Assembly (NCBI RefSeq): GCF_001984155.1
Contig: NZ_MTQO01000050.1
Location: 310,001-374,000, forward strand
From: Actinosynnema sp. ALI-1.44
GTDB taxonomy: Bacteria; Actinomycetota; Actinomycetes; Mycobacteriales; Pseudonocardiaceae
DNA length: 64,000 nt
Direction of reading: 5' to 3'
Positions 1 to 64,000 of this stretch are shown one piece after another. Position 1 is the first letter of the stretch, and the number at the start of each line of letters is the position of its first letter. Position numbers and translations under genes: made by a program. Below the pieces are notes generated by a model, which was not told where the DNA came from, did no database searches, and saw only the letters and a list, made by a program, of their open reading frames with translations.

Positions 1-837
1 AGAATATTACTAGACCGGGTCTTGTTGGACTTTCAACCTGAATCAGTTGACAATAACGAAGCGCCGTGGGCACCATCCACAATGATCAAAGTGTGCATAT
101 TCGCACCAGGACCATGCCCCGGCCCTTTTACAAACAAGATCGTCGAAGATTACCTAGAGATGGCGCGCCTAATATGTTCATTCGCAATGGGGCGACCAGT
201 CGATCGCACGAACATCACAGCCGACTTAATATCCGAAGAGCGCGCAGGCGAAGCTAGGTCGAAACGATACGATCGAAATATCCTCACCCTGGCTAAAAAA
301 GGAATCTCGACAGATCTGTTTGAGGTCTTTACCACAAGCGGCGAAGAGGCCATGCTTAAGCTACGCGGGGCGCTCGTAGCTTACGATGCGGCTATCCGAC
401 AAACCAACAGCGACATCGCAACTATTCTGCTCGTAGCAGGAATGGAATCTCTGTGCGTTCCTAACGCAGACTGGCGGACAGAACGAGCAGTCACCAGGTT
501 TATTAATGCCGGATTGTCGCTTTGCCCAGACACGATCGATGAGATCATCGCTAACGAATACTTTGAATCCGCATTTAACCTGAAGCGAAAGGGAAGCCTC
601 GCTAAACGCCGAAGAAGCGTAATGAACAAGGTCTACGACCTGCGCTCACGGCCGGTTCACTCCGGGCCCGGAATGATGATCGACCCGATGAGCATAGGAG
701 TGCAGCCTGGGACCCAACGGGTCGCGTTACTCGCTCACCTGTTGTCTGGCATGTGGCTTTCATATGCACAAGCTCCGCGATCATTCCTTACCGGACACCC
801 ACAGATAGCGCCGTCTTCGTCGACATCGACGGACTGA
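1..837 (+). CDS. Apea-like HEPN domain protein, 5'-partial
   Basis: The reading frame is open from the first base, so the true start is probably outside the window; the first in-window candidate is TTG at 22. Counting from that TTG, the C-terminal third (about residues 130-220) looks like an Apea-type HEPN domain. A helical stretch with MESLC and NADWRTERAV leads to YDLRSRPVHSG, which contains R208-x4-H213, the R-x4-6-H signature of HEPN RNases. The N-terminal 130 residues are not recognised. Many codons end in A or T, unlike the neighbouring G/C-ending genes, and the gene ends about 200 bases before a tRNA 3' fragment. Both facts suggest cargo at the end of an integrated element. HEPN proteins are often toxins or anti-phage effectors, but no partner antitoxin is visible here, so that role is inference. 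Confidence 0.6.
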   Translation, partial: RILLDRVLLDFQPESVDNNEAPWAPSTMIKVCIFAPGPCPGPFTNKIVEDYLEMARLICSFAMGRPVDRTNITADLISEERAGEARSKRYDRNILTLAKKGISTDLFEVFTTSGEEAMLKLRGALVAYDAAIRQTNSDIATILLVAGMESLCVPNADWRTERAVTRFINAGLSLCPDTIDEIIANEYFESAFNLKRKGSLAKRRRSVMNKVYDLRSRPVHSGPGMMIDPMSIGVQPGTQRVALLAHLLSGMWLSYAQAPRSFLTGHPQIAPSSSTSTD

Positions 838-1040
838 CACCTGCGCAGCACCTTCAGGGACGAAGCCAGCTTGCCCCTGTCGGACCTGACACGCCGAGCC
901 TGGACCGGGAGTTGCGCTGTACCGATCGTGGTGCGGGTCGTGGTGCGAACTGGTGAGAACAACGGCTCAGACGCGCCGTGGTGCGAGTGATTGAGAGACG
1001 AAGTCCCAGGTAGAGACGCTCAGGCTGCCCAAAAGAGACA

Positions 1041-1084
1041 CTTCTAATCACTTGGTCGCAGGTTCGAGTCCTGCCGGGGGCACC
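1041..1084 (+). other. 3' half of tRNA-Arg(TCU): putative attachment site of an integrated element
   Basis: The bases fold as the 3' half of a tRNA. There is an anticodon loop CTTCTAA (anticodon TCT at 1043-1045) and the 3' anticodon strand TCACT. The T arm is GCAGG-TTCGAGT-CCTGC (1058-1074), followed by acceptor strand CGGGGGC, discriminator A1082 and CC. The bases just upstream (AGACA) cannot pair with TCACT, and no GCCCCCG acceptor strand lies within 100 bases upstream, so the 5' half is missing. This is the expected scar of a tyrosine integrase that crosses over in the anticodon loop. The element should lie to the left, with the restored full tRNA at its other end outside the window. Confidence 0.75.
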
Positions 1085-1162
1085 CCTTCTTTCCCAGGTC
1101 AGCCTTCAGCGCCACTCCTCCTCCTGGGGTCTGGAGGAGCGTGCTGGAGACGGTTACCCGCT

Positions 1163-1627
1163 CTGATCACGACCCAAACACCGACGATCAAGATCAAGGA
1201 CTACCTGGAGAAGCACGGCGACCAGGAAACCGTGCGGCTGCGCGTCGACGACGAGTCCGGCACAGAGACGCTCGAGGTTCCACGCGCCGCAGTCGTGTTG
1301 ATGGCCCGCATCCTGGCGCACATGGCCGCGGGCCGGGGTGTGTCGCTCGTACCGGCGCACGCCGAACTGACCACTCAGCAGGCAGCGGATCTGCTCAACG
1401 TCTCCCGTCCTTTCCTGATCAACCTGCTCGAAGCCGGGGAGATCGAGTACCGCACCGTCGGCAGGCATCGCCGCGTGAAGGCTTCCTCATTGCGTCAGTA
1501 CATGCGCGACGACAACACGAAGCGTCAGGCGGCTGCCGACGAACTCTCCGCGCTGAACCAGCTGAACCAGGAGATGGGCTGCACCGGCGACGTCGGCACC
1601 GTGGAGCATCGAGGCAAAGGACGCTGA
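1163..1627 (+). CDS. Helix-turn-helix (excisionase-type) antitoxin-like protein
   Basis: The C-terminal half carries a MerR/excisionase-type winged helix: LTTQQAADLLNVSRPFLINL, then EYRTVGRHRRVKASSLRQY. This type is common as the antitoxin or DNA-binding partner of PIN-domain toxins in actinobacteria. The start is uncertain. Codon bias is coding-like from about 1166 onward but not before, no ATG/GTG/TTG lies there, and a GGAGGAG motif at 1134-1140 is nearby. The coordinate given assumes a non-standard CTG. The next standard start is GTG at 1232, and a TTG at 1052 would lie inside the tRNA fragment and is unlikely. The stop overlaps the frame of a truncated PIN toxin that follows, so the pair was probably an operon. 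Confidence 0.6.
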   Translation: MITTQTPTIKIKDYLEKHGDQETVRLRVDDESGTETLEVPRAAVVLMARILAHMAAGRGVSLVPAHAELTTQQAADLLNVSRPFLINLLEAGEIEYRTVGRHRRVKASSLRQYMRDDNTKRQAAADELSALNQLNQEMGCTGDVGTVEHRGKGR

Positions 1628-1634
1628 CTCCTCC

Positions 1635-1790
1635 GTGCTCGATCAGATCTGCCTGAGCAAGAACGAGGTGTACAGCAGGGTCCAGCAGATCGCCGATTCG
1701 CGGCACCACCCGCCGACAACGGTCCCAGAGGTGCTGGCGGAACTCGAAAGGAACGGCCTGTTCGAGTCGGCTGCCCGTTTGCGTTCCTGA
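1635..1790 (+). pseudogene. C-terminal remnant of a PIN-domain toxin
   Basis: An open frame beginning around a GTG encodes 51 residues including LDQICLSKNEVYSRVQQIAD, then PPTTVPEVLAELERNGLF. From memory this matches the extreme C-terminus of PIN-domain proteins paired with excisionase-type antitoxins (VHQIDL...NPPMTVDEVLDALERDGL pattern). The whole catalytic PIN core with its acidic residues is absent; it would have to lie between the antitoxin stop and this frame, where only a few bases remain. An internal deletion therefore seems to have disarmed the toxin and left the antitoxin. Confidence 0.6.
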
Positions 1791-1946
1791 TCCGCCGACT
1801 ATTCCGTGTTACGTTGGCTCGGCTGGGAGTGTGTCCCGGCCTCATCCTGGAGGAAGCCATGGCTGCCCGGAGCCGAACACCGGGCGAGCGGAAGTACGCC
1901 CGGTGCATCGAGTCGTTGACCACTCGTATCCACCAGGAGTTTTCCC

Positions 1947-2669
1947 GTGTCCACTTGGTACACGACGTTCTTCACCGAACTACCCAACGAGTTCTGGCGG
2001 CGGCTGGCGCCTGATCCCGCCGCCGAGGTCGGTTTCGCCGAACGGCACCTGCGGCTGGCGGCCGGTGCCCGTGTTCTCGATGTCCCGTGCGGCAGTGGGC
2101 GGCATTCAGTCGCGCTGGCGGCGCGGGGTTATCGCGTGACCGGTGTCGACTCGTCCCGTGAGGCCATCGTGCATGCTCGTTCGCTGTCCACCGATGTGCG
2201 GTGGGTCGAGGCTGACATGCGGGATGTTCCCGGTGACGGGTTCGACGCCGCGATCTGCATGGGCAACAGCTTCGGCTACATGGACTACGCGGGCAGCCGC
2301 CGGTTCCTCGAGGCGTTGGCTCGTGCTGTCCGGCCGGGCGGTCGGCTGCTCATGGACATCGGGGTCACCGCCGAGTCCGTCCTGCCGGGGTTCGACGGCG
2401 GGCGGGAGCCGATGGTCGCCGGTGACATCACCGCGTACGCCGAGTCCGGCTATGACGTGACTACCAGCCGCCTGACCACGGAATACCGGTTCGTGCGGGG
2501 TGACCAGGAGCATCTGGGCACCGCCGTGTACCAGGTGTTCACCACCGGTCAGCTCGGTGAACTGCTGGCCGGTGCCGGATTCGGCGAGTTCGGGCACCAC
2601 AGCGGGACGGACGACCAGCCGTTCCGGCTCGGCAGCCCTCGGTTGTTGCTGACCGCCACCCGGTTGTAG
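1947..2669 (+). CDS. Class I SAM-dependent methyltransferase
   Basis: A 240-residue Rossmann-fold methyltransferase. Motif I is VLDVPCGSGRHS (about residues 43-54), the ribose-binding acid is at the end of strand 2 in GVDSS (D68), and there is a motif III-like stretch VRPGGRLLMDIG. The N-terminus (WYTTFFTELPNEFW) resembles small-molecule methyltransferases of the Methyltransf_25/11 type. The GTG start has a CAGGAG ribosome site about 8 bases upstream. The substrate cannot be told from sequence. It is followed 3 bases later by the convergent RDD gene. Confidence 0.8.
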   Translation: MSTWYTTFFTELPNEFWRRLAPDPAAEVGFAERHLRLAAGARVLDVPCGSGRHSVALAARGYRVTGVDSSREAIVHARSLSTDVRWVEADMRDVPGDGFDAAICMGNSFGYMDYAGSRRFLEALARAVRPGGRLLMDIGVTAESVLPGFDGGREPMVAGDITAYAESGYDVTTSRLTTEYRFVRGDQEHLGTAVYQVFTTGQLGELLAGAGFGEFGHHSGTDDQPFRLGSPRLLLTATRL

Positions 2670-2672
2670 GCG

Positions 2673-3515
2673 TCAGCTCGGCGGCGCGAACGGGTTGTTG
2701 CCGCTGTCGCCAGCGGGCGGCGGAGGCGTGTCGGGGCGTGCCTGCACTGGCGGGTCTGCTTGCTGGTGCCGGCGTGCTTCCTCGCGTGTCCGCCGCTCGG
2801 CCAGCACCGCCGAGAGGTACGCCCAAACCGGTGTGCCCGGCGGCATCGGGCTGCCGAGGTGCGCGCTGACCTCGTCTGCCAGCCGGTGGCCGAGGATGTG
2901 CGCGGCGTCCGGGTCCAGCTGGTCGAGCCTGCCCAGGTACTGCCGGACGGCCAGCGCCAGGTCGTTCGGCAGGCCCGACACGCTCTGCGTCGACGCCCAC
3001 CCGGCCAGCGGCGCCGGCATGAAGACCGGCATCGCGCTCTGCTCGGGGATCCGTTCCCTGACCACCAGCGTGCCCGCGAGCATGTCGCCGACACGCTGGC
3101 TGTTGCGGGATGCCAGCGACACGACGACCGCGACGCAGCCGAACAGGCCGACGCCCCAGAAGTCGACGAAGAACCCGGCCAGCGCCCGCACGAGGGCGTG
3201 CCGGAACCGGATCGGACCGCCGTCGGTGCGCACCACCCGCAGCCCCGCCGCGGCTTTCCCGATCGTCTTGCCCCTGGTCAGCGTCTCGGCGAGGACCGGG
3301 TACCCGATCAGCACGACGACGAGCACCAGCAGGGTGATCGCAGACTGCAACGCGTCGTCGAACCCGACCACTCCGCCCGACCCCAGGATCAGGAAGACGA
3401 CCAGCAGCGTCAGGAACTGGATCAGCACGTCGAGCGCGAACGCCAGGCCGCGACTGGCCAGCCGGGCGACCCGCATCTCCAGCAGTACGGCCTCGCCGCT
3501 GACGAGATCTGACAC
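2673..3515 (-). CDS. RDD family membrane protein
   Basis: A 280-residue membrane protein of the RDD family. An N-terminal segment RVARLASRGLAFALDVLIQF gives the family its Arg/Asp signature. Two further hydrophobic helices follow, with TRGKTIGKAAAGLRVVRTDG between them, and NSQRVGDMLAGTLVV closes the domain. The C-terminal ~110 residues are soluble and end in a Pro-rich tail. The GTG start at 3515 was chosen because an AGGGGG ribosome site lies 5 bases upstream; the longer upstream frame is not coding-like. It is divergent from the SpoIIM-like gene 35 bases away, an arrangement shared with the mycobacterial Rv3694c-Rv3695 pair. Its function in the cluster is unknown. Confidence 0.8.
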   Translation of the reverse strand: MSDLVSGEAVLLEMRVARLASRGLAFALDVLIQFLTLLVVFLILGSGGVVGFDDALQSAITLLVLVVVLIGYPVLAETLTRGKTIGKAAAGLRVVRTDGGPIRFRHALVRALAGFFVDFWGVGLFGCVAVVVSLASRNSQRVGDMLAGTLVVRERIPEQSAMPVFMPAPLAGWASTQSVSGLPNDLALAVRQYLGRLDQLDPDAAHILGHRLADEVSAHLGSPMPPGTPVWAYLSAVLAERRTREEARRHQQADPPVQARPDTPPPPAGDSGNNPFAPPS

Positions 3516-3550
3516 GTCCACCCCCTGGTCAATGCGGAATAGTACGGGGT

Positions 3551-4558
3551 GTGGACATCGATGTGTTCGTCGCGGCGCACCGCGCCGAGTGGGACCGGCT
3601 GGCCGAGCTGGTCCGGCGCGGCGGCAGGCTGCGCGGTACCGAGGCCGACGAACTCGTGCGGCTCTACCAGCGGACGGCCACGCACTTGTCGATCGTGCGC
3701 ACCGAACTGCCCGACCCCGCGTTGATGGGGCGGCTGTCGACTTTGGTGGCACGGGCCCGGTCGGCGATCACCGGCACCCACAGCCCGGCGTGGCGCGAGG
3801 TCGGCCTGTTCTTCTCCCGCCGGTTCCCCGCCGCGCTCTACCTGGGCTGGCGGTGGTGGGTACCGGCCGGGCTGGCGTTCACCGTGGTCGGTTCGCTGAT
3901 CGCGATCTGGATCGCCGCCAACCCGGACGTGCAGGCCACCGTGGCAGCGCCTGACGAGATCAAGCAGATGACTCAGCCGGGTGGCGCCTATGAGGCGTAC
4001 TACTCCAGCAACCCGGCTGGGTCGTTCGCCGCGCAGGTGTGGACGAACAACGCGTGGGTCGCCGCGAGCTGCCTGATGTTCGGTGTGCTGCTCGGCCTGC
4101 CGGTGATCTACGCGCTGTGGGCCAACGCGTTGAACGTCGGGGTCGGCGGCGGGCTGATGATGTCGGTCGGCCGTGGTGACGTGTTCCTCGGCCTGATCGC
4201 CCCGCACGGCCTGCTTGAGCTGACCGCGGTGTTCGTCGCCGCGGGGATCGGGCTCAAACTCGGCTGGACGGTCATCGACCCGCGTGGCAGGCCCCGGCCG
4301 CAAGCGCTTGCCGAGGAGGGCAGGCCGGTGGTCGTCGTGGCACTGGGGTTGGTGTGTGTCCTGGCTGTGTCCGGGGTCATCGAGGCGTTCGTGACGCCGT
4401 CCGGCCTGCCGACGTGGGCACGCATCGGCATCGGTGTGGTCGCCGAACTGGCGTTCCTCGCGTACGTGTTCATCGTCGGCCGCCGCGCCGCCCGCGCCGG
4501 GGAAACGGGCGACGTGGACGCGAAGTACGCGGGCGACAAGCTGCCGACGGCCGCCTAG
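3551..4558 (+). CDS. Stage II sporulation protein M-like membrane protein
   Basis: A 335-residue protein of the SpoIIM/DUF95 family. A soluble N-terminus ends in FSRRFPAALYLGWRW and is followed by about five transmembrane segments. The conserved NNAWVAASCLMFGVLLGLPV and PHGLLELTAVFVAAG stretches are typical of the family. GTG start. In non-sporulating actinobacteria this family accompanies MoxR-DUF58-RDD genes, as here, so a role in envelope or membrane-protein assembly is more likely than sporulation (inference). Its end overlaps the convergent DUF58 gene by 4 bases. Confidence 0.8.
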   Translation: MDIDVFVAAHRAEWDRLAELVRRGGRLRGTEADELVRLYQRTATHLSIVRTELPDPALMGRLSTLVARARSAITGTHSPAWREVGLFFSRRFPAALYLGWRWWVPAGLAFTVVGSLIAIWIAANPDVQATVAAPDEIKQMTQPGGAYEAYYSSNPAGSFAAQVWTNNAWVAASCLMFGVLLGLPVIYALWANALNVGVGGGLMMSVGRGDVFLGLIAPHGLLELTAVFVAAGIGLKLGWTVIDPRGRPRPQALAEEGRPVVVVALGLVCVLAVSGVIEAFVTPSGLPTWARIGIGVVAELAFLAYVFIVGRRAARAGETGDVDAKYAGDKLPTAA

Positions 4559-5847
4559 AGCCTGCCTTCGCCTTTCAGTTCCAGGTACTTGTCGGCCAAT
4601 GCGGGCGCGAGCTCGTCCGGTGTGGCGTCGACGACGTACACGCCACGGCGCCGCAGCAGACCCGCGACATGGGCGCGTTCCTGCGACGCGCGCGCCGCGG
4701 CGGCCGCGTCGAACACGGCTTCCGCGTCGCCTCTCGCCTTGGCCATCTCCTGGATCCTCGGGTCCGCGACCGCGGCGAGCAGCACCACGTGCCGTGCGGT
4801 CAACGTGTGCAGGATCGGCAACAGCCCTTGTTCCAACGGATCCGGGTCCAGACCGGTCAGCAGCACCACCAACGAACGGCGTCGGCTGCGGCGCAGCACC
4901 TGCGCGGCGATGCCGGAGGCGTCCGACTCCACCAACGCGGGCTGCAACGTGGCCATGCCGTTGACCAAGGCGGGCAACAGCTCCGCCGCGGACGCGCCCT
5001 GCACGCTGGCACGGACCTGCCGGTCGTAGGCGATCAGGTCCACGCGGTCACCGGCACGGGAAGCCAGCGCTGCCAGCAGCAGCGCCGCGTCCATCGCCGC
5101 GTCCAGCCGGGGGATGTCGCCGACGCGCCCGGCCGACGTCCGGCCGGTGTCGAGCACGATCATCAGGTGCCGGTCGCGTTCCGGCCGCCAGGTCCGGATC
5201 ATCACGTCGGTCGACCGGGCCGTCGCGCGCCAGTCGATCGAGCGGACGTCGTCACCGGCGACATAGGTGCGCAGCGAGTCGAACTCGCTGCCCTGGCCAC
5301 GCGCGAGGGTGCGCAGCCTGCCGTCGAGGTCCCGCAGCCGATCCAGCCGGGACGGCAGGTGCTTGCGGCTGGTGAACGGCGGCAGCACGCGAACCGTCCA
5401 CGCGACGGCGTGCGATCCCTGGCGCGCGGCCAACCCCAGCGGCCCGAACGCGCGAACCGTGACCCGGTAGGCCATCCGGTCGCCTCGGCGGGTCGGCAGC
5501 AGCGCGGTGGTCACGGTTCGCGAGCCACGGCCGGGGACGTCCACCGCGTGCCGGTCCGACGCGCCCGCACTGGGCGGCCACGCGTCCCGCAACACACCGC
5601 GAACCCTTGCCCTGCCAGGGTTGTGCACGGTCAACGTCACTGAGGCCGGTTCGCCCAGCCGCACCGCCCGGTCGCCGCCACGGGTGAAGCTCAGGCCGCG
5701 AACCGATCCTGCCAACGCCAGATCCACCGCGATCGCGACCACGACAGCCCCGGTGACCAGGAAGATCCCAGTCCACGACGGCACCAGCAGGCCGACGACA
5801 ACCGCGCCGAGCAGCGCCAGCAGCCCGGCTTGTCCGGAGATCGCCAC
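4555..5847 (-). CDS. DUF58 domain-containing protein
   Basis: A 430-residue protein. Two N-terminal hydrophobic segments (about residues 5-45) are followed by a beta-rich region. The DUF58 signature follows: GSEFDSLRTYVAGDDVRSID, then WRATARSTDVMIRTW. A von Willebrand A-like half begins at HLMIVLDTGRTSAG, where D-x-[TS]-x-S is a degenerate MIDAS. DUF58 proteins are the standard partners of MoxR ATPases and are thought to assemble metal-dependent complexes. The GTG at 5847 was chosen because it lies 4 bases after the moxR stop; upstream residues in the same frame are arginine/proline noise. It is the last gene of a five-gene minus-strand operon. Confidence 0.82.
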   Translation of the reverse strand: MAISGQAGLLALLGAVVVGLLVPSWTGIFLVTGAVVVAIAVDLALAGSVRGLSFTRGGDRAVRLGEPASVTLTVHNPGRARVRGVLRDAWPPSAGASDRHAVDVPGRGSRTVTTALLPTRRGDRMAYRVTVRAFGPLGLAARQGSHAVAWTVRVLPPFTSRKHLPSRLDRLRDLDGRLRTLARGQGSEFDSLRTYVAGDDVRSIDWRATARSTDVMIRTWRPERDRHLMIVLDTGRTSAGRVGDIPRLDAAMDAALLLAALASRAGDRVDLIAYDRQVRASVQGASAAELLPALVNGMATLQPALVESDASGIAAQVLRRSRRRSLVVLLTGLDPDPLEQGLLPILHTLTARHVVLLAAVADPRIQEMAKARGDAEAVFDAAAAARASQERAHVAGLLRRRGVYVVDATPDELAPALADKYLELKGEGRL

Positions 5848-5851
5848 GGGC

Positions 5852-6801
<950 letters not shown>

Positions 6802-6802
<1 letters not shown>

Positions 6803-7920
6803 CAGTGTGAACCTACCTCATCAACCAAGGCGTCCAGTGCGTCCGCGAGCTGGACGAGCGCTTGTTCAGTGTTCGGCGGCGGTCCGAAAAGGACCGCGTG
6901 GACCTCGGCACCGGGCCGCCCGATCCGGGCCGTGACGCTGTCGACGACCGCCGGGGGCTGGGCGTCGGAGGGCAGCCCCAGCGACGGGATCAGCCTGCCG
7001 AGCGCGGCTGCCCGCAGCGCGTCGGCGGCGTGGTCGGTGGCGCGGGCACGCCGGTAGAGCCGGGCGCGGCCCTCGGTGGTTTCCGCGGCCCGCACGACAA
7101 CCGGCAGCGGTTCGGCGACGATCGGGCCGAGCCTGCGCGCCCGCCAGGCCGCGAACAGCAGGACAGCGATCCCGACCTGGCCCAGGGCGAACCACCAGCC
7201 GGCCGGGACCAGGTCGTAGAAGCTCTTCTCCTCCCCCGCGCCCGCCCGCGCATCCGACAGCGACGGCATGTACCAGACAAGGCGTTGGTGCTGCCCGAGA
7301 ACACGCATCGCCAGGGCGGCGTTGCCTTCCTCGGCCAACTGCTCGTTGGTCAGCGGCGTCGCGTCACCCAGCAGCGTGACATCGTCGTCGAACACCAGAG
7401 TCCCGTCGTAACAACGAGAAGGGGCGCGGTAGACGACGCCGCCGATCCGTGCGGAACCCGCCGCCTTGAAGTCGCATCCGGGTTCGCGGCTCTTGGCGGT
7501 GTCCGTGCGGGCTTGGCCCACCGCCGGCGCCAGGGCGGTCAGCGCCTCGCCGGTGGCACCGATCGCGACGAGTGTGCCTGCCTTGTCGCGCAACGCCGCC
7601 AACCGGTCGGGCGCCAGCCAGTCGGGCTGGGTGACCAGCACGGTCGTGTCGCCGTCCACGGTGTCCTGCACGGACTTCAGCGAATCGGCGCGGATGACCT
7701 CGACGCCTCGGTCCGCCAGCAGCCGTGCGACGGCCCGGCTGCCCGCCGGGGTGACCGAGTCGGGGTCGACGGCGCCGTCGGTGCCGCCGCCGCGCAGCAA
7801 CGTGATCACGATCGCGGCGGCGACGATGAACGCGCCGATCAGCACCGGCCCGCGCGCGGCGCGCCAGATCCGGCGGGCGTCCGGGGAAAGGGACGTCTGG
7901 GTCGGGGTCCGGGTGCTCAT
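6802..7920 (-). CDS. DUF4350 domain-containing membrane protein
   Basis: A 372-residue protein. A transmembrane helix near residue 25-45 (GPVLIGAFIVAAAIVITLL) is followed by the extracytoplasmic DUF4350 domain: SRAVARLLADRGVEV and VLVTQPDWLAPDRLAALRD. A second helix, FALGQVGIAVLLFAAW, lies about residue 250. The DUF4350 fold resembles a periplasmic glutamine-amidotransferase-like domain of unknown activity. It sits between DUF4129 and moxR genes with overlapping stop and start codons, the order found in other actinobacteria, and probably belongs to one membrane complex with them. Confidence 0.8.
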
Positions 7921-8525
7921 CGGCGGGCGCCGTCCAGCGCCAGGTCGAGGTCGACGAGCGACCGGTGTCCGTCCACTGTGGCGGCACGGCCGCCGTAGCA
8001 GACGTCGTCGAAGATCCTTGCCGCGGCGCGCAACGCGTCGGCGTGCTCGGGCAGGCGCGCCCCGGCTGCCCCGGCGACCTCGTCGACTGTCCGACCGGAA
8101 CGCTCGTCGAGCACACCGCGTTCCTCGAGGCCCCGGACGACCGCCCGGAAGCGCTCCCGGACGGCCTCGGCCAGGTTCCCTTGTGCCTCAGCGGCCAGCG
8201 CCGCCCGGCGGTGGTCGGCGGCGGTGAGCTTGCGGCCCGCGAACACCGCCGCGCTCGCCGCGGCGCGCGCCACCTTCCCGACGCGCAGCCGGACGACCAC
8301 GATCGCGACCATGAGCAGGGCGAACAGGATCGCCAGCCCGACAACACCACCGGGCATGACGCTGGACACGCTGCCCAGCAGCTCGCCGAGCCGGTCGAGC
8401 ACCCAGCGCAGGACCTTGGCGAACATCGACGGCTCGGCGTCCCGGTACGCCGGGTCGGACAGTTCCCGCACGGCCGCGTCGCGTGCTGCGTCGCGGCCGA
8501 TGTCGATCGGAACGTCGTTGCTCAC
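7917..8525 (-). CDS. DUF4129 domain-containing protein
   Basis: A 202-residue protein. The N-terminal soluble stretch ends in FAKVLRWVLDRLGELLG, followed by one membrane helix (GLAILFALLMVAIVVVRL). The cytoplasmic DUF4129 domain follows, with AVRERFRAVVRGLEERGVLD and a RTVDEVAGAA motif. In transglutaminase-like/MoxR clusters this domain is fused to or encoded next to the other members. Overlaps both neighbours by 4 bases (ATGA type), so it is translationally coupled inside the operon. Confidence 0.78.
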   Translation of the reverse strand: MSNDVPIDIGRDAARDAAVRELSDPAYRDAEPSMFAKVLRWVLDRLGELLGSVSSVMPGGVVGLAILFALLMVAIVVVRLRVGKVARAAASAAVFAGRKLTAADHRRAALAAEAQGNLAEAVRERFRAVVRGLEERGVLDERSGRTVDEVAGAAGARLPEHADALRAAARIFDDVCYGGRAATVDGHRSLVDLDLALDGARR

Positions 8526-9559
8526 CAGGTGGTCGGCGGCTGCGGCGGGGGCTGGCTGACGCCGGCCTGACGGGCCAGTTCGATGTCCATGCCTTCGCGC
8601 CGCATCCGGCGGTCGACGTAGATCAGCGTGGTCACGCCGGCGGTGAACGGCATCGTGATGGTCTGCGCGATGATCCCGGCGATGGCCGTGAGCAGCATCG
8701 CGACCTCGAAGTCGGGCGCGAGCCCGACCCCGGTGACGTTGTAGAGGTCACCGGAGGCCAGCGAGAAAGGGATCTGCACGATCTGCGCGATCAGCGAGGT
8801 CATGATCAGCGCGAGCAGCAGGATGCCGAACGTGCGCCACCACGCGCCGTTGATCAGCCGTTTCGAGCGGCCCAGCGCCGTGCCGACCTTGGCGCCCTCC
8901 AGGATCAGCGCGGTGCTGGACAGGCTGAACAGGACGTACAGCCAGACACCGGGGACGATGAACGCGATCGTGCCCGCGGCCACGATCAGCGTGTACAACA
9001 CGCTCAGCCCGAGCAACGCCCAGAAGCGAGGCCGGATGTGGTTCCACGCCTCGCCGACGGTGATGGGCTGGCCGAGCACGGCCTTGCCCATCACAACGGT
9101 GAGCACACCGTTGACGATCATGGCGATCAGCACGGTGACGATCGTGGACGGGATGGTGAGGATCAGCAGGCGCTGCAGGTCCTCGGCGGCCCGGTCAGCC
9201 TCGGACGCCGTCAGCGAGAGGTCGCTGTAGAGCAGCGTAGTCTCGTTGACGATGAAGATCATCAGACCGATGGCGAGCAGGTTGGAGATCGTCGCCGCGA
9301 TCGCCGACACGCCCAGCATCTGCTTGGGGTACGCCCGGATGGCGGAGATCGCGCCGTCGAGGATCTCACCGAGACCCAACGGCCGCAACGGGATCACACC
9401 CGGCTTGGCCGCCTGCGGACCCCACTGCGGCGGCGGTGCCGCCGGGTAGTGGGGGTACGGTTGTTGCTGGGGATGGGGCTGCTGCTGGGGCCCTGGCGCG
9501 GGATCCTGCGATCTGCCCGACTTGTCGTCGGGTGACGACCAGCCTTCGTTCTCTGTCAC
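8522..9559 (-). CDS. Multi-pass membrane protein with proline/glutamine-rich N-terminus
   Basis: A 345-residue protein. The first ~55 residues are low-complexity and rich in Pro, Gln and His. About six transmembrane segments follow, and the conserved PLGLGEILDGAISAIRAYPK leads into the first. This fits the family often annotated as glycerophosphoryl diester phosphodiesterase membrane domain, but no phosphodiesterase catalytic domain is present. It is the first gene of the minus-strand cluster and overlaps DUF4129 by 4 bases. Function unknown; membership of the MoxR-DUF58 membrane complex is inferred from operon position. Confidence 0.72.
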   Translation of the reverse strand: MTENEGWSSPDDKSGRSQDPAPGPQQQPHPQQQPYPHYPAAPPPQWGPQAAKPGVIPLRPLGLGEILDGAISAIRAYPKQMLGVSAIAATISNLLAIGLMIFIVNETTLLYSDLSLTASEADRAAEDLQRLLILTIPSTIVTVLIAMIVNGVLTVVMGKAVLGQPITVGEAWNHIRPRFWALLGLSVLYTLIVAAGTIAFIVPGVWLYVLFSLSSTALILEGAKVGTALGRSKRLINGAWWRTFGILLLALIMTSLIAQIVQIPFSLASGDLYNVTGVGLAPDFEVAMLLTAIAGIIAQTITMPFTAGVTTLIYVDRRMRREGMDIELARQAGVSQPPPQPPTTW

Positions 9560-9582
9560 CGGAAACCCCCGTGCTTAGGCCC

Positions 9583-9804
9583 TCATGTGGCGTCCACTTT
9601 AGGGGTATTCGCAAGCGTTATACACCGGAGGTGGCAGAGGCGTGATCCACCTGTCGCGTCGATGTCCTGACCGTTGACCCAGTGCGCGTCGGACGAGGCG
9701 ACGAACGCCACGACGTCGGCGATGTCCACGGGCAGGCCCGCGACGGCGCGTCCCAAGAGGACCTCGAAGCGGTCGCGGCCTCGCCGAAGCTGGCCCGGCC
9801 GACC
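9583..9804 (-). pseudogene. C-terminal remnant of a short-chain dehydrogenase/reductase
   Basis: In one minus-strand frame the bases read LLGRAVAGLPVDIADVVAFV, then ASSDAHWVNGQDIDATGG, the unmistakable C-terminal signature of an SDR (pattern GR.G.PEDIA..VAFLAS..A.WV.GQ...DGG). The frame is closed by an in-frame stop upstream (TGA, read from 9805-9807) and has no start codon. The Rossmann nucleotide-binding part and catalytic Tyr-Lys are missing. The upstream break lies where the inverted-repeat region begins, which suggests that the rearrangement producing those repeats removed the rest of the gene. Confidence 0.6.
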
Positions 9805-9890
9805 TCAGCACATGAAGCAGGCGACCAGCGCGCCAGCGCAGGTCGACCCAGGACGGTTCGCGGGCATGCGCAGAGCAACCCGCAACGGCC

Positions 9891-10640
9891 AGCGCGCAAG
9901 CGCGGGGGGTTTGCGGCCGCGCACCAGCGCAGGGGTTTGCGGCTTGCGCGCAAGCGCAGGGGTGGGCTTCGGGGGTGTCTCCTGCCCGTCGGCCTGGGCG
10001 AAGCCAACCACGGGCTGTCAAGAGGTCGGCCTGCCCAAAGCAGCCCAGCGATAGCGGTACCGATCCTCTTGATAGACCGTGGTTCCCTGGGGCAGGTCGA
10101 CGGGCAGGGGACACCCGCGCCCTGAAACCCCGGGTCATGAAAGCATGCGCCGGGAGCAACACGGCGCGAAGACCTCCTGCTCAGAGGTCTGCCTCCCGGC
10201 GAGGGACCCCGTCTTTGTCTTTCGTCTTTCGTCTTTCGTCTTTCAAACCCGGGATCTCCATTGCGGGTCTGGTGACCACGCCTTAATCCTGGTCAAGGCT
10301 CGGGATCCTGCGGGGGAAAAGATAGCCCCTCGCCGGGTGGCAGACCTCCAAGCAGGAGATGGGGTGGGTGTACTCCCTGCCCACAGCCGAGATCCTGTTG
10401 TGTGTACCCGAGGCGAGGGCGCCTCCTGCCCGTCGACCTGCCCCAGGGAACCACGGACTATCAAGAGGATCGGTACCGCTATCGCCGGGGCTCCTGGGCA
10501 GGCCGACCTCTTGACAGCCCGTGGTTGGCTTCGCCCAGGCCGACGGGCAGGAGACACCCCCGAAGCCCACCTCTGCGCTTGCGCGCAAGCCGCAAACCCC
10601 GCGCTGGTGCGCGGCCGCAAACCCCTGCGCTTGCGCGCGA
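9891..10640. repeat. ~750-bp nested inverted repeat
   Basis: Two arms of about 220 bases (9891-10110 and 10421-10640) are reverse complements at roughly 94% by eye, around a centre near 10266. Shorter inner arms are at 10172-10205 and 10327-10358. Each arm is itself an imperfect palindrome. A ~55-base module appears four times in alternating orientation: 9977-10030 plus, 10061-10112 minus, 10421-10473 plus, 10503-10555 minus. Its shared core is CCTGCCCGTCG, then ACCACGG, then TCAAGAGG. The outer parts contain GCTTGCGCGCAAGC self-palindromes. Every frame gives low-complexity Ala/Arg/Cys/Pro peptides, so I call it non-coding. It lies between an SDR stump and the 3' end of pnkp. Confidence 0.85.
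10211..10244. repeat. Tandem 7-bp repeat (GTCTTTC)n
   Basis: About five head-to-tail copies of GTCTTTC (first copy lacking its last base) in the loop between the large inverted arms. They form a pyrimidine-rich tract unusual for this G+C-rich region. Such heptamer runs vary in number by slippage. No function is evident. Confidence 0.8.
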
Positions 10641-10671
10641 GCCCGTTGGGGTTGGGCTTGCGCGCAAGCCG

Positions 10672-10723
10672 CCTGCTCTGCGCCTGCGCGCGAGCCACCT
10701 GCTCTGCGCCTGCGCGCGAGCCA
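10672..10723. repeat. Two tandem 26-bp G+C-rich repeats
   Basis: Two identical head-to-tail 26-base units begin CCTGCTCTGCGCC and contain the near-palindrome TGCGCGCGAGC. They follow the outer edge of the large inverted repeat. A diverged third unit with TTGCGCGCAAGC precedes them. They look like local amplification of the same GCGC-rich palindrome found inside the arms. Confidence 0.7.
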
Positions 10724-10794
10724 CCTGCCCGCGCTCACCCACTCCACCACCGATCAGGGCCGGGGATAGCGCACAAGTCTCTCCCCCGATCGGC

Positions 10795-13335
10795 TTACAA
10801 CCGTGGGTCGACGGGCTCGGACTCCAAAGCAAGCACAGCGAAAACACACTCGTGCACCCGCCACAACGGCTCGCCACGCGCGACACGGTCAAGCGCCTCC
10901 AAGCCGAGCGCGTACTCCCGCCCGGCCAGCGACCGCTTACGACCCAAGTTGCGCTGCTTGAGGCGCTTGAGGTGCCGGGGCTCTGTGTAGTCCGGCCCAT
11001 AGATGATCCGCAGGTATTCCCGGCCACGCACTTTCATCCCCGGCTGCACCAGGCCCCGTCGGCCACGCACGAGGTTGGCGGCCGGTTTGACCACCATGCC
11101 CTCGCCTCCCGTCGCGGTCATCTCCTCCCACCACGCGGTCGCGGCTGCCACTGCGTTCTCGTCCGTGGTGTCCACGAACAGGCGCTTTGTTGTGGTGAAT
11201 AGTGACCGGTCCGCTGCCACCAGCCGGTCGGCGATGTCCAGGTGCCATGAGTGCGGTTCGTGTGCGTACGAGCGGCCCTCGCTGGCCAGCACCTGGAACG
11301 GCGCCAGGGTGACACCGTCCAAGCCCTCCGTCGGCCAGCAGTACCGCTGGTATGCGGCTCGGTAGCCGTCCGCGTTGGTTGCTCGCGATCGAGTGGAAGC
11401 CAGCAGATCCCCGACGTCCACGCCACGTGAGTCCGCTTTGGACAGCTCTGCCAACGCTGCTGTCAGAGCCGCCGACGACGCCGCGCCGACCGGGGCGTAC
11501 TGCTGTGTGATGAGGCTGCCCGCTTTGGCGCTCCAGGGCAACAGTTCCGCGTCGAGCAGCAGCCAGTCGGTGTTCAGCTCGTCCCACAGGTCCGCGCAGG
11601 CCGCGCGGATGCGGTTGAGCAACTGTTCGGTCAGGTCTGGTTCGAAGAACGACCGGCCGGTGCGTGTGTACACCGCTCCGCCGCCGTCGATCCCGAACCG
11701 GGCCGACCCGGAATCCCGGCACACCAGGACTACCGCGCGTGAGCCCATGTGCTTCTCCTCGCACACAACGCTTTGCACGCCGTCAGCGCGGTAGGCGTCG
11801 AACGCCTCACGCGGGTGTTCCAGGATGTCGTCGAGCCCCGAGGTGGCGACCGGGCTCATCGTCGGCGGGAGGTACAGCAGCCAGCGCGGGTCGACCGCGA
11901 ACCGGCTCATCACCTCCAGCGCCGCCGCGGCCTGTTCCGGGCGGACCGAGACGCGACCGTGGTGCGTCGTCTCCACGATGCGCTGTCCCGTCACGTCACC
12001 GAGGTCGAGTACGTCCGGGTCACGGCGAGCCACCGCGGGCGGGGGCAACTGCTCCGGCGGCAGCAGCGGCTTGACCGGCTCGTACCAGACCTTGTGGGCC
12101 GCGACCGAGACGATCTCCTTCTCCGGGTAGCGCAACGAGGTCAGCCGTCCACCGAACACGCATCCGGTGTCCAGGCACATGGTTCCGTTGACCCACTCCG
12201 CTGTCGGTGTCGGCGTGTGCCCGTACAGGACCATCGCGCGGCCGCGGTAGTCGTCCGCCCATGGGTAACGCACCGGGAGGCCGTACTCGTCGGTCTCGCC
12301 CGTCGAGTCGCCGTACAACGCGAAACTACGGACTTTGCTCGACGCGCGGCCGTGGTAGTGCTCCGGCAGTCCTGCGTGCGAGACCACGAGGTTTCCGCCG
12401 TCCAGCACGTAGTGCGCGATCAGGCCACCGCAGAACTCCTCGACGCGCTTGCGGAACTCCTCGGTCTCCGCGCTCAACTGCTCCAGCGACTCGGCGAGGC
12501 CGTGCGAGACGCGGACATTCCGCCCCCGCAACGCCCTTGTCAGCTTCTGCTCGTGGTTTCCGCACACGCAGAAGGCGGTCCCGGCGTCGATCATGCCCAT
12601 CACGAGCCGCAACACGCCAGGGGTGTCCGGGCCGCGGTCGACGAGGTCGCCGACGAACACCGCCCGGCGGCCTTCCGGGTGCGCGGCACCGACCGCGCGT
12701 CCCTCTGAGTCCCTGGACAGCACGTAGCCCAGCTTTTCGAGCAGCTCCTCCAACTCCGCCCGGCAACCGTGCACGTCGCCGATCACGTCGAACGGTCCGG
12801 TCTCCCCGCGCTTGTCGTTGAGCAGCGGCTCGACCTCGATCTCGGCCGCGTCGACCTCCTCCGGCGTACGCAACACGTACACCCGCTTGAACCCGTCCTT
12901 CTCCAGCGAGCGGGTCGACTTGCGCAGTTCGTTGCGGTGCCTGCGGATCACGTGCGCACCGAAGTCGCGGTCCGCGCGAGCCTCGTTGCGTTCGACGCAC
13001 AGCGCCTCAGGCATGTCGAGCACGATCGCGACCGGCAGGACGTTGTGCTTCTTGGCCAACGCGATCAGCTGGCCACGCGGCGCGCGCTGCACGTTGGTCG
13101 CGTCGATCACGGTGACGAGACCCGCGGTCATCCGCTTCTCGGCGACGAAGTGCAGCGTTTCGAACGCCGGGCCCGACGCGGCCTGGTCGTTCTCGTCATC
13201 GGACACCAGGCCGCGGAAGAAGTCGCTCGACAGCACCTGCGTCGGCTTGAAGTGCCTGTGCGCGAAGGTGGACTTGCCCGAGCCGGACGCGCCGACGAGC
13301 ACGACAAGCGACATGTCTGGAATGGACAGCTTCAT
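10795..13335 (-). CDS. pnkp: Polynucleotide kinase-phosphatase-ligase (bacterial Pnkp)
   Basis: An 846-residue three-domain RNA repair enzyme. The N-terminal 5'-kinase has P-loop GASGSGKST (15-23). The central calcineurin-type 2',3'-phosphatase has GDVHG (186-190), GDLVDRG (229-235), GNHE (259-262), SHAG (319-322) and GHTP (372-375). The C-terminal nucleotidyltransferase (ligase) domain has EEKHMGSR with adenylated Lys528. The length matches known Pnkp (~850). ATG at 13335 was chosen because it overlaps the hen1 stop as ATGA and begins right before the kinase; the frame extends upstream only as the antisense-like shadow of hen1. Pnkp and Hen1 form a complex that heals and seals RNAs cut by ribotoxins and 2'-O-methylates the junction. 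They form a two-gene operon here. Confidence 0.95.
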   Translation of the reverse strand: MKLSIPDMSLVVLVGASGSGKSTFAHRHFKPTQVLSSDFFRGLVSDDENDQAASGPAFETLHFVAEKRMTAGLVTVIDATNVQRAPRGQLIALAKKHNVLPVAIVLDMPEALCVERNEARADRDFGAHVIRRHRNELRKSTRSLEKDGFKRVYVLRTPEEVDAAEIEVEPLLNDKRGETGPFDVIGDVHGCRAELEELLEKLGYVLSRDSEGRAVGAAHPEGRRAVFVGDLVDRGPDTPGVLRLVMGMIDAGTAFCVCGNHEQKLTRALRGRNVRVSHGLAESLEQLSAETEEFRKRVEEFCGGLIAHYVLDGGNLVVSHAGLPEHYHGRASSKVRSFALYGDSTGETDEYGLPVRYPWADDYRGRAMVLYGHTPTPTAEWVNGTMCLDTGCVFGGRLTSLRYPEKEIVSVAAHKVWYEPVKPLLPPEQLPPPAVARRDPDVLDLGDVTGQRIVETTHHGRVSVRPEQAAAALEVMSRFAVDPRWLLYLPPTMSPVATSGLDDILEHPREAFDAYRADGVQSVVCEEKHMGSRAVVLVCRDSGSARFGIDGGGAVYTRTGRSFFEPDLTEQLLNRIRAACADLWDELNTDWLLLDAELLPWSAKAGSLITQQYAPVGAASSAALTAALAELSKADSRGVDVGDLLASTRSRATNADGYRAAYQRYCWPTEGLDGVTLAPFQVLASEGRSYAHEPHSWHLDIADRLVAADRSLFTTTKRLFVDTTDENAVAAATAWWEEMTATGGEGMVVKPAANLVRGRRGLVQPGMKVRGREYLRIIYGPDYTEPRHLKRLKQRNLGRKRSLAGREYALGLEALDRVARGEPLWRVHECVFAVLALESEPVDPRL

Positions 13336-14729
13336 CGGGTCACCTCGAACACGGCGAGCTGGGTCGGCGGCCCCACTTCGGGGTCGTCCTGGCCGACGGG
13401 GAGGTAGCGGACACGGTAGCCGTGGCGTTCGGCGACACCGTCGGCCCACGCGCGGAACTGCGCGCGAGTCCATTCGAAACGGTGGTCGGCGTGGCGCATC
13501 CTCCCCGCGGGCAGCGTCGGGAACCGGACGTTGTACTCGACGTTCGGCGTGGTGACGACAACTGTCGCCGGGCGCGCGGCACCGAAGACGCTGCGCTCCA
13601 ACGCGGGCAGCCTCGGCTCGTCGAGGTGCTCGATGACCTCCATCAGCACGGCCGCGTCGTAACCGGCCAACGACTGGTCCACATAGGTCAAAGCGGACTG
13701 CCGCAGCGTCAACCTCTCGCGTACGCGCTCCGGCGTCCGCTCGAACCGGCGCGCCGCGACTTCCAACGCGCGCGACGACACGTCGACGCCGACGATCTCG
13801 GTGAACGAGGTTTCCCTGAGCAGGTCCGTCAACAGAGCGCCACCGCCGCACCCCAGGTCCAGGACCCTTTTCGCCCCGGCAGCCTTCAACACCGCGATGA
13901 CACTTCCCCTGCGCTGCGTCGCCAGCGGCACCGAGCGGTCCGGCTCCTCGGCGACGACCGGCTCGGCGAGCGCGTTGTCCAGCTCGTCCTCGTCGGTCTC
14001 GTCCGCCTCGGCGAGCCTGCTCAACGCGAACCGTACGTACGCCTTGCGGTGCTTGAGGTAGCGCCTGCTGATCAGCTCACGTGACGGGTGCTCGGCCAAC
14101 CAGCCCTCGCCCGCGCGCAGCAGCTTCGTGACCTCCTCCTCGGTCACCCAGTAGTGCTTGGCGTTGTCCAGTACGGGCAACAGGACGTAAAGGTGCCGCA
14201 GCGCGTCGGAAACCCGGTGGGTCCCGGACAGGCGCAGGTCGACGTACGGCGAGTCACCCCACTGCGGGAACTTCGGGTCCAGCGGCACGGTACGGGCGTC
14301 GACCTCCCACCCGAGCGGCTCGAACAGCTGCGCGACCAGGTCGGGGCCACCGCGCGACGGCACCGCGGGGACGTGGATCCGCAGCGGGATGGCGGTGTCC
14401 GCGAGCTCCTGGTGTGACTTGGCGACGCCGTTCATCGCGGTCTTGAACACCGCGCTCAACGCGACCGCCAGCATCGACCCGGCCGCGTACGGCCGGTCGT
14501 TGACGTACTGGTTCAGTGTGAAAGCGCGGTCGTGCCTGCCGCGGACGAGCTCGACCGGGTCGATGTCCAGCAGCAACGCGGCGGTGCACTCGTCCTCGCC
14601 TGCCGTGGGGTAGAACACGTGTGCCATGCCCGCCGCGACAGGGAAGGACTGGGCTTTCTCGGGATGCTTGTGCAGCAGGTGGCCGAGATCCGTCGCGGGC
14701 TGGTGTGTCGTGGTCAAGGTCAGTAGCAC
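13332..14729 (-). CDS. hen1: 3'-terminal RNA ribose 2'-O-methyltransferase Hen1
   Basis: A 465-residue protein. The N-terminal Hen1-specific domain (LLTLTTTHQPATDLGHLLHK onward) activates the Pnkp ligase. The C-terminal methyltransferase has SAM motif DLGCGGG (291-297). The metal-binding set that marks Hen1 is E364, E367 and H368 in MEVIEHLD, with H413 in MRHADHRF. GTG at 14729 gives the typical family start; five extra codons upstream are in frame but not conserved. It methylates the 2'-OH at the break of cleaved RNA before sealing, so the same site cannot be cut again. It lies directly upstream of pnkp with a 4-base overlap. No ribotoxin gene is visible nearby. Confidence 0.95.
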   Translation of the reverse strand: MLLTLTTTHQPATDLGHLLHKHPEKAQSFPVAAGMAHVFYPTAGEDECTAALLLDIDPVELVRGRHDRAFTLNQYVNDRPYAAGSMLAVALSAVFKTAMNGVAKSHQELADTAIPLRIHVPAVPSRGGPDLVAQLFEPLGWEVDARTVPLDPKFPQWGDSPYVDLRLSGTHRVSDALRHLYVLLPVLDNAKHYWVTEEEVTKLLRAGEGWLAEHPSRELISRRYLKHRKAYVRFALSRLAEADETDEDELDNALAEPVVAEEPDRSVPLATQRRGSVIAVLKAAGAKRVLDLGCGGGALLTDLLRETSFTEIVGVDVSSRALEVAARRFERTPERVRERLTLRQSALTYVDQSLAGYDAAVLMEVIEHLDEPRLPALERSVFGAARPATVVVTTPNVEYNVRFPTLPAGRMRHADHRFEWTRAQFRAWADGVAERHGYRVRYLPVGQDDPEVGPPTQLAVFEVTR

Positions 14730-15119
14730 CGCGTGAGTGTCCCGCATCCGACCGCGCCGTTCACCCTCTTTATCCAGGTCGAGCCGCGTGGTGAACCGGC
14801 AGGCCCGGGTGTCTGCTGCGCGACTGGACCACCGGCGGCTCCGGAGTGCCGGACGCGATCCGCCGCCAGTCCGGCGACACGCGTATCCGGCCGAGCCGGA
14901 GCAGGCAAGTCCACTGTGGTCACCTCACCTGTCTGATGTGGACGATCACTCCTCCCGGTGCGACCGCCGCCGCGACCTGTGACACCGCGCGACCGGATCG
15001 TCCGGCATGATCACACATCTGCACACTGAACGCACCAATCGTGGTTCTCCCTTCCGGGTATCTGAACGGGCAAGCGGATCTGCCAGGTCCGCCACACACC
15101 CGAAGAACGGAAGGTCGAG
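14730..15119. other. Intergenic region between hen1 and a small secreted protein gene
   Basis: A 390-base divergent spacer. I see no convincing ORF, RNA gene or repeat in it. It must hold the hen1-pnkp promoter (minus) and the promoter of the small secreted protein (plus), but no clear -35/-10 pair could be assigned. A ribosome site CGGAAGG lies at 15108-15114. Confidence 0.5.
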
Positions 15120-15410
15120 ATGATGCGCAAATTCCTGTCGGCGGGCGTCCTGTCCGCCGCCGCGGCGGTTGCCCTGATGCCCCTGTTCAGCGCGCAGGCC
15201 ACCGCCGAGGAGGGAAACGGTTCCGAAGCCGAGTGGACCTACGTCGAAGACTACTTCCACCTCCCGCAGTGCCGGGACGCCGGTGAGGCCGGCGTGGACA
15301 CCGGGGAATGGGACCACTACAAGTGCGAGTTCCAGACCGTCCCCGGTGAGTGGAACCTCTACGTGATCGACCACGACGACGAGGACGACGAAGAGGGTGA
15401 CGACGACTGA
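15120..15410 (+). CDS. Small secreted acidic protein
   Basis: 96 residues. A signal peptide (MMRKFLSAGVLSAAAAVALM to about AQATAEE) is followed by a ~65-residue mature chain. The mature part has two cysteines (CRDAG and YKCEF), aromatic residues, and a strongly acidic tail DHDDEDDEEGDDD. Two ATGs are adjacent; either suits the CGGAAGG ribosome site 6-9 bases upstream. I do not recognise a family. The acidic tail could bind divalent cations, but that is speculation. A 12-bp hairpin follows about 75 bases downstream. Confidence 0.65.
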   Translation: MMRKFLSAGVLSAAAAVALMPLFSAQATAEEGNGSEAEWTYVEDYFHLPQCRDAGEAGVDTGEWDHYKCEFQTVPGEWNLYVIDHDDEDDEEGDDD

Positions 15411-15485
15411 TCGTTCGGTGCGCGACGGTCGCTCGCCCCGATTGTGGGCTCCCACGCCGAGTGACTCGCCGCGTACCGCCTGGGG

Positions 15486-15524
15486 TGATCCCCGCTCCCG
15501 TGGGTGATCCGCGAGCGGGGATCA
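15486..15524 (+). terminator. Hairpin terminator candidate
   Basis: Perfect 12-bp stem TGATCCCCGCTC / GAGCGGGGATCA with a 15-base loop, 75 bases after the small secreted protein gene. No U-tract follows, as is common for actinobacterial hairpin terminators. Confidence 0.5.
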
Positions 15525-16065
15525 ACTCTGTGGGGGATCAGCTCTGCGGGGGATTAGCTCGAAGGGCGCTGCGTTTTCGGTGCAGAATGCGAGTTGTCGC
15601 GAAGCAGCCAGCCTGAATCGCAAATCATGAGGCAGGCAGCGTACCCGATTTTCGTCTGTTTCGCTGCCCTGGGGAACGACGCGTTTTCTTCTGCGCGCGG
15701 CGGCGTGAGCGGTCATAGCCGATATCCTGTATGGTTCACCCGGCAAGGTGTTTTTCGCTGAGTCATTCGTTCGAGCTCCGCCTTCCTTGGCCGGGGGCAC
15801 GTCAGGACGCGTATGGGGGCCGTCGGCCCATGTGAGCTCACCTGGATCGAGTAGGTGCATCGTCTCGTCCGAGGTGGAGCCTGGTGACATACGGCGACAC
15901 TCCAGTTCACACTTCGCTGATATATCTCGTATCCGTTATGTAACAGTGTGTCTCCACTCTGACCGCCGAAGCTGCTCGGTTGGCCCAAGTGTGAAGCCAG
16001 TGGGTGACGTCTGGCATTCGAAAACTACACGTTTAAAGCGAAAATAGCCGGTACGTACGTGATTT
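15525..16065. other. Lower-G+C intergenic region upstream of the dodecapeptide gene
   Basis: About 540 bases with visibly more A+T than the surroundings, especially after 15890. A minus-strand frame of 122 codons lies inside, but its composition is not coding-like and it matches nothing I know. The region probably contains a long regulatory zone for the dodecapeptide-repeat gene. No specific operator was recognised. Confidence 0.4.
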
Positions 16066-16071
16066 TATAAT
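16066..16071 (+). promoter_or_regulatory. Consensus -10 element TATAAT upstream of the dodecapeptide gene
   Basis: An exact TATAAT, rare in this DNA, lies 105 bases before the GTG start. No good -35 is 16-18 bases upstream; instead there is a GTACGTACGT self-complementary block. This suggests an activator-dependent or extended-type promoter and a ~95-base 5' UTR. Confidence 0.45.
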
Positions 16072-16175
16072 TCCACCGATGGGTATCGCCGTCCACACGA
16101 TAGAGCGCCTCAAGACGGTTACTTTGAATGAGCGGCCACTGTGGGTCGCTCTACCAAACACAAAGGAGGAGTTCG

Positions 16176-17252
16176 GTGGCGTTCAATCGTTGGGTAGCGC
16201 GGCTAGCGCTGGTAGGCGGGCTCGCATTGGTGTGGCCCATCACCGCCGGTATGGCGAATGCCAGCCCCTGGGACCATGTGCCCGGACACAACGAGGTTGC
16301 GGTGAGCAACTTCGAATCGGATGACAACGACACGTTGGTTTCCAACGTGTACTCCCACTCCAACTGGGTGGGGATCGTCAACGACGAGTCCGACGCCAAC
16401 TGGACGGCCGTGCTCAACGAGGAGTCCGCGTTCAACGCCACGGCTGTCGTCAACGATGACTCGTACGGCAACGACACAGCCGTGGTGAACGAGGAGTCCG
16501 CGTACAACGCGACGTCGGTCAGCAATGACGACGCGATCGGGAACGACGCCGCGGTGAGCAACGATGAGTCCATCGACAACACCACCTCGGTGTCGAACGA
16601 GGATGCTGACGACAACGTGACTGCTGTCGTGAACGACGATGCGGCTCACAATGATGTTGCGGTGTCGAACGAGGATGCTGACAGCAACGTGACTGCCGTG
16701 GTGAACGACGATGCGGCTCACAATGATGTTGCGGTGTCGAACGAGGATGCTGACGACAACGTGACTGCCGTGGTGAACGACGATGCGGGTCACAATGATG
16801 TTGCGGTGTCGAACGAGGATGCTGACGACAACGAGACTGCCGTGGTCAACCACCACGCGACCGACAACGACGTCGCGGTGAGCAACACCGACGCTGATGA
16901 CAACGACACTGCCGTGGTCAACCACCACGCGACCGAGAACGCGTCCGTCGTCAGCAACACCTCTTCATCCGACAACACCACAAGCGTCAACAACATCCAC
17001 GCCAGCCACAACACGTCGGTTGTGAGCAACTTGGACAGCCACGACAACAACACTGCGATTGCGAACGAGCACTCGACAGAGGCCACGACCGTTGTGAGCA
17101 ACAACGGCTCCCACGGCAACGACACCGCTGTGATGAACACCAACGCCACCAACACGACCACCGTGGTCGCTGGTAACGGCACTCATCACAACGCCACCAC
17201 TATCGCCAACAGCGGTCACGGCAACACCACCGTCATCAGCAACAAGGGGTGA
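16176..17252 (+). CDS. Secreted protein of 25 tandem dodecapeptides, predicted beta-solenoid
   Basis: 358 residues. A signal peptide (about 1-30, ending MANASP) and a short linker precede 25 gapless 12-residue repeats at 41-340, with two shorter end repeats to the C-terminus. The consensus is [TV]-A-V-[VS]-N-[DE]-[DE]-[AS]-x-x-N-x. Asn at position 5 is kept in 24 of 25 repeats and Asn at position 11 in nearly all; there are no cysteines, and hydrophobic residues alternate at positions 1-4. A strict 12-residue period with ladders of Asn and Thr fits a one-turn-per-repeat beta-helix like those of insect antifreeze proteins or an amyloid-like adhesin; the fold is inference. GTG at 16176 has AAAGGAGG 7 bases upstream; the upstream frame lacks a ribosome site. 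No cell-wall anchor is seen. A strong terminator follows. Confidence 0.8.
   Translation: MAFNRWVARLALVGGLALVWPITAGMANASPWDHVPGHNEVAVSNFESDDNDTLVSNVYSHSNWVGIVNDESDANWTAVLNEESAFNATAVVNDDSYGNDTAVVNEESAYNATSVSNDDAIGNDAAVSNDESIDNTTSVSNEDADDNVTAVVNDDAAHNDVAVSNEDADSNVTAVVNDDAAHNDVAVSNEDADDNVTAVVNDDAGHNDVAVSNEDADDNETAVVNHHATDNDVAVSNTDADDNDTAVVNHHATENASVVSNTSSSDNTTSVNNIHASHNTSVVSNLDSHDNNTAIANEHSTEATTVVSNNGSHGNDTAVMNTNATNTTTVVAGNGTHHNATTIANSGHGNTTVISNKG
16590..16841 (+). repeat. 72-bp near-identical tandem repeat inside the dodecapeptide gene
   Basis: Units starting at 16590, 16662 and 16734, plus a partial fourth at 16806, are almost identical at the DNA level, with only a few substitutions. Each unit encodes two dodecapeptides (VAVSNEDADDNV and TAVVNDDAAHND types). 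The flanking repeats are alike only as protein. Recent duplication or gene conversion within the array is implied. Confidence 0.85.
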
Positions 17253-17278
17253 TCGCCGAAGGTTGATCGGGGAAGAAC

Positions 17279-17314
17279 ACAGGTGAGACCGGGAGACGGC
17301 CTGGTCTCACCTGT
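17279..17314 (+). terminator. Hairpin terminator after the dodecapeptide gene
   Basis: Perfect 12-bp stem ACAGGTGAGACC / GGTCTCACCTGT with a 12-base loop, 27 bases after the stop codon. Confidence 0.65.
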
Positions 17315-17417
17315 TCCATGCCCGGACACCGCGAGCGGGGTGTCTGCCCGGCTCGACGAGGTGTTCGGCTCGCGTTCTCGTCACCGTTCACGTTGCTGCC
17401 GGATCTACGCTGGTGGC

Positions 17418-19406
17418 ATGGCGAATCGACTGACCCAGGCCACCAGCCCGTACCTGCTGCAGCACGCCGGCAACCCGGTCGACTGGTGGCCGTGGGGCCC
17501 GGAGGCGTTCGCGGAGGCGGAGCGGCGGGACGTGCCGGTGCTCCTGTCGATCGGCTACGCCGCGTGCCACTGGTGCCACGTGATGGCGCACGAGTCCTTC
17601 GAGGATGCCACCACGGCCGCGCTGATGAACGAGCACTTCGTGAATGTCAAGGTGGACCGCGAGGAGCGGCCGGATGTCGACGCGGTCTACATGACCGCGA
17701 CGCAGGCGATGACCGGGCAGGGCGGCTGGCCGATGACCTGCTTCCTGACCCCGTCCGGCGAGCCGTTCCACTGCGGCACGTACTACCCGCCGACGCCGCA
17801 CGGCGGCATGCCGTCGTTCAAGCAGCTGCTCGCCGCGATCGTGAACGCGTGGCAGGAACGCCAGGACGATGTCCGCTCGGCCGCGGGCAAGCTCGTCGCC
17901 TCACTGGCCAGGCACTCCGCCGCACTGCCTCCGTCCGCAGTGGACGCGTCGGTGCTCGACGGCGCCGTCGCCTCGTTGCTCGGCGACTTCGACCGGCGCA
18001 ACGGCGGATTCGGTGGCGCGCCGAAGTTCCCGCCGTCCATGGTGCTGGAGTTCCTGATCAGGCACCACGAACGCACCGGATCGGTCGAAGCACTGTCTAT
18101 TGTGGAAGCAACGGCCGACGCGATGGCAGGCGGCGGACTGTACGACCAGCTCGCCGGAGGCTTCGCCCGCTACAGCGTGGACGCGTCGTGGGTCGTGCCG
18201 CACTTCGAAAAAATGTTGTACGACAACGCCTTGCTGCTCGGCGTGTACACGCACCTCGCCCGGCTGACCGGCAGCCCGACCTACCGGCGCGTCGCGGTCG
18301 AGACCGCCCGGTTCCTGCTCAGGGACCTCGGCACGCCGGAAGGCGGGTTCGCGTCGTCGCTGGACGCGGACACCGACGGCGTCGAAGGGCTGACGTACGT
18401 CTGGACCCCGGCCCAGTTCGCCGAGGTGCTCGGTGACGACGCCGAATGGGCGGCGGACCTGTTCGCCGTGACCCAGGACGGCACGTTCGAGCACGGCACC
18501 TCCACGCTGCAACTGCTGCGGGACCCCGACGATCTCGACCGTTTCGAGAGCGTGCGGTCGCGTCTGTCGGCCGTACGCGCGCAACGGCCGCAGCCGGGAC
18601 GGGACGACAAGGTCGTAGCGGCGTGGAACGGTATGGCGATCACGGCGTTGGCCCAGGCAGGCGTGTACTTCGAACAGCCTGACCTGGTGGCTGCCGCGGC
18701 TCGTGCCGCGGACCTGCTGCTGAGCCTGCACGTGGTGGACGGCCGGTTGCGGCGTACATCGCGGGACGGTCAGGTCGGCGAGTCCGCCGGCGTGCTCGAG
18801 GACTACGCGTGCCTCGCCGACGGTTTGCTCGCGTTGCACCAGGCGACGGGGGAGCAGCGCTGGCTCGACGCCGCGGTCTCGACGCTGGACAACGCGTTGG
18901 AACGGTTCGTGGATCCGGAGAGCCCTGGTGCCTTCTTCGACACGGCCGACGACGCGGAGGTCCTGGTGCACAGGCCCGCGGACCCCTCGGACAACGCCAG
19001 CCCGTCCGGGGCCTCGGCGCTGGCTTCGGCCCTGCTCACGGCGTCCGCGCTGGTCGGCCACGACCGTGCCGGAATCTACCGGGAGGCTGCTGAGCAGGCC
19101 GTGTCCCGTGCCGGGCTGTTGGCGGAGCGCGCCCCGCGCTTCGCCGGGCACTGGCTCAGCGTCGCCGAGGCTATGGCGCACGGCCCGGTCCAGGTGGCAG
19201 TGGTCGGTGACAGCCCCGCCCTGCTCGCCGCGGCCGTCCGCAAGGTGCACGGCGGTGCGATCGTCCTCGCGGGCGAGCCCGATTCCGCGCCGTTGCTGGC
19301 CGAACGCCCCTTGGTAGCCGGGCAACCGGCCGCCTACGTGTGCCGCGGGTACGTCTGCGACCGCCCGGTGACCACGGTCGAAGAGCTGCTCACGTCTCTC
19401 AGCTGA
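17418..19406 (+). CDS. DUF255 thioredoxin-fold protein (YyaL/SSP411 family)
   Basis: 662 residues. The N-terminal thioredoxin-like domain carries [15 protein letters not shown] with C50-x-x-C53, and the conserved [20 protein letters not shown] opens the protein. An (alpha/alpha)6-barrel region follows with [20 protein letters not shown], then [14 protein letters not shown]. This fits the family of bacterial YyaL and mammalian spermatogenesis-associated protein 20, whose reaction is still unclear. ATG at 17418 starts the conserved block; upstream in-frame codons overlap a terminator region and are not coding-like. Syntenic with mycobacterial Rv1084. Confidence 0.9.
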
Positions 19407-19493
19407 GCTCCGCTGAGAGAGAACGCCATGGTCAGGCCCCACATACACGCGTAGCTTGAGTAGTGGTGTAATCATGTAATCAAGGAGCTGCGC

Positions 19494-20093
19494 ATGTTTG
19501 GAGTACGACACATGGCACGTGGTGGCTGGCATGGACGCGGCGGCTTCAAAGGCCGCGGCGGATGGCAACAGTCGGACCTGCCGTCCGCGGACGACGCGGC
19601 AGCCTGGTTCGCCGGACGACTGCCGGACGGGTGGTTCACCGAGCCGCCGACGGTGTCCGTGGACAGGGAAGAGATCATCATCGTCGGCACGCTGCCTGCC
19701 GTCGAAGGCGAGTTCGAGGACGACGCGGCCAAGGCGGCGGCGGAATCCGGCCGGATCAGCCGTTTCCGCGAAGACACCAGGGACGAGCGGATCGACATCG
19801 CCCGCCAGGCCGAACACCGCTACGGCCGCAAGGTGGCGTGGGGCGCGAAGGTCGGATCGACGGAAGAGCTGTTCACCACCCTCTCCGCACCGGTGATGAC
19901 CAGGCTGCGCCAACCCGAACGACTGATCCTCGACACCCTCGTCGACGCAGGCGTGGCCCGATCCCGTTCGGAAGCACTGGCGTGGGCAGTCCGCCTGGTC
20001 GGCGAACACGCCGACACCTGGCTGGCCGAACTGCGCGACGCCATGTCCAAGGTGGACGACCTGCGCGCGAAAGGCCCGGAGTTCGAGTCCTGA
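19494..20093 (+). CDS. Conserved actinobacterial protein with RHH-like C-terminus
   Basis: 199 residues. A Gly/Arg-rich N-terminus (GGWHGRGGFKGRGGW) precedes a compact domain with LPDGWFTEPPTVSVDREEI, then RDERIDIARQAEHRYGRKVA. The last 60 residues (LDTLVDAGVARSRSEALAWA) resemble the dimerising helices of ribbon-helix-helix proteins, where RSRSEAL is typical. I recall close relatives as uncharacterised proteins in many actinobacteria. ATG has AAGGAG 7 bases upstream. DNA or RNA binding is possible but not shown. Confidence 0.7.
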   Translation: MFGVRHMARGGWHGRGGFKGRGGWQQSDLPSADDAAAWFAGRLPDGWFTEPPTVSVDREEIIIVGTLPAVEGEFEDDAAKAAAESGRISRFREDTRDERIDIARQAEHRYGRKVAWGAKVGSTEELFTTLSAPVMTRLRQPERLILDTLVDAGVARSRSEALAWAVRLVGEHADTWLAELRDAMSKVDDLRAKGPEFES

Positions 20094-20122
20094 ACCCCGC
20101 TTGGCCTGCGTTGTACAGCCTT

Positions 20123-20152
20123 GGGGCGTCACCAGAACCCTGATGACGCCCC
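20123..20152. terminator. Bidirectional hairpin between convergent genes
   Basis: Stem GGGGCGTCA / TGACGCCCC (9 bp, loop ~12) between the RHH-like gene and the hemolysin III gene, which point towards each other. Confidence 0.6.
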
Positions 20153-20165
20153 ATCGGGGCAGTCG

Positions 20166-20840
20166 TCAGGGGTACATGGCGAGCCAGATCGCGATGTAGT
20201 GGCAGATGGCGGCGAGGACTGTGGCGGCGTGGAAGAACTCGTGGTGGCCGAAGTGGCCGGGCCACGGGTTGGGCCATTTCGTGGCGTAGAAGATCGCGCC
20301 GACCGTGTACAGCAAGCCGCCGGCCAGGATCAGGACCAGTGCCGCCGGGCCCGCGTAGGTGAGCAGGTCCGGCAGGACGAAAACCGCCACCCAGCCGAGT
20401 GCGATGTAGATCGGTGTGCCGAGCCACCGTGGGGCGTGTGGCCAGATCAACTTGAGGGCCACGCCACCCAGCGCACCGCCCCAGACCACCGCGAGGACGA
20501 TCAGGCCGGTGTCACGCGGCATCGCCAGCAGGGAGAAGGGGGTGTAGGTGCCCGCGATGAACACGAAGATCATCGAGTGGTCCAGGCGCTTCATCCACGC
20601 CCTGGTCCGTTCGCTCTCCCACCATGTCCGGTGGTAGAGGGCGCTCACGCCGAACAGGCCGAGCACCGTGGCGCCGTAAATCGATGTCGCGAGGGCGGCC
20701 GTACCCGATACCGTCAACGCGGCCAGCGAGATCAGCGCGGCGCCTGTGGCGATCGAGACGAAGAACGACCAGAAGTGGAGCTTCCCCCGCATGCTCGGCT
20801 TGTCGGCAGGTGTGGGCCGTTCGAGTGTCGCTGCGGTCAC
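20166..20840 (-). CDS. Hemolysin III / PAQR family membrane protein
   Basis: 224 residues with seven predicted membrane helices. It has the family metal-site residues: VSALYHRTWW with the first His, WMKRLDHSMIFVFIAGTYTP with Asp-His, and FGHHEFFHAATVLAAICHY at the C-terminus. The family includes bacterial hemolysin III and eukaryotic adiponectin receptors; enzymatic activity (hydrolase-like) is suspected but unproven for bacterial members. GTG at 20840 gives the usual VTAATLERP start; an upstream ATG in frame adds 17 unlikely residues. Synteny with Rv1085c supports the call. Confidence 0.85.
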   Translation of the reverse strand: MTAATLERPTPADKPSMRGKLHFWSFFVSIATGAALISLAALTVSGTAALATSIYGATVLGLFGVSALYHRTWWESERTRAWMKRLDHSMIFVFIAGTYTPFSLLAMPRDTGLIVLAVVWGGALGGVALKLIWPHAPRWLGTPIYIALGWVAVFVLPDLLTYAGPAALVLILAGGLLYTVGAIFYATKWPNPWPGHFGHHEFFHAATVLAAICHYIAIWLAMYP

Positions 20841-21011
20841 GAGACTCAAGGCTACGGGACCATAACGGTGCGTTGAAGACCCCGTCCTCATTCCACAGAG
20901 ACTTTTCAGGTTTACTCTGCGCTACAAAGGATGCATGCCCGGCATAGCCGTCGGCCCGCCCGGTCGGCCCAGCGGCTCCCTCTCAGGATCCCCCCGTTAC
21001 CCTGGTTGGTC

Positions 21012-21806
21012 GTGGGTCGACGGAGTTGGATCAGACGGCGTGTCGCTGATGTCGTGTACCGCCTTTACGAGGCGCGGCTGACGTCACAGGTGAACGGCCT
21101 GGAACGGCGGCCGAGACACATCGGTGTCATGCTGGACGGCAACCGCCGGTGGGCGAGGGCCGCCGGCTTCACGGATGTCGCCGACGGCCACCGGGAGGGT
21201 GCCGCCAAGATCGCGCGGCTGCTCGAGTGGTGCCAGGAATCCGGCATCGAGGTCGTCACCCTGTGGCTGCTCTCCACGGACAACCTCAACCGCCCCGACT
21301 CCGAACTCGTCCCGTTACTGGAGATCATCGAGGACGTCCTCGACGAGCTCGCCGAGCCGGACATGCCGTGGCAGCTGCGGATCCTCGGCGCGTTGGACCA
21401 CCTGCCGCCGGAGACCGCGCACCGGCTGACGGACGCAGCGGCCCGCACGAAGAACAAGACCGGTCTGAAGGTGAACGCCGCGGTCGGCTACGGCGGCCGC
21501 CAGGAGATCGCGGACGCCGTGCGCAAACTGCTGCTCAAGCACGCCGAGCGGGGCACCACCATCGAGGAACTGGCTGACGTGCTCGACGTCGACCACATCG
21601 CCGAGCACCTCTACACCTCCGGCCAGCCCGACCCGGACCTGGTGATCCGCACCTCCGGTGAACAACGCATGTCCGGCTTCCTGCTCTGGCAGTCGGCGCA
21701 TTCGGAGATGTGGTTCTGCGAGGCGTACTGGCCCGACTTCCGGCGGACCGACTTCCTGCGCGCACTGCGCGATTACGCCATCAGGCACCGCCGGTTCGGC
21801 TCCTGA
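21012..21806 (+). CDS. Short-chain Z-isoprenyl diphosphate synthase (Rv1086-like)
   Basis: 264 residues of the UppS family. Catalytic Asp42 lies in VMLDGNRRWAR. WLLSTDNLNRP and GYGGRQEI follow, and the C-terminal PDPDLVIRTSGEQRMSGFLL binds pyrophosphate and Mg. The short N-terminus with VVYRLYEARL resembles the mycobacterial Z,E-farnesyl diphosphate synthase rather than the decaprenyl enzyme; product length is inferred from this likeness and from synteny. It supplies precursors for the polyprenyl phosphate lipid carrier. Start uncertain: GTG at 21012 fits family length, while ATG at 20931 would add 27 Arg/Pro-rich residues. Confidence 0.88.
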   Translation: MGRRSWIRRRVADVVYRLYEARLTSQVNGLERRPRHIGVMLDGNRRWARAAGFTDVADGHREGAAKIARLLEWCQESGIEVVTLWLLSTDNLNRPDSELVPLLEIIEDVLDELAEPDMPWQLRILGALDHLPPETAHRLTDAAARTKNKTGLKVNAAVGYGGRQEIADAVRKLLLKHAERGTTIEELADVLDVDHIAEHLYTSGQPDPDLVIRTSGEQRMSGFLLWQSAHSEMWFCEAYWPDFRRTDFLRALRDYAIRHRRFGS

Positions 21807-21858
21807 CGCGAAGTGTGGCGCGTCATTGTGGCCAGCTGCAGAATTGTTTTGAAACGGA

Positions 21859-21896
21859 TTCGGGCGCCATGGGAATCAATTCCCATGGCGCCCGAA
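21859..21896. terminator. Perfect 18-bp bidirectional hairpin
   Basis: TTCGGGCGCCATGGGAAT and its exact reverse complement are separated by only CA, midway between the convergent prenyl synthase and small secreted protein genes. On the minus strand it is followed by a T-rich stretch. Confidence 0.8.
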
Positions 21897-21906
21897 GAAG
21901 ACCTAC

Positions 21907-22260
21907 TTAGTTGCTGTCTCCACCGTTCTCGGACGCGACACCGGCGTCGCAGGAGTCCGCCTGGCCACTCGGGCTCAGCAGGTCGACGACCACCGCGACG
22001 AGGCCGACGGCCACGTTGGTGTCGTTGACGCAGATCGGCACGGTGACCTCGTCCAGCACGTCGACGTCACCGGTGTTGACCAGGCCGAACTGCTCCTTCT
22101 GGTCGTTGCCGCCGCCGGGGTACCACACCTTGCCGTGGTTGTACCCGCCCTTGCCGTCGTGGTCGCCGTGGACGCCGGCAGGTGCGGCGAGCGCCGCGCC
22201 CCCACCGAGGATCATCAGGCCAGCCGCCGCCGCGGCCACAATGCCAGTCTTCTTCAGCAC
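21907..22260 (-). CDS. Small secreted protein with a chaplin-like motif
   Basis: 117 residues. The signal peptide LKKTGIVAAAAAGLMILGG ends near AALAAPAG. A Gly/His/Asp-rich stretch follows, then EVTVPICVNDTNVAVGLVAV, and finally PSGQADSCDAGVASENGG. The V-P-x-C-x-N-x-x-N-V...S-C spacing recalls chaplins, the surface-active amyloid proteins of aerial hyphae, but the match is loose and the usual GN.C.N pattern is changed. The GTG start has AAGGAG 8 bases upstream. It is monocistronic, isolated by a perfect terminator hairpin. An envelope-surface role is plausible, not shown. Confidence 0.65.
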   Translation of the reverse strand: MLKKTGIVAAAAAGLMILGGGAALAAPAGVHGDHDGKGGYNHGKVWYPGGGNDQKEQFGLVNTGDVDVLDEVTVPICVNDTNVAVGLVAVVVDLLSPSGQADSCDAGVASENGGDSN

Positions 22261-22896
22261 TTCTCACACTCCTTTTTCGGGATCATCCCGAGCGCATCGC
22301 ATTTTTCTGTCCGATGAGCCCTCGCGAACAGATTACTGGTGGACGGACATCGCGTCTTGCCGAATCCACCATCGTGTGACACGGCGATTCTGATCACCCC
22401 CTTTCTCGGTGCATTTTCCTTTTATTTGTGGCGCACTGTGGCCGGAGCGTGGCGAAAATGCGGGGGAACTCGTCGCGACCACTCGACGCGTCGTCCACTT
22501 GACGGGTTACCCCTGGCGGATTGGTGACACAGCGTGATCATCGGGTGGCTGGAACCGCACGCACAGCTCCGATGTGGACCCGCGACACGCCTTCGACCAG
22601 GCTTTATCCGGATGTACCGGCTGATGTGCCGAACGTTGCACACAGGTGAAGAATCTTGGAATCACCTGGCTGGCTGCCTGCGAAGTCCTCGCGGCACGGG
22701 TAACTTTCGGAAGTGACGGGTCGTGCGCATGCGACTCGTCCCGGGAGGCCCTGGTCGTGGCAGTGATGAGCACGAGGGGGCCGGCACCGGGCCCTCATTG
22801 GCGGGGCGCCTGAACAGGCGTCAGTCGTCAAACCGGGGGCCAGGACCGGCCCAACGAGGAAAGCGGACGCCGTGCCGCGTTCGTCAGGGAGTTGCC
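22261..22896. other. Intergenic region upstream of the PhoH gene
   Basis: A 636-base divergent spacer. It contains a possible hairpin GACGGGTCG / CGACTCGTC at about 22712-22738 and a hairpin CGCCTG / CAGGCG near 22810. The G+C-rich 150 bases before phoH could form a structured leader, but they match no riboswitch I know. No protein-coding signal is convincing. Confidence 0.4.
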
Positions 22897-24294
22897 GTGA
22901 CCGCACCGCGTTCGGCCAGGCGTTCTGCCGGCCAAGGTTCTTCCCGCAGTTCCTCCCGCGGCGCCTCGCGTCGTACCACCCCCGCACGTCACGTCTACGT
23001 GCTGGACACCTCCGTACTGCTCTCGGACCCGTGGGCGTTGACCCGGTTCGCCGAGCACGGCGTGGTGCTCCCGCTCGTGGTCATCTCCGAACTGGAGGGA
23101 AAGCGGCACCACCCCGAACTCGGCTGGTTCGCCAGGACCGCCCTGCGCATGCTGGACGACCTGCGGTTGCGCCACGGCAGACTGGACAAGCCGGTGCCGA
23201 TCGGCGACGCCGACGGCACGCTGCACGTGGAGCTCAACCACTCGGACCCGGCGGTGTTGCCCGCCGGGTTCCGCACGGACTCCAACGACGCCAGGATCCT
23301 GGCGTGCGCGCTCAACCTGGCCGCCGAGGACGACGGCCAGATCGTCACCCTGGTCACGAAGGACATCCCGCTGCGGGTCAAAGCCGCCGCGGTCGGCCTG
23401 AACGCCGACGAGTACCGCGCGCAGGAAGTCACGCCGTCCGGGTGGACGGGCATGGCCGACGTCGACGTGTCACAGGACGTCGTCGACGCGCTGTTCGCAC
23501 AGAACGTCGTCGACCTGGCTGACCACGGCGTCGACGAGGTCGCCGACCTGCCCTGCAACACCGGCCTGCGGCTGTTGGCGGGCACGTCCAGCGCGCTCGG
23601 CCGGGTCACGCAGGACAAGCAGGTCCGGCTGGTCCGCGGCGATCGCGAGGTCTTCGGCCTGCACGGCCGCTCCGCGGAGCAGCGGATCGCGCTCGACCTG
23701 CTGATGGACCCCGACGTGGGCATCGTGTCGCTCGGCGGCCGGGCAGGCACGGGCAAGTCGGCGCTGGCGCTGTGCGCCGGTCTCGAGTCGGTGTTGGAAC
23801 GCGGCCTGCACCGCAAGGTGGTCGTGTTCCGCCCGGTCTACGCGGTCGGCGGGCAGGAACTGGGCTACCTGCCCGGTTCCGAGAGCGAGAAGATGCAGCC
23901 GTGGGCACAGGCTGTCTTCGACACGCTCGGCGCGCTGGTCAGCCCGCCGGTGATCGAGGAGGTGCTCGACCGCGGCATGCTCGAAGTGCTGCCGTTGACC
24001 CACATCCGCGGCCGGTCGTTGCACGACGCGTTCGTCATCGTCGACGAGGCGCAGTCACTGGAGCGCAACGTGCTGCTCACGGTGCTGTCCCGGCTGGGAA
24101 CGGGCTCGCGCGTGGTCCTCACGCACGACGTCGCTCAGCGTGACAACCTCCGAGTCGGACGGCACGACGGCGTCGCCGCTGTGATCGAGAAACTCAAGGG
24201 GCACCCGCTGTTCGCGCACGTCACCCTGACCCGCTCGGAGCGTTCGCCGATCGCGGCGCTGGTCACCGAGATGCTGGAGGACTACCCCGGCTGA
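22897..24294 (+). CDS. PhoH2-type protein: PIN nuclease fused to PhoH ATPase
   Basis: 465 residues. After a Ser/Arg-rich leader, a PIN domain (about 32-180) has acidic residues D37 (VLDTSVLL), E65 (ISELEGK), D128/D131 (TDSNDAR) and D156. A PhoH P-loop ATPase follows with GRAGTGKS (281-288) and Walker B VIVDEAQ (380-386). This PIN-PhoH fusion is the actinobacterial PhoH2, described in mycobacteria as an ATP-dependent RNA helicase and RNase. GTG at 22897 has CAGGGAG 5 bases upstream; the frame extends further but with poor coding bias. Matches Rv1095 by position. Confidence 0.92.
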
Positions 24295-24304
24295 GCCGGT
24301 GCAG

Positions 24305-24334
24305 GGCCTGACCCGGCGATCGCCGGGTCAGGCC
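24305..24334. terminator. Bidirectional hairpin between phoH and the DNA ligase gene
   Basis: Perfect 14-bp stem GGCCTGACCCGGCG / CGCCGGGTCAGGCC with a 2-base loop, followed by TTT on the plus strand. It overlaps the ligase stop codon. Confidence 0.8.
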
Positions 24335-25830
24335 TTTCCGGGGAGTAAGGCACGGACCGCGTCGATGGTGTCGGCGTCGGCCGGGTCCTTGTCCGGGCGG
24401 TAGCGCAGCACCCGCGCGAACCGCAGCGCCACGCCGCCCGGGTAGCGCGGGCTCACCTGGGCACCGTCCAGTTCGATCTCCACGACGAACTCCGGCCGGA
24501 CGTACACCACGTAGTCCTCCTTGCGGGACGCGATGGCCTGGAGTTCCTTCGTCTGCCAGGCAAGCAGTTCGTCGGTCATGCCCTTGAACGTCTTGCCGAC
24601 CATGATCGGCGGGCCGCCGTCCGGGTCACGCGCGCCAAGGTGCAAATTGGACAGATAGCCCGTTCTCCTGCCGTGGCCCCATTCCGCCGCCAGTACGACG
24701 AGGTCGAGGGTGTGCTCGGGTTTGACCTTCTGCCACGCCTTGCCCCGGCGCCCGGCCGCGTACAGCGAGTCCAGCGCCTTCACCATCACGCCTTCGTGCC
24801 CCGCGGCGAGCGAGTCGGCCAGGATCTGGTCGGCTTCGCTCGTGCCGCCGGGGATGACGTGGTCGCCGACGGCCTGCCGCAGCGCCTCGTTGCGTTCGCG
24901 CAGCGGCGTGTCGAGCAGGTCCACGCCGTCGAGGTGCAGGCAGTCGAAGAAATACGGGCGCAGCAACAGTTCCCGCTGGTTTGTCGCACCGAAACGGCTC
25001 ATCGTCTCCTGGAACGGGCGTGGTTTCCCGTCGTCCCGCAACGCCAGGGTCTCGCCGTCGAGCACCACCGACCGGCACGGCAGGCCGAGGACGAGCTCGA
25101 CGAGTTCCGGCACGCTCGCCGTGATCTCCCTGAGCGTCCTGGTGTAGACGTGGACCTCGTCGCCGTCCTTGTGCACCTGGATCCGCGCGCCATCCATTTT
25201 GTACTCGACGATCACCTCGCCGAGCTCGGCGAGCGCCGCGTCGAGGCTCTCCGCCGGTGACGCCAGCATCGGCCGGACCGGCCTGCCGACCTCCAGCTTG
25301 AACGCGGCGAGCGCGGCCTCCCCGCCCGTCAAGGCGGCCACGGCGGTCACCGTCAACCGGCCGGAGAGCATGAACGCCCGCCGGACCGCCTCGCCGGGCA
25401 CGTCGGCCGCCGAGGCGATCGCGTCCAGCATCACGCCCTCCAACGCGCCCTGCCGCAGCTCACCGGTCATCAACCGGCGCAGGAACTCCTGCTCGGCCGC
25501 TGTCGCCGCCCCGAACAGCTCGGTGAGCAGGTCGACACGCTTCTGCGTGGAGCCCTTTCCCGAGGTCATGGACAGTTCCTGGAGGAGTTCGTCGGTGCGC
25601 TCCACCGTCAACCCCGGCTCGGCCGCGGGCGGCACATCCAGGTCGTAGAGCGTGCGCCAGCCCGCACCCGTCCGGCCCTGGCGCGGCGCGCCCGCGAGGA
25701 ACGCCACAGCGGGTTCGACAGCCTCGGGACCGGCGCCGGACAGCAGCCCGGCCAGCGCCTTGACCTTGGCCAGGCGTGACCTGGTGGCCGCGACAGCGGC
25801 CGAGGTGGTGACGACGTCGGCGAGCAACAT
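24328..25830 (-). CDS. ATP-dependent DNA ligase (LigB type)
   Basis: 500 residues. An N-terminal DNA-binding domain (1-~180, with MTSGKGSTQKRVDLLTELF) precedes the nucleotidyltransferase domain. Lys211 in EYKMDGAR is motif I, with VVLDGETLAL, EGVMVKALDSLYAAGRRGKA and WQKVKPEH as later motifs. The OB domain ends with RPEFVVEIELDGAQVSPRYP. Architecture and length match mycobacterial LigB (Rv3062), a second ligase that backs up the NAD-dependent LigA. ATG at 25830; the longer upstream frame has no better start. Confidence 0.92.
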   Translation of the reverse strand: MLLADVVTTSAAVAATRSRLAKVKALAGLLSGAGPEAVEPAVAFLAGAPRQGRTGAGWRTLYDLDVPPAAEPGLTVERTDELLQELSMTSGKGSTQKRVDLLTELFGAATAAEQEFLRRLMTGELRQGALEGVMLDAIASAADVPGEAVRRAFMLSGRLTVTAVAALTGGEAALAAFKLEVGRPVRPMLASPAESLDAALAELGEVIVEYKMDGARIQVHKDGDEVHVYTRTLREITASVPELVELVLGLPCRSVVLDGETLALRDDGKPRPFQETMSRFGATNQRELLLRPYFFDCLHLDGVDLLDTPLRERNEALRQAVGDHVIPGGTSEADQILADSLAAGHEGVMVKALDSLYAAGRRGKAWQKVKPEHTLDLVVLAAEWGHGRRTGYLSNLHLGARDPDGGPPIMVGKTFKGMTDELLAWQTKELQAIASRKEDYVVYVRPEFVVEIELDGAQVSPRYPGGVALRFARVLRYRPDKDPADADTIDAVRALLPGKA

Positions 25831-25993
25831 GGACTCATCCTGCACCCGCCCTCCGACAGTTTCAGGTCGATCATCGTGACGAAGTGGACCGGTGACTGGC
25901 ACGCGGCGTTGATCGAAATCAGACTTTGGTCGGAGTCGTGCGCTACCTACGGAGAATGGTCCAGGCCCGGTCCGGCGGGGCATAGTTGCGGGT

Positions 25994-26503
25994 GTGAGTC
26001 ATGCGATTGCCCACCGGCTTCAGCTGCGCCTGCGTCCGCCCGCGAACCAGGTCCACCCGAGAGCTGTGCTGTGGTGGACGCTGCAGGCCTGCGTGCTCTG
26101 GCTGGTGTTGCTCATCGGCGGCGGTGTGGGGCTGTACTTCGGCAAAGCTCCACTGTGGCTGGTCGTCCTGGAGGTCGCCGTCGCGGTCGTCGCCATCGGG
26201 GACCTGGTCCTCGAGCCGCGACTGCAGTACCGGGCGCACCGGTGGGAGGTCACCGATCAGGCCGTGTACGTGCAGTCCGGCGTCATCGTCCGTGAGTGGC
26301 GGATCGCCCCGCTCTCCCGGGTGCAGACCGTCGACAGCGAGCGTGGACCGCTGCAGCAGTGGCTGAAGCTGGCCACGGTGACGGTCACCACGGCGTCCGC
26401 GTCCGGGCCGTTGAAGATCCGGGGGCTCGGCCAGGACGAGGCCGCCGAACTGGTCGACCGGCTGACCGCCATCACGGAGGCGACGCCGGGAGACGCGACA
26501 TGA
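25994..26503 (+). CDS. Bacterial PH (bPH2/DUF304) domain membrane protein, short
   Basis: 169 residues. Two membrane helices (AVLWWTLQACVLWLVLLIGG and the next stretch) are followed by a bPH2 domain: YRAHRWEVTDQAVYVQSGVI, then VREWRIAPLSRVQTVDSERG. It forms a two-gene operon with the longer PH protein through an ATGA overlap, the usual YdbS-YdbT-type pairing. A CATAGT -10-like element 8 bases before the GTG suggests a leaderless transcript. The role is unknown; membrane-lipid or stress functions have been suggested for the pair. Confidence 0.78.
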   Translation: MSHAIAHRLQLRLRPPANQVHPRAVLWWTLQACVLWLVLLIGGGVGLYFGKAPLWLVVLEVAVAVVAIGDLVLEPRLQYRAHRWEVTDQAVYVQSGVIVREWRIAPLSRVQTVDSERGPLQQWLKLATVTVTTASASGPLKIRGLGQDEAAELVDRLTAITEATPGDAT

Positions 26504-28017
26504 CCGCGGGCCTGACCGCCGAAACGCCCACGACGACCTGGCAGCGACTGGACCGGAGGACCATCTTCGTCGCGCCGCTGATGCCGCTGCTGTCGGTGAT
26601 CGGCGCGGTGACGGTGATCGTGTTGTTCCGTGGCTGGGAGAAGGTCGGTTTCTGGGAGCCGGCGATCACAGGGGGTATCGCCGTCGCCCTGTTCGTCGGT
26701 ACCGCGTGGCACTGGAAGACCACCCGGTACCGGGTCACCGACACGCACGTCGAGTTGCGAATCGGGCTGCTCGTTCGCAAGCACCGGTCGTTACCCAAGG
26801 ACCGGGTCCGTGCCGTGGACATGTCGGCCAACGTGTTCCACCGGATGTTCGGGTTGAGCGTCGTCACGATCGGCACGGGTCGCCACGTCTCGGAGTCGGA
26901 CGACGAGTTGAAGCTGGAAGCGGTGTCCGCGGGGGAGGCCGAAAGGCTGCGGACACTGCTTCTGCACCGCGCCGACGCACCGGTCCGGCAGCGGCAGCAG
27001 ACGGGCACGCTGACCCGGTTCAGCCCGGCGTGGATGCGTTACGCGCCGCTGACCCTGTTCGGGTTCATCGCGGTGGTCGTGCTGATCGGCGGTCTGCTCC
27101 AGTTGGCCAGGACGATCGGGCTCGACCTGTGGAAGACCGGCCCGATCCAGACCCTGTTCCACTGGTACGAGGACACGCCGCTCGTCCTGTCGATCGTCGT
27201 GACGGCCGTGGTCGTGCTGGTGCTGACGACGTTGCTGTCTGTGCTGCTGTACGCGGTCTTCTACTGGGGTTTCGAGCTGACCCGGCAGAACGGGACCCTG
27301 CACGTCCAGTACGGGCTCGTCAACAAGCGGTCGGTGTCCATTGAGGAACAACGGCTGCGCGGAGTTCGTGTCGACGAACCGCTTCTGGTCCGGGCGACCG
27401 GCGGGGCGAAGGTCAAAGCCGTCGCGACGGGCCTGAACAAGAAGAAGGACGACGACGACAAGTTCGAGGTCGACGCCGACCTTCTGTTGCCGCAGGCCCC
27501 GAAGGAAGAGGCCCGCAAGGTCGTGGCGGCCGTGCTCGACACCTACCCGCCGCCGACCGACACAGCGCTCGCCAAGCACCCGTTCGCCGCGGCACGTCGT
27601 CTGGTGATGTGGCACGCGATCGGTGGCGCGGTCCCGGCGGTCGTCCTCGGCGTCCTGTCGGTTCTCGACCTCACGCCGTGGTGGATCGCGCAGGTGCTGC
27701 TGGTCCTGGTCCCGATCTCCGCGCTGCTGGGTTACGGCGAGTACCGCGGCCTCGGGCATGCCGTCGACCGGGACTACCTCGTGGTCAGGTCGGGTCTCGC
27801 GCCGCGCTCCACGGTCGCGTTGCAGCGCACCGGGGTGATCGGCTGGAAGGTCCGGCAGTCGTTCTTCCAACGCAGGGCCGGGCTGATCAGCGTCACCGCG
27901 ACGGTCGCCGCGGGCAGTGGCGCGTACACGATCCGGTACGCCGACCAGCAAGGCGCGCTCGAAACCGCCGACACGGCCGTTCCCGGCTTGATGGAGCCGT
28001 TCCTCGCCAAGGACTGA
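26500..28017 (+). CDS. Bacterial PH (bPH2/DUF304) domain membrane protein, long
   Basis: 505 residues with about six membrane helices and three PH-like repeats: TRYRVTDTHVELRIGLLVRK; QNGTLHVQYGLVNKRSVSIE; VDRDYLVVRSGLAPRSTVAL. Each has the pattern Y..T...L.....G.......VPL.RV. This is the YdbT-type partner of the shorter upstream gene, with which its start overlaps by 4 bases. A charged insert KKKDDDDKFEVDAD lies before the third repeat. Function unknown. Confidence 0.78.
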   Translation: MTAGLTAETPTTTWQRLDRRTIFVAPLMPLLSVIGAVTVIVLFRGWEKVGFWEPAITGGIAVALFVGTAWHWKTTRYRVTDTHVELRIGLLVRKHRSLPKDRVRAVDMSANVFHRMFGLSVVTIGTGRHVSESDDELKLEAVSAGEAERLRTLLLHRADAPVRQRQQTGTLTRFSPAWMRYAPLTLFGFIAVVVLIGGLLQLARTIGLDLWKTGPIQTLFHWYEDTPLVLSIVVTAVVVLVLTTLLSVLLYAVFYWGFELTRQNGTLHVQYGLVNKRSVSIEEQRLRGVRVDEPLLVRATGGAKVKAVATGLNKKKDDDDKFEVDADLLLPQAPKEEARKVVAAVLDTYPPPTDTALAKHPFAAARRLVMWHAIGGAVPAVVLGVLSVLDLTPWWIAQVLLVLVPISALLGYGEYRGLGHAVDRDYLVVRSGLAPRSTVALQRTGVIGWKVRQSFFQRRAGLISVTATVAAGSGAYTIRYADQQGALETADTAVPGLMEPFLAKD

Positions 28018-28113
28018 GCAGAACTTCTGGTTGCCCCTGCGATGGGATTGAACCGGGTTCGTTACCTGATCGTATCCAAGGGTGAGGCGCAGGGAGGACC
28101 AGAGGAGTGGCGT

Positions 28114-28746
28114 ATGTCCCCGTTCGCGAGCAATGGCAGGCACCGGAAACGCGCGACCATCGGGGTGGCGGCAGTGCTCGGGGTCGCGGGCATCGCGGCC
28201 GCCGCGTTGGCGTTCAGCGGGGGCAGCAGTGAGGCCGCCGAGTCCTGCCAGGGGCTGGACACCGCGTTGCAGAACAACCTGAACTTCATCGCCGGTCAGC
28301 AGGCGAACCCGGATGCGCAGTCGGAGGCGCGGATCGCGAACCGACAGGCGGTCGTCGACCTGATCCAGCAGCGGCGCAAGGCGGCTGGCTGCGACGGCGA
28401 CGGCGGAGCGGGCGACGCTGTCGAGCAACCCGAGCAACCCGAACAGCCAGGGGGCAGTGCTGAAGAGCCTGGCGGCAATGCCGGTGGCGGCGCTGTTGGC
28501 GAGACCGTCTGCCAGGGCTCGACTGTGACGCTGTCCGGTGAGGGCGGCGCGCCCGCCGCGTCCAGCAACCAGTTCCCGACCGGCACCAAGCTGCGAGTGA
28601 CCAATTTGGACAACGACAAGTCCACCACTGTCGAGGTCACGTCGGTGTCCGGCAGTTGCGCGCTGCTGAACAACACCGCTTTCGAGCAGGTCCGCGAGCC
28701 CGGCAAGTTCCTGATCCGGCGCGCCAGGATCGAGCGCGTCGGCTAG
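28114..28746 (+). CDS. Membrane-anchored protein with a truncated RlpA-like domain
   Basis: 210 residues. A basic N-terminus and one helix (ATIGVAAVLGVAGIAAAALA) are followed by a coiled or helical segment and a Gln/Pro/Gly linker (EQPEQPEQPGGSAEEPGG). The C-terminal ~70 residues read TGTKLRVTNLDNDKSTTVEV, SGSCALLNNTAFEQVREPG and RRARIERVG. They follow the second half of a double-psi beta-barrel as in RlpA/expansin proteins. The catalytic D-R-G-P motif is replaced by VSGSC, so enzymatic activity is doubtful. ATG at 28114 has AGAGGAG 6 bases upstream. Confidence 0.65.
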   Translation: MSPFASNGRHRKRATIGVAAVLGVAGIAAAALAFSGGSSEAAESCQGLDTALQNNLNFIAGQQANPDAQSEARIANRQAVVDLIQQRRKAAGCDGDGGAGDAVEQPEQPEQPGGSAEEPGGNAGGGAVGETVCQGSTVTLSGEGGAPAASSNQFPTGTKLRVTNLDNDKSTTVEVTSVSGSCALLNNTAFEQVREPGKFLIRRARIERVG

Positions 28747-28772
28747 CACCCCCACAGTCCCTCCACAGGGGG

Positions 28773-28801
28773 ACCCTTCATGATCCCTGCTCATGAAGGG
28801 T
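28773..28801. terminator. Bidirectional hairpin
   Basis: Stem ACCCTTCATGA / TCATGAAGGGT (11 bp, loop 7) followed by TCATTTT. It lies between the RlpA-like gene and the convergent MocR gene and includes the MocR stop codon. Confidence 0.7.
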
Positions 28802-30173
28802 TCATTTTCGCCGCCTCCGCGAACTCGTCCACAGCGGCGCGGAGGCGGTCGGGCGTGAGCGTCGCGTAGCCGACGACGAGACCGGGGAAGGTCGGTTGTG
28901 TCGCGTAGTCGGCCAACGGTCGCGCGTTCACGCCTCGGGCGGCGAGCGCCTGTGCCAGCAGGCGGTCGTCGACCCCGTCCGGCAACCGGATGACCAGGTG
29001 CAGTCCGGCCGCGATGCCGATCGGGCGCCAGCCGGGAAGCTTGTGCGTCAACGCTTCCAGGAACGCGTCACGCCGCCGCCGGTACAGCGCGCGCGTCCGC
29101 CGCAGATGCCGGTCGTACCCGCCGGACCGCAGCATCAACGCGAAAGCCGCCTGCGGCAGGGTCGCGCAGCCCATGTCGGTGATCCGCTTGCGGGCGATCA
29201 CGTTGGCGCGCAGCCGGTCCGGGATCACCGACCAGCCCAGTCGCAGCGCCGGTGCCAGGACTTTGCTGACGCTGCCCTCGTAGATCACCCGCGACGGGTC
29301 GAGTGCCTGCATCGCGCTGAGCGCGGGCCGGTCGTAGCGGTGTTCGGCGTCGTAGTCGTCCTCGATGATGTATCCGTCGACGGCATGGGCCCACGCCAGC
29401 AAAGCCCGGCGCCGCTCGGGATGCAGCACTGTCCCCAGTGGAAACTGGTGTGCCGCCGTGACGAGCACGGCACGGCAGTCCGTCTTCGCCAGCTCCGACA
29501 CACGCAGCCCGTCGCAGTCCGCGGGCACGGCGACTGCCTCAAGCCCGTGTGCCTCAACCAGTTCTCGTTCACCGGGGTGGCAGGGGTCCTCCAGCGCGAC
29601 CTTCGCGTGCCCGGTCATCCGCAGCTGTTCGCAGATCAGCCGCAGCCCGTCGGCCGAGCCGTTGGTGATCACGATCTGGTCCGCTGTCACGGAAACCGCG
29701 CGCACCCGGCCGAGGTAGGACGCCAGTTCGGTGCGCAGCGGCCCGAACCCGGCCGGGTCGGGGTAGTCGAGGTCCTCGTCGGGCAGTTCGGCGAGCGCGG
29801 CCCGTTGCGCCGCGATCCACTCGGCACGCGGGAACGCCGACAACGCGGGCACACCCGTGCGCAGATCCAGTCGCCACGGCCGGTTCTGCTCAAGCACGTC
29901 ACACGTCTCGACTGGGCCGATGGTCGCGACTGTGGTGCCGGAACCGTGTCTGGCCAGCAGATATCCCTCGGCGACGAGCTGCGTGTACGCGGACGTGATC
30001 GTTCCGCGCGCGACACCCAACTGCCCGGCCAGGTCACGGCTCGACGGCAGCCGCACACCCGGCTGCAGGCGTCCGTCCCTGATCGCGTCCCGCAGGGAGG
30101 ACTCGATCGCCCGGCCGCGCTTCGGCCCGTCGGGCAGCAGCAGCTCACGCAAAGTGGTCCAGTTTGCGGTCAT
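28791..30173 (-). CDS. MocR-family regulator (GntR HTH plus aminotransferase-like domain)
   Basis: 460 residues. The N-terminal GntR winged helix has GVRLPSSRDLAGQLGVARGT, followed by SAYTQLVAEGYLLAR. The class I aminotransferase fold has YIIEDDYDAEHRY and a PLP lysine K304 in SVSKVLAP. MocR proteins sense PLP or amino-acid adducts and usually control a divergent gene. Here that gene encodes a DMT-type exporter that starts 47 bases away, with mirrored TGGTCYA half-sites in between. Ligand unknown. Confidence 0.88.
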   Translation of the reverse strand: MTANWTTLRELLLPDGPKRGRAIESSLRDAIRDGRLQPGVRLPSSRDLAGQLGVARGTITSAYTQLVAEGYLLARHGSGTTVATIGPVETCDVLEQNRPWRLDLRTGVPALSAFPRAEWIAAQRAALAELPDEDLDYPDPAGFGPLRTELASYLGRVRAVSVTADQIVITNGSADGLRLICEQLRMTGHAKVALEDPCHPGERELVEAHGLEAVAVPADCDGLRVSELAKTDCRAVLVTAAHQFPLGTVLHPERRRALLAWAHAVDGYIIEDDYDAEHRYDRPALSAMQALDPSRVIYEGSVSKVLAPALRLGWSVIPDRLRANVIARKRITDMGCATLPQAAFALMLRSGGYDRHLRRTRALYRRRRDAFLEALTHKLPGWRPIGIAAGLHLVIRLPDGVDDRLLAQALAARGVNARPLADYATQPTFPGLVVGYATLTPDRLRAAVDEFAEAAKMNPS

Positions 30174-30198
30174 GGAAGTGGAGCTTAAAGGTAGACCA
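30155..30198. promoter_or_regulatory. Inverted TGGTCYA half-sites between MocR and DMT genes
   Basis: TGGTCCA at 30155-30161 and TAGACCA at 30192-30198 form an inverted pair 30 bases apart, straddling the MocR start codon. A TGGTC half-site core is, to my memory, common in operators of MocR/GntR-DMT pairs. Binding by the adjacent MocR is inferred. Confidence 0.45.
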
Positions 30199-30220
30199 CA
30201 TCTTGCGGCACGCTGTTGCG

Positions 30221-31129
30221 GTGAACAAGGCGATGGTGGCTGCCGGGGTGGCGTGTGTGCTGGTGGGAGCCTCGGTACCGATCACGGGCATGCTCGACGG
30301 CTACCCGATCCTGGCCGGGCAGGCGATCCGATACGCGGTGGGAGCGCTTGCGCTGCTGCTGTGGCTCAGGGGACGGCTGAAGCCGCCGTCGTGGCGGGAC
30401 GCGCCCGGCCTGATCGGCATGGTCGGCGCCGGGATGCTCGGGTTCAACGCCGGGATCCTGGTGGCGCAGCGGTACGCCACGCCTGGTTTCGTCGCCGCCG
30501 TCCTCGGCGCGAGCCCGCTCGTACTGGCTGTCGTCGCGCCCGCTCTGGCCGGGAAAGTGCCGAACGTCCGCGTGGTTGCCGGGGCGCTTCTGGTGGTGAC
30601 CGGTGTCGTCGTGTTGACCGGCGGCGGTTCGTGGCACGGCCCTGGGCTGGTGCTGTCGTTGCTCGTGCTGGCAGGAGAAACGTCGTTCACGCTGGCCGGA
30701 GTCGGTGTGGTGCGCCGAATCGGCCCGGCCGCCGCCTCGACATGGGCCTGCATCGGCGCCGCGGTGGGCGGGTCCGTGGTCACCACATGGCAGGGCGAGT
30801 GGGCGTTGCCAACCTGGCAGCAGGCTGGGGCGTTGGTACTTCTGGGCGTTCTGGTGACAGCGGTGGGCTTCGTCTTCTGGTACCGGGGCGTCTCAGCGCT
30901 CGGCGCGGACCGCGTCGGGGTGCTGATCGGCCTGATGCCGCTGTCCGGACTGGGGGTCGCGGTGATCGTCGGCGCACAGACGCTGACGATCACCGCGCTT
31001 GTCGGAGCCCTCGTTGTCGCACTGGGTTGTGCGGCAGGCCTCAGCGGAACCCGTGATAGATCGCGGACATGTCGGCGTCGCCGTGACCCCGCTCCGACGC
31101 CCGAGCCAGCACCGACCGGATCGCCGTGA
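30221..31129 (+). CDS. DMT-superfamily (EamA) transporter
   Basis: 302 residues with about nine to ten membrane helices and two EamA repeats. The first begins MVAAGVACVLVGASVPITG, and the second has GVLVTAVGFVFWYRGVSALG, then GVLIGLMPLSGLGVAV. Such carriers export amino acids or metabolites; divergence from a MocR regulator suggests its substrate relates to amino acids or PLP chemistry (inference). The last ~29 residues ([20 protein letters not shown]...) are hydrophilic and not typical of the family. They overlap 89 bases of the convergent dehydrogenase gene. GTG at 30221 was chosen as the start just before helix 1. Confidence 0.82.
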   Translation: MNKAMVAAGVACVLVGASVPITGMLDGYPILAGQAIRYAVGALALLLWLRGRLKPPSWRDAPGLIGMVGAGMLGFNAGILVAQRYATPGFVAAVLGASPLVLAVVAPALAGKVPNVRVVAGALLVVTGVVVLTGGGSWHGPGLVLSLLVLAGETSFTLAGVGVVRRIGPAAASTWACIGAAVGGSVVTTWQGEWALPTWQQAGALVLLGVLVTAVGFVFWYRGVSALGADRVGVLIGLMPLSGLGVAVIVGAQTLTITALVGALVVALGCAAGLSGTRDRSRTCRRRRDPAPTPEPAPTGSP

Positions 31130-31864
31130 CGACCGTGGGGTCGATGCCCACCTGGTCCATCGCCTCGGCGATCAACCCGGCGTCCTTGACAGCGCCTTCC
31201 AGCGTGAATGCGGGCGTGAAGTCGCCTGCGATCGTCGCCTTGCCCTTGAGCTGGGCGTACGCCGAGTCGGACGCGGCACCGGCGATGCCGTCGAGGAACA
31301 GTTGCGGGTCGAGGCCGAGGCTTTCGGCGAACGTGATCGCCTGGCCCGTCCCGGCGACGAGCGCCAGGATCCACGAGTTGAGCACGAGCTTGAGGCGGGT
31401 GGCGTCACCCGGCTTGTCCGACACCCACACCGTGCGCTGGCCGACGGCGTCGAAAACCGGCTGCGCCTTGGCCTTCAGCGCCTCCGAGCCGGAAGCGAGG
31501 ACCAGCAGCGTGCCGTTCTCGGCGGGCTGCTTGGTGCCCAGCACCGGCGCGTCGACGTACCGGTCGTTCGACTCGGCCAGGCGCAGCGTGGCGTCCACGC
31601 CGATGGTGCCCATCTGGAGCCACACCGCGTCCGGGACTGCCTGGATGTCCTCGACGACGGAGTCGACGGCATCCGCGTCGAACAGCATCGTGATGACGAC
31701 GTCCGCGCCCGCGACGGCCTCGGCGGGCGTGTCGGCGACCGTCGCGACGTCCGCCAGCGCCTCGGCCTTGGCACGGGAACGGTTCCACACCCGCAGCGGC
31801 AGACCGGCTTTCGCGATGTTGCGGGCCATGCCCGCGCCCATGATGCCGGTACCGAGAAGTGCGA

Positions 31865-31868
<4 letters not shown>
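31041..31868 (-). CDS. NAD(P)-dependent oxidoreductase, 3-hydroxyisobutyrate dehydrogenase family
   Basis: 275 residues. The N-terminal Rossmann motif is [20 protein letters not shown], with NRSRAKA after strand 2 (Arg suggests NADP). The substrate loop is [17 protein letters not shown], and the catalytic lysine is in RLKLVLNSW (K-x-x-x-N), as in beta-hydroxyacid dehydrogenases. The GTG start overlaps the fumarase stop (GTGA), so it is the second gene of a fumarase operon. The C-terminal ~30 codons are overlapped by the convergent transporter. Substrate unknown. Confidence 0.85.
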
Positions 31869-33265
<1,397 letters not shown>

Positions 33266-33343
33266 ACCGGCAGTCTTCACCCTATTGGCCGGGTTGTGCT
33301 CGTCGTAAGCTCGTGATCGTTCCCACCACCACGGGGGTGTCTG

Positions 33344-34315
33344 TTGACAGACGTCGACTTGTTGATCATCGGGGCCGGACCGACCGGCCTGTTCGCCGCC
33401 TATTACGCGGGTTTCCGGGACCTGTCCACCGCGATCGTGGACTCCCTGCCGGAACCGGGTGGTCAGGTGACCGCGATGTACCCGGAGAAGCAGATCTTCG
33501 ATGTGGCCGGCTTCCCGGCGGTGCGCGGCCGTGACCTGGTAGCGGCGCTGGTAGAGCAGGCCGGGCAGTGGAAGCCGACCTACCTGTTGGGGCGCAAGGC
33601 AAGCACCCTGACACCGGCGGACGGCGGCGGCTACGAGGTGGGTCTCGGCGACGGGAGCACCGTTCGCGCGGGCGCGGTGCTGATCACGGCGGGGATCGGC
33701 GAGTTCACGCCGCGGCCGTTGCCCGCGGGCGACGGCTGGCTCGGCCGTGGCATGGTCCACTTCGTACCGGAACTGGGCGTGTACCGCGACAAGCACGTGG
33801 TCGTCGTCGGCGGCGGCGACTCGGCGTTCGACTGGGCGCTGGCCCTGCACCCGATCGCGGCGAGCGTGAAACTGGTGCACAGGCGGGCCAAGTTCCGCGC
33901 GCACCCGCCCACGGTCCGCCAGGTGGAGGCGCTTGGCGTGCCGATCATCACGGACGCCGAGGTCACCATGCTGCGCGGCGAGCCGACCGTGCGGGAAGTG
34001 GAGATCACGGTCAAAGGCCAGGACCCTGCGATCCACCAGGCTGACGTCGTGGTCGCGGCGCTGGGGTTCACGGCGGACCTGGGCCCGATCGAGTCGTGGG
34101 GCCTGAAGCTGAGCCACCGCGCGATCGACGTGGACAGCACGGGTAAAACGGCCATCGACCGGGTTTACGCCGCCGGCGACGTGGCCAACTACCCGGGCAA
34201 GGTCAAGCTCATCGCGACCGGTTTCGGCGAGGCGGCCACCGCCGTGAACAACATCGCGGTGGCGCTGAACCCGGAAGCGCACTTGTTCCCCGGTCACTCC
34301 AGCAACGAGGGCTGA
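33344..34315 (+). CDS. Ferredoxin/flavodoxin-NADP+ reductase (type 2, thioredoxin-reductase-like)
   Basis: 323 residues. The FAD-binding motif is [19 protein letters not shown], the NAD(P) motif is [17 protein letters not shown], and FAD is closed by [40 protein letters not shown] is diagnostic of the YumC-type ferredoxin reductase. The CxxC pair of true thioredoxin reductases is absent. The TTG start has a GGGGGTG ribosome site about 7 bases upstream. It would pass electrons between NADPH and ferredoxin or flavodoxin. Confidence 0.88.
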
Positions 34316-34320
34316 AGAGA

Positions 34321-34368
34321 CCTCGTGAGTGTTCACACGGGGTCCGGCCCGTGTGAACACTCACGAGG
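34321..34368. terminator. Perfect 21-bp bidirectional hairpin with CTCGTGAGTGTT core
   Basis: Left arm 34321-34341 and right arm 34348-34368 are exact reverse complements (outer part CCTCGTGAGTGTTCACACGG) around a 6-base loop. TTTT follows on the plus strand. It lies between convergent genes and includes the MarR stop. A diverged relative is at 61178-61222. Confidence 0.85.
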
Positions 34369-34819
34369 TTTTCAGGGCTTGGACGACGGCGTGGGTCGCG
34401 TCGCCGAGTATTTCGACCTGCTCGCGGGTCAGGTGGTCGAAGAAGTGCCTGCGGACCGATTCCACGTGCAGGGGTGCCGCGGCCTCGATGGCTTTCCGGC
34501 CCGCCTTGGTGAGCACTATCGTCGCGCCGCGGGCGTCGTCCGCGCATTCCTCACGGGTGACCAAGCCGCGTTGCTGCATGCGCGTCACGTGGTGCGAGAG
34601 CCTGCTCTGAGACCACAGCATGCGTTCGGCCAGTTTCTTCAGGCGGTAGCGGTGGTCGTGTGACTCCGACAATGTCGACAGCACGTCGTAGTCCGGTTCC
34701 GACAGGCTTGAGTCGCGCGCCAGGTCACGGTTCAGCTGCGCGTTGAGCAGCAGGAACATCTGCCGGTAGCCGCGCCACGCGCGGTCCTCGGCCTCGTCGA
34801 GCCAACGCGGTTGCACCAT
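34361..34819 (-). CDS. MarR-family transcriptional regulator
   Basis: 152 residues. The winged helix has LSEPDYDVLSTLSESHDHRY, RLKKLAERMLWSQSRLSHHV, then RMQQRGLVTREECADDARGA, where the D-x-R wing motif is seen. The length and topology are typical of MarR. ATG at 34819 was chosen; the frame continues upstream as antisense to the PPOX gene. It is divergent from that gene over 45 bases that contain a TGACATGTCA palindrome, so autoregulation and control of the PPOX gene are likely. Ligand unknown. Confidence 0.85.
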   Translation of the reverse strand: MVQPRWLDEAEDRAWRGYRQMFLLLNAQLNRDLARDSSLSEPDYDVLSTLSESHDHRYRLKKLAERMLWSQSRLSHHVTRMQQRGLVTREECADDARGATIVLTKAGRKAIEAAAPLHVESVRRHFFDHLTREQVEILGDATHAVVQALKTS

Positions 34820-34840
34820 ACCGGACACTGTAGCGTTTGT

Positions 34841-34850
34841 TGACATGTCA
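34841..34850. promoter_or_regulatory. TGACATGTCA palindrome, putative MarR operator
   Basis: A perfect 10-bp palindrome, extendable to ACATGACATGTCA on the minus strand, lies in the middle of the 45-base divergent spacer between the marR and PPOX genes. Position and symmetry fit a MarR dimer site; a TTGACA -35-like hexamer overlaps it. Confidence 0.5.
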
Positions 34851-34864
34851 TGTAGGTTGCGGGC

Positions 34865-35281
34865 ATGGACGAAAAGCTGAGGGATCTCGTTGCCACGAGT
34901 ACGAAAGGCGTGCTCGTGACGCTCAAGCGGGACGGTCGGCCGCAGCTGTCGAACGTCAGCTACAAGTTCGCCGACGGCGTCATCCGCGTCTCGGTCACCG
35001 ACGGCCGCGCCAAAACCAGGAACCTGCTGCGCGACCCGCGGGCGAGCTTCTATGTCACCAACGACACCTTCCGCCGGTACGCGGTCGCGGAAGGCACGGC
35101 GACGCTGTCCGATGTCGCGACCGCTCCGGACGACGACGCCGTCGGCGAACTCGTCGAGCTCTACCGGTCCGTCGTGGGGGAGCACCCGGACTGGGACGAG
35201 TACCGCGCCGCCATGGTCGCTGACAAGCGCCGGGTCGTGCGCATCCCCGTCGACCGGATCTACGGCCTCGCGATGGACTAG
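34865..35281 (+). CDS. PPOX-class F420-dependent oxidoreductase
   Basis: 138 residues with the split-barrel flavin/F420 fold: TKGVLVTLKRDGRPQLSNVS, RAKTRNLLRDPRASFYVTND, and a C-terminal DKRRVVRIPVDRIYG. This pattern is typical of short actinobacterial F420H2-dependent reductases and biliverdin-reductase-like proteins. The substrate is not predictable. It is regulated, by position, by the divergent MarR protein. Confidence 0.85.
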   Translation: MDEKLRDLVATSTKGVLVTLKRDGRPQLSNVSYKFADGVIRVSVTDGRAKTRNLLRDPRASFYVTNDTFRRYAVAEGTATLSDVATAPDDDAVGELVELYRSVVGEHPDWDEYRAAMVADKRRVVRIPVDRIYGLAMD

Positions 35282-35321
35282 TGATCACGAACCACCCCCA
35301 ACGAACTTCCATTCGCAACCA

Positions 35322-35831
35322 CTAGGCGACCACCTGAACGCCTGCTTTCACCGCCAGCGCGTCGAAGAAGATCTTGGCGGCCTCCGGGGACAGGTGCACG
35401 CACCCGTGTGACGGCTCGGTCAGCGGGCCCTCGTGGAACGCGATCCCGCCCGCCGCGAAGAACACCGAATGCGGCATCGGCAGGCCGTAGATGCTGGACG
35501 TGTGCACGGCGTCCTTCCACGCCACCTTGAACGTCCCCACGGGCGTCTCATGCCCCTGCCTGCCGTGCGTGACGGGCACCGGCCCGTACTCGACCAAGCC
35601 GTCCTTCAGCAGCCACGCCAGGTTCTGCGACAAGCTCACGCAGGCCCGGACCTGTGCCGTGCACGGCGGTGCCGGGGTGACCACCGGCTGTGGTTCGGGT
35701 GACGGCGTGCTCGTCGTGGTCAGCGCAGTCGTGGACGGGCTGGGCGGCGGGACCTGCACGGCCTGCTGTGTCGTGCCCGCACAGGCGGTGAGCAGCAGGG
35801 CCGCTGCGGGGAGAACCAAGGCCAAGCGCAT
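35322..35831 (-). CDS. L,D-transpeptidase lipoprotein, first of two paralogues by position
   Basis: 169 residues. A lipobox LLTAC (Cys17) and a Thr/Pro/Ser-rich linker precede a YkuD catalytic domain with H133 in IAFHEG and S141-H142-G143-C144 in SHGCVHL, so Cys144 is the nucleophile. It is smaller than mycobacterial Ldt enzymes and lacks their immunoglobulin-like domains. It would make 3-3 cross-links in peptidoglycan outside the membrane. The ribosome site of this gene lies inside the 3' arm of the preceding terminator hairpin, 7 bases from the ATG. Confidence 0.85.
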   Translation of the reverse strand: MRLALVLPAAALLLTACAGTTQQAVQVPPPSPSTTALTTTSTPSPEPQPVVTPAPPCTAQVRACVSLSQNLAWLLKDGLVEYGPVPVTHGRQGHETPVGTFKVAWKDAVHTSSIYGLPMPHSVFFAAGGIAFHEGPLTEPSHGCVHLSPEAAKIFFDALAVKAGVQVVA

Positions 35832-35836
35832 GAAAA

Positions 35837-35886
35837 AACCTTCCCTCCGTGGCGTGCGGGATTACTCACGCCACGGAGGGAAGGTT
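35837..35886 (-). terminator. 20-bp rho-independent terminator abutting the next start codon
   Basis: Arms AACCTTCCCTCCGTGGCGTG and its exact reverse complement surround a 10-base loop. On the minus strand six T's follow and then C-ATG, the start of the downstream L,D-transpeptidase. It ends the upstream paralogue's transcript and also buries the GGAGGGAAGG ribosome site of the next gene. Confidence 0.85.
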
Positions 35887-35903
35887 GGTTGCAAAGAAGC
35901 GGG

Positions 35904-36530
35904 TTACCTGACGACCTCGACGACGTCACCGACGGCCAGCGAGCCGAAGAACTTCTGCGCGGCAGCGGGCGACAGGTGGATGCAGCCGTGCGACAGTTGC
36001 TTGAGGCTGCCCTGGTGGAACGCGATACCGCCGTTGAAGAACACCGACCACGGCATCGGTGCGTCGTTGAAGATGCTGCTCTTGTGGTTCTTGTTCTTGA
36101 ACTGCACCCGGAACGTGCCCGGCGGCGTCAGGTAGCCCTTGCGGCCGTGCGTGATCGGCACCGGGCCGTAGACGACCTTGCCGTCCTCCATCAGCCACGA
36201 CTGGTTGGTCGACAGCTTGATGCACGCCTTCGCCGCGGTGCTGCACGGCGCCTCGGCGGACTGCGTCGGCTGCGGCTTCGGCGTGGTCGGCTTGGGGGTG
36301 GTCTTGCTCGTGGTCGGCTTCGGCGTCGTGGTCTTCGGCTTCGTCGGTGACGACGGTGCCGATGTCGGCGCGGAACTGCTGGTCGGCGCCGACGTCACGG
36401 TCGAGGTATCGGTGGTGACCGGCACGACCTGCTTGCCTGCGGCCAGGTCGACCGGCTGCGGCGACGAACAGGCGCTGAGCACGGCCGCTGCGGCCACTGC
36501 CGCCCCCACAATCAGCTTGCGTACCCGCAT
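35904..36530 (-). CDS. L,D-transpeptidase lipoprotein, second paralogue
   Basis: 208 residues. The lipobox is VLSAC (Cys21), followed by a ~75-residue Thr/Pro/Lys/Ser linker with repeated KPTT motifs. The YkuD domain has H172 in IAFHQG and Cys183 in SHGCIHL. It is clearly paralogous to the next gene; the catalytic cores align through PVPITHGRKG..TP.GTF and the SHGC motif. The long linker may let it reach through the cell wall. A terminator directly follows. Confidence 0.87.
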   Translation of the reverse strand: MRVRKLIVGAAVAAAAVLSACSSPQPVDLAAGKQVVPVTTDTSTVTSAPTSSSAPTSAPSSPTKPKTTTPKPTTSKTTPKPTTPKPQPTQSAEAPCSTAAKACIKLSTNQSWLMEDGKVVYGPVPITHGRKGYLTPPGTFRVQFKNKNHKSSIFNDAPMPWSVFFNGGIAFHQGSLKQLSHGCIHLSPAAAQKFFGSLAVGDVVEVVR

Positions 36531-36626
36531 TGTCTCTCCCTCAGCCGGTGAATCCCTCTGTCCTACAAGACGACAAGGTCTACCCTGAGGTTGCGTACGA
36601 ATTGTCTCGACCGGATCTCGGTGCTG

Positions 36627-37337
36627 TCACGTGACTTGCGAGTTGATCCAGTCCACATAGGCACTCGCACTGGTGTAGATGGACGGTCCGGTGCCGCACG
36701 ACTGGCTCTCGTCACCCGCCCTGCTCGTCACGCCGACCAAACGCCAGCCCGTGCCGTCCTTGACGATCTGCGGGCCGCCGGAGTCTCCGTGACACGCCCC
36801 CGCGACGCCACCGGGGCTGTCCGTGCACAGCTCCAGCACTCCGTCGATGCCCAGACACCGCGACGCCTCGACCAGCCGGGTGTCGAGCTGCTGGAGCTTC
36901 GCCGACGAGCCGCATCCACCGAGTTGGGGACACTTCTGGCCCCAACCGAGCAGCCGGGTCGCCGAGCCGACCGGCGCGCTGCCGATCGGCACGGGCGCCG
37001 CCTGGACCGGTTTCGCGAGTTCGACCAGCGCGATGTCGTAGCCAGGGCGCACGCCGTCGTACGCCGGGTGCACGACGATGCTCACGACCGCCGAGACCTC
37101 GCCGCCGCGCAGCAGGTCGTTGGTGCCGGTCCGCGCCTTGATGTCGGCCGGTGGGTCGTTCTGCACGCAGTGCGCGGCCGTGAGCACCCAGCCGGGCCGG
37201 ATCAGCGAGCCCCCGCAGAAGTGCTCGCCAGTGGCGTCCTGGATCGACGCCATGAAGACGTACGGTTGATCGGCGTCCTGCCCGCCGACGATCGGCGGAA
37301 CCAATGCTGACAGTCCGAATACCAGGGCGCGAAGCAC
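36627..37337 (-). CDS. Secreted trypsin-like serine protease (S1 family)
   Basis: 236 residues. A very short leader/propeptide ends at IVGG (mature N-terminus at Ile16). The catalytic triad is H56 (LTAAHC), D101 (GYDIALVEL) and S186 (GDSGGP). Six cysteines pair in the chymotrypsin pattern. The position six residues before the catalytic Ser, which lies at the base of the S1 pocket, falls in GGVAGACHG and is not Asp, so trypsin specificity is uncertain. The GTG start is supported by position. No neighbours share the transcript. Confidence 0.85.
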   Translation of the reverse strand: MLRALVFGLSALVPPIVGGQDADQPYVFMASIQDATGEHFCGGSLIRPGWVLTAAHCVQNDPPADIKARTGTNDLLRGGEVSAVVSIVVHPAYDGVRPGYDIALVELAKPVQAAPVPIGSAPVGSATRLLGWGQKCPQLGGCGSSAKLQQLDTRLVEASRCLGIDGVLELCTDSPGGVAGACHGDSGGPQIVKDGTGWRLVGVTSRAGDESQSCGTGPSIYTSASAYVDWINSQVT

Positions 37338-37446
37338 CGTTAGAAACTACGCTCCGCAGCCGAGGACCGCGATCAGGCCGCCGAATGATTCACCGGTGGC
37401 CCGAGTCGCGGTCCGTCACCGTCGATTCACCACATCGAGCGAGCGG

Positions 37447-38499
37447 TCACGGCAGCGGGGGGAGGATTTCCTCGTCCTCGGCGTGCTTCGGGTCGAAGTC
37501 GACCGTCGAGTACTCCCGCAGCTTGGTCAGCCGGTGGAAGCCGTCGATCATCCGCACGGTGCCGGACTTGGAACGCATCACGATGGACTGCGTGGTGCAG
37601 CCGCCGGACCGGTAGTGCACGCCGCGCAGCAGGTCGCCGTCGGTGATGCCGGTCGCGCAGAAGAAGACGTTGTCGCCGCTGACCAGGTCGTCGGTGGCCA
37701 GCACGCGATCGAGGTCGTGGCCCGCGTCGATCGCCTTCTGGCGTTCGGCGTCGTCCTGCGGCCACAGCCGGGCCTGGATCGCGCCGCCCATGCACTTCAG
37801 GGCGGACGCGGCGATGATCCCCTCCGGGGTGCCACCGATCCCGAGCAGCAGGTCGACACCGGTGTTCGGCCGGGCGGCGGAGATCGCGCCGGCCACGTCG
37901 CCGTCGGAGATGAAGTGGATCCGCGCACCGGCCCGCCGCACCTCGCCGACCAGCTGCTCGTGCCTCGGACGGTCCAAAATGCACACCGTGACGTCGGAAA
38001 CGTCAGTGTGCTTGGCTTTCGCGACCCGCCTGATGTTCTCGGCGACCGGCGCGGTGAGGTCGATCACGTCGGCCGCCTCGGGGCCGACGGCGATCTTCTC
38101 CATGTAGAACACCGCGGACGGGTCGAACATCGCACCGCGCTCGGCGACCGCGAGCACCGCGATGGCGTTCGGCATCCCTTTGGCCATCAGGGTTGTCCCG
38201 TCGATCGGGTCGACGGCGACGTCACACGCCGGGCCGTTGCCGTCACCGACCTCCTCGCCGTTGAACAGCATCGGGGCTTCGTCCTTCTCGCCCTCGCCGA
38301 TCACGACGACGCCCTGCATGGACACCGTCCCGATCAGCTTGCGCATGGCGTCGACCGCCGCGCCGTCGCCGCCGTTCTTGTCACCGCGGCCAACCCAGCG
38401 GCCCGCCGACATGGCCGCCGCCTCGGTGACCCTGACCAGTTCGAGTGCGAGGTTGCGGTCCGGCAGTTCACGCCTGCTCGTGGCATCGGCTGAAGTCAT
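37447..38499 (-). CDS. glpX: Class II fructose-1,6-bisphosphatase
   Basis: 350 residues. Metal-binding signatures are [30 protein letters not shown] and [37 protein letters not shown] binds phosphate. GlpX is the main gluconeogenic FBPase in mycobacteria and relatives (Rv1099c). ATG at 38499 gives [20 protein letters not shown]; earlier in-frame residues are not conserved. It is divergent from the DUF4245 gene, as in mycobacteria. Confidence 0.95.
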
Positions 38500-38597
38500 C
38501 TTCGGCTCCCTGGTCTGGTCGTCGCGACCTGTCGATCCTCGCAGATCGGGCGGGGCCCGAGGAAACGGTGTGTGACGCGAACTGCGACGATGAAGGT

Positions 38598-39182
38598 GTG
38601 TCCGCCCCATCCCGGTTCAAGACAAGCGCGCGCGACATGGTGTTGTCGCTCGTGGTACTGCTCGCGATCATCGGTTCGATCGTGTGGCTGACGCAGGGAT
38701 GTGAGTTCAGTCCCAGCGGCCCGACGATCGACCCGAGTTCGGCTCCGACCGTGGACGCGTCGAAGGAGCTGGGCGCGGCGGCCCGGCGGGTGGACTTCCC
38801 CGTGCGGGTGCCCGCCGTGCCGGACGGCTGGCGCGCGAACTCGTCGAACACCCTTCCGCTCGGCCAAGGACCGACGAGGACGACGGCGGTCAGGGTCGGC
38901 TGGATCACGCCTGGCGGGAAGTACCTGCGGTTGAGCCAGTCGAAGGCGCCGGTGGAAGACCTCGTGGTGCTGGAGGCGGGCGGTGGCGTGACGGCGGACA
39001 CCATCGGCTCGGCCGACGTCGCGGGCATGAAGTGGACCAAGTACCACGGCAGGGGCGACGAGCCCGCGTGGGTGCTCTCGGTGGACGGCGTCCAGCTGCT
39101 GATCACCGGCAGCGGAACCGACGACGACTTCCGTGCGCTGGCGACGGCGGCGCAGACGGCCAAGCCGATCACCCGGTCCTGA
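38598..39182 (+). CDS. DUF4245 domain-containing membrane-anchored protein
   Basis: 194 residues. An N-terminal signal-anchor ([18 protein letters not shown]) is followed by the DUF4245 domain: [38 protein letters not shown] and [18 protein letters not shown]. The family is restricted to actinobacteria and is usually next to glpX (Rv1100). GTG at 38598 fits the family N-terminus. The function is unknown; it is likely extracytoplasmic. Confidence 0.82.
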
Positions 39183-39185
39183 ACC

Positions 39186-39224
39186 CCGTGAAGCGGCTCG
39201 GAGCGTGTCCGAGCCGCCTCACGG
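39186..39224. terminator. Bidirectional hairpin after the DUF4245 gene
   Basis: CCGTGAAGCGGCTCGGA pairs with TCCGAGCCGCCTCACGG (17 bp with one mismatch, loop of 5) right after the DUF4245 stop. Confidence 0.7.
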
Positions 39225-39233
39225 TGGGTGCCG

Positions 39234-39287
39234 TCAGACCTTGGCCAGCGCACCGGCAATAGGTTTGACAATGGTGCGCGAGGGCAT
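39234..39287 (-). pseudogene. Truncated duplicate of a secreted-protein leader
   Basis: A 17-codon frame reads MPSRTIVKPIAGALAKV and stops. It duplicates the first residues of the secreted protein just upstream on the same strand (MPSRAIVKPVAAVV). The DNA around the start is also alike (GGCATT context and TTGACAATGG on the plus strand). It looks like the 5' end left after a tandem duplication and deletion. Confidence 0.55.
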
Positions 39288-39350
39288 TGTTCCTCTTTCA
39301 GGCGGGAAATCATGGCCTGGTGAAAAAAGCCCCGTAATCTCGCGAAAAAT

Positions 39351-39375
39351 CAACCCGAGGTGAAAACGAGCGGGT
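39351..39375 (-). terminator. Hairpin terminator of the secreted helical protein gene
   Basis: On the minus strand AACCCG pairs with CGGGTT around a 13-base loop and is followed by GATTTTTC, directly after the stop codon. Confidence 0.55.
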
Positions 39376-39377
39376 TT

Positions 39378-40019
39378 TCAGAGGTTGACCGCAAGGCCCT
39401 TGCCGAGGAATGTCGCGGCCTCGACGGGAAGGCCTTCGACCGTGTGCAGGTGGTCGGCGATGAGCGCGGCGGCCTGGTCCTTGGTGACACTCTCGATCTC
39501 GATGCCCTCGATGAAGTCGGCGAGCTTCGGCGCCCACTCCTTGATGAGGCCCGCGATCGGCTTGAAGATCAGGTCGTTGATGGCGCTGCCGACCTCGGGG
39601 ATGAGGGTCAGGCCGGAGCCGATGATCTCCAGGATGCCCGCGGCGATCGGGCCGCCGTAGCGCAGTGCGGCGACGAGCACCGGCTGGAGGAACTTCAGCA
39701 GCTCCTTGGCGGCGCCGATCAGATCGATGTCCTGAGTGGACACACGAGCGGCGGCGTCCTTGACCGCTGTCAGCTCGGCGGCGAGGGCGGTGTCACCGGC
39801 CGCGGCGGCCTGCGCGGTGAGCGCGTCCACCCGCTCCGGGGTGGTGGCCTGGCGCAGGGTGTCCAGCAGGCGCTGGGCGGAATCCTGCTGCGTCGCGGAA
39901 ATCGAGGCCTGAATCCGGTCGGCCTCGGAAGCGGCGACAGCGGTCGGCGCGAAACCGGCGACGAGAATGGCGGAAGTCACCACGGCGGCAACGGGCTTGA
40001 CAATGGCGCGTGAAGGCAT
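39378..40019 (-). CDS. Secreted alpha-helical protein, unknown function
   Basis: 213 residues. The signal peptide MPSRAIVKPVAAVVTSAILV ends near AVAASEA. The mature part is helical and Ala-rich, with RIQASISATQQDSAQRLLDT and a central hydrophobic/Gly stretch LRYGGPIAAGILEIIGSGLT, then EVGSAINDLIFKPIAGLIKE. The central segment could insert in membranes. No family is recognised. A truncated copy of its leader lies about 90 bases downstream, so the locus has been duplicated. Confidence 0.7.
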   Translation of the reverse strand: MPSRAIVKPVAAVVTSAILVAGFAPTAVAASEADRIQASISATQQDSAQRLLDTLRQATTPERVDALTAQAAAAGDTALAAELTAVKDAAARVSTQDIDLIGAAKELLKFLQPVLVAALRYGGPIAAGILEIIGSGLTLIPEVGSAINDLIFKPIAGLIKEWAPKLADFIEGIEIESVTKDQAAALIADHLHTVEGLPVEAATFLGKGLAVNL

Positions 40020-40250
40020 TTTTTCTCCTGCGGCGGGGTAGGGAAACGTGGCCGAACGCTAAGGGCCGGTCGTCTCCCCGGTCACCGGGATGTGGTGTAA
40101 CCCTCAGTGTTCGCGCGATTTCACCCCGTGCATAAGTGCCTTCTGTGCTGCGGCCTTTTCCCGAACGCCACTCCGACGTCATCCAGCCGTTGCCAAGTTG
40201 GGGGTAACCCGGCGGGGTTATGCCATCAGGACTAGGCCGTGTTTCACGAC

Positions 40251-40457
40251 CTAGGTGTCCTTGTCGGCCGCGGCCAGTGCTGCCTCGACACGCTCCCGCG
40301 CGCCGGCCAGGTGGCGGTCGCAGATCTTCGCGAGTGCCTCGCCGCGTTCCCACAGGGCCAGCGAGTCCTCCAGGGACAGGCCGCCCGCTTCCAGTTTGGC
40401 CACCACGTCCGCGAGTTCGTCGCGTGCTTGTTCGTAGCCGAGTTGTTCGTCGCTCAC
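40251..40457 (-). CDS. xseB: Exodeoxyribonuclease VII small subunit
   Basis: 68 residues. The family pattern is clear: [40 protein letters not shown], then LAGARERVE. XseB subunits assemble with XseA to degrade single-stranded DNA into oligonucleotides. The GTG start overlaps the stop of the preceding small gene (GTGA), so it is coupled to it. Confidence 0.93.
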
Positions 40458-40801
40458 TTGATCATGCTCCCAACGCGGGCCACTGCTGTCGCGACCGCTT
40501 CGTCGTAGCCTACGAAGGCTTCGGCGAACTCCGCTCCGTCGCGTTCCAGTACCGCGTCTTCGATGCGTTCGCGGGCTTGGGTTATCCGGTCGCGCAGGCG
40601 GGTTCCGTCGCCGTACCACCAGGCTGTTCCCGCATAGATCGCGATGGCGTCGGCCAGTTGCCGCAGTCGCTGCGGCAGCAGCCGCCTTCCCGGCGAGTCG
40701 CAGCCGCCCAGCAGCGCCGCCCAGCACTCCGCCGCCGCCGCGTCCGCCAGTTCCGCGCTGGCGCGCACCATTTCGGCGCCGGTGGTTTCCGTCGCAGTCA
40801 T
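40454..40801 (-). CDS. Uncharacterised protein between xseA and xseB
   Basis: 115 residues, soluble and helical. It contains [40 protein letters not shown] and [20 protein letters not shown]. No family is recognised. It is coupled to xseB by a 4-base overlap and follows xseA by 22 bases, so it belongs to the ExoVII operon. A role in that nuclease or in chromosome maintenance is only a guess. ATG at 40801 gives [11 protein letters not shown]. Confidence 0.6.
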
Positions 40802-40823
40802 CGTCGACGGGAGGAAGGCCGGT

Positions 40824-42101
40824 CTAGTCGCCGGTCGGATCGTCACCGTTGCCTCCCCTCGCCGACTCGGATGATTCCTGCTCCTCGGTCACGGTCGCGT
40901 GCACGGCGCCGTCTGCCACCCGCACCCGCAGCCGGGTATCGGGTGACGCGTCGGTCACCGACCGTAGAACCCTGAGATTTTCATCCAGAGTGACGAATTG
41001 CACAACCGCGTATCCCCGGGCCAGAGTGGCGGCTGGGCCGAGGGTCGTCAAGCGGGCTTTGGTCCCGGTGATCGCGGACTGTTCGGCCTTGACCAGCGAG
41101 ATGATCTCCCGCCGCGCGCGCTGGCGCGCCACTTCCACCTGTTCAGCGTGCCTTTCCAGCGGTTTCAGCGGGTCGGCGAGCACCGGCCTGCTGCGCAGTT
41201 GGTCGAGCAGCCGCCGTTCACGATCCACCCAGCCGTGTAGTGCCCGGCGGGCGCGATCGCGCAGCGTCCGGATCCGGGTCATCTCCTCAGCCACGTCCGG
41301 CACGACCCGTTTGCCCGCGTCTGTCGGCGTCGAGCACCGCAGATCGGCGACGTGGTCGAGCAACGGGGTGTCCGGTTCGTGCCCGATCGCGCTGACGACC
41401 GGCGTGCGGCAGGCGTAGACCGCGCGGCACAGCGTTTCGTCCGAGAACGGCAGCAGGTCCTCGACGCTGCCGCCGCCCCTGGCGATCACGATCACGTCGA
41501 CCTGCTCGTCCCGATCCAGCGCCGACAACGCGTCGACGATCTGCGGGACCGCGAGAACCCCTTGCACCGCGACGTTTTCCACGCGGATGTCGACCGACGG
41601 CCACCGGGCGCGGGCGTTCACGAGCACGTCGCGTTCGGCCGCCGACGCCCGCCCGGTGATCAACCCGATCCGGCGCGGCAGGAACGGGAGCCTGCGTTTG
41701 CGGGACCGCTCGAAAAGCCCCTCGGCCGCCAACAGCTTGCGCAGCCGCTCGATCCGGGCGAGCAGCTCACCGATGCCCACCGCCCTGATCTCGTCCGCGC
41801 GCAGGCTCAACGTGCCGCGGTTCATGAAGAACGTCGGACGGCCGTGCACGATCACCCGCGCGCCCTCCGACAGCGGCGGCTGGAACTCACGCAGCAGCTG
41901 TCCGGTGCAGGTCACGGTCATCGACACGTCCGCGGCGGGGTCGCGCAACGTGAGGAACGCGGTCTGGTTGCCCGGCCGCAGCGACAACTGGGTGACCTGA
42001 CCCTCCACCCACACCGCACCGAGCCGCGAGATCCACTCGTTGATCTTGCGGGCGACCGTGCGGACCGGCCACGGCTGCTCGGCGGTTGTCTGTTCGCTCA
42101 C
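40824..42101 (-). CDS. xseA: Exodeoxyribonuclease VII large subunit
   Basis: 425 residues. The N-terminal OB fold ([20 protein letters not shown]) binds ssDNA. The catalytic core has [35 protein letters not shown] and [20 protein letters not shown] long helical stretch forms the coiled arm to which XseB binds. It acts in mismatch and recombination repair by degrading ssDNA. The GTG start overlaps the upstream gene's stop. Same order as Rv1107c-Rv1108c. Confidence 0.94.
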
Positions 42102-42682
42102 TGCTGCTCGGGCGGCGACGTGGCCGAGACGGACGCGATCCGGCGGGTCAGCATGCCGATGAACGAGGGTCGCGCCGCGTTCGTCTCCTCGTAGCGCAGC
42201 AGCTCATCGAGCTCGTCCTTGGAGAACGTCCGCAGCCGCGCGCGCAGCTGAGGCAGCGACAGCTCGTCGTAGTTGGGCACGCCCGCGGGCGGCTGGGTCC
42301 CGCCTTCGACCTCGTCCTCGGCTTCCGCCTCGGCGATCGCCGACTCCTCCATCTGCCACGGGTCGGCCCCGGCCGCGCCGTTGGACGCGGGGTCCGGCGC
42401 CGCCGCCGCCGGGCGGCTCACGTCATACGCGTCGACGTCCTCGTCGAACGTCGCCCACTCCGGCGCCTCCTCGACCGGGCGGAACGACGCCAGCGCCTCG
42501 TCACCCTTGATGGCGAGCGCGGTGATCTCCTGCTGCACTCTCATCGACAGCTGCATCGCTTGGCTGGCAACGGTTACCGGCAGTCCGACGAGTTTCTCCG
42601 GCAACTCACGCGCGCGCTCGACGGCGGTCGCGGCGAGACCGGCGGCGACCCGGAACGGCAGCGGCAAAGGCGTCATGCGCAT
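42098..42682 (-). CDS. Lipid-droplet-associated-type conserved protein
   Basis: 194 residues. The N-terminal half resembles amphipathic helices ([40 protein letters not shown]). A middle acidic, Ala-rich linker follows, and the C-terminal domain ([20 protein letters not shown]) looks like a small helical lipid- or protein-binding unit. From memory, proteins at this position between ispH and xseA (Rv1109c) are annotated as lipid droplet-associated. Start uncertain between ATG 42682 and 42676. Confidence 0.6.
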
Positions 42683-42766
42683 AGCCTGCCGCAGATCACC
42701 CCCAAGACCCAACTAGGACGGCCCTAGGACCCAGGTCACTCGACGTGTCGCCGTACCCTGGGTGTC

Positions 42767-43723
42767 ATGAGCGATACGACCAAACGGGTACTGCTGGCCA
42801 AGCCACGTGGTTACTGCGCGGGGGTGGACCGGGCAGTGGTGACCGTGGAGAAGGCGCTCGAGAAATACGGACCGCCGGTTTACGTGCGCAAGGAGATCGT
42901 GCACAACCGGCACGTGGTGGAGACGCTGCGCGAACGCGGGGTGATCTTCGTCGACGAGACGTCCGAGGTGCCCGAGGGCGCGCTCGTGGTGTTCTCCGCG
43001 CACGGCGTGTCCCCGCAGGTGCACCAGGAGGCGGCGGAGCGCGGCCTGCGCACGATCGACGCCACCTGCCCGCTGGTCACCAAGGTCCACAAAGAGGCTG
43101 TCCGGTTCGCCAAGGAGGACTACGACATCCTGCTGATCGGCCACGAGGGCCACGAGGAGGTCGAGGGGACCGCCGGTGAGGCGCCCGACCACATCCAACT
43201 GGTCGACACCGCCGAGGACGCCGCCGAGGTGCAGGTGCGCGACCCGAGCAAGGTGATCTGGCTGTCGCAGACCACGCTGTCGGTCGACGAGACCATGCAG
43301 CGGGTGGACCAGCTCAAGAACCGCTTCCCGATGCTGTCCGACCCGCCCAGCGACGACATCTGCTACGCCACGTCGAACCGGCAGTTCGCGGTGAAGACGA
43401 TGGCGCCGGAATGCGACCTGGTGATCGTGGTCGGCTCGCAGAACTCGTCCAACTCCAAGCGGCTCGTGGAGGTCGCGTTGCAGGCGGGCGCCAAGGCGTC
43501 GTACCTGGTCGACTTCGCCCACCAGATCGACGAGACCTGGCTGGACGGGGTGGCCACGGTCGGCGTGACCTCGGGCGCGTCGGTGCCGGACCACCTCGTG
43601 ATGGAGGTCCTCGCGTTCCTGGCCGAGCGCGACTACCTGGACGTTCAGGAGATCACCACGGCGAACGAGAAGATCGCGTTCTCCTTGCCGCGTGAACTGC
43701 GCAAGGACGCCAAAACCGGCTGA
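42767..43723 (+). CDS. ispH: 4-hydroxy-3-methylbut-2-enyl diphosphate reductase
   Basis: 318 residues with the three cluster cysteines C17 (PRGYCAGV), C101 ([11 protein letters not shown]) and C199 ([11 protein letters not shown]). The conserved glutamate region is present in AHGVSPQV. IspH is an Fe-S enzyme that makes isopentenyl and dimethylallyl diphosphate in the last step of the MEP pathway, feeding the Z-prenyl synthase encoded at 21 kb. It is divergent from the xseA operon and ends at a strong terminator. Confidence 0.96.
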
Positions 43724-43747
43724 GTACCACCGGACGACGAAGCAGAA

Positions 43748-43773
43748 GGGCTACCCGGTTCGCCGGGTAGCCC
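43748..43773. terminator. Hairpin terminator after ispH
   Basis: Perfect 11-bp stem GGGCTACCCGG / CCGGGTAGCCC with a TTCG tetraloop, followed by TTTACTGT. Confidence 0.85.
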
Positions 43774-43790
43774 TTTACTGTGTCTCGGCG

Positions 43791-44609
43791 TCAGTAGTCG
43801 TCGCGCGGACGGGGCCGTGGCGGCTGAGAGCCGCGTGGACGACCACTGCCCTGCTGAGAGTTACGCCTCGGTGGCGCCTCGCCTCGGTCGCGCCTGCTCT
43901 CCTGCTCGCGCGCGGGGCGGCGAGTTGGCGGGTTTTGGTCACGTCTGCTCGAGCCCTGCGGCCGCTCACGGGCCTCACCGCGGCCACGGCCGTCCCTGCT
44001 GTCCCGGTCGCGCGACGGCCGCCGGGCGGGCCTGAGGTCGTCGAAGTCCGCGTCCTTGTCGCGTTCACGGGGGCGGCGAGCCGGGCGCTCGTCCCCACCG
44101 GCATCTAAGCTCGCCGAGCCCGCGTTCGGGTTGCGCTGAAGGAAAAGCCGGATGACGCCGAGCACGATCGTGGCGGCCGTCGCACCCGCCATCCACGGGA
44201 ACGAGCTGGCCAGCGGCAACGCGACCTCGAAGACCAGCTTCTTCGTGCCGGTCTCGGCCGCGGCGCCGGTCGGCTCCCGCCCCATCAACTGCACCGGGAC
44301 GAACGTCGCCGCGAAGATCAACGGTGGCTGCACCATGGGCCCGAACAGGTTGCGTCGCCGCACGCCGAGCACCGCCAGCACACAACCAGCCAGGAACAGG
44401 GCGTGGTAAAGGCCGAACCCGGTCAAGCTGGTGTCGTCGACGAGTCTGCCCTTGTCGATCACCGCACCGACGATGGCCAGCAGCAACGCCAGCAGGACGG
44501 CGCCCCACCAAGGCAGTCCACGGCGGTTGCCCAAGACGGGACGTTCGTCCCACGCGGCCTCGGCCGCGTCCATGTCAAGATCGCTGTCGCGATCGCGCGT
44601 GGCGGTCAC
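43791..44609 (-). CDS. DUF6542-type membrane protein with a charged disordered tail
   Basis: 272 residues. The N-terminal region has about four membrane helices: LPWWGAVLLALLLAIVGAVI, FGLYHALFLAGCVLAVLGV, PLIFAATFVPVQLMG, and a last helix near FPWMAGATAATIVLGVIRLF. The C-terminal ~95 residues are Arg/Asp/Pro-rich (DRDSRDGRGRGEARERPQ) and disordered. Position next to ispH fits Rv1111c. Start GTG 44609 is uncertain; a Met lies a few codons in (MDAAEAAW). Function unknown. Confidence 0.7.
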   Translation of the reverse strand: MTATRDRDSDLDMDAAEAAWDERPVLGNRRGLPWWGAVLLALLLAIVGAVIDKGRLVDDTSLTGFGLYHALFLAGCVLAVLGVRRRNLFGPMVQPPLIFAATFVPVQLMGREPTGAAAETGTKKLVFEVALPLASSFPWMAGATAATIVLGVIRLFLQRNPNAGSASLDAGGDERPARRPRERDKDADFDDLRPARRPSRDRDSRDGRGRGEARERPQGSSRRDQNPPTRRPAREQESRRDRGEAPPRRNSQQGSGRPRGSQPPRPRPRDDY

Positions 44610-44760
44610 GCTTCCACACGGTAGACGCTCGCAGGTGAGGGCTGTCGTACCAGCCGTCAATAGCCGCCGGGTTTAGCCCGTTCGGTGTGATTCGAGCCAC
44701 TCCTCGGGGTCCGCTGTGTCCGATTCGGCCGGGTCCGATGTGGCCGAATACTGCTTCCGG

Positions 44761-45310
44761 GCAGCGGGCAGCGGGCAGCGGGCAGCGGGCAGCGGAGATC
44801 GGGCGCCGGGCACCAGCCCGCCAGCCTTCTGGCAGCGGCCACCGGCCGTGTGCTGACCGCCGGGATCGGGCATCGGCGACCCTCCCTCGGCATCGGGAAT
44901 CGGCCACCAGTTACCGGGTGCTGGCAGCCGGGCAGCGGGCGTCGGCACTGGCCATCGGGCTGCGGCCGTCTGGCACTAGCCACCGGGTGCTGGTAGTCGG
45001 GCGTCGGGCAGCGGGCGTCCGGCGTCGGGCACTGGCCACCAAGCATCGGCCACCAGCCACCAGCCACCAGCCACCAGCCGCCGGGTGCTGGCCGCCGGGC
45101 GTCGGCGACCGGTCGTCGGGCACCCAGGCGTCGGCTACCAGGCACTGGCCATCGGGCCGCGGCCGCCGGGTATCGGTCACCAGCCACTGCCCACTAACCA
45201 CCGGCTGCGGCGACGGGGCATCGGCCGCTGGCCACCGGCTACCGGGCGTCAGCCACCGTGCATCGGGTGCCGTGCATCGGGTGCCGGGCTGCGGCGACCG
45301 GGCTGTGGCG
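44761..45310. repeat. Degenerate heptanucleotide repeat array (~75 units)
   Basis: From GCAGCGG (five exact copies at the left end) the sequence runs on a strict 7-base period with unit patterns GGCGTCG, GGCATCG, GGTGCTG and GCCACCA (four exact copies near 45053-45080). Because 7 is not a multiple of 3, all frames stay open on both strands for up to 250 codons, but none has the codon bias of genes here. Non-coding slippage-type array in the spacer between DUF6542 and rmuC. Confidence 0.85.
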
Positions 45311-45365
45311 GCGTACCTCTTCCGGAACGATCGGTACGCGGCGGTCGACTGTCACCCACCCTCTA

Positions 45366-46331
45366 CTACCCCACGGACCGGCCGTTCGGTTGCCACGTGT
45401 CGGCGACAGATTCCTCCTCTCGTTCCGAAACGCCTGTCGTGACCTCGTCTGCGCGTCGGACGGCCGCGATGGGGGTCGGGCTCGCCGCCGCGTCGGTCAG
45501 CGGGCCCACGGCCGCGCGGAAGCCCTCAAGGGCGTCCAGTTCACGCCGCCGTGCGGACAGGAACCGCTGCAGGTGGGTACTGGACAGGTTGACCGCGTCG
45601 ACGGCCGCGCCTGCCATGCGGTGCGCGTTGGCGGCCGTGGCTCGGACGGCTTCGACGTCCGCGGCGAGTGCGCGCTCGGTCGCCGCGAACAGCGCTCCGG
45701 ACGCGACCACGGCGAAACCAGTGGGCCCGCACAGGAAAACCCGTCTGTCGAGCAGCCACCGCAACAGGTTCGGGTCGGTGTCCAACGCGGCGACCACGGC
45801 GGCGTCCGACGGCACGAACATGATCGTGCCGTAGATCGCGTCGGCCCAGCGCTGGTAGCCCTTGCCCGCCAGCTCCGCGGCGCGTGACCGGATGTTGCGG
45901 ACGTGCACCCGCAACGCGTCCAGCCGCTCGGCCGTGTCGGACGTCTCGACCGCCTCCGCCCACGTGGCCATGGATGCCTTGGCGTCCACGGGAACCCGCC
46001 TGCCGTCGCCGACCAGCAGGACCAGGTCGGGCCGGGCCGAGCCGCCGCCCGCGAGGTCGGTCTGCAGCGTGAAGTGGATGCCTTCCCGTAACCCGAGCGC
46101 CCTGGCCGTCTCGACGAGCACCTGCTCGCCGAGCTCGCCGCGGCCGGAGATGGACGCGAACGCCACCTCGTAACGCCGCAGCGCCGTGTGCTGCTCGTCG
46201 GAGCGCACGCGCTCGGCCGCGAGCTGCTGCATCGCCGCCTCCGTGCGCCGCATCCCGTCGGTGTAGAGCTTCCAGAGCGCCAGCACCGCACCGATGAGCA
46301 GCAGGGACAGAACAACCACCGCCCAAGCCAC
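45366..46331 (-). CDS. rmuC: RmuC-family DNA recombination protein
   Basis: 321 residues. An N-terminal membrane anchor (VVVLSLLLIGAVLALWKLY) and a short coiled stretch precede the RmuC nuclease-like domain: SISGRGELGEQVLVETARAL, PDLVLLVGDGRRVPVDAKAS with the PD-(D/E)xK-type D...DAK, then AELAGKGYQRWADAIYGTIM. RmuC limits DNA inversions at short inverted repeats; here it lies right beside a repeat array. Shorter than the E. coli protein (475) mainly in the coiled coil. GTG start. Confidence 0.85.
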   Translation of the reverse strand: MAWAVVVLSLLLIGAVLALWKLYTDGMRRTEAAMQQLAAERVRSDEQHTALRRYEVAFASISGRGELGEQVLVETARALGLREGIHFTLQTDLAGGGSARPDLVLLVGDGRRVPVDAKASMATWAEAVETSDTAERLDALRVHVRNIRSRAAELAGKGYQRWADAIYGTIMFVPSDAAVVAALDTDPNLLRWLLDRRVFLCGPTGFAVVASGALFAATERALAADVEAVRATAANAHRMAGAAVDAVNLSSTHLQRFLSARRRELDALEGFRAAVGPLTDAAASPTPIAAVRRADEVTTGVSEREEESVADTWQPNGRSVG

Positions 46332-46487
46332 CGGTAGTTCCTTTCTCGTGGGTGAGTCGCGCCATCTTCGCTCAGGGGTACGACAGTTTTCTTGTCTCTG
46401 TAGTTCTAGCTGGGGATTTCACTCTGTCGTGGCAACACGCCGGGGGCGGTGCGGGGCAATGTCGGCATCGCCCCCTAACTTGGACGC

Positions 46488-47639
46488 ATGAGGTTGCTGC
46501 ACACGTCCGACTGGCACGTGGGGCGGACCTTCCACGGCGCGGACCTGCTCGCCGACCAGGAGTCGGTGCTCAGCGGCCTCGCGGACATCGTTGCCGACGA
46601 GCGCGTCGACGTCGTGGTGGTCGCGGGCGACATCTACGACCGCGCGGTCCCGTCGGCCGAAGCGGTGCAGGTGTACGAGCGGGTGCTCGTGCGCATCCGG
46701 GAGGCGGGTGCGCAGTTGGTGATCACGCCAGGCAACCACGACTCGGCGCCGAGGTTGGGCGCGATCGGGAAGTTCGCGGAGGCGGGCGGTCTGCACATGC
46801 GGACGAGGATTCCCGACATCGACCGCCCGGTGCTGCTGCGCGACGACCACGGCGACGTCGCGTTGTACGGAATCCCGTATCTGGAGCCGGAAGTCGCCCG
46901 GCACTCGCTGGAGATCAGCGAACGCGGGCACACCGGCGTGCTGTCCGAGGCGATGCGGCGGATCCGTGCCGACCTGGCCGGCAGGCAGGCCCGGTCGGTG
47001 GTGCTGGCGCACGCGTTCGTGACCGGCGGTGCGGCGTGCGACTCGGAGCGGCCGATCGCGGTCGGCGGCGTCGAACAGGTGCCGGGGTCGACGTTCGACG
47101 GGGTCGACTACGTGGCGCTGGGGCATTTGCACGGCGCGCAGGAACTCGCGAACCACCTGAGGTACTCGGGCAGCCCGCTGGCGTACTCGTTCTCCGAGGC
47201 ACGGCAGCACAAGTCGGTGTGGCTGGTGGAGATCGACAAGGCGGGCCTGGCCGGGGTCGAGCGCCGGAGGCTGCCGGTGCCGAGGCCGTTGGCCAAGCTC
47301 GAAGGCCTGATGGCCGACCTGCTCGGCGACCCGGCCAACGACGAGTTCCGCGAGCACTACCTGTCGATAACGGTGACCGACCAGGTCAGGCCGGTGGATG
47401 CCTTGCGGCGCCTGCAGGACCGCTTTCCGCACGCGGTGCACATGGAGTGGCAGCCCGCGGGCGGACGCGGCGCGGAGGCCTTGCGCTACAGCGAGGCTGT
47501 GCGGGGCCGGGACGATCTTGACGTGGCGTGCTGTTTCGTCGAGCACGCGCGTGGCGGACGGCCGACCGAGCGCGAGAGTGGCTGGCTGCGCGCGGCGCTG
47601 GAGACCGTGACCGCGGCGGAGAGCGAGAAAGAGCGATGA
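46488..47639 (+). CDS. sbcD: Nuclease SbcCD subunit D
   Basis: 383 residues. Calcineurin-like nuclease motifs are LHTSDWHVGR, VVVAGDIYDRAVPS, VITPGNHDSAPRL, VVLAHAFVTG and ALGHLHGAQ. It is the Mre11-type nuclease that, with SbcC, cuts hairpins and protein-blocked DNA ends. Starts at ATG; the stop overlaps sbcC as ATGA. Confidence 0.95.
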   Translation: MRLLHTSDWHVGRTFHGADLLADQESVLSGLADIVADERVDVVVVAGDIYDRAVPSAEAVQVYERVLVRIREAGAQLVITPGNHDSAPRLGAIGKFAEAGGLHMRTRIPDIDRPVLLRDDHGDVALYGIPYLEPEVARHSLEISERGHTGVLSEAMRRIRADLAGRQARSVVLAHAFVTGGAACDSERPIAVGGVEQVPGSTFDGVDYVALGHLHGAQELANHLRYSGSPLAYSFSEARQHKSVWLVEIDKAGLAGVERRRLPVPRPLAKLEGLMADLLGDPANDEFREHYLSITVTDQVRPVDALRRLQDRFPHAVHMEWQPAGGRGAEALRYSEAVRGRDDLDVACCFVEHARGGRPTERESGWLRAALETVTAAESEKER

Positions 47640-50593
47640 GGCTGCACAGCCTGGAGGTGACCGCCTTCGGCCCGTACCCGGGCACCGAGTCGGTCGACTT
47701 CGACGTGCTCGGCGCGGACGGCCTGTTCCTGCTGCACGGCGAGACCGGCGCGGGCAAGACCACACTGCTCGACGCGATCGCGTTCGCCCTGTTCGGCAAG
47801 GTCCCGGGGGTGCGCAACGACGCGCGGCGCCTGCGTTGCGACTACGCGGACAACGACACGCTGACCGAGGTCAAGCTGGAGCTGACCGTGCAGGGGCACC
47901 GGCTGCGGCTGATCCGCGGACCGGAGTACGAGCGGCCGAAGAAGCGCGGCGACGGAACCACGAAACAGCAGGCCAGGGCGTCGCTGACGTGGATCGGGGA
48001 TCCGCCGGGCGGGTACGAGCGCGACGGGCTGATCAGGATCGACGAGGTCAGCCGGACGGTCGAACGCCTGCTCGGGATGAGCGCGGAGCAGTTCTTCCAG
48101 GTGGTGCTGCTGCCGCAAGGCGAGTTCGCGCGTTTCCTGCGCGCGGACACCCAGGAACGCGAGCAACTGCTGGAGAAGTTGTTCAGCACCTACCGTTTCG
48201 CGGACGTCGAACGCTGGTTTCGCGACCGCAGGACGGAATGCTTCCGCGACCTGGAAGTTCGCCGGGCGGGCGCGATGCGCCTCGTGGCGCGTGTGGCGCA
48301 GGCCGCGGGGGAGGAGCCGCCGGAGGACCACTCGGCCGACGGCGAGTGGCTCGACCTGGTCGCGGCACGGCTCGGCGAGGCCGAGACGGCGGCGCGGGAG
48401 AAGGCCAAGCTGGCCGGTGTGGCCGCCACGACGGCCGAGCAGGAGTTGACCAAGGCGCGTGAGCTGGCCGACCGCGTGCGCAGGTTGCGCAACGCCCGTG
48501 CCGAACTCGCCGAGTGCGAGCGAATGCTTCCACAGCAACAGGAGTGGATCGCCGAGCGGGCCAAGGCGCGGCGCGCGGTGCCCGTGGTCGTCGCCAACCG
48601 CGGCGCCGGGCAGTTGCAGGTGGAGTTGGAACACGCCACCCGTGCCGAGGAAGAAGCGATTGTCGCGGCGACGAAAGCGGGCTTCAAACGGATCGACGCG
48701 GACGAGGCCTACCTGCGTGCGGAGTCGGCCAGGCTGACCGAGGAGGCTGGCGGCCTCGCGCAACTGCTGGAGGACGCGAAGCAGCAGAAGAAGGCCAAGC
48801 TGCGGCTGACGAAGCTGATCGACGCGGACTGGGCGGCCGAGGAGAAGGTCACCAGCCTCGAAGCGGAACTGGTCGCGTTGCCCGAGCAGATCAAGGCGGC
48901 GGCAGAGGAACTGGCCCAGGCACGGGAAGCGGCGGCACGCCTGGACGGCCTGAAGGCCAAGAAGGCGGAACTGACCGAGCGGATGCGGCTGCGCAAACGC
49001 CTCGGTGACGCGGAGGAGCACGTCAAAAGCGCGGAAGCCGTCCTGACCAAGGCGATCGACGCGCACCAGCAGGCACGGGACCACTCGCTGACGATCAGGG
49101 CCCGCAGGCTGGACGGGATGGCGGCGGAACTGGCGAGCAGGCTGGCGGCCGGTGCCGCCTGCCCGGTCTGCGGATCGGCGGACCACCCGGCTCCCGCGCA
49201 CCCGGTCCCGGGAGCGGTCAGCGAGGCCGAGGAAGCGGATGCCCTCGCGATGGAGCAGGACGCCCAGAACGAGCGCGCGCGGGCGGAACGCGACCACCAG
49301 GCGGCGATCGCGGACCTGGCGGCGCTGCGGGAACGAATCGCGTCCGGTGACGACTCGTCCAACTTGTCCGAAGTGGACAAACTGCTGGCCGAGACGGCTT
49401 CGTTGGCCGCGCGGCGCGAACCGCAGAGCAGGCTCGTCGGTGAGCTGGACAGGCGTTCGGCGTCGATCTCGGCGGAGCTGTCGGCGGCGAAGCAGGAGTT
49501 GGCGAGCCTGCGGACCGAACGCGAGCAGATCGGGAAAACCGTGGAGATGCGCCAGAAACGCCTCGACCCGGCCCGAGGCGAATACGCGGACGTGCGGGTG
49601 CGGCGCGAACACGTCCTGCTCTCGGCCGCGGCGGTGACCGAACTGCTGCGGGCCCGTGGCCAGCGTGAACAGCTGGCCAAACGGCTGACGACGCAGCGGA
49701 CCGAAGTGCACGACGCGGCGATCTCGGCGGGGTTCACCGAGGTCACGGAAGCACTGGACGCGGCACGGGACGAACTGCGGCTCGCGGACCTCGACCGGAT
49801 GATCAGTTCACTGGAGAACAAGGAAGCCGCGGCCAGGGCGGCGCTGGCCGAGCCGGACCTCGCCGACATCGACCCGGAAACCTCGGTCGACCTGGAGGAG
49901 TTGGCGGCCGCGCTGACCAAGGCCCGCGAGATCGCGGACGCGGAAGTCGCCGTGCTGCGGGAGGCCGAGCGCCGTTCGGCTGACGTCCGTGCTCTCGCCG
50001 CGAGACTGCGTGCGGAATGGTCCGCCCTGGAGCCGGTGGAAGTGGAGTACGCGGACCTCGCCGCGCTGACCGACGTGGTGAACGGCCGAGGGCAGAACTC
50101 GCGGCGGATGTCGTTGCGCTCCTACGTCTTGGCCGCTCGGTTGGAGGAAGTCGCGGTCGCGGCGACCGCGCGGTTGTCGCGGATGAGCCAGGGCCGGTAC
50201 TCGTTCGTGCACTCGGATGCCCGTGGCTCGCATGGCACGCGCGGTGGGCTCGGGCTGGACGTGCTCGACGACTACTCCGGGAAGATCAGGCCAGCCAAGA
50301 CGTTGTCCGGCGGGGAGTCCTTCCTGGCTTCTTTGGCTCTGGCGTTGGGGTTGGCTGACGTCGTGGCGGCGGAGACCGGCGGGGCATTGCTGGACACGCT
50401 GTTCGTCGACGAGGGCTTCGGCACGCTCGACGCCGACACGCTCGACGAGGTCATGGACACTTTGGACGAGTTGCGGGCCGGTGGCCGGGTGGTCGGCCTG
50501 GTCTCGCACGTGGAGGAACTGCGTCAGCGGATTCCGGTTCGGCTGCGAGTACGCAAGGCGCGCACCGGATCCCGACTGGAAGTCATCGCCTGA
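47636..50593 (+). CDS. sbcC: Nuclease SbcCD subunit C (SMC-like ATPase)
   Basis: 985 residues. Walker A is HGETGAGKTT (34-43), with Q-loop LLPQGEFARFL. Long coiled-coil arms are interrupted by the zinc hook C509-P-V-C512. The ABC signature LSGGESF starts near 890 and Walker B is TLFVDEGFGTLD near 921-932. Rad50-type ATPase driving SbcD. ATG at 47636 overlaps the sbcD stop, and the protein starts with the typical MRLHSLEVTAFGPY. The frame continues upstream only as a shadow of sbcD. Confidence 0.96.
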   Translation: MRLHSLEVTAFGPYPGTESVDFDVLGADGLFLLHGETGAGKTTLLDAIAFALFGKVPGVRNDARRLRCDYADNDTLTEVKLELTVQGHRLRLIRGPEYERPKKRGDGTTKQQARASLTWIGDPPGGYERDGLIRIDEVSRTVERLLGMSAEQFFQVVLLPQGEFARFLRADTQEREQLLEKLFSTYRFADVERWFRDRRTECFRDLEVRRAGAMRLVARVAQAAGEEPPEDHSADGEWLDLVAARLGEAETAAREKAKLAGVAATTAEQELTKARELADRVRRLRNARAELAECERMLPQQQEWIAERAKARRAVPVVVANRGAGQLQVELEHATRAEEEAIVAATKAGFKRIDADEAYLRAESARLTEEAGGLAQLLEDAKQQKKAKLRLTKLIDADWAAEEKVTSLEAELVALPEQIKAAAEELAQAREAAARLDGLKAKKAELTERMRLRKRLGDAEEHVKSAEAVLTKAIDAHQQARDHSLTIRARRLDGMAAELASRLAAGAACPVCGSADHPAPAHPVPGAVSEAEEADALAMEQDAQNERARAERDHQAAIADLAALRERIASGDDSSNLSEVDKLLAETASLAARREPQSRLVGELDRRSASISAELSAAKQELASLRTEREQIGKTVEMRQKRLDPARGEYADVRVRREHVLLSAAAVTELLRARGQREQLAKRLTTQRTEVHDAAISAGFTEVTEALDAARDELRLADLDRMISSLENKEAAARAALAEPDLADIDPETSVDLEELAAALTKAREIADAEVAVLREAERRSADVRALAARLRAEWSALEPVEVEYADLAALTDVVNGRGQNSRRMSLRSYVLAARLEEVAVAATARLSRMSQGRYSFVHSDARGSHGTRGGLGLDVLDDYSGKIRPAKTLSGGESFLASLALALGLADVVAAETGGALLDTLFVDEGFGTLDADTLDEVMDTLDELRAGGRVVGLVSHVEELRQRIPVRLRVRKARTGSRLEVIA

Positions 50594-50664
50594 CCTGGGC
50601 AGATGCCACAGTCGCGCGAAGCCGACCGATGGCTTGCACGCATGTGAGTCGCTACCATGACCGC

Positions 50665-51240
50665 ATGACCGCTCTACCGGACTGGATGCGCCCTCCTCGC
50701 GTCGAGGGCTGGTTCGCGGATGACCTTGACCACCTGCCCGAGGCCCCTCGGCACACTGAACTGATCGATGGAGCTCTTGTCTTCATGATGACCCCCCAGC
50801 GGTCATGGCACGCACGTGTCGTCAACCGGCTGACCAGCAGCCTGGAGAGCCAGGCCCCGAGTGGGATCGTGGTCGAACTGGAGATGACGGTCCGGTTGGA
50901 CGAGCGCAACCGGCCCGAGCCTGACATTCTGGCCACGAGTGCACCCTTCGAGTCAGGTCGGACCTGGCACTCGCCCGCCGATGTGCTCCTCGCCGTCGAA
51001 GTCGTGTCACCGGAGTCGGCGCATCGCGATCAGCACGTCAAGCTGCGCAAGTATGCGGAGGCCGGAATCCCGCACTACTGGATCGTCGAAGAGCACGAGA
51101 CGAAACCAGTAGTGCGCGTTTACGAACTGGACAAGCCAACGAACGCTTATAGTCCAGTGGGGATATTCAGGAGTGATTTGAAGCTGGAGTTTCCCTTTCC
51201 CATTGTGCTCGACCTGGACAACCTCGTCCGCGCCAAGTAG
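50665..51240 (+). CDS. Uma2-family (DUF820) endonuclease-like protein
   Basis: 191 residues with the Uma2 pattern: LPEAPRHTELIDGALVFMM, RPEPDILATSAPF, then VLLAVEVVSPESAHRDQHVK and KYAEAGIPHYWIVEEHE. This yields a PD-(D/E)xK nuclease core (D in EPDI, E in AVEVVS, K further on). The family is common in cyanobacteria and actinobacteria, and its biological role is largely unknown. ATG at 50665 gives MTALPDWMRPP. It follows sbcC by 71 bases and abuts the convergent ogt operon. Confidence 0.82.
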   Translation: MTALPDWMRPPRVEGWFADDLDHLPEAPRHTELIDGALVFMMTPQRSWHARVVNRLTSSLESQAPSGIVVELEMTVRLDERNRPEPDILATSAPFESGRTWHSPADVLLAVEVVSPESAHRDQHVKLRKYAEAGIPHYWIVEEHETKPVVRVYELDKPTNAYSPVGIFRSDLKLEFPFPIVLDLDNLVRAK

Positions 51241-51242
51241 CC

Positions 51243-51734
51243 CTAGGCCGTTTCGTGCTCCAGCAGCCACCGCTTGGCGGGCAGGCCCCAGCGGAAGCCG
51301 CCGATGCTGCCGTCGGTGCGCAGAACCCGGTGGCACGGAACGAAAAGCGCGACAGGGTTACGCGCGCAAGCGCTGGCCGCGGCCCGAACGGCCGACGGTC
51401 GCCCGGCGAGATCGGCGAACTGCGAGTACGTCACGGGAGCACCCGCCGGAACGGTCCGCAGGACCTTCCACGCGTGCTGGATGAACTCGCCTGACCGCTG
51501 GTTCACCGCGATGTCCTCGATGGCTTCGACGTCACCGGAGTGGTACGCGACCACAGCCTTGGTGACCTGGCCGAGGTCCGTGCGTTCCCGGATCTCGGCA
51601 GGCCGGATCGACGGGTGGATGAGGCCGACGAGGTCGTTGACGTCCCCTGTCCAGCCGGACGCGACGACCTCGTCGCCCCGCACGACGGCCGTGAACGGGC
51701 CGATCGGTGTGTCCACAACAGAATACTCAGTCAT
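51243..51734 (-). CDS. ogt: Methylated-DNA-protein-cysteine methyltransferase
   Basis: 163 residues. The acceptor Cys134 is in FVPCHRVLRTDGSIGGFRWG, and the recognition helix is VTYSQFADLAGRPSAVRAAA. It transfers the methyl group from O6-methylguanine to itself. Start ATG overlaps the upstream AlkA-fusion stop by 4 bases, making an alkylation-repair operon. The longer upstream frame lies inside that gene. Confidence 0.93.
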   Translation of the reverse strand: MTEYSVVDTPIGPFTAVVRGDEVVASGWTGDVNDLVGLIHPSIRPAEIRERTDLGQVTKAVVAYHSGDVEAIEDIAVNQRSGEFIQHAWKVLRTVPAGAPVTYSQFADLAGRPSAVRAAASACARNPVALFVPCHRVLRTDGSIGGFRWGLPAKRWLLEHETA

Positions 51735-53170
51735 GATGTCCTCAAGTCTGCTCGCCACAAGTGCATGCCCGCGTACGAGCGCCAAGGCGCCCACGCCGTG
51801 GACCGCGCGGCGAGATCGGTGATACCGAGCTTTTCCGCTCCCTTGCGCAACGCCACGTCGCCGGGCAGCAGGATGTCAGGCGCGCCCAGCACGCGCATCT
51901 TCACGTAGCCGGACGTCCACGGGCCGATGCCGCTGAACGCCTCCAGTCGGACCGCGAGCTCGTCGGGGTCCGCGCCGACGTGCACGTCCAGGTCGCCGGA
52001 CGCGATCGCCGCGCTGACCGTGCGGATCGTCTCGATGCGTTTGCGGGGACCCGTGAGCACCTCCGCGCCGTGCTCCGCGATCGCTGCCGGGGTCGGGAAC
52101 AGCGTCGTCAGGGTGCCGTCCGGGGCTTCGAGGCGCTCGCCGAGCGCGTCGGTGAGCCGCGTCAACGCGGTCCGGGCGGCCGCGACCGTGATCTGTTGGC
52201 CGATCAGGGCACGCAGCACGATTTCCGGGCCGTCCACGCTGCCCGGCACGCGGATTCCGGGCGTCTTGAGCACCCACGGCTCCAGCGCCGGGTCCTTGGT
52301 CAGCAGTTCGTCGACCGCGCAGGGGTCCGCGTCCAGGTCGAACAGCCTGCGCAGCCTGGCCACCGCGCTGCCTAGGTCACGCATGTCCGACAGGCGCAGC
52401 GTGCAGTCGACGTGATCGGGGGCCGGGTACATCCGGGCCGTTCCCGTGCCGTGCGGAAGCCGCAGCGTCCTGGCGTACCCGCCGTCGGTGTCCTCGACTC
52501 CCGTGACCGCACGGGCCTTGAGGAAGTCGACGACTCCGGTGCCGTCGAACGGCTGCCGGAACGCCAGGCGCAGGTTCACCTTCCCCGCCGTCGTCAGTGG
52601 ACGGTGGCGTTTCGCGCCGATCCGCAACTGGGTCGGCGTCGCGGCGAACACCGCGCGGATCGTGTCGTTGAACTGCCGGATGCTCGCGAAGCCCGCGGCG
52701 AACGCCACGTCGGCGAACGACAGCGTCGTCGTTTCGATCAGCAACCGCGCCGAGTGCGCCCGGTGCGCCCTGGCCAGTGCCAACGGGCTGGCGCCGAGTT
52801 CCGCGGTGAGCATCCGGGTGACGTGCCGCTCCGAGTAGCCCAGGCGTGTCGCGAGCCCGGGGACGCCTTCCCGCTCCACGATCCCGTCCGAGATCAGCCG
52901 CATGGCACGACCGGCCAGGTCGGCGCGCAGATTCCACTCCGGTGAACCGGGCACCGCGTCCGGCAGGCACCGGCGGCAGGCCCGGTACCCGGCCGCCTGC
53001 GCGGCCGCCGCCGTCGCGTAGAACTCGACGTTGCGGCGCTTCGGCGTGGTCGCCGGGCACGAGGGACGGCAGTAGATGCCGGTCGTACGGACCGCCAGGA
53101 TGAACTGGCCGTCGAACCGGGGATCCCGGGATGCGACGGCTCGGTATCCGCGTTCCGTGTCGATGAACAT
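51731..53170 (-). CDS. alkA: Ada-AlkA fusion: methyl-phosphotriester sensor, AraC HTH and 3-methyladenine glycosylase
   Basis: 479 residues in three parts. First, an Ada N-terminal zinc domain with C34, C38, C65 and C68 (IYCRPSCPA, RACRRCLPD); one of these cysteines takes methyl from DNA phosphotriesters. Second, an AraC-type double HTH (about 85-185) with GYSERHVTRMLTAELGASPL and ADVAFAAGFASIRQFND. Third, an AlkA glycosylase with HhH-GPD: LRALIGQQITVAAARTAL, SGIGPWTSGYVKMRVLG and catalytic Asp about 438 in LPGDVAL. It both senses and repairs alkylation and probably activates its own operon with ogt. Same architecture as mycobacterial Rv1317c. Confidence 0.92.
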   Translation of the reverse strand: MFIDTERGYRAVASRDPRFDGQFILAVRTTGIYCRPSCPATTPKRRNVEFYATAAAAQAAGYRACRRCLPDAVPGSPEWNLRADLAGRAMRLISDGIVEREGVPGLATRLGYSERHVTRMLTAELGASPLALARAHRAHSARLLIETTTLSFADVAFAAGFASIRQFNDTIRAVFAATPTQLRIGAKRHRPLTTAGKVNLRLAFRQPFDGTGVVDFLKARAVTGVEDTDGGYARTLRLPHGTGTARMYPAPDHVDCTLRLSDMRDLGSAVARLRRLFDLDADPCAVDELLTKDPALEPWVLKTPGIRVPGSVDGPEIVLRALIGQQITVAAARTALTRLTDALGERLEAPDGTLTTLFPTPAAIAEHGAEVLTGPRKRIETIRTVSAAIASGDLDVHVGADPDELAVRLEAFSGIGPWTSGYVKMRVLGAPDILLPGDVALRKGAEKLGITDLAARSTAWAPWRSYAGMHLWRADLRTS

Positions 53171-53270
53171 GCGTCGACGGTACGTCCCTCGTGCGGGCGC
53201 GACTAGCGGGAATCAGACATTGCCGTCGGCGGACCCGCCTGGCCGGTGTGAACAGGGAAGATAATAAGAA

Positions 53271-53310
53271 GCCTATATAAACGGCAGCCTATATGAGGGG
53301 TCGTTAGACT
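53271..53310 (+). promoter_or_regulatory. ychF promoter region with GCCTATAT direct repeats
   Basis: GCCTATATAA (53271-53280) and GCCTATATGA (53287-53296) repeat at a 16-base interval in a short A+T-rich patch. A TAGACT -10-like element (53305-53310) ends 8 bases before the GTG of ychF, which suggests a leaderless transcript. The repeats could be an operator or alternative -10 elements. Confidence 0.45.
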
Positions 53311-53318
53311 GGTTCGTC

Positions 53319-54392
53319 GTGAGCCTCACCCTTGGGATCGTCGGCCTGCCGAACGTCGGCAAGTCCACCCTGTTCAACGCGCTGACCAACAACGACGTGC
53401 TGGCGGCGAACTACCCATTCGCGACGATCGAGCCGAACGTCGGCGTCGTCCCGCTGCCCGACCCGCGGCTGGACAAGCTGGCCGAAGTGTTCTCGTCGGA
53501 GAAGATCGTGCCCGCGACGGTGTCGTTCGTCGACATCGCGGGCATCGTCAAGGGTGCGTCGGAAGGCGAGGGGCTCGGCAACAAGTTCCTGGCGAACATC
53601 CGTGAGGCCAACGCGATCTGCCAGGTGATCCGCGTCTTCGACGACCCGGACGTCGTGCACGTCGACGGCACGGTCGACCCGTCCAGCGACATCGAGACGA
53701 TCAACACGGAACTGATCCTCGCGGACCTGCAGACGCTCGAGAAGGCCCTGCCGCGCCTGGAGAAGGAAGCACGTACCCGCAAGGAGGCCCGCCCGGCTCT
53801 CGACGCGGCCAAGAACGCGCAGGAGATCCTCAACTCGGGCAAGACCCTCTTCGCGGCGGACGTCGACAGCACGCTGCTGCGCGAGCTGAGCCTGCTCACA
53901 CTCAAGCCGTTCCTGTACGTCTTCAACGCCGACGAGGCCGTGCTGACCGATCCGGCGAGGCGCGCGGAGTTGGAGAAGCTCGTCGCACCGGCCGACGCCG
54001 TCTTCCTCGACGCGAAGGTGGAAGCGGAACTGCTCGAACTGGACGACGAGTCGCGCCGTGAGCTGCTCGAGTCGATCGGGCAGGCGGAGCCTGGCCTGTA
54101 CTCGTTGGCACGCGCGGGTTTCCACACCCTCGGCCTGCAGACGTACCTGACCGCGGGTCCGAAGGAGTCCCGGGCGTGGACCATCCGCAAGGGCGACACC
54201 GCCCCGCAAGCGGCGGGCGTCATCCACACCGACTTCGAACGCGGCTTCATCAAGGCCGAGATCGTCTCGTACGACGACCTCATCGCCGCCGGGTCCATGG
54301 CCGCCGCCAAGTCCGCGGGCAAGGTCCGCATGGAGGGCAAGGGTTATGTGATGGCCGACGGTGACGTGGTGGAGTTCAGGTTCAACGTCTGA
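53319..54392 (+). CDS. ychF: Redox-regulated ATPase of the Obg-HflX family
   Basis: 357 residues. G1 is GLPNVGKST (about 7-15), and the ATP-specifying NxxE replaces NKxD (FNADEAVL). A helical insert and a C-terminal TGS domain (IRKGDTAPQAAGVIHTDFER, VMADGDVVEFRFNV) follow. YchF binds the ribosome and affects stress responses. The GTG start has no ribosome site but a well-placed -10-like element, as in leaderless genes. Matches Rv1112. Confidence 0.95.
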   Translation: MSLTLGIVGLPNVGKSTLFNALTNNDVLAANYPFATIEPNVGVVPLPDPRLDKLAEVFSSEKIVPATVSFVDIAGIVKGASEGEGLGNKFLANIREANAICQVIRVFDDPDVVHVDGTVDPSSDIETINTELILADLQTLEKALPRLEKEARTRKEARPALDAAKNAQEILNSGKTLFAADVDSTLLRELSLLTLKPFLYVFNADEAVLTDPARRAELEKLVAPADAVFLDAKVEAELLELDDESRRELLESIGQAEPGLYSLARAGFHTLGLQTYLTAGPKESRAWTIRKGDTAPQAAGVIHTDFERGFIKAEIVSYDDLIAAGSMAAAKSAGKVRMEGKGYVMADGDVVEFRFNV

Positions 54393-54399
54393 CGGTGTC

Positions 54400-54909
54400 C
54401 TAGCCGGGCTTCGGAGCGGGCGTTCCGTTCGGCCAGACGCAGGGTGACGTGGCGCCCAGTGAAAGGTCGCCGTTCACGGATTCCTGAATCGACATGCTGA
54501 AGCCGTCGTTCTTGTTCTCGACGGAGATCCAGTTCTCCCTCGGCCGCTTGTCGGACAGGACTACGAAGTCATGGCTCGTCCACCACCGCACGAGGGCTTC
54601 GGCGACCTCCGCGTTGCGTTCGCGGGGGACATCCCGGAGCCAGTACCTGCGGCTGGCATAGACGCGCCCCAGCGGACCGTTGTCGCTGGGGTCATCGCAT
54701 TCGGTGTCGTCGAATCGGGACAGCGGTTCGAGTCGCGGTGGTGGAGTCAGGCTCGCGGCTGCGTCTTGCGTGTACTTCTCAGCGCGGTTGTTCGCTTCCT
54801 GCTGGGTAATGGTGTTCTTCACGGGGACATCCGATCCTTGGCCGGAACATGACACGAGTATTAGGGCAATCGCCGCGAGAGCCACCGCGCGTACGAGTCG
54901 GCCGCTCAC
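54400..54909 (-). CDS. Putative lipoprotein, unknown function
   Basis: 169 residues. The signal peptide has lipobox LVSCSGQG (Cys about 21). The mature part carries TQQEANNRAEKYTQDAAASL, RYWLRDVPRERNAEVAEALV and WTSHDFVVLSDKRPRENW. Similar small lipoproteins of actinobacteria accompany ESX/WXG-type genes, but I cannot assign a family. The GTG start overlaps the stop of the small upstream gene. Confidence 0.65.
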   Translation of the reverse strand: MSGRLVRAVALAAIALILVSCSGQGSDVPVKNTITQQEANNRAEKYTQDAAASLTPPPRLEPLSRFDDTECDDPSDNGPLGRVYASRRYWLRDVPRERNAEVAEALVRWWTSHDFVVLSDKRPRENWISVENKNDGFSMSIQESVNGDLSLGATSPCVWPNGTPAPKPG

Positions 54910-55067
54910 GCCGGACGCTGACCGGCGATGATCTTGCCGATGTTCGGCAAGGCGAGCTTGTCCTCGTCCCAGTTACACCATGCTGCTGAACGCGGATGCT
55001 TACGCGGCCACCGAGCTGCGTACGACTCGAGGTTTCGGTGCCATCTGTGGTCGGCAGGCTTGGACAC
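54906..55067 (-). CDS. Small protein coupled to the lipoprotein gene
   Basis: 53 residues, Trp/His/Arg-rich (DHRWHRNLESYAARWPRKHP, then RSAAWCNWDEDKLALPNIGK), with no signal peptide. GTG at 55067 has AAAGGGG 5 bases upstream. The stop overlaps the next start as GTGA, which supports translation. It could be the surviving C-terminal end of a longer protein, since longer in-frame extension upstream is not coding-like. No family recognised. Confidence 0.5.
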   Translation of the reverse strand: MSKPADHRWHRNLESYAARWPRKHPRSAAWCNWDEDKLALPNIGKIIAGQRPA

Positions 55068-55243
55068 GTCCACCCCTTTGGCTGTTACTCCCCGTAAGCC
55101 GTTGCTCACGATAGGGCCAGTTGTGTGCGCTCGTGGGGTGAACCCGTTACTCCTACCCGTTCGGACCAATTTTTCTGCGCGCGGTGGCAGGTTTCAACCG
55201 TCCGGTGTTTGGCAACTCCTTGAGTGTCCCCAATGGAGGTGTC

Positions 55244-55396
55244 ATGATCATTCTCGGTGCGATCCTGCTCGTCATCGGCTTATTGACCAGTATCTCGATC
55301 CTGACGACGATCGGCGGGATCCTGCTGGTGGTGGGCCTGATCCTCACGGTTCTCGGCGCCGTCGGACGTCCGCTCGGCCGCAAGACTTATTACTAG
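55244..55396 (+). CDS. DUF6131-family small membrane protein
   Basis: 50 residues: two hydrophobic helices (MIILGAILLVIGLLTSISIL and IGGILLVVGLILTVLGAVG) ending in GRPLGRKTYY. From memory this matches the DUF6131 pattern of tiny actinobacterial membrane proteins. ATG at 55244 has TGGAGGT 4-10 bases upstream. Monocistronic, followed by a strong terminator. Confidence 0.75.
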   Translation: MIILGAILLVIGLLTSISILTTIGGILLVVGLILTVLGAVGRPLGRKTYY

Positions 55397-55399
55397 GCA

Positions 55400-55450
55400 C
55401 AGCATTGGGGGCCTGTCGGGGGAAATTCCCCGGCAGGCCCCCGAATGCTG
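55400..55450. terminator. Long bidirectional hairpin
   Basis: CAGCATT...GGGGGCCTGTCGGGG pairs with CCCCGGCAGGCCCCC...AATGCTG across a 5-6 base loop; about 22 pairs with two or three mismatches. Located between the convergent DUF6131 and M28 genes. Confidence 0.8.
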
Positions 55451-55454
55451 TTTG

Positions 55455-56816
55455 TCAGTGCCGCAGAAGGTCGTAAGCCGCTGCTCCGATCAGCTCAAGC
55501 GAAACCTGAAGACGCTCAAGGCTGATGTTGTCTGCGATGGTGTCCTCGGGTGTGTGATAGGTGGGTTCCAGCAGTGCTGGGCCGCCTTCTCCGCGCCAGC
55601 TGAAGTTGGCTGCGGGAATGCCTTTCTCGTGGAACGGCACGTGGTCGCTCGAACCGCGGGCGACCGGGCCCTTCGTCCTTGGCTCGTAGCCGAGGCGTTT
55701 CGCCGCTGCCCCCACGGCTTGTGTTGTCGCGTTGTTGGCTCCGTCGACCGACAGCAGCCAGTAGATGTGCGCAGGGTCGTACGCCGTGGCGACCATGTCG
55801 TTCTGGAATGTGCCGCTGATCCGTTTGATGTCCTTCTCGGACAGTTGGGAAACGTAGTGGCGCGAGCCGATCAGGCCGTACTCCTCCGCTCCCCACAGCG
55901 CGAACCGGATCGCCTTGTTGGTCGGCAGGTAGCGCAGCACACGAGCCAGCTCCAAGCACAACACCGTTCCGCTGCCGTCGTCGTTGGCGCCGGGGGAACC
56001 GGGAACGCTGTCGTAGTGCGCGGTCACCATGACGACTTTGTTGTCCGGGTTCGGGAACGTCGCCGGACGCTCCGCGATCACGTTGTAGGACGTGAGGTTC
56101 CTGTGCCGGACTGTGGTGGCGCTGACCTTCACTGTGCCCTTCGCCAGGCGCTCACGCAGTCGTTCGACGTGAACCTGCGCCAGGCCGAGTACCGGGATGG
56201 TCACCGGCGTCGGCAGGGTCGGGGAGAACGCCGACAGCCTGCGCAACGGGTCCGCGCCGATCCGGCCGATCAGGACAGCCGTCGCGCCTCGTTCGGCCGC
56301 GGTCCGATACGCGGTGGCGATGTTCGTCACCGCCGCGATGAGCACGACCTTGCCCGTCACGTCCGCGGGGATTGCTGAGCCGTCACCGGCGTCCACGACG
56401 ACGCCCTCCCGCGTCACGTCCGCGAGGCCCTGCGGCGACGAGCCCATCTGCCAGGTGTCCCGGCCGACCCGCAGCGAGCCGAGGAACTTGTCGTCGATCG
56501 GGAACGGCTGCAGCGAAACTTGGTAACGCAGATCACGCAGCACGCGGGCGATGTAGTCCTTCGCGCGCAGCTCCCCCTGGGTACCCGCGATCCGCGGCCC
56601 GATCTTGTCGCTGAGGACACGCAGGTGCTCCAACGCACGGCGCGCCCGCACCCGAGCGACGACCGGGAAGTCGCCGAAGTTCAGCGACGGCGTGTGCTGC
56701 GCACCGGTCCGCTGCCTCGTCGCCTGCGCGGCAGCCACCGGATTGAGTCCGATCGTCGCAGCTCCGGCCAGTGCCACCGCGCCGGTGAACACCCGGCGTC
56801 TGCTCAGATCAGCCAT
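55455..56816 (-). CDS. Tat-exported M28-family metallopeptidase
   Basis: 453 residues. The twin-arginine signal is LSRRRVFTGAVALAGAATIG. A PA-like inserted domain (about 120-230) precedes the M28 dizinc core with H267 and D269 in VTAHYDS, D279 in GANDDGSG, catalytic E311-E312 in WGAEEYG, and the last ligand in PTYHTPEDT. It fits aminopeptidases of the S. griseus/Y type acting outside the cell. ATG at 56816 has an AGGGA site about 8 bases upstream; another ATG is two codons earlier. Confidence 0.88.
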   Translation of the reverse strand: MADLSRRRVFTGAVALAGAATIGLNPVAAAQATRQRTGAQHTPSLNFGDFPVVARVRARRALEHLRVLSDKIGPRIAGTQGELRAKDYIARVLRDLRYQVSLQPFPIDDKFLGSLRVGRDTWQMGSSPQGLADVTREGVVVDAGDGSAIPADVTGKVVLIAAVTNIATAYRTAAERGATAVLIGRIGADPLRRLSAFSPTLPTPVTIPVLGLAQVHVERLRERLAKGTVKVSATTVRHRNLTSYNVIAERPATFPNPDNKVVMVTAHYDSVPGSPGANDDGSGTVLCLELARVLRYLPTNKAIRFALWGAEEYGLIGSRHYVSQLSEKDIKRISGTFQNDMVATAYDPAHIYWLLSVDGANNATTQAVGAAAKRLGYEPRTKGPVARGSSDHVPFHEKGIPAANFSWRGEGGPALLEPTYHTPEDTIADNISLERLQVSLELIGAAAYDLLRH

Positions 56817-56975
56817 GAACATCCCTCGCTTCCGTGAATCCCCCATTCCGGGTAGCTAAACGGCACGTTCGGGGCGCGAGCAACCTCCGAATGGCCCTTT
56901 TTGCCTGGTGGGACACGCGGTACGGGAATGGGGACCGGTAACGAGACCGGCGCGGAGCGTAGCGAGGTCAGCCCT

Positions 56976-57178
56976 CATCGCCACACCAATTCCCCCAAGG
57001 GGATCCCTTGGTTCTCACGTTACCGGAGTGGTCTGACATTTCCGGCGTTCTCGCAGGTCAGGGCCAGTTTTAGCGAGCTTGGGCAGCCTTCACCGCACCA
57101 CCAATCCGCCAAGGGGGACCCCTGATTTTCACGTTACCGCAGGGGTACGACAGGTCCGGTGTTGTCGCAGGTCAGGGC
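56976..57178. repeat. Two diverged ~88-bp direct repeats
   Basis: Copy 1 at about 56976-57065 and copy 2 at about 57091-57178 share the order CACCAAT..CC.CCAAGGGG, then TTCTCACGTTACCG / TTTTCACGTTACCG, then a shared GCAGGTCAGGGC end. Each has a short hairpin around CCAAGGGG. They fill the spacer between the M28 and pterin dehydratase genes, where no gene is seen. Confidence 0.65.
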
Positions 57179-57210
57179 GTAGATCCCCGATGGCGGAGCG
57201 GAGCCCCGGG

Positions 57211-57513
57211 CTACGCCTGGGATCTGAAGGTGTCGACGACCGAGTCGATCTCGGTGGCCAACGCGGTGTCCTTCGCGGTCAGGCCACCCTCGGAGTGGGT
57301 GCTGAGGCTGAACGTCAGCGTCCGCCAGCGGATGTCGATGTCGGGGTGGTGGTCGTCGTTCTCCGCGATCTCCGCCACTCGGTTCACCACCTGGATCGCC
57401 TGGGCGAAGCTGTCCAGCTCCACCGTCCGCACGATCGCCGATCCGTCGCGCCGCCAGGACGACAGGTGGTTCAGCGCCGAGGTCAGCTCGTCTTCGGTCA
57501 GCAGTTCGGCCAT
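57211..57513 (-). CDS. 4a-hydroxytetrahydrobiopterin dehydratase family protein
   Basis: 100 residues. The pterin dehydratase signature is FAQAIQVVNRVAEIAENDDH, then HPDIDIRWRTLTFSLSTHSE, where the HHPD and W motifs are catalytic. It dehydrates carbinolamine pterin or, in bacteria, may act in molybdopterin metabolism. ATG at 57513 gives MAELLTEDELTSAL. It is divergent from the thiamine transport operon. Confidence 0.9.
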   Translation of the reverse strand: MAELLTEDELTSALNHLSSWRRDGSAIVRTVELDSFAQAIQVVNRVAEIAENDDHHPDIDIRWRTLTFSLSTHSEGGLTAKDTALATEIDSVVDTFRSQA

Positions 57514-57540
57514 GTGTCCATGGTGCATCTATGCTCACGG

Positions 57541-57636
57541 TTCTGCCACGGGAGTCCGGTGCGTCCGGGCTGAGAGGAGGGCGAACCAGCCCTCGACCGT
57601 ATGAACCTGATCCGGGTAATGCCGGCGCAGGGACGG
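57541..57636 (+). promoter_or_regulatory. TPP (THI-box) riboswitch
   Basis: All hallmark parts are present. CACGGGAGTCC begins the aptamer, and GGGCTGAGAG (57567-57576) is the pyrimidine-binding loop. A GAGGGC / GCCCTC arm (57577-57594) follows, then CTGATCCGGGTAATGCCGG (57607-57625), which binds the pyrophosphate, and GCGCAGGGA closes it. It ends directly on the ribosome site GGGAGG of the thiamine-binding protein gene, so TPP binding probably hides the site and blocks translation. Confidence 0.95.
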
Positions 57637-57646
57637 GAGGATGAAG

Positions 57647-58651
57647 GTGCGCAAAGCCGCAGTTGCCCTGCTCGTGCTGGTCACGGCCGCGGGGTGTTCG
57701 CTGGCCACGGAGCAGAAGCCGAGCGGCGAGGGCCAGAAGGTCACGCTGGTCACCCACGACTCGTTCAACGTCCGCAAGGAGCTGCTGGAGGAGTTCCAGA
57801 AGTCCAGCGGGATCACCGTCGAGGTGCGCAAGTCGGGTGACGCGGGCGCGTTGACCAACCAGCTCGTGCTGACCAAGGCCAACCCGATCGGTGACGTGGC
57901 GTTCGGCGTCGACTCCACGTTCGCCTCGCGGGCGCTCAACGAGAACGTGTTCCAGGCCTATCAGAGCCCTGACGCCAACAAGCGCTACCAGGTCGACGAC
58001 ACCAACCGGCTGACGGCCGTCGACATCGGTGACGTCTGCGTCAACGTGCACACCTCGGGTCTGAAGGGTGTGCCTGAGCCGAAGACGTTCGACGATCTCG
58101 CGAACCCCCAGTACAAGGACATGCTGGTCGTGGAGAGCCCGGCCACCTCGTCACCCGGCCTCGCCTTCCTGCTCGGCACGGTCATGCGCTTCGGGGAAAA
58201 CGGCTGGAAGGACTACTGGACCAGGCTCAAGGCCAACGGCGTCAAGGTCGTCAGCGGCTGGGAGGAGGCCTACAACCAGGAGTTCTCCGGCACGGGCAAG
58301 GGCGCAAGGCCGCTCGTGGTCTCCTACGCCTCCAGCCCGGCCGCCACGCCGGACACGAAGGCCCTGCTGGACACCTGCTACCGCCAGATCGAGTACGCCG
58401 GTGTCATCCAGGGCGCCAAGAACGCCGACGGCGCCAAGAAGGTCCTCGACTTCATGCTGTCCCAGAAGTTCCAGGCCGAGGTGCCGGAGCAGATGTACGT
58501 CTACCCAGTACGCGAGGGCGTCGCGTTGCCCGAGGCGTGGCAGAAGTCCGCGCCGCTGCCGGGTGACCCCGAGGCCACGTTGCCCGCGCAGGACGTCGAC
58601 CGCAACCGGGAGAGCTGGGTCAACCAGTGGCGCTCGCTCGTCCAAGGGTAG
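57647..58651 (+). CDS. thiB: Thiamine ABC transporter substrate-binding lipoprotein
   Basis: 334 residues. The lipobox is TAAGCS (Cys17), followed by the TbpA/ThiB fold: VTLVTHDSFNVRKELLEEFQ, DVAFGVDSTFASRAL, VVESPATSSPGLAFLLGTV and RPLVVSYASSPAATP. The GTG at 57647 sits 6 bases after GGGAGG; the ATG at 57641 touches the ribosome site and is less likely. It captures thiamine or its phosphates for the permease encoded next and is controlled by the TPP riboswitch. Confidence 0.92.
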   Translation: MRKAAVALLVLVTAAGCSLATEQKPSGEGQKVTLVTHDSFNVRKELLEEFQKSSGITVEVRKSGDAGALTNQLVLTKANPIGDVAFGVDSTFASRALNENVFQAYQSPDANKRYQVDDTNRLTAVDIGDVCVNVHTSGLKGVPEPKTFDDLANPQYKDMLVVESPATSSPGLAFLLGTVMRFGENGWKDYWTRLKANGVKVVSGWEEAYNQEFSGTGKGARPLVVSYASSPAATPDTKALLDTCYRQIEYAGVIQGAKNADGAKKVLDFMLSQKFQAEVPEQMYVYPVREGVALPEAWQKSAPLPGDPEATLPAQDVDRNRESWVNQWRSLVQG

Positions 58652-60183
58652 GGATTCTGCTGGTGGCGTTGGTGCCACTGGCGTTCCTCACCTTGTTCTT
58701 CGCATGGCCGGTGGTCGCGATCATCGGCCTCGGGGTGCGCGTCCAGCTGTTCGACACGCTGACCAGCGCGGACACGTGGAGCCTTGTCGGGTTCACGCTC
58801 GGCCAGGCCGCGGCGTCCACTGTGGTCGCCATCGTCGCCGGGATGCCGTTGGCGTTCCTGCTTGCGCGGTGCAGGCTGCCGGGACGCGGGCTGATCCAGG
58901 CGATCGTGCTCGTTCCGTTCGTGCTGCCCACTGTTGTTGTGGGGCTTGCCTTCCGCGGCCTTATGCCGGGCGGCGGGGTCTGGTCGATCGTCCTGGCCAA
59001 CGCGTTCTTCAACGTCGCGGTCGTCGCGCGGACGGTCAGCGGTCTGTGGGCGAGCATCGACCGGCGCGCCGAGGACGCCGCACGGGCTCTTGGTGCCACG
59101 AGGCTGCGTGCGTTCACGTCCGTCACGCTGCCCGCGTTGACCCCGGCGATCGGGTCGGCCGCCGCGGTGGTTTTCCTCTTCTGCTCCACCAGTTTCGGGG
59201 TCGTGCTGATCCTTGGCGGCGCCGAGTACCGGACGTTGGAAACCGAGATCTACCTGCGCACGGTTCAACTGTTCGACCTGCCGGGCGCGGCTGCCCTGTC
59301 GATTCTCCAACTGGCCGCTGTCGTCACCGCGCTGGTGATCGGCGCGGTGGCGCGCAAACGGCGACAGGCGGCGTTGAAACTTAGTGGTAGCAAGGAAACC
59401 GCGCGCAGACCGGTCGGTGGCGAGTGGGTAGTGGTCGGCGTCGCGTACGGCGTGATCGCGCTCCTGCTGACTCCGATCGTCCACCTGATCAGCCAGTCCA
59501 GCCTGGCTGGTTTCCGCGCGCTGTCGAGCACAGGGCACGACAACAGCCTGGAAGTCACCGGATTCCGGGCCGCGCTGAACTCGATGGGCACGGCGACCGA
59601 CGCGACGGTGATCGCGCTCATCCTCGGCGTGCTGTCCTCGGTCGCGTTGACGCGGCTGGGGAAGACCGCCGAATTCGTTGACGTGGCGATGATGCTGCCG
59701 CTCGGGGTGTCCGCAGTCACGGTCGGCTTCGGTTACCTGATCACGCTCGACGCGTTGCCCGGCGACCTGCGGACGTCACCGCTGCTCGTCCCGCTGGCGC
59801 AGGCGATCGTGGTCACCCCGTTGATCATTCGGATCCTGTTGCCTGTCCTGCGGTCCATCGACGAGCGGCTGCGGCAGGCCGCGGGCACACTCGGCGCGAG
59901 CCCGTGGCGGGTGTGGCTGGAAGTGGACGTGCCGCTGGCCGCGCGGTCGCTGGTGACAGCCGCGGCCTTCGGGTACGTCGTCGCGCTGGGGGAGTTCGGT
60001 GCGACGAGCTTCCTGGCCCGCCCGGACGCGCCGACCTTGCCGATCGCCATCGGCAGGTTGATCTCGCGGCCCGGTGAGCTGAACAACCAGATGGCGTACG
60101 CCGCCTGCACGCTGCTCGTGGTGGTGACGGTCGCGGTCGCCGTGCTGATCGAGCGTTTCCGGACCACGGTGGAGGAGTTCTGA
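58627..60183 (+). CDS. thiP: Thiamine ABC transporter permease
   Basis: 518 residues with two fused permease halves, about twelve helices. Each half has an EAA loop: EDAARALGATRLRAFTSVTL in the first and RQAAGTLGASPWRVWLEVD in the second. Typical of ThiP, a double-length permease. The GTG start overlaps thiB by 25 bases and the stop overlaps the ATPase start (TGATG). Confidence 0.92.
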   Translation: MALARPRVGILLVALVPLAFLTLFFAWPVVAIIGLGVRVQLFDTLTSADTWSLVGFTLGQAAASTVVAIVAGMPLAFLLARCRLPGRGLIQAIVLVPFVLPTVVVGLAFRGLMPGGGVWSIVLANAFFNVAVVARTVSGLWASIDRRAEDAARALGATRLRAFTSVTLPALTPAIGSAAAVVFLFCSTSFGVVLILGGAEYRTLETEIYLRTVQLFDLPGAAALSILQLAAVVTALVIGAVARKRRQAALKLSGSKETARRPVGGEWVVVGVAYGVIALLLTPIVHLISQSSLAGFRALSSTGHDNSLEVTGFRAALNSMGTATDATVIALILGVLSSVALTRLGKTAEFVDVAMMLPLGVSAVTVGFGYLITLDALPGDLRTSPLLVPLAQAIVVTPLIIRILLPVLRSIDERLRQAAGTLGASPWRVWLEVDVPLAARSLVTAAAFGYVVALGEFGATSFLARPDAPTLPIAIGRLISRPGELNNQMAYAACTLLVVVTVAVAVLIERFRTTVEEF

Positions 60184-61202
60184 TGCGGATCAGGGACCTG
60201 ACCGTCCGATTCGGTCAGTTCACGGCCGTCGACGGCGTCAGCCTCGACATCGGCGACGGCGAGGTCGTCGCGCTGCTCGGCCCGTCCGGGTGCGGCAAGT
60301 CGACGCTGCTGCGTGCCGTCGCGGGCCTCGAACCCCAGGTCGACGGCACGATCCGGTGGGGTGAGCACGACCTGACCAGCGTGCCGGTGCACAAACGCGG
60401 CATCGGCCTGGTCTTCCAGGACGGCCAGCTCTTCCCGCACCGCGACGTCGCCGGGAACGTCCGGTTCGGCCTGCGGATGCACAAGATCAACGATCCGCAC
60501 CGGGTCGACGAACTGCTGGACCTGGTGGGCCTGAGCGGTTACCAGCACAGGAAAGTCACCGAGCTGTCCGGCGGCGAGCAGCAGCGCGTCGCGCTTGCCC
60601 GTGCGCTTGCTCCGCAGCCACGCCTGCTCCTGCTGGACGAGCCGTTGTCCGCGCTGGACCGGGCGCTGCGTGAACAGCTGGCGCTGGACCTGGCCCGCCT
60701 GCTCAGGAAAGCGGGCACGTCCGCGCTCGTGGTCACGCACGACCACGACGAGGCGTTCACGTTGGCCGACCGCGTCGCCCTGATGCGCCAAGGCAGGGTC
60801 GTCCAGACGGGCACCGCGGACGAGGTCTGGCGCTACCCCGTCGACGAGCAGGCCGCGGCGTTCCTCGGCTGCGGCCTGATCCTGGACGCCCGGATCAGCG
60901 ACGGGGTGGCCACCACCGACCTCGGCGAGATCGCGCTGCCCTGGGCACCGGACGGCGAACACAGGATCGGCCTGCGCCCCAACGCACTCGTCGTGGATCC
61001 GGACGGCCCGATCGAAGGCGAGGTCAGCGGACGCGTGCACCGCCGTGACCACGTGCGGCTGCTGGTCAAGCTCGAACACCGGGAGGTGGACGCAGTCGCG
61101 AGCATCACCGACGCGCCCCAACCCGGCGAACCCGTGCGCCTACGCCTCGACCCAGACGGATGTGCCCTGGTCGCCCCTCGTGAGTGTTCGGCCGGGTTCT
61201 GA
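60183..61202 (+). CDS. thiQ: Thiamine ABC transporter ATP-binding protein
   Basis: 339 residues. Walker A is GPSGCGKST (33-41), with VFQDGQLFPH as Q-loop, LSGGEQQRVALARALA as signature, LLLLDEPLSALD as Walker B, and VVTHDHDEA as the switch His. The C-terminal ~100 residues form an OB/TOBE-like regulatory domain, longer than in E. coli ThiQ. The 3' end runs into a terminator-like hairpin. Completes the thiBPQ operon. Confidence 0.9.
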   Translation: MRIRDLTVRFGQFTAVDGVSLDIGDGEVVALLGPSGCGKSTLLRAVAGLEPQVDGTIRWGEHDLTSVPVHKRGIGLVFQDGQLFPHRDVAGNVRFGLRMHKINDPHRVDELLDLVGLSGYQHRKVTELSGGEQQRVALARALAPQPRLLLLDEPLSALDRALREQLALDLARLLRKAGTSALVVTHDHDEAFTLADRVALMRQGRVVQTGTADEVWRYPVDEQAAAFLGCGLILDARISDGVATTDLGEIALPWAPDGEHRIGLRPNALVVDPDGPIEGEVSGRVHRRDHVRLLVKLEHREVDAVASITDAPQPGEPVRLRLDPDGCALVAPRECSAGF

Positions 61203-61222
61203 CCCGTCTGCACACTCACGAG
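61178..61222. terminator. Bidirectional hairpin with CTCGTGAGTGT core
   Basis: CTCGTGAGTGT pairs with ACACTCACGAG (11 bp), with a weaker inner GGGT/CCC pairing. It spans the thiQ stop and the convergent permease stop and shares its outer arms with the hairpin at 34321-34368. Confidence 0.7.
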
Positions 61223-62061
61223 TCTTTGGTGATCATTCGGGCCAGGGCGAGGGAGTAGCCGATCACGATGTAGCAGACCGCCCGCAGCAGCCCGGTCACC
61301 AGGTTCTCCGACAGTATCGGGTCACGCAGGACGTCCACGATGGAGTCCCAGCTCTCGGTGATCAGGAACGGGTGCATCCAGTCCAGCACCGGGATCGTGC
61401 TGAGCAGACCGAACACGAACAGCCCGCCGATCACCGACGCCAGCACCAGCAGCGGGTGCTCGGTCGACGCGGACACCGCCAGCGCGATCGCGCCGACCGC
61501 CCACATCTGCACGATCACCCAGCCGGTGGCCAGCAGCACACGCCACAGGCCCTCGCCGACCGGCAGCGTCGTGCCGGAGATGGACACCAGGCTGCCCGGG
61601 CCCGCGATGACCAACCCGGTGACGAACGCGATCAGCGAGGTCATGAGCGCCGCGGCCGCGGACACCACCGCGACGCCGAACGCCTTGATCGCCAGCAGCC
61701 TGACGCGGCTCACCGGCGCGAGCAACAGGCCGCGCAACGTGCCGTGGGACGCCTCTCCTGCCAGCGCGTCGGACGCGGTCATGGTCGTGCCCAGCGGCAG
61801 GAAGAAGATCATCGTGGTGGACAGCACGATCACCGGGAGCATCAGCGCGTTGCCCGCGACGGCCGCGACGATCGACTGGTCGCCGTTGGCCCGGACCGGC
61901 GCGTCCACCAGTTGCGTGCCGATGCCGAACAGGATCGGGTAGAGCGCCAGCAGGCCGAGCAGGATCAACGTCCGCGGCCGCCGGTAGATCCAGCGCAACT
62001 CCGAACGCAGCAGGCGGCCGATCGGGGCGCGCACCGGCCCTGGCATCACCTGTGCTGTCAT
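61216..62061 (-). CDS. ABC-2 type transporter permease
   Basis: 281 residues with six predicted helices. An N-terminal RPRTLILLGLLALYPILFGI is followed by a large external loop and GEASHGTLRGLLLAPVSRVR, the ABC-2 signature before helix 3. Stop-start overlap with the upstream ATPase gene shows they form an exporter. Substrate unknown (drug or lipid). Confidence 0.85.
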   Translation of the reverse strand: MTAQVMPGPVRAPIGRLLRSELRWIYRRPRTLILLGLLALYPILFGIGTQLVDAPVRANGDQSIVAAVAGNALMLPVIVLSTTMIFFLPLGTTMTASDALAGEASHGTLRGLLLAPVSRVRLLAIKAFGVAVVSAAAALMTSLIAFVTGLVIAGPGSLVSISGTTLPVGEGLWRVLLATGWVIVQMWAVGAIALAVSASTEHPLLVLASVIGGLFVFGLLSTIPVLDWMHPFLITESWDSIVDVLRDPILSENLVTGLLRAVCYIVIGYSLALARMITKDS

Positions 62062-63023
62062 GACGTCTCCGTGAGCTGGGCGAACAGGTCTTCGAGGCCG
62101 GTGCGTTGTTTGTGCACCTCGTGGACCGGGATGTCGGCGCGCACCAACGTCGCCACGACCTCGGGTGCCGTCGTCGACGTCAGGTCGACCAGCAGCCCGT
62201 CCGGCATGGGACGGGCGGGGATCCGGTTGTCCCGCAACGCGTCGACCGCGGCCGTGATCTCCGGGGTGGACACCAGCAGGCCCGCGTTCGACGCTTCGAG
62301 CATGTCCCTGAGCTCACCCTGGGCGACCACGGTTCCCTGGTGCAGCACGGCGACGTGCGTACACGTTGCCTCCACTTCGGACAGCAGGTGCGACGACACC
62401 AGCACGGTCGTCCCGGCTGCGTGCAGGTCCGCGATCACCGTACGGACCTCGCGCGTCCCGGCCGGGTCGAGGCCGTTGGTCGGTTCGTCCAGCACCACGA
62501 ACCGGCGCGGCACCAGCAGCGCCGCTGCCAGGCCCATGCGTTGCTTCATGCCGAGCGAGTAGCCGCGGTACCGGCGGCTCGCCGCGCCTGACAGCCCGAC
62601 CCGCTCCAGTGCCTCGTCGACCGCCTTGGCGATCGCCGACGACCGCAGCAGCGGCTCGGCCGCCGCGCAGCGCAGCAGGTTCTCCCGCCCCGACAGGAAC
62701 GGGTGGAACCCCGGGCCTTCGACGAGCGCCCCGACCTGCGGCAACACGGCCTGTGCCGCCTCGGGCAGCCGCGCGCCGAACAGCTCGACCTCGCCCGCTG
62801 TCGGGGTGGTCAGGCCCAGCATCATCCGGATGGTCGTGGTCTTGCCCGACCCGTTCGGGCCGAGCATGCCCAGCACCGCGCCTTCCGGGACGTCCAGGTC
62901 GACGTGGTCGACCGCGACGGTGTTGCGGTAGAGCTTGCGCAGGCCCCTGGTCCTGGCTGCCAACACAGGGGTGGGCACGGCGCTGGCCGTGCCCACCCCT
63001 GCTTCCGCTTCAGCGAATGTCAC
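62058..63023 (-). CDS. ABC-2 type transporter ATP-binding protein
   Basis: 321 residues. Walker A is GPNGSGKTT, and the signature is YSLGMKQRMGLAAALL (LGMKQR variant typical of DrrA/CcmA-like ATPases). Walker B is FVVLDEPTNGLD, and the switch is VSSHLLSE. The C-terminal regulatory part ends TGLEDLFAQLTE, as in DrrA. It drives the permease encoded downstream. Its start overlaps the stop of the LolA-like gene. Confidence 0.9.
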   Translation of the reverse strand: MTFAEAEAGVGTASAVPTPVLAARTRGLRKLYRNTVAVDHVDLDVPEGAVLGMLGPNGSGKTTTIRMMLGLTTPTAGEVELFGARLPEAAQAVLPQVGALVEGPGFHPFLSGRENLLRCAAAEPLLRSSAIAKAVDEALERVGLSGAASRRYRGYSLGMKQRMGLAAALLVPRRFVVLDEPTNGLDPAGTREVRTVIADLHAAGTTVLVSSHLLSEVEATCTHVAVLHQGTVVAQGELRDMLEASNAGLLVSTPEITAAVDALRDNRIPARPMPDGLLVDLTSTTAPEVVATLVRADIPVHEVHKQRTGLEDLFAQLTETS

Positions 63024-64000
63024 TTCACCTGTCCGATAGCCTCAGTGAGCACCTGCTCCGGGACGGCGCCGACCGCCACCCGGCCGTCGGTGGTCACCAG
63101 TGCGGTCGCCACCTTCGTGGAGAAAACGTACCCGGTGCCCCACGGACCCGAGACCTCCTTGCCGAAGGACTTCAGCAGCGAGGTGACGTCGAAGTCCTTG
63201 CCGCGGCCGCCGCCGAAGCCACCCTGGCCGTTCGCGTGCTCCTGGGCCTTGCCCGCCAGCGAGTTCAGGTCACCCGGCAGCTTGGCCACCAGAGTGGTGT
63301 CCCAGCCGTCGCCGACCGTCTTCAGGTTCAGGCCGCTGATCATGTCCTGGAAGCCCTTGCGCGCCTCAGCCGGGTCCTTCGGCTGGTGGTCACCCTTGGT
63401 TGCTTCCTTGACCGTCGCGCCCTGCGGGGGCGTGAACTGGAACAGCTTGGCGTCCTGCGGGCCGACGTTCAGCTCGGTGAACTCGAGCTTCAGCGCCGGG
63501 TCGGACTGGCCGTTGGCCAGCACCTGAAGCCGCAGCGGCAGCCTGGTCTCCGAGTCGACCGCGACGCGGATCTCCCGCAGCAGCGTCCGCTCGGTCGGCT
63601 TCGGCGTCACGACCAGCTCGTACGCGGGCCGCTTGGCCACCCGGGCGGTGCCGTCCACCTTGACGTCGCTGTACTGGCGGACCCAGGTCAGCGCTTCCTT
63701 GCCGATGGTGGCCGGGTCCTTGCCCGCCAGCTTGCCCGGCTCGACGGCCTTGTCACCGTGGGCGAACTTGGTGACCGTGTTCTTCTGCGAGTCCCAGGTC
63801 CAGAGCGTGCCGCCGTCCTCGACGAAGGTCTTCTCCGAGGACTTGCCCGGCAGGGTGGCCCGGAACCGGTTCTGGCCGTCCGACCAGACCGACGCGGACC
63901 CGATCCCGTCGAGCAGCTTGATCGGCAGGCCCAGGTTCTCCGACGCGGACACCTTGCCCGCGAGGGCGGGGATCTTGGCGTTCGCGACCGAGTCGACCAG
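63020..64000 (-). CDS. LolA-like secreted/periplasmic protein, 5'-partial
   Basis: The frame stays open to the window edge, so the N-terminus with its expected signal peptide is missing; at least 326 residues are present. Features are ASVWSDGQNRFRATLPGKSS, VEDGGTLWTWDSQKNTVTKF and RPAYELVVTPKPTERTLLRE. They fit the LolA/LppX/RseB half-barrel fold that binds lipids. A GTG at 63952 is in frame but mid-domain. Coupled to an ABC-2 exporter, it may act with it in lipid or lipoprotein traffic (inference). Confidence 0.75.
   Translation of the reverse strand: MVDSVANAKIPALAGKVSASENLGLPIKLLDGIGSASVWSDGQNRFRATLPGKSSEKTFVEDGGTLWTWDSQKNTVTKFAHGDKAVEPGKLAGKDPATIGKEALTWVRQYSDVKVDGTARVAKRPAYELVVTPKPTERTLLREIRVAVDSETRLPLRLQVLANGQSDPALKLEFTELNVGPQDAKLFQFTPPQGATVKEATKGDHQPKDPAEARKGFQDMISGLNLKTVGDGWDTTLVAKLPGDLNSLAGKAQEHANGQGGFGGGRGKDFDVTSLLKSFGKEVSGPWGTGYVFSTKVATALVTTDGRVAVGAVPEQVLTEAIGQVK

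Follow-up and report, generated by a model that had tools for sequence, protein, structure and literature searches.

A family of secreted Asn-ladder repeat proteins with a predicted beta-solenoid fold in the Kibdelosporangium cluster of the Pseudonocardiaceae

Insect antifreeze proteins are beta-solenoids with a short constant period, and a 12-residue period together with a flat face is found in some ice-binding solenoids. In curlins the repeat kernel is N-x-psi-x-psi-x-Q-X-G-X-X (PMC10192328), and in the same paper R15.5 of Pontibacter korlensis is described as ending in a half turn, so that its ends lie on one sheet. The rodlins RdlA and RdlB and the chaplins of Streptomyces are secreted actinomycete surface proteins (PMC3079736, PMC5314377), and rodlins have about 105 residues when mature (PMC5314377).

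The gene described here lies in a 64-kb stretch of the genome of the soil actinomycete Actinosynnema sp. ALI-1.44, the whole of which is referred to as the window. Its product has the repeat kernel N-x-T/V-x-V-x-N-x-x-A/S-x-x, which has the spacing of the curlin kernel with Asn in place of Gln. A turn of about 24 residues with two strands, as in curlin, is also proposed here; the repeat number is variable in both, and the odd number of strands corresponds to the half-turn ending described for R15.5. The second ladder is Gln in curlin and Asn in the solenoid, and the curlin arcs are X-G-X-X whereas those of the solenoid comprise five residues with Ala/Ser. PDB entry 8c50 is a curlin-repeat protein, which we take to be R15.5; it has many acidic residues, like the window protein, many of them at the outward mid-strand places where the solenoid has mostly small residues. 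Curlin systems include the csg secretion genes (CsgG); the host of the solenoid is actinobacterial, and its genome gave no match to CsgG (PF03783, 0/1). The curlin profile (PF07012) had no match over the 20.7-bit cut-off in this genome, with three weak matches at other places, and a profile comparison with curlin repeats was null, 52 of 200 column-permuted controls being equally good. A resemblance to curli architecture, if real, would apparently be convergent. Unlike the insect antifreeze solenoids, the solenoid lacks Cys and a Thr-x-Thr face, and its unit probably spans 24 residues. The solenoid matches neither rodlins (NCBIfam NF041022) nor chaplins, and an aerial-coat role like theirs would be conjectural.

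The gene, its flanking signals and the repeat array

Features were located in the window and in homologous loci (Table 1). The secreted nature of the window protein is regarded as solid. As in the preliminary description, cysteine and a cell-wall anchor were absent from the 358-residue protein (Cys 0; no LPxT[GA] motif). The 70 bases past the stop codon folded at -36.5 kcal/mol with a 15-bp hairpin starting 26 bases after the stop, so transcription is probably separate from that of the downstream neighbour. The gene is flanked by a small acidic secreted protein on one side, for which Pfam and NCBIfam searches gave no match, and by a DUF255 thioredoxin-like gene on the other. A conserved stem in the presumed 5' leader was considered and is not claimed: it has just 5 pairs, 2 of them changed on both sides, with an energy of -0.23.

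Table 1. Features of the window and of homologous loci (window positions unless a locus is named)
Feature	Position	Strand	Basis or remark
Long frame beside Hen1	10795-13851	-	translation looks like the kinase-phosphatase partner of Hen1 (by reading)
Bacterial Hen1 RNA-repair methyltransferase	13335-14747	-	
96-aa secreted protein, acidic tail	15120-15410	+	upstream of solenoid gene
Promoter-like element, CACGAT, 18-base spacer, TACTTT (16120-16125)	16096..16126	+	common to homologous loci; putative function
Inverted repeat GAGCG...CGCTC, presumed 5' leader	16130..16151	+	sequence; weak common stem
Ribosome-binding site AAAGGAGGAG	16162..16171	+	sequence
Asn-ladder beta-solenoid gene (predicted fold), 358-aa secreted product	16176..17252	+	reading frame (start GTG at 16176, stop TGA with last base 17252), repeats, homologues
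Signal peptide, about the first 30 residues, end ANAS	16176..16265	+	sequence; cleavage site by eye; pLDDT <50 at 1-33
27-strand solenoid domain (predicted), residues 39-356	16290..17243	+	repeats, AlphaFold2, parity, sheet asymmetry
15-bp hairpin, possible terminator	17279..17314	+	folding of 3' flank; no T run after
AbmR-type ATP-binding transcription factor	19494-20090	+	NCBIfam, 277.8 bits
S2-family small secreted protein, 117 aa	21910..22260	-	S2 matches; 4.66 kb from window solenoid gene
S1 sites	L024:7.0-8.0 kb; L108:3555-3785; L109:9315-9599		downstream of solenoid gene
Two short solenoid genes in tandem (genome G064)	L110:7468-8142 and 8510-8848		first broken by a Gly/Leu/Ile-rich insert
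713-714-aa protein (genus g67)	L111:8789-10927	-	long acidic D/E/H/S-rich region before the Asn-ladder domain

When the upstream regions of 13 homologous loci were aligned, the columns CGA and TA...T proved invariant; their setting is CACCCGAT (or a variant of it), a stretch of about 18 bases, and TACCTT (or a variant of it). A pattern derived from these same upstream regions matched 5' of the repeat gene in 11/13 loci and once in the 64-kb window, 5' of the solenoid gene; two further matches lay elsewhere in 12 flanking loci (L024, L030), and there was no match in the four g56/g67 loci searched. The common element suggests that the genus members may be under a single regulator. A Streptomyces BldN-type promoter was rejected, since it was found in 1/13 loci at up to 2 mismatches against a shuffle mean of 0.99.

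The window protein had been described as 25 gapless in-register dodecapeptides with Asn ladders. The register and ladders were confirmed, and the count was corrected to 26 full dodecamers (residues 37 to 348, no insertion) plus a final strand, with the final arc shorter by one residue (N345-SGHG-N350). In the register from residue 37, Asn occupied position 3 in 24/26 and position 9 in 25/26 repeats, and Val/Ile occupied position 7 in all 26. Matches at lag 12 numbered 120/316; 10,000 shuffles averaged 35.7 and never exceeded 60. The constant 12-residue period was thus far beyond chance, but the stronger period was 24, with identities of 0.605 at lag 24 and 0.380 at lag 12; at the DNA level the array is also readable as 72-base units.

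Repeat unit, inward positions and predicted fold

The window protein was modelled with AlphaFold2 from 13 sequences at good confidence, giving a mean pLDDT of 85.6, a pTM of 0.82 and 27 strands. A second model, built from 5 sequences, was made for the genus member whose lag-24 identity was lowest at 0.38 (pLDDT 74.9, pTM 0.77, 20 strand elements); this model was less regular than that of the window protein, some strands being 21 residues long. Models were judged by strand assignment and confidence values. Low confidence throughout, which the preliminary description had named as the outcome that would count against a solenoid, was not seen. AlphaFold2 yields confident false beta-solenoids on perfect repeats, as reported in PMC11795689, so independent evidence was sought in the sequences.

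Thirteen proteins were tiled into 315 units, with slips in 5 of the 13 proteins. Entropy was low at positions 1, 3, 5, 7 and 10 and higher at 2, 4, 6, 8, 9, 11 and 12. Taking the former as the inward set, which was defined after conservation had been seen, charged or His residues occurred at 21/1575 inward against 819/2205 outward positions, and at 6/1260 inward positions when position 10 was left out. Position 7 was Asn in 301/315 units and Gln in 0/315, the tiling favouring Asn at 1/7 and Val/Ile at 5 when choosing slips, so that counts at these positions are slightly high. At the outward mid-strand positions 4 and 6 charge or His was found in 37/644 cases, against 266/644 at 2 and 8. Substitution rates matched the inward/outward split, clearly in one close pair (L029/L032, dN/dS 0.156 inward and 0.548 outward) and weakly in the other (L024/L025, 0.180 and 0.221).

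Identity at lag 24 exceeded that at lag 12 in 13/13 genus members. The g56 relatives, with identities at lags 12 and 24 of 0.34/0.34 (L046) and 0.39/0.43 (L048), are weaker support for a 24-residue unit. Strand totals, taken for the genus members and with the first strand of L023 set by eye because its tiling was one residue out, were 27, 33, 47, 25, 23, 23, 23, 19, 21, 23, 31, 17 and 23, odd in 13/13. Unequal crossing-over of 72-base units could also preserve parity, and the odd count is therefore support rather than proof. Position 1 had lost its Asn in 39 units. With the strands numbered from the C terminus, 38 of these replacements belong to odd strands and hence to one sheet; 37 of the 39 changes fall at three homologous C-terminal units and thus represent few independent events. 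Odd parity and sheet asymmetry together point to two strands per turn with both ends on one sheet, and not to the single turn per 12 residues, with the geometry of insect antifreeze proteins, that had been proposed at the outset. On this sequence evidence a 24-residue repeat unit with two strands per turn is likely, and the window protein is very likely to fold as a beta-solenoid.

Distribution of the family and its neighbours

A search of 60 genomes, including the own one, returned homologues in 7, all within one 8-genome genus cluster (Kibdelosporangium/Actinocrispum); the eighth genome of the cluster, G006, gave none. Four family genes were located in the window's genome, on contigs C47, C38, C32 and C51. 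A 48-residue repeat profile matched 11 of 297 genomes of the taxonomic family, 7 from the own genus and 4 from two other Pseudonocardiaceae genera (3 from g56 and 1 from g67), and 1/396 genomes of a phylum sample, the own one. A full-length profile matched 27/297, of which 16 were left out of the family, L050 to L053 by reading and the others by their matched range and a silent repeat profile; in a class sample 3/394 genomes matched, one being the own genome and the other two being of low complexity. Matches in genus g8 (residues 1-57) were rejected as members: the three that were read, L051-L053, have the N-terminal region in common with the family (the signal peptide plus a short stretch, GDNNVNV) and lack the repeats. 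The C-terminal part of these three proteins is Ala/Pro-rich. L050, L054 and L055 were discarded as low-complexity matches. In the tandem locus L110, one profile match runs across a stop.

The preliminary description had named no actinobacterial family with this consensus, and the searches agreed: the window protein had no match in Pfam (E up to 1), NCBIfam, PHROGs or PDB sequences, and the family profiles had none in PDB sequences. Weak Pfam rows for the members each touched 1 or 2 of the 13, with a best E of 0.019. A phage or plasmid origin was discarded after tblastn against phage and plasmid collections gave no match at 1e-5. Open-access searches, which mostly do not extend to subscription papers, found no literature on this Asn-ladder family, and the searches made for coat proteins of these genera found no paper. 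The preliminary description had suggested a survey of Pseudonocardiales genomes for variation in repeat number; the number of strands ranges from 17 to 47 among the 13 genus members, and terminal rungs are conserved and the middle differs in length. The family and its repeat logic are considered solid.

A different homologous locus carries a neighbour termed S1, a small two-Cys secreted protein with the core NVSVLPxQxCG...CxNAPxG; the window copy has no S1 neighbour. In the genus (L024) this locus lies next to a penicillin-binding protein and, on its upstream side, an ATP-dependent RNA helicase that carries DUF3418, and the S1-linked g56 locus L108 also precedes a penicillin-binding protein. 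Twelve genomes were searched, giving 12 S1 matches in 10 genomes. Ten of the 12, each from a different genome and together covering two genera, followed a solenoid gene in the same orientation at 115-289 bases, with distances taken between profile matches; 8 of these 10 genomes had supplied the query alignment, G003 had been read earlier without entering it, and the search added G064. In the same search G006 had neither solenoid nor S1, and in G177 the solenoid was present and S1 was not found at E 0.01.

S1-like proteins were detected in 63/297 genomes of the taxonomic family, 53 of them without the solenoid, and S1 is therefore not confined to it. Twenty S1-like loci were read, 13 had clean frames, and 5 of the 13, chosen by hand, were scanned against Pfam. 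The chaplin domain (PF03777) was the best match of all five, below cut-off in each case (E 0.027-1.2), and nine S1 rows compared with the chaplin profile (PF03777, ChpA-C) gave 0/9 matches. With the two conserved Cys of S1, the five sub-cut-off matches are its likeness to the chaplins, and the S1 relatives form a larger, weakly chaplin-like Pseudonocardiaceae family. A second family of small secreted proteins, S2, was counted in 20 rows (one weak row excluded), of which 3 lay no more than 1 kb from a solenoid gene. The sole chaplin-profile match over cut-off in the own genome scored 25.3 bits and lies inside a 1268-aa frame (L064, G000:C50:316012-316116). A rodlin-like stretch in the same genome (NF041022; L065, G000:C28:6134-6310) scored 62.8 bits, below the cut-off of 75.

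Proposed role and alternative readings

Ice binding, amyloid-like surface fibres and cation binding had all been suggested for the window protein, and the fibre is our best guess among them. We see about an even chance that the protein is the extracellular subunit of curli-like fibres on the hyphal or aerial surface. After removal of the signal peptide the chain would fold as a flat two-sheeted beta-solenoid, each 12-mer contributing a 7-residue strand and a 5-residue arc, with a full turn for every pair of 12-mers. Ladders of Asn1, Thr/Val3, Val5, Asn7 and Ala/Ser10 would be stacked in the core, with the Asn amides tying rungs and arcs, like Gln and Asn in curlin. The outside would present charged arcs and faces with small residues in their middles (Ala, Ser, Val, Thr, Gly), and such faces could pack together. 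With an odd number of strands the two ends would lie on one sheet, their edge strands exposed and their terminal rungs conserved, which would suit end-to-end stacking. Subunits would assemble extracellularly into fibres, possibly with the small two-Cys secreted proteins as partners; we infer the polymerisation, the surface location and this partnership. The strong acidity of the window protein could oppose stacking.

That acidity would suit a solenoid that remains monomeric, a rigid secreted rod binding cations, a matrix polymer or the wall via its acidic arcs. The mature window protein has a pI of 4.05 with 60 D/E and 1 K/R, the pI is at or below 5.5 in 12/13 genus members, and the own genome has neither CsgG nor a curlin match over cut-off. 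The charge is not conserved, however, the two g56 relatives having Arg-rich arcs on the same core (pI 11.0 for L046 and 10.8 for L048), and the conserved terminal rungs with a length-variable middle fit ends that stack; the monomeric rod is rather unlikely. The window copy may bind cations through its acidic arcs, but given the basic g56 pair this is unlikely as a common function of the family. It is also improbable, and more clearly so, that the chain is intrinsically disordered and Asn-rich with the solenoid an AlphaFold2 artefact: the bias of AlphaFold2 on perfect repeats and the high D, N, S and T content would allow it, but alternating conservation, nearly charge-free alternate positions and strand parity would not be expected of such a chain, and the less regular member was also modelled as strands.

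Membership of the true curlins, as a diverged CsgA, has been largely refuted and is very improbable. The kernel spacing (N-x-psi-x-psi-x-, then N for Q) and the two strands per turn are alike, the latter by deduction (PMC10192328); against this stand the absence of Gln from the ladder position, the sub-cut-off PF07012 scores, the missing CsgG and the null profile comparison. An antifreeze or ice-recrystallisation protein, to which the 12-residue period and flat face had pointed, is hardly credible, since outward Thr pairs occur in just 4/322 units at positions 4 and 6 and 5/322 at 2 and 4, Cys is absent and the unit has 24 residues.

Returning to the curli-like fibre, a broader form of it is put forward tentatively and is doubtful: an independently evolved Gram-positive curli-like amyloid with an all-Asn ladder and silk-like small-residue faces, replacing or organising the chaplin/rodlin coat in Kibdelosporangium and relatives, in which several paralogues, unlike in length and charge but sharing one promoter type, would co-polymerise. 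If the fibre reading is true, the family would represent a curli-type architecture in actinobacteria with Asn doing the work of Gln. It would provide natural variants that range from 17 to 47 strands and bear opposite surface charges on one core, so that the design of an amyloid (the core residues needed, fibre length and lateral packing) would be directly testable, and it would give the genera of the Kibdelosporangium cluster a candidate surface component.
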